From contig JAUQZC010000038.1 in the NCBI GenBank assembly GCA_030587435.1, positions 1 to 12,054 of the forward strand: a stretch of 12,054 nucleotides of DNA. Reading direction: 5' to 3'. The translations under genes were made by a program, and so were the position numbers. Position 1 is the stretch's first letter. Each line of letters begins with the position of its first letter. A model generated the notes under the pieces. It was not told the origin of the DNA. It ran no database searches and saw only the letters and a list, made by a program, of their open reading frames with translations. Below, piece by piece: positions 1-12,054 of the stretch. This DNA comes from Candidatus Baldrarchaeota archaeon. GTDB taxonomy: Archaea; Asgardarchaeota; Baldrarchaeia; Baldrarchaeales; DXJG01.

Positions 1-231
1 ATAGGTTGTTTCTTAGTAAGCTATTGTAGAGCTCGCGGCGAAGCTGCTGGAGTTGAGACGATGTCCATTGGAATAGCCGAGAGACCGGAAAGGTTAATTA
101 TACTGGCACTAGCCACATTTTTGGAAGTGTTTTTCTCTAAAGCAATATATTATGCTGTAATTCTTTTAGTTGCGTTATCACATTTTACTGTGGTTCAGAG
201 AATATACTATGTTTGGAAAAATCTTAGGTGA
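1..231 (+). CDS. CDP-alcohol phosphatidyltransferase, C-terminal part (archaetidylinositol phosphate synthase-like)
   Basis: Frame 1 is open from the first base to a TGA at 229-231, giving the last 76 residues of a protein whose start lies outside the window. The segment SYCRARGEAAGVETMSIGIA followed by ERPERLIIL matches the cytosolic loop and following membrane helix of archaeal CDP-alcohol phosphatidyltransferases that join inositol phosphate to CDP-archaeol. Two hydrophobic segments follow (about residues 33-48 and 50-66), as expected for the last membrane helices. The catalytic CDP-binding motif would be upstream and cannot be seen, so the exact head group is an inference. The end overlaps the PadR-like gene on the opposite strand by 8 bp, tail to tail. 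Confidence 0.75.
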   Translation: MGCFLVSYCRARGEAAGVETMSIGIAERPERLIILALATFLEVFFSKAIYYAVILLVALSHFTVVQRIYYVWKNLR

Positions 232-568
232 GATCAAAAACCTTCGATAAAAGCTCGTTTATGACTTCTTTTGCCATTTTCATTGCTTCTTTTCCTTTCT
301 CTGTTATTTCGTAGTATTTTCTTGCTGGTTTTCCTTCCTCCTTTTCTCCTTTCCTCACTCTGACTAAACCTTCACGTCTTAACAAATAAAGTACAGTATA
401 ACTCGTAACTTTTCCTGGCGAAAAATCGAATCTCTCTTTAATCTGTTTTCTAAGCTCATATCCGTACTTAGGTCCTTCTTGAAGAAGCCTCAGAACGTAA
501 AGCCATAAATTTTCCTTAGTAAGCTTATCTTTCAAACGTTGAACAGCTTTAACTTTCTTTTCTTTCAA
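224..568 (-). CDS. PadR-family winged-helix transcriptional regulator
   Basis: A 114-residue protein with a typical PadR wing-helix domain: EGPKYGYEL (residues 31-39) starts the DNA-binding fold, SYTVLYLLRREGLV (56-69) is the recognition-helix region, and RKYYEITEKG (83-92) is the wing and following helix. The C-terminal part is a short amphipathic helix, as in the small PadR subfamily that dimerises through it. The start is TTG (566-568 read on the minus strand), supported by GGAGTGA on the mRNA about 5 bases before it. The N-terminus is rich in Lys/Arg. PadR proteins are usually repressors that respond to small molecules or stress; the ligand and target are not visible. It stands alone with a 246-bp divergent spacer to the S26e gene and no obvious partner gene. 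Confidence 0.88.
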   Translation of the reverse strand: MKEKKVKAVQRLKDKLTKENLWLYVLRLLQEGPKYGYELRKQIKERFDFSPGKVTSYTVLYLLRREGLVRVRKGEKEEGKPARKYYEITEKGKEAMKMAKEVINELLSKVFDLT

Positions 569-702
569 CTATGTCACTCCCATCTACACAATTTATCATC
601 GTGAAACAATACTATCGGGTGTACTATGACATCAAATTAAGTTAATAAACTAAAGTTTTCTATCTCCAAAGAGAGATATAAAAATATTTGCAAAAGAATT
701 CA

Positions 703-751
703 AAATGTTCCGCATATATGGTTTTACGCTCTGACTTGAATAAATGTTCCG
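703..751. repeat. Pair of direct 10-bp repeats upstream of S26e
   Basis: The 10-mer AAATGTTCCG occurs exactly at 703-712 and 742-751, 39 bp apart (start to start). The second copy runs into the BRE/TATA element of the S26e promoter. It could be a regulator site for the ribosomal gene or for the divergent PadR gene, or chance in A+T-rich sequence. Confidence 0.35.
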
Positions 752-764
752 AAACCTTTTAAAC
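749..764 (+). promoter_or_regulatory. BRE/TATA promoter of the S26e gene
   Basis: CCGAAACC (BRE-like) followed directly by TTTTAAAC (TATA box). A start site about 25 bp downstream would be near 787, leaving a short leader of about 28 nt before the TTG start at 815. Confidence 0.7.
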
Positions 765-814
765 ATATTAATCTACAATTCTCCTAGAATATTGTTAGAC
801 AATGGGTGATAGTA

Positions 815-1099
815 TTGCCTAAAAAAAGAAAAAGTGGCGGTCGCTCTAAGGGTGGTAAAGGTAGAACAGAACTAGTTCAATGCGCTAAATGTGGTCAACG
901 TGTACCGAGAGACAAAGCCAAAAAAGTTACACGCTACAGAAGCTTAGTTGACCCTATGCTTGCCAGAGAACTTAAAAAGCAGGGCGCAATAATACCGAGA
1001 AGTGCTGTTACACAATACCTCTGTATAAGATGCGCTGTTCATTATGGGGTTGTAAAAATTAGAAGCAAAGAGGAAAGAAAGAAAAGAACACCACTCTAA
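815..1099 (+). CDS. rps26e: 30S ribosomal protein S26e (eS26)
   Basis: A 94-residue small-subunit ribosomal protein. The N-terminus MPKKRKSGGRSKGGKGR is the basic start characteristic of eS26. A zinc site is formed by CAKC (Cys23, Cys26) and CIRC (Cys70, Cys73), and the C-terminus is basic (KIRSKEERKKRTP). In eukaryotes eS26 sits at the mRNA exit channel near the 3' end of the small-subunit rRNA and contacts the mRNA upstream of the start codon. I place the start at TTG 815 rather than the in-frame GTG at 806: homologues begin MPKKR, and GGTGAT at 805-810 is an exact match to the anti-Shine-Dalgarno region 4 bases before this TTG. Monocistronic, with its own promoter. The family is absent from most Euryarchaeota, which gives the lineage hint. 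Confidence 0.93.
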   Translation: MPKKRKSGGRSKGGKGRTELVQCAKCGQRVPRDKAKKVTRYRSLVDPMLARELKKQGAIIPRSAVTQYLCIRCAVHYGVVKIRSKEERKKRTPL

Positions 1100-1121
1100 A
1101 CTAAAGTAAGACACATCTATG

Positions 1122-1137
1122 CTTTCCCCCTTTCTTT
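1122..1137 (+). terminator. Pyrimidine-rich terminator candidate after S26e
   Basis: A C/T-rich run (CTTTCCCCCTTTCTTT) begins 22 bp after the S26e stop, in the convergent gap before the minus-strand membrane-protein gene. Archaeal termination often uses T-rich tracts; the central C run makes this a weak call. Confidence 0.3.
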
Positions 1138-1164
1138 GAAACAACACTTTCTAAAATTATTTAG

Positions 1165-1791
1165 TTATATTTTTATTGAAATAAGTAAAAGAAGCGATAC
1201 CGTTGCATAAAGAGCTAAGTATAATGTGAAGGCATGATGATTAAGTAAGAGATAATCAGCGATGGTCCATACAAGTAAGCATGTTGTAAACAGAGATATT
1301 CTCTTGCTCCTAGTCTTAATAGCAGAAGTGAACATCAGTAGAAGCATGAGTGTCCCCCCTATTATAATATAAGACTTCATTACTAGCGAAAACACGATCG
1401 GAGAGGTTCCTGTATTTAAAATCTCTGCTTCAATAATATTAATGCCTGAAGCAGCAATTAAAACCAAAATAACTGTAATAGAGGATAAAACGTAAAATTT
1501 GATGATTTTTCTTAGTTTTTCTGAATGTATAAATTGTGTTAGAAAAGTCCAGCCGATTGCGCCGGTAAATATACCTAACCAAAACCAAACAATAGCAAAC
1601 ATTTTGCTATTTATGATTTCCAAGAACCAAAGCGTCATATCTACTAGACCCATAAATCCAAGAAGATAGTAAAGACTGAAATATAACGTGGCGTTTTCAA
1701 CTTTTCTATATTTTAAACCTGAATTAAGTAGTATACAAGTTGAAAATCCTGTTAAGGAAATACTTAACGTAGCAAGAAGATAGTCGAACAT
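1165..1791 (-). CDS. Seven-transmembrane protein of unknown function
   Basis: A 208-residue, very hydrophobic protein with about seven membrane helices (near residues 3-22, 37-59, 66-88, 97-119, 131-156, 166-183 and 186-206). Loops are short, with basic patches at LKYRK (26-30) and KTRSKR (159-164). No catalytic motif, signal peptide or known family was recognised; the topology recalls 7-TM sensor or anchor modules, but that is only shape. I use the ATG at 1789-1791 because GAGGGA lies about 6 bases before it on the mRNA; a TTG 36 bp further upstream would add a hydrophilic 12-residue leader. It is the last gene of the GTPase/Roadblock cluster, 61 bp after the GTPase stop and on the same strand, so it is probably co-transcribed and could be the membrane partner of the system. 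Confidence 0.7.
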   Translation of the reverse strand: MFDYLLATLSISLTGFSTCILLNSGLKYRKVENATLYFSLYYLLGFMGLVDMTLWFLEIINSKMFAIVWFWLGIFTGAIGWTFLTQFIHSEKLRKIIKFYVLSSITVILVLIAASGINIIEAEILNTGTSPIVFSLVMKSYIIIGGTLMLLLMFTSAIKTRSKRISLFTTCLLVWTIADYLLLNHHAFTLYLALYATVSLLLLISIKI

Positions 1792-1852
1792 GATCGTTCC
1801 CTCATTTATTAAGTTAAAAGGTAACAATAAAAACTACTAGAAAACTGTCAAA

Positions 1853-2413
1853 CTATTTTTTGCAAAAAATTTTTTCCATTAACAATCTAAAGGCTTCAAG
1901 AACATTAATTCCACGAATAGCTGAAGTCTTTAAAAAACAAATGTCATTGTTTACACTAATATGCTTTTTGATTTCTTCAATGGAGATTATATCTTTTAAA
2001 TCGCATTTATTTAAGCAAAAAACCACTGGTATATCATCTCCTAACAAGTTCTTTAACTCCCTCCAACTCCTCAAATTTTCCCCTAAAAGACTACGTTGAC
2101 CATCAGCAACAAAAATTACTCCATCAACTCCTCTCAAAACTGTAGGCCTGGTTTCAACGTAGTAATCTTGCCCTGTGGCTGTCCACACGTTTACCTCGAT
2201 TGTCCATTCAGAAGCCTTAAAAATTAAATTGCCAAAATCGAAGAAAAGAGTTCGTCCAGTCGAAGTTTCAATAGATCTAACCCTATTTTTCAAGTTGAAC
2301 AATCTAAAAAGAGTTTTTACAGTTGTAGTTTTTCCACTCATAGCGGGACCATAATAAACTATTTTTGTTTTTATTTTCTTGTTTTCATGATCTATGATCA
2401 AAATGATCACCAT
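1853..2413 (-). CDS. MglA-like small Ras-superfamily GTPase
   Basis: A 186-residue GTPase. G1/Walker A is GPAMSGKTT (residues 22-30, Lys28), the switch-I side has TGRTLFFDF (52-60), G3 is WTATGQ (77-82), G4 is NKCD (135-138) and G5 is TSA (163-165). KIVYYGP before the P-loop, RTLFFDF, Thr in place of the usual Asp of DxxG, and LRGVDGVIFVAD (93-104) are hallmarks of the MglA branch, whose bacterial members set cell polarity and motility together with the Roadblock protein MglB. No lipidation Cys motif or membrane segment is seen. The ATG at 2411-2413 overlaps the stop of the upstream gene by 7 bp, indicating translational coupling; a longer version starting at 2485 would add 24 residues lying inside the upstream gene and before the first strand, and is unlikely. 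Role: nucleotide-dependent switch, inferred to be controlled by the tandem Roadblock protein of the same cluster. Confidence 0.88.
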   Translation of the reverse strand: MVIILIIDHENKKIKTKIVYYGPAMSGKTTTVKTLFRLFNLKNRVRSIETSTGRTLFFDFGNLIFKASEWTIEVNVWTATGQDYYVETRPTVLRGVDGVIFVADGQRSLLGENLRSWRELKNLLGDDIPVVFCLNKCDLKDIISIEEIKKHISVNNDICFLKTSAIRGINVLEAFRLLMEKIFCKK

Positions 2414-3288
2414 AAACTGCTCAACCAGTCCTCTATATGAGATAATCTCCCTTTTTGTAATATATTTTCGAAATCTTCGCCCCATTCCGCCTTAATAAAT
2501 AAAATTATGTCTTCGGGAGGCGTTTGAAAATAACCTATTGTTTCGAGTAGTGTTTTACCTGATATTCTGCCAGCGATATGAAACTGTTCTAAAAGGCGAA
2601 TTCTAGAGAGAAGATATAAAGCTCTTCTGCAAGCGTGTACAAATTTCAAAATTTCTTCCTTTAATATTTCTTCCTTTATGGCTTCTTCTTCTACATCAAA
2701 GTCAAGCAAGATTTTTAAAATGTTTTCATTTAGCTGTTTTTTACCTAATTTCTTTATTAATACTTTCCTGATTCTTTCCATTGCCACACCTGTTTTTTCT
2801 ATTACCTGTTCAGAAAGCATTTTCCCAAAGTGCATGTTAATTTTTCCGTATATTCTAAATTTAAACAAGTTAGAAACATAGAAAACACCACAATTATCAT
2901 TTTTACCAAGAATTATCTTTATAGCATCTTCCAAAGTCATGGAGGTCGATTTCACTCCTATTATACAGCCTTTGAACTCAGAAAATTCAGAAAGAGCCCT
3001 CTTTGCATACTGAGTATAAATTAATATGATAACTCTTTTTACATCATAATCTCTTTCCTCTGCACTAAGTAACTGGAGATGTTCCTCTCTGGTTACAAAG
3101 TCAGTCCAATAAACAATCGGCTCTCTATGTGGAATTAAGGTTGCTAGGAAGTCTACAAACATATTTATGGTATCTGAATTTTCTCCGAACACTATTATGG
3201 GAATGCGTAAAAACAAACAGTTGAGAAGCTGCGAAAATTCCTCCTTACTCAAATTCGTTATTAGCTTGTTTAACAGTTTCCTTGCCAT
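2407..3288 (-). CDS. Uncharacterised protein in the GTPase/Roadblock cluster
   Basis: A 293-residue soluble protein I do not recognise. The N-terminal half (about 1-150) reads as alternating strands and helices: IPIIVFGENSDTINMFVDFL (29-48) has the strand-loop-helix outline of a P-loop but lacks GK[ST], KRVIILIY (84-91) and KGCIIGV (106-112) look like core strands, and FRIYGKINMHFG (144-155) could be a strand pair. The second half (about 156-293) is helical and charged, with a repeated EEILK (206-210 and 211-215) and an acidic/aromatic C-terminus ending DWLSSLW. It begins 13 bp after the tandem Roadblock gene (ATG at 3286-3288, weak GGTGT before it) and overlaps the GTPase start by 7 bp, so the three proteins are very probably made together. 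A degenerate GTPase-fold partner or an effector/exchange factor is possible but unproven. Confidence 0.75.
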   Translation of the reverse strand: MARKLLNKLITNLSKEEFSQLLNCLFLRIPIIVFGENSDTINMFVDFLATLIPHREPIVYWTDFVTREEHLQLLSAEERDYDVKRVIILIYTQYAKRALSEFSEFKGCIIGVKSTSMTLEDAIKIILGKNDNCGVFYVSNLFKFRIYGKINMHFGKMLSEQVIEKTGVAMERIRKVLIKKLGKKQLNENILKILLDFDVEEEAIKEEILKEEILKFVHACRRALYLLSRIRLLEQFHIAGRISGKTLLETIGYFQTPPEDIILFIKAEWGEDFENILQKGRLSHIEDWLSSLW

Positions 3289-3301
3289 AGTAACACCGTA
3301 C

Positions 3302-4240
3302 TTAAAGTGCTAACTGAAGTTTTTCGATTGAACTTATTTTCGGTAATATAGCTGTTTTTACTTTTCCTTCCAGTAATGTAGCTTTTATTTTATCTATGTA
3401 AGAGTTAATAACAAGACGAAGGAAACCTAGCTTTGCTTTCTTTTTAGTGATTTTTATAACCAATACACAACCTTTAAGATCGTAAATAAAGTACATAAAC
3501 CTGTTACAGTCGCATGTTATCTGTTTTACCATAGTCTTTTTGGTTATCCACATAAGTCGTGCAGCAGTATCCACAAGAGAATAAGCTAAAACGTCTTCAC
3601 TACTTGTTTCACAAAATTCGGCAGTTCTTGATAATGTCAGGAGCGAATACCCTCCCTCATAAATCAGGGAAATCATTTCTATATCTTGAATTAAAGTTAA
3701 TAACTCTCTCAACTTGTTTCTTATTTTCTCGAATAAACCGTCACTTAGTTCAAACATTTCATGTCTAATTTCGTTAAATCCCTCTTCCCCAGGTCTCACG
3801 GAAAAGGTCTTCAAAATACTTCTTATTTCTTCCTCAGTAAAGTTTCTTAAAGGCGGCTTAATATCGGATAATTTTAAAAGCATGTTACGGAGGTTAAAGA
3901 AATCCTCTCTTATTCTTAAGAAAATTGCACCAAGATTAACTTTCGGCTTTGTTACAATAGTAAAACAAAATTCCTGCAAATCCTGTAAGGGAGATATCAT
4001 CATATTAACCCTAGTTCCCTCAATAAACAAGTAATTTAACTGTCCTCCACTTAATTGTTGAGCTGCGGCATATATCGCAGAACTCGATGAACATACACCG
4101 AATACTTCTTCCTCACTTAGCCAAACGCCAACAATACTGATTGGAAATCCATCTTTCTGAGTTAAAATAACCGTCTCTACACCGTAAATCTCCTTAAACT
4201 TCTCAAGATATGACTTAATGTTACCTAATATCTTTTGCAT
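3302..4240 (-). CDS. Tandem Roadblock/LC7-domain protein (MglB-like, two domains in one chain)
   Basis: A 312-residue protein with two Roadblock/LC7-type units. Domain 1 (about 1-122): N-terminal helix ILGNIKSYLEKFKEIYGVE, then the strand pair VETVILTQKDGFPISIVG (21-38), helix VCSSSSAIYAAAQQL (49-63), strands LNYLFIEGTRVNMMISPL (68-85) and FCFTIVTK (91-98), and a closing helix (102-122). A linker (123-170) follows. Domain 2 (about 171-290) repeats the order: helix IRNKLRELLTLIQDI, strands EMISLIYEGGYSLLTLSR (188-205), helix VLAYSLVDTAARLMW (217-231), strands FMYFIYDLKGCVLVIKI (248-264) and a C-terminal helix. Domain 2 is more divergent. Roadblock proteins normally work as dimers that bind small GTPases (MglB, Ragulator-type). 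ATG start, with AGGGG about 8 bases before it; first gene of the cluster and just downstream of a clear TATA box. Probable partner or regulator of the MglA-like GTPase. Confidence 0.8.
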   Translation of the reverse strand: MQKILGNIKSYLEKFKEIYGVETVILTQKDGFPISIVGVWLSEEEVFGVCSSSSAIYAAAQQLSGGQLNYLFIEGTRVNMMISPLQDLQEFCFTIVTKPKVNLGAIFLRIREDFFNLRNMLLKLSDIKPPLRNFTEEEIRSILKTFSVRPGEEGFNEIRHEMFELSDGLFEKIRNKLRELLTLIQDIEMISLIYEGGYSLLTLSRTAEFCETSSEDVLAYSLVDTAARLMWITKKTMVKQITCDCNRFMYFIYDLKGCVLVIKITKKKAKLGFLRLVINSYIDKIKATLLEGKVKTAILPKISSIEKLQLAL

Positions 4241-4285
4241 CTAACAACCCCTGGAGGATATTCTTCATTTAGTTTTCACATGAGC

Positions 4286-4300
4286 TATAAAAAGTCCGAT
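4286..4300 (-). promoter_or_regulatory. BRE/TATA promoter of the GTPase/Roadblock cluster
   Basis: On the minus strand ATCGGAC is followed by TTTTTATA. The box lies about 46 bp before the ATG of the tandem Roadblock gene, so transcription would start near 4262 with a leader of about 20 nt containing the AGGGG ribosome-binding site. This separates the cluster from the Nif3/deacetylase operon upstream. Confidence 0.65.
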
Positions 4301-4304
4301 AAAC

Positions 4305-4327
4305 AATGAAAGTAGAAAACAAAAGAA
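4305..4327 (-). terminator. T-rich terminator after the deacetylase-like gene
   Basis: Read on the minus strand, several T runs (TTTCTTTTGTTTTCT and TTTC) start a few bases after the stop codon at 4334-4336, with no hairpin, as is common for archaeal intrinsic termination. It lies immediately before the next promoter on the same strand. Confidence 0.5.
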
Positions 4328-4333
4328 ATCTAA

Positions 4334-5416
4334 TTAAATGTTTTTCCAATATCTTGAAAGAATATCCTTTAGTTCTTTAATCACTTCATCAATTTTCCTT
4401 TTATCTATATTTGAAGTCTTGAAAACTCCTATGTCATCATAAAACTCTACTTCCACTCCAATTAATCCATATAGTACAGCGGAAACAGATAAGGGGAGCG
4501 CTAGCAAATTGTAACCACCTTCCAAAACAAAAACAATCTTAGAGCTACAGACCCGTCCAGCTACTTTTAACACTTCTTCTGAAAGTTTAAAGTATGTTTT
4601 AGACCTCAGATTCATATTCCCAACCGGATCAGCAAAATGTGCATCAAAACCAGCTGAAACAACAATCAGATCGGGGTGAAAATTCCTAGCTAATGGTTCA
4701 AAAAACTCTACAAAAACATCAAAATAGCAATCTTCAGCAGTACCCAAAGGTAGCGGTACATTAACATTATAACCTTCCCCCTTACCATAACCTATTTCCT
4801 GTACTCCACCCCTTTCTCCCTGATCAAAATCATATTCATGAAATGAAAGAACCAATACAGTATCATCATCGTAAAAAATTTGAGAAGTACCATCAGAGGC
4901 GTGAGCGTCCCAATCAACAACCATTATACGCCCAATCCCAATCTCTTCTTGCAAATACCTAATCATCACAGCCACATTATTGAAGAAACAAAGCCCTTCA
5001 GCATGAGCAACGCCAGCATGATGACCTGGGGGACGAATCAACGCAAAACACTGATCATAAACTCCTTTAACAACAAGTTCACCCGCTTTAATTGTCGTAC
5101 CAACTGCAGCGAGAGCCGCCTTAAAAGTCCCCTTACTCACATAACTAAGTTCTCCAGCAATTCCCTTTCCCATTTTTGACAACTCATCGATAATATGGAA
5201 AATATATGGATGATGGACACGCAAAACATCCTTAACCTCCGCTCTTTTCCCCTCCAAGAAATCTATCTCACCGCTCTTTGAAAGATCACTTTTTCTTAAA
5301 AAATCAAGCGTTAATGCTATCCGTTGAGGAGACTCAAAACTCTCCATCCATGGACGTGTAAAATCAGTAACATGCATTAAAGTATCTGCATGATATAACA
5401 CACCTATTCTTTTCAT
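4334..5416 (-). CDS. Histone deacetylase-fold hydrolase (HDAC/AcuC/acetylpolyamine amidohydrolase superfamily)
   Basis: A 360-residue, zinc-dependent deacetylase-superfamily protein of normal length. The key motifs are intact: RPPGHHA with the catalytic His pair (His132-His133), GLCFFNN (141-147), DWDAH with zinc ligands Asp170 and His172, SAGFDAH with ligand Asp258, and LEGGYN with the transition-state Tyr302. The stretch after the ligand His reads ASDGTS rather than the common HGNGTQ, as in some acetylpolyamine-type members. The reaction would be hydrolysis of an acetyl-amide from lysine, polyamine or another amine in the cytoplasm; the substrate cannot be read from sequence. ATG at 5414-5416 starts 33 bp after the Nif3-like stop, so the two genes form an operon. 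Archaea of this type also use chromatin proteins such as Alba that can be acetylated, which makes protein deacetylation one plausible role (inference). Confidence 0.9.
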   Translation of the reverse strand: MKRIGVLYHADTLMHVTDFTRPWMESFESPQRIALTLDFLRKSDLSKSGEIDFLEGKRAEVKDVLRVHHPYIFHIIDELSKMGKGIAGELSYVSKGTFKAALAAVGTTIKAGELVVKGVYDQCFALIRPPGHHAGVAHAEGLCFFNNVAVMIRYLQEEIGIGRIMVVDWDAHASDGTSQIFYDDDTVLVLSFHEYDFDQGERGGVQEIGYGKGEGYNVNVPLPLGTAEDCYFDVFVEFFEPLARNFHPDLIVVSAGFDAHFADPVGNMNLRSKTYFKLSEEVLKVAGRVCSSKIVFVLEGGYNLLALPLSVSAVLYGLIGVEVEFYDDIGVFKTSNIDKRKIDEVIKELKDILSRYWKNI

Positions 5417-5449
5417 ATTAACTACCGACCTACACTACCCTTTAACAAA

Positions 5450-6259
5450 CTATTTGTGATATTCACTCCAAGGAGGACCCGGATCATAATAGTAAATTTC
5501 CACATCTGGTAATTCAAGCTGAAGTATATAGAATAAGCGTTTCATACCCACCGTCTTCGTCGCATAGTGAGTAGCCCCAATAAGTTTAATTCCTAAATTT
5601 TTCGCTAAAAAAGCATCTCTATGAAGAAAATCACCCGTGACATACGTATCTACATTTTTCTCCTTGGCTTTCATAAGCATGTATTCATTTACCCCTAAAC
5701 CACCGGCTACAGCTACGCATTTAACCTCTTCATCGAGCTTTCCAACGTAGCGAATACAACTAGTATTTAACTTCTGCATGATAAACTGTAAAAATATAGA
5801 AAGATTAAATTTCCTTCTAACCATACATATTCTACCAAGAGGGATAATATCAGAGCCATGTGATGCAGGAAGAGTATCAACAACATCCAATTCTAAAACT
5901 TCAGCAAGAGCATCGCTAACCCCCCCTTCTACAGCATCCCAATTTGTATGAACAACATATAGGCCAATCTTATACCTTAAAGCTACCCGTAAAATCTCAA
6001 GATACACATCCGAGACACGTAGAGTAGGTCTAGGAAACAATGAGTGATGGGTAATTACCAAATTTACCTTTTTACGTGCAGCTTCAACCATAGCTTCGTA
6101 AGTCGGGTCCAAAGTCACCATAATTTTTTCAACTTCAACTTCCTTTTGTTCGCTCAAAAGACTTGGCCCTATCTGCAAACCTATTATATCATCCTTATAA
6201 GCCAACGAAGGAGGAGCTATTTTCTCTAATCTTTTTATAACATCAAATAGGGATACCAC
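5450..6259 (-). CDS. Nif3-like / DUF34 dinuclear metal-centre protein
   Basis: A 269-residue member of the NIF3/DUF34 family (often annotated GTP cyclohydrolase I type 2 homologue). Family landmarks: DDIIGLQIG (23-31, usual form DNxGLQvG), THHSLF with metal ligands His71 and His72, HTNWDAVEGGVSDALAE (104-120) with ligand Asp108, AGGLG (185-189), VTGDFLHRD (207-215) and GATHYATKT (228-236) with ligand His231. The acidic ligand normally four residues after that His appears as Lys235. The protein lacks the large inserted domain of some bacterial members. The GTG start is set by AGGTGA 6 bases upstream on the mRNA. The true biochemical role of the family is unsettled; a hydrolase acting on a nucleotide or damaged metabolite has been proposed. 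First gene of a two-gene operon with the deacetylase-like gene. Confidence 0.88.
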   Translation of the reverse strand: MVSLFDVIKRLEKIAPPSLAYKDDIIGLQIGPSLLSEQKEVEVEKIMVTLDPTYEAMVEAARKKVNLVITHHSLFPRPTLRVSDVYLEILRVALRYKIGLYVVHTNWDAVEGGVSDALAEVLELDVVDTLPASHGSDIIPLGRICMVRRKFNLSIFLQFIMQKLNTSCIRYVGKLDEEVKCVAVAGGLGVNEYMLMKAKEKNVDTYVTGDFLHRDAFLAKNLGIKLIGATHYATKTVGMKRLFYILQLELPDVEIYYYDPGPPWSEYHK

Positions 6260-6356
6260 GGTAAGTCACCTAATACCTTAATACGTAACTTTCTAAAATA
6301 GTAAGGTTGAGTTAATTATTAAGATTATTTCATCCAAAACTAGCTGAGAAATTCTA

Positions 6357-6370
6357 TCCGAAAAATATAA
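6357..6370 (+). promoter_or_regulatory. BRE/TATA promoter candidate of the RNA methyltransferase gene
   Basis: TCCGA followed by AAAAATATA, about 61 bp before the ATG at 6431; transcription would begin near 6392. The 171-bp divergent spacer (6260-6430) must also hold the promoter of the Nif3-like gene on the other strand, for which I see no single convincing TATA box. Confidence 0.5.
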
Positions 6371-6430
6371 CAACCTTCTAACTCACTCTTGCTGCTGCTA
6401 CTCATTAAATCGCAAGACTAAGGGATAAAA

Positions 6431-7780
6431 ATGACAGAGAAAATTGATAGAGAAGAAATAGCGGTGGAAGCATTGACACTTGTCGAACTAAAGGGGTTAT
6501 CAGCCAGAATCGCTATGAATAAAGTAGCTCAAGAAATGGAAATAACCGACTGGAAAGAAAGGGGGGCTGCACACGCCCTAGTATTCGAAGTTTTAAGAAG
6601 AAAAAACACCCTAGATAAAATATTAAATACAGTATTGAAAGATGGCTCAGCCCGCCTAATGCATCCATACCTAAGAAATCTCCTAAGACTAGCAATTTAT
6701 CAAATGAAGCTTGGAAGGACAAACAGCGCCCTTGTAACCAACGAAGCTGTAAAAATAGCAAAAGAAAAATTTGGTATAAAAACCGCGAAATTTGTAAACG
6801 CCATTTTAAGACAGGTAGAGAAACTTCCCCTCCAAAAAATCTACGAAAACCTAAATGACATCGAAACGCTAAGTATCAAATATTTTTACCCAACATGGCT
6901 CATAAAATACCTAATCAAACTTGTAGGGAGAAATACAGCAATAAAAATCATGAAAAAAACCAACACAGTGCCACCAATATATCTACGAATAAACACGTTA
7001 AAAGGCAAGAAAGAAGAAATACTAAAAATGCTAAAAAGAGAAGGAATCGAAATAAAAGAGGACAAAAATCTACCAGACATCGTAAAAGTAGTTTCCTACG
7101 AGAAACCAGTTACAAGAACAAAGGCCTTCCAAGAAGGATACATATACATGCAAACAAAATCATCTGCCCTAGTCAGCCACGTATTAAATCCTAAACCAGG
7201 AGATTTCATAATAGATTTATGTGCCGCCCCCGGCGGAAAAACAACACACATAGCGCAATTAATGAAAAATCACGGTAAAATTCTAGCCATAGATCTTAAC
7301 GTTAGAAGAGTAAAAGAAATGGAAGAAAAGTTTAAAAAACTAGAAGTAAAAATAGCACACCCACTAGTTGCAGATTCACGTACATTACATAAGGCCACTA
7401 CACATAAAGCCGACAGAGTACTAGTAGATGTCCCATGCAGTTCAACCGGCGCCATATGGTCCAAACCAGAAATAAAATGGAAAACAAAACCAAGAGACAT
7501 AAAACACATAACTCAAATACAATGGGAACTCCTAACAGCAGCAGCAAAACTCGTAAAAACAGGCGGCATACTTGTGTATTCCACATGCTCCATAACATTA
7601 GAGGAAAACGAACTACTTATTGAAAAATTCCTAAAACTCAACCCAGAATTCAAACTTGTTCCAGCAGAACCCTTCATAGGCTTCAAAGCATACAGAGGAC
7701 TAGAAGACGCACAAAGACTGTTCCCCTACCCCAATGAAACTGAAGGTTTCTTCATCGCAAAAATGAAAAAATGCTTTTAA
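6431..7780 (+). CDS. RsmB/NOP2/Sun-family RNA (cytosine-5) methyltransferase with N-terminal NusB-like domain
   Basis: A 449-residue SAM-dependent RNA m5C methyltransferase. Residues about 8-130 are a helical NusB-like RNA-binding domain (ERGAAHALVFEVLRR, LRNLLRLAIYQM, TNEAVKIAKEKFG, KFVNAILRQ). The catalytic domain has the SAM loop DLCAAPGGKT (262-271), motif IV DVPCSSTG (333-340, Cys336) and motif VI VYSTCS (382-387, Cys386). Both cysteines, the nucleophile in TC and the product-releasing one in PC, are present, so it should be active. The family C-terminal signature RLFPYPNETEGFFIAKM closes the protein. Domain order equals bacterial RsmB, and such NusB-fused forms also occur in archaea; the target cytosine (16S/23S rRNA or tRNA) cannot be read. 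AGGGAT lies about 6 bases before the ATG. It sits just upstream of a tRNA gene but is separated by that gene's own promoter. Confidence 0.93.
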   Translation: MTEKIDREEIAVEALTLVELKGLSARIAMNKVAQEMEITDWKERGAAHALVFEVLRRKNTLDKILNTVLKDGSARLMHPYLRNLLRLAIYQMKLGRTNSALVTNEAVKIAKEKFGIKTAKFVNAILRQVEKLPLQKIYENLNDIETLSIKYFYPTWLIKYLIKLVGRNTAIKIMKKTNTVPPIYLRINTLKGKKEEILKMLKREGIEIKEDKNLPDIVKVVSYEKPVTRTKAFQEGYIYMQTKSSALVSHVLNPKPGDFIIDLCAAPGGKTTHIAQLMKNHGKILAIDLNVRRVKEMEEKFKKLEVKIAHPLVADSRTLHKATTHKADRVLVDVPCSSTGAIWSKPEIKWKTKPRDIKHITQIQWELLTAAAKLVKTGGILVYSTCSITLEENELLIEKFLKLNPEFKLVPAEPFIGFKAYRGLEDAQRLFPYPNETEGFFIAKMKKCF

Positions 7781-7846
7781 TTACCCACAGAAGAGAAATA
7801 CAAGAGTTTTATACATTTTAAATAATAGCTTAAATATCTCAAAAAC

Positions 7847-7853
7847 TATTTAA
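7847..7853 (+). promoter_or_regulatory. TATA box of the tRNA-Arg gene
   Basis: TATTTAA centred 27 bp upstream of the first tRNA base (7877), the normal archaeal distance for a transcript starting at or close to the mature 5' end. Confidence 0.6.
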
Positions 7854-7876
7854 CAAGCAGATAAATAACGGGACAG

Positions 7877-7976
<100 letters not shown>

Positions 7977-8026
7977 AACAAATTCATTATTTACAAATCC
8001 AAGCTGCCACTAAGGGATGAACCTAA

Positions 8027-9157
8027 ATGCGCAATACTTCGCCCCGATTTGAAAAAATGCAACGTATAATGGCAAGAGAAGAGATAGATGCAATTATCCT
8101 TATGAAGCCCACTAATGTTTTCTACATAACTGGTTTTTCACTAATTTCACCTAGTCTTCCAAGTGCAACAATAATTTCTAGTGAAGGAGAAACAGTACTT
8201 ATCGTACCTAAACTCGAAGAAGCGAGAGCGAGAGAAAAATCGTGGATAGAAGACATAAGAACGTATCAACCATACCCCCTATCCTTGGGAGAAGAAACAA
8301 GGAAAAACTTCTTCGAGAAAATTAAAGAAATATTAAAAGAAAAGAATCTTGACAGTTCAATGATAGGGCTTGAATTAGGATACCTTCCAGTAAAATTCTT
8401 CGAAGCCTTAAGAAACTATATTCCAGATGCAGGGTTCAAAGACATCACCAACGATATAATGACGGCCCGAATGATAAAAGACTACAATGAAATAGATAGA
8501 ATCAAGAAATCTCTAGAAATATCTGAAAAGGGATTAAGAACCGCCATAGAAATAATAGAACCAGGAATATCCGAAATAGAAATTGCAGCAGAAATAGAAA
8601 ACGCAATAAGAAAAGCAGGAGCACAAAAAGCAGGCTTTGAAACAATCGTAGCATCAGGACCAAGATCAGCGCAGCCAAACGCAACAGCAGGAACAAGAAA
8701 AATAAACGAAAACGATTTTATCATCATAAATGCATCAGCTGTATTTGGAGGATATCATTCAGACATCACGCGAACCCTATTTCTGGGTACACCTGAAAAC
8801 GAGCACAAAAAAATGTTTGAAACAGTTAAAGCAGCCCTAAAAGACGCTATAGAAAGAATAGCCCCAGGAGTAAGAGTCGGAGACATAGATAAAGCAGCTA
8901 GAAAAACAATACATGACGCAGGGTTTGAAAACTACTTTGTTCATGCATCAGGCCACGGAATAGGACTAGAACTGCATGAGCCGCCCAAAATAACGCTCGA
9001 CTGTGAAGACATTCTTAGACCAGGAATGGTACTTTGCATAGAACCGGGAATATACATACCAAGAAAAGGCGGGGTAAGAATAGAAAATATGGTACTTGTA
9101 ACCGAAGAAGGGCATCAAGTACTCAACGAACTACCCGAAGATATACTCCCCGTATAA
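8027..9157 (+). CDS. M24-fold (Xaa-Pro dipeptidase / creatinase-like) protein with altered active site
   Basis: A 376-residue protein with the two-domain Xaa-Pro peptidase layout: N-terminal creatinase-type domain (about 8-140, including DAIILMKPTNVFYITGF) and C-terminal pita-bread domain (about 150-376). Metal ligands seen: Asp246 in GGYHSDITRT, His310 in ASGHGIG, Glu339 in CIEPG and Glu353 in RIEN. Two normally invariant positions differ: Asn235 (NASAVFGG) stands where the first metal Asp of DxGAxxxGY lies, 11 residues before Asp246, and Asn218 (SAQPNAT) replaces the substrate-binding His of the usual PHA. The fold is certain, but cleavage of X-Pro dipeptides is not: it may bind one metal, have another substrate, or be inactive. 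AGGGATGA precedes the ATG. Its stop is one base from the stop of the convergent isomerase gene. Confidence 0.88.
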   Translation: MRNTSPRFEKMQRIMAREEIDAIILMKPTNVFYITGFSLISPSLPSATIISSEGETVLIVPKLEEARAREKSWIEDIRTYQPYPLSLGEETRKNFFEKIKEILKEKNLDSSMIGLELGYLPVKFFEALRNYIPDAGFKDITNDIMTARMIKDYNEIDRIKKSLEISEKGLRTAIEIIEPGISEIEIAAEIENAIRKAGAQKAGFETIVASGPRSAQPNATAGTRKINENDFIIINASAVFGGYHSDITRTLFLGTPENEHKKMFETVKAALKDAIERIAPGVRVGDIDKAARKTIHDAGFENYFVHASGHGIGLELHEPPKITLDCEDILRPGMVLCIEPGIYIPRKGGVRIENMVLVTEEGHQVLNELPEDILPV

Positions 9158-9158
9158 T

Positions 9159-9884
<726 letters not shown>

Positions 9885-9899
9885 TTATTAGATGTCTCC

Positions 9900-9907
9900 A
9901 AATATAA
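9900..9907 (-). promoter_or_regulatory. TATA box of the triosephosphate isomerase gene
   Basis: TTATATTT on the minus strand, about 49 bp before the ATG; initiation is expected near 9876, giving a 25-nt leader with the GGGTGG ribosome-binding site. Confidence 0.6.
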
Positions 9908-10100
9908 GTCTACTTAAGAAACAAAACTAGCTCAGTAATCTCCGATAGTTGAACATTGAGAAGCGTCGAAATTCAAGGGCATCGACCTTCCCTAAACACA
10001 GTGACCCTTACATGGCCATTAAACAGCTATCCCAAAATAAATCCAAGTTGTTATATCAGCACTTAACAATTTAACATAACTGCATGTAAATCTTACCAAG
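9908..10100. other. Central part of the 312-bp divergent spacer: no gene seen
   Basis: The 9852-10163 region separates two divergent gluconeogenic genes and carries a promoter at each end. The middle is of ordinary A+T content with several stops in all frames. The longest ATG reading frame I noticed (10012-10074, 20 codons) lacks a ribosome-binding site. No C/D-box pair, tRNA or strong hairpin was recognised. It could hold regulator sites, but no clear operator was found. Confidence 0.5.
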
Positions 10101-10115
10101 ACAACCTTTTTAAAC
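10101..10115 (+). promoter_or_regulatory. BRE/TATA promoter of the aldolase/phosphatase gene
   Basis: ACAACC (BRE-like) then TTTTTAAAC, about 50 bp before the ATG at 10164. Initiation near 10138 would give a short leader with GTAGGAGAGG (10151-10160), a strong ribosome-binding site 3-7 bases from the start. Confidence 0.65.
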
Positions 10116-10163
10116 TTTAATAGTGTTTCAATCACACAAACTAAATATAGGTAGGAGAGGAAG

Positions 10164-11310
10164 ATGACGCAAAAAACAACAGTATCAATAATAAAAGCAG
10201 ATATAGGCTCTCTAGCAGGGCATCACGTAGTACACCCAGAACTCATCGAGCTAGCTAAAAAAGAATTGGAGCAAGCAAAGAAGCAAGGCATAATAATAGA
10301 CTATTATGTTTTTAACTGCGGAGACGACTTACAACTTCTAATGACCCATGATAAAGGAGAAGCAAACCCACATGTTCATGAACTCGCATGGAACACTTTT
10401 CAAAAAGCAGCAGAAAAAGCAAGGGAAATGAAACTCTACGGAGCAGGACAAGACCTATTAAAAGAAGCTTTCTCAGGAAACGTTAGAGGCATGGGGCCGG
10501 GAGTAGCAGAACTAGAATTCGAGGAAAGAAAATCGGATCCAATCCTAGTATTTGCAGCAGACAAAACAGAACCTGGAGCATTCAACCTACCACTATTCAG
10601 AGTATTCGCAGACCCCTTCAACACGCCAGGGCTCGTAATAGACCCCAAAATGCACGGACCAGACTTAGAACACACCGGATTCAAATTCAAAATACTCGAC
10701 GTCTTCAGTGGAAAAAGCGTAGTCCTAAAAGCACCAGAAGAAATCTATGACATCCTTGCACTAATAGGCACAACAGGACACTATGTAATCGAAAAAATAT
10801 GGAGATACGACGATCTACCAGCAGCTTCAGTATCAATAACAAGACTAAGCCTAATAGCAGGAAAATATGTAGGCAAAGATGACCCAGTAGCTATCGTACG
10901 CGCACAGCACGGCCTTCCAGCAGTAGGAGAAGTACTAGAAGCCTTCTCATTCCCACATGCAGTCGCAGGCTGGATGCGTGGCAGCCACTACGGACCCCTA
11001 ATGCCAGTAGGCCTAAAAGATGCTCGTTGCACAAGATTTGATGGACCACCAAGAATCGTCTGTCTCGGTTTCCAAGTATGTAATGGCCATCTAATTGGTC
11101 CCTCAGATATGTTTGATGACCCAGCATTTGACAGAACTCGAATGCTTGCCAGTGAAATCGCCGAATACTTCAGAAGACATGGACTCTTCATGCCTCATAG
11201 ACTCGGTCCAGATGGGAGAAGAGCAAATATGTTCTTCTCCCAGGACATACGAAATGGAGTACACCACATTGCCCCAAGTACTAGAGAAGCTAAAAACGCG
11301 ATTCAAATAA
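10164..11310 (+). CDS. fbp: Fructose-1,6-bisphosphate aldolase/phosphatase (class V FBPase), interrupted by a 37-nt intron
   Basis: Bifunctional gluconeogenic enzyme: condenses glyceraldehyde 3-phosphate and dihydroxyacetone phosphate and dephosphorylates the product to fructose 6-phosphate. Coding is join(10164..11211, 11249..11310), 369 aa, the usual family length. Visible motifs: KADIGSLAGHH (11-21, Asp13, His20), NCGDD (51-55, metal Asp54/Asp55), AADKTEPGAFN (131-141), GKYVGKDDPV (233-242; Tyr235 and Lys238 have the spacing of the Tyr/Lys pair that forms the aldolase Schiff base), FSFPHAVAGWMRGSHYGPLMPV (261-282 region), CLGFQ (300-304) and FRRHGLFMPHRLGPD. Unspliced, the frame leaves family similarity after residue 350 and runs to 11354 with an unrelated tail. 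Spliced, it ends EMEYTTLPQVLEKLKTRFK, the family C-terminus. Divergent from triosephosphate isomerase. Confidence 0.93.
11212..11248 (+). other. Predicted 37-nt bulge-helix-bulge intron in a protein-coding gene
   Basis: The RNA folds into a canonical BHB: outer helix TCG (11203-11205) with CGA (11250-11252); 3' bulge ATA (11247-11249); central 4-bp helix GTCC (11206-11209) with GGAC (11243-11246); 5' bulge AGA (11210-11212); inner perfect 10-bp helix TGGGAGAAGA (11213-11222) with TCTTCTCCCA (11233-11242) and a 10-nt loop. Cuts between the second and third bulge bases give exons ending at 11211 and starting at 11249. The intron is 37 nt (3n+1), and its removal joins G + AC into an Asp codon and shifts into the frame encoding the family C-terminus. 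Length matches the cbf5 mRNA introns known from Crenarchaeota. Fold and frame repair are seen; splicing itself is inferred. Confidence 0.88.
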
Positions 11311-11319
11311 CTCATACAC

Positions 11320-11332
11320 CTTTTTATTTTTC
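11320..11332 (+). terminator. T-tract terminator after the spliced stop of the aldolase/phosphatase
   Basis: C-TTTTT-A-TTTTT-C starts 10 bases after the TAA at 11308-11310. It lies inside the unspliced reading frame (stop at 11352-11354), which supports 11310 as the true end of the gene. Confidence 0.6.
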
Positions 11333-11366
11333 GGCAATCCAATGTCAAACCTGAATTTAATTTTGC

Positions 11367-12054
11367 TTAGAAAATTGCATCAATAAGATTTAAGAGAAAC
11401 CTCGGAGGAATCGCTAAATAAAAGTATTTTTCGTTAAAAGAAGACCTTAAGAGAACACCTGAATTTATTAATTCATCTAAACATTCACTAAACAAGTATT
11501 TTGCAGCTTCATCCTCCAGTTCTTCGCATAGAAGATAATACAATTCTCTTATTTCCCTGATAGACAAATATGCTTTTCTGACTCTCCTAGCTAAGTGTGA
11601 TGCTATTTTTTCCAGCAGGAGGATGCTTTCAATTCTCATGCATCTTAAAGCATCCAAAACCACCAGATCATCGTTCAATACCCAAAGCAAATCGTGAGAA
11701 CACTCCCTAACAACTTCAACAGTTACTTCCTTACCAGAAATTACCAGAGGGTACAATCTTCTCAATATTTCAATAGACACACTAGGTCTATTAATATCAA
11801 ACTCACACACGAGATCAGTAATATATCTGACTACTTCAACGTTCACCTCTATCGGAAACGCTAACTTTACGCGTTGCAAAGTTATATCAAAAAGCTGATT
11901 AGGCGTATAAATTCCAAGTTTCAAAACAAAGTCCAAATAAGAACAAAAGCCACGGCGGTTTTTCCTTAAAAGACTTTTAGAATCACCTGAAGCAATAACA
12001 ATAATATTTCTCTCTCTGCTTTTCTTTAAAAACCTACAAAACATATTAGAATAG
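11367..12054 (-). CDS. Divergent Orc1/Cdc6-like AAA+ protein, C-terminal part (5' end beyond window)
   Basis: The reading frame stays open through the window edge (Tyr-Ser-Asn precede the first Met at 12044), and the visible part starts inside a AAA+ domain, so the N-terminus is missing and the Met at 12044 is not the start. About 228 residues are visible. RNIIVIASGDS resembles the sensor-1 strand; YTPNQLFDITLQRVKLAF resembles the Cdc6 lid segment (PYT..EL..IL..R...AF); FDINRPSVSIEILRRL matches the sensor-2 helix (GDxRxALxxLR) in outline. The C-terminal 100 residues look like a winged-helix domain (YLSIREIRELYYLLCEEL, LDELINSGVLL, KYFYLAIP). The usual sensor-1 Asn and the GD-R motif are weakened, so it may be a paralogue that has lost origin-firing function, or another AAA+-winged-helix protein. 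Convergent with the aldolase/phosphatase gene. Confidence 0.55.
   Translation of the reverse strand, partial: YSNMFCRFLKKSRERNIIVIASGDSKSLLRKNRRGFCSYLDFVLKLGIYTPNQLFDITLQRVKLAFPIEVNVEVVRYITDLVCEFDINRPSVSIEILRRLYPLVISGKEVTVEVVRECSHDLLWVLNDDLVVLDALRCMRIESILLLEKIASHLARRVRKAYLSIREIRELYYLLCEELEDEAAKYLFSECLDELINSGVLLRSSFNEKYFYLAIPPRFLLNLIDAIF

Follow-up and report, generated by a model that had tools for sequence, protein, structure and literature searches.

The classic intron of an archaeal protein-coding gene is that of cbf5 in Crenarchaeota, for which splicing was demonstrated by cDNA and the bulge-helix-bulge (BHB) motif is mostly unconventional (PMC2738675, accessible portion). A 2020 paper on the archaeal splicing endonuclease cites the cbf5 mRNA intron as the only additional BHB intron reported to date (PMC7714728), and in the original prediction made from the present DNA known archaeal mRNA introns were said to be few. 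Two further cases are related: the mRNA of HVO_1309 in Haloferax, which is cut by the splicing endonuclease at BHB sites in its 5' UTR (PMC7714728, in part), and an archaeal virus whose protein genes contain putative introns of 12 bp (Peng et al., as cited in PMC2738675). No other archaeal mRNA intron is named in the accessible text of PMC12397907, PMC13149111, PMC12918454 and PMC6125680. A literature search by titles and abstract openings, which took in only a minority of subscription papers and preprints, showed no report of mRNA introns in Asgard archaea or of an intron in the fructose-1,6-bisphosphate aldolase/phosphatase gene (fbp), for which the original prediction likewise knew of none.

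The predicted fbp intron described here belongs with the cbf5 intron among those of archaeal mRNAs, and it is the density of candidates in one genome that comes as the surprise. It differs from the cbf5 intron (PMC2738675, in part) in that i) it lies in another gene and another phylum, in uncultivated Asgard archaea of the class Baldrarchaeia, ii) it has the full outer-central-inner motif, iii) its splicing is predicted from sequence, and iv) around a dozen such candidates occur in a related genome. Unlike the UTR sites of HVO_1309 (PMC7714728, in part), its motif interrupts a coding frame. The viral inserts, likewise short and putative, are 12-bp units (PMC2738675, in part), whereas those described here lie in cellular genes, form hairpins of greater length and are supported by comparison with relatives. 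Archaeal tRNA introns have the same motif, and presumably the same endonuclease and ligase, but the host RNA of the fbp intron is an mRNA.

The interrupted fbp gene

The window (the whole 12,054-nt stretch analysed) carries fbp at 10164–11354 (+), assigned by NCBIfam NF041126 and with ST0318 (3r1m) as its top PDB match. The triose-phosphate isomerase gene (9159–9851, −) adjoins fbp (10164–11310, +) in divergent orientation, with one common intergenic region. When fbp is read straight through, the family sequence is lost after PHRLGPD and its remainder, EMEYTTLPQVLEKLKTRFK, is found one frame off, past 37 nt; this unspliced product has 396 aa, the final 46 of which are unrelated to the family, and it matches NF041126 with 562.8 bits, the profile being reached only to position 342. 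Excision of 11212–11248 (37 nt) gives a 369-aa product ending in PHRLGPDEMEYTTLPQVLEKLKTRFK, which matches the profile over positions 1–356 of 356 (587.7 bits), so that the restoration of the family C-terminus claimed in the original prediction was borne out. The features of the locus are as follows.

10164–11211, + strand: fbp exon 1, 349 full codons plus one base (NF041126, 562.1 bits, profile 1–340 of 356; relative of PDB 3r1m, ST0318)
11203–11205, + strand: outer helix, 5' strand TCG (exon 1), pairing with 11250–11252
11206–11209, + strand: central 4-bp helix, 5' strand GTCC (exon 1), pairing with 11243–11246 (intron)
11210–11212, + strand: 5' bulge AG^A, predicted 5' cut after 11211
11212–11248, + strand: predicted 37-nt BHB intron (helices, bulges, restored frame; three relatives have orthologous inserts, 37, 34 and 49 nt long)
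11213–11225, + strand: inner helix, 5' strand, 13 bp, pairing with 11230–11242
11230–11242, + strand: inner helix, 3' strand, pairing with 11213–11225
11243–11246, + strand: central helix, 3' strand GGAC (intron), pairing with 11206–11209
11247–11249, + strand: 3' bulge AT^A, predicted 3' cut after 11248
11249–11310, + strand: fbp exon 2, (D)EMEYTTLPQVLEKLKTRFK plus stop (codon evolution in the spliced frame; spliced protein covers profile 1–356 of 356)
11250–11252, + strand: outer helix, 3' strand CGA (exon 2), pairing with 11203–11205
11212–11354, + strand: unspliced reading, 46-residue tail plus stop, unrelated to the family (in that frame all 57 codon differences are nonsynonymous)

As in archaeal BHB motifs, two 3-nt bulges lie on opposite strands with a 4-bp helix between them, and the conserved protein results when each bulge is cut behind its second base. 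The predicted fold, with a 3-bp outer, a 4-bp central and a 10-bp inner helix and 3-nt bulges, was reproduced in every part; the 10-bp core of the inner helix (TGGGAGAAGA/TCTTCTCCCA, 11213–11222 with 11233–11242) extends to 13 bp if one G-U pair is allowed. The position of the cuts is ambiguous by one base, with A at both 11212 and 11249, which leaves the mRNA unaffected. Lys232 is essential for aldolase and Tyr348 for phosphatase activity (PMC5080403, in part); alignment with ST0318 places counterparts of both in the spliced product, that of Tyr348 being the fourth residue after the split codon, in exon 2. For the spliced form, the predicted peptides are EMEYTTLPQVLEK and one that spans GPDEMEYTTLPQVLEK. 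A group I or group II intron was rejected, the insert measuring 37 nt and the sole Rfam match of the window at gathering thresholds being a tRNA.

A 76-nt region around the insert folds with −29.4 kcal/mol, compared with a mean of −15.65 (sd 2.63) for 200 dinucleotide shuffles (z −5.2), none of which folds as well. The best fold of this region leaves the 3-bp outer helix unpaired; the stretch 11193–11278 folds into the full motif, outer helix included. Under strict criteria the window has 5 matches to the motif on both strands together (shuffle mean 0.69 per strand, 100 shuffles), and only that in fbp has an inner helix longer than 7 bp. Of the 324 matches scored in 1.85 Mb of the related genome G002, none is lower in energy than the ortholog of this motif. 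However, stability by itself is no proof, since reversed G002 sequence holds two matches of still lower energy (2 at −25 kcal/mol or better, versus 0 in the real sequence). The case is carried by the agreement of the motif with the frame, the family and the relatives, the first three of which had already been brought together in the original prediction and are supported here.

Conservation of the predicted fbp intron

Three genomes of the genus (G001, G002 and G003) and one from another family of the same order (G004) were compared; the window and G001 have 31% of sampled 31-letter words in common. All three genus members carry an fbp insert at the same base and with the same helices, of 37 nt in G001, 34 nt in G003 and 49 nt in G002, with varied loops, while fbp of G004 reads through without interruption (PHRLGPEEMEYTTLPQ). 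The gene therefore exists among related genomes both with and without the insert, a comparison called for in the original prediction, and the motif is kept while its interior varies, at lengths of 34–49 nt.

A set of 110 fbp loci was compared (the top 80 of 592 plus the top 30 of a second search, with some contigs in both); the gene is continuous in 99 and interrupted in 11. Five of the interrupted loci come from the three Baldrarchaeia genomes; the other 6, from five distinct sequences, belong to the Jordarchaeia/Sigynarchaeota lineage, in which the interruption is 70, 73 or 81 nt long and lies a few codons later, after EMEY-T. By eye the latter is a relaxed BHB motif (central TAC/GTA, inner TGCG/CGCA); the automatic BHB finder parsed 0 of these 6 loci. 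The interruption in this other Asgard lineage is independent of that in Baldrarchaeia. One further locus (L070), at first taken as interrupted, was discarded as an artefact of a loose motif, its gene being intact. Among the 120 homologues listed of 6081 found, the public protein clusters P0001–P0003 carry the Baldrarchaeia unspliced tail and P0110 a Jordarchaeia-type one, EMEYTTL is present in 107 and a variant in 8, and P0005 stops short of the motif. The lengths of the Baldrarchaeia fbp introns, whether seen (34, 37, 37 and 49 nt) or inferred from the tails of P0001–P0003 (37, 43 and 49 nt), are all 3n+1. This regularity (window 11212–11248; L040, L001 and L082) is not demanded by splicing, and other introns differ.

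Codon evolution in exon 2 was compared over 19 codons in four sequences (six pairwise comparisons). The spliced frame has 46 synonymous and 9 nonsynonymous codon differences, the unspliced frame 0 and 57, and the third frame 4 and 54, with 3, 2 and 14 variable sites at codon positions 1, 2 and 3. Exon 2 is thus selected in the spliced frame alone. Pairing in the fbp helices is retained in 97.5% of 80 cells, compared with at most 53.8% when partners are slid. No double changes were found in these helices among the 4 sequences, the paired changes being one-sided (A-U to G-U), and the pairing does not exceed the shuffle control (reached in 201 of 500 shuffles), because the four sequences vary too little.

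Candidate introns in other genes

The fbp intron is one of many, which could not be seen from the window. In G002, which was covered over 1,848,409 bases of about 1.9 Mb, as far as part of C18, 12 candidate introns were identified and are distributed over 9 protein genes: fbp (2), glyA (3), infB, pyrG, rpoN, pcm, porG, cpgs and atpD, where cpgs and glyA are names that we presume to fit these genes. An energy-ranked motif scan combined with a hexamer coding test led to ten of the interruptions, and two further glyA introns were found by reading the broken gene. Ten candidates, with the residues joined at the slash, are given below.

infB intron, G002: REAGGI/TQHIGA
pyrG intron, G002: IKIDP/YLNVDPG
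rpoN intron, G002: IIPVR/CFTCGK
pcm intron, G002: TISAP/HMVA
porG intron, G002: FGAE/RRGAP
atpD intron, G002: PPTR/MELL
cpgs intron, G002: GAAGRD/FHNFN
glyA intron 2, G002: RYAE/GWPGER
fbp intron 1, G002: ortholog of the window intron, 49 nt
fbp intron 2, G002: C17:208556–208585, 30 nt, initially noticed in protein P0003 and in L082

The spliced products of infB, pyrG, rpoN, the ATPase subunit gene, pcm and porG have family matches above curated cut-offs; that of cpgs has no NCBIfam match. The second fbp intron interrupts the codon for the lysine that aligns with the catalytic Lys232 (GGC AA^A ... AA^A GAT). Eleven of the 12 candidates follow the cut rule and restore the motif, and their central helix has four pairs if G-U is counted. 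The exception is glyA intron 3, whose central helix has three pairs and whose frame requires 29 or 32 nt where the motif yields 31; a 45–47-nt match overlapping it was set aside. Half of the candidates are of the relaxed kind, since their outer helix has only 0 or 1 bp, the other 6 having at least 2 bp.

Motif counts alone cannot find mRNA introns, because the totals in real and reversed G002 sequence are alike: BHB motifs were not enriched (3524 strict matches versus 3457). Real and reversed matches by energy number 53/54 at −12 kcal/mol, 34/32 at −14, 21/15 at −16, 10/2 at −18, 6/2 at −20, 4/2 at −22 and 0/2 at −25. A first coding-frame filter gave 23 candidates, of which six were read; pyrG was real, and the rest, named by eye as L18/S5, ABC ATPase and permease, lipoate ligase and small GTPase, were neighbouring genes or unconvincing. 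In a relaxed scan 326 of 157,103 matches passed the coding test, and the most stable five of the 45 passers listed are infB, pyrG, porG, pcm and glyA intron 2; passers at −9.8 or weaker were set aside as a group, not one by one. When 60-nt flanks were used for a coding-junction test, 5 of the 34 motifs at −14 kcal/mol or better passed, namely the same five, compared with a mean of 0.12 passers (maximum 2) in 300 rounds of a displaced-cut control, and all 5 failed when the 3' cut was shifted by 1 or 2 bases. The introns fbp 1, fbp 2, rpoN, atpD and cpgs fail this test with 60-nt flanks because of short or N-terminal exons or in-frame inserts; they were recognised by eye from the restored motif, and fbp 1 and rpoN, but not cpgs, atpD or fbp 2, are also supported by relatives.

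The infB and rpoN introns are present in all four related genomes, G004 included, and that of pyrG in G001, G002 and G003 but not in G004. The porG intron has 33 nt in G001, 35 nt in G002 and 34 nt in G003, and is not at that site in G004; the pcm intron is found in G001, G002 and G004, the gene not having been found in G003 (84% complete). The gene glyA is broken in all three genus members, the cpgs intron is present in G002 alone, with a continuous gene in the other three, and the atpD intron is predicted from the sequence of G002. The introns of porG, rpoN, pcm and pyrG span different mod-3 length classes. All 27 parsed Baldrarchaeia introns, glyA 3 among them, begin with A. When eight inner pairs of each sequence are counted across six orthologous intron sets, pairing holds in 167 of 168 cells, and double changes occur in 14 helix columns (infB 3, pcm 2, porG 3, rpoN 6, fbp and pyrG 0). 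The compensatory changes sought in the original prediction are accordingly seen in the introns of four other genes and not in the fbp helices, with 0 double changes in 4 sequences.

Other breaks were noted on the way. The porG gene of G004 (L261, reverse strand, about 1861–2010) is broken near AGIPVL by another hairpin, GGGTGAGG/CCTCACCC, which is likely to be a separate intron. Among the infB matches listed (the gene was found in 179 of the 195 Asgard genomes drawn), stops occur only in G001–G004 and in four genomes of one other family (f6; L276, L277, L279 and L280), where a hairpin carrying an in-frame stop interrupts the P-loop of infB (GHIDHGK); this site, read in three loci and provisional in register, differs from that of the Baldrarchaeia infB intron.

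Several observations concern tRNA genes. The window tRNA at 7877–7976 (+) is called tRNA-Ser(GGA) by ARAGORN and Cys(GCA) with the intron option, while removal of 23 nt (7915–7937) by the BHB rule gives a 77-nt tRNA called Arg(GCG); judging by its sequence, it is likely a second BHB substrate in the window, with an ambiguous anticodon. In 1.85 Mb of G002 ARAGORN called only 18 tRNA genes, 12 of them with introns and several with unlikely structures, and the tRNAs of this genome are probably intron-rich and partly missed by the program. The pair CTAGCAG..CTGCTAG, 3–20 nt apart, occurs only twice in these 1.85 Mb, both times in a BHB intron: fbp intron 2 (C17:208556–208585) and a probable tRNA intron (C9:4557–4585) beside a tRNA T arm. 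A common origin of the two is possible. CTAG occurs 9 times in the 12 mRNA introns versus 1.1 expected, although the arms are not independent; 5 introns hold it.

Splicing enzymes, alternatives and implications

All four related genomes encode two splicing endonucleases (PF01974) and one RtcB. The comparison with PDB structures, made with relatives, rests on one alpha subunit (G003) and one beta subunit (G002). The alpha subunit is closest to 3p1z_B (E 1e-45), with the catalytic histidine aligned; this position is alanine in 3ajv_B, and the beta subunit has no histidine there. Both structures are of the A. pernix splicing endonuclease, and Tyr-His-Lys is the catalytic triad of this enzyme. A catalytic and a structural subunit form the broad-specificity heterotetramer, with M. 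kandleri as an exception (PMC6379350, in part). The Baldrarchaeia subunits resemble those of this form and would presumably assemble likewise.

The 37 nt are very probably a BHB mRNA intron: the archaeal splicing endonuclease would cut the fbp transcript at AG^A and AT^A, and RtcB would ligate the exons to give the full-length enzyme. That the transcript is cut and joined in the cell, and with what efficiency, we infer from these comparisons.

The strongest alternative, which we nevertheless regard as unlikely, is that splicing is partial and regulated, so that an unspliced form of 396 residues, without Tyr348, would be made alongside the spliced enzyme. It would suit the unspliced frame, which in the window as in three relatives has no stop within the insert, and the uniform 3n+1 length of the fbp introns, and it has a precedent in the negative-regulator role proposed for the cbf5 intron (PMC2738675, in part). 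However, the alternative tail is not conserved, with residues, length and stop all varying and 0 synonymous versus 57 nonsynonymous codon differences, and the introns of porG, rpoN, pcm and pyrG fall in different mod-3 classes. Very improbable is a programmed frameshift or ribosome bypassing over the hairpin, by which the frames would be joined with the RNA uncut. A strong hairpin marks the break in fbp, where the insert is 3n+1 long, and bypassing in phage T4 gene 60 likewise involves a hairpin, but bypassing requires matching take-off and landing codons, whereas here the take-off codon is GAU and the codon before GAA is UAC (window, G001) or CAC (G003, G002). Moreover, it leaves no role for exon-intron pairing with two 3-nt bulges, and the same architecture elsewhere contains in-frame stops (pyrG, infB) or has lengths of 33, 34 and 35 nt (porG). 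An assembly error or decaying pseudogene is hardly credible, for although the relatives with known titles are metagenome assemblies, three other genomes are interrupted at the same base, by inserts that differ in part in length, error being largely refuted by these independent assemblies, and the protein sequence of exon 2 is kept beyond the break.

With removal of the 37 nt as a BHB intron as the preferred reading, such introns are probably common in the genus, the G002 sites often lying in conserved or catalytic motifs and their presence varying by lineage. They would persist because each is exactly removed, by an endonuclease with two kinds of subunit resembling the broad-specificity heterotetramer. 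Their location in conserved motifs may reflect a preference in insertion, survival where exact removal is enforced, or our recognition of them via conserved motifs.

What is new is another gene with a comparatively supported mRNA intron, and a related genome with about a dozen candidates, up to three per gene. The chances seem to us evenly balanced that Baldrarchaeia are the first known prokaryotes with protein genes rich in introns spliced by tRNA enzymes: short BHB introns spread in housekeeping genes and in conserved or catalytic motifs (the fbp lysine codon being split), gained and lost between sister species, with stems common to tRNA introns that would suggest movement between tRNA and mRNA genes, in archaea argued to share an ancestor with eukaryotes. 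If the fbp intron and its counterparts are real, gene callers would give conserved proteins of these archaea false tails or truncations, as in the unspliced tails of P0001–P0003; a prokaryote would allow the gain and loss of introns to be traced; and these cells would depend on their tRNA-splicing enzymes for transcription, translation initiation and central metabolism.
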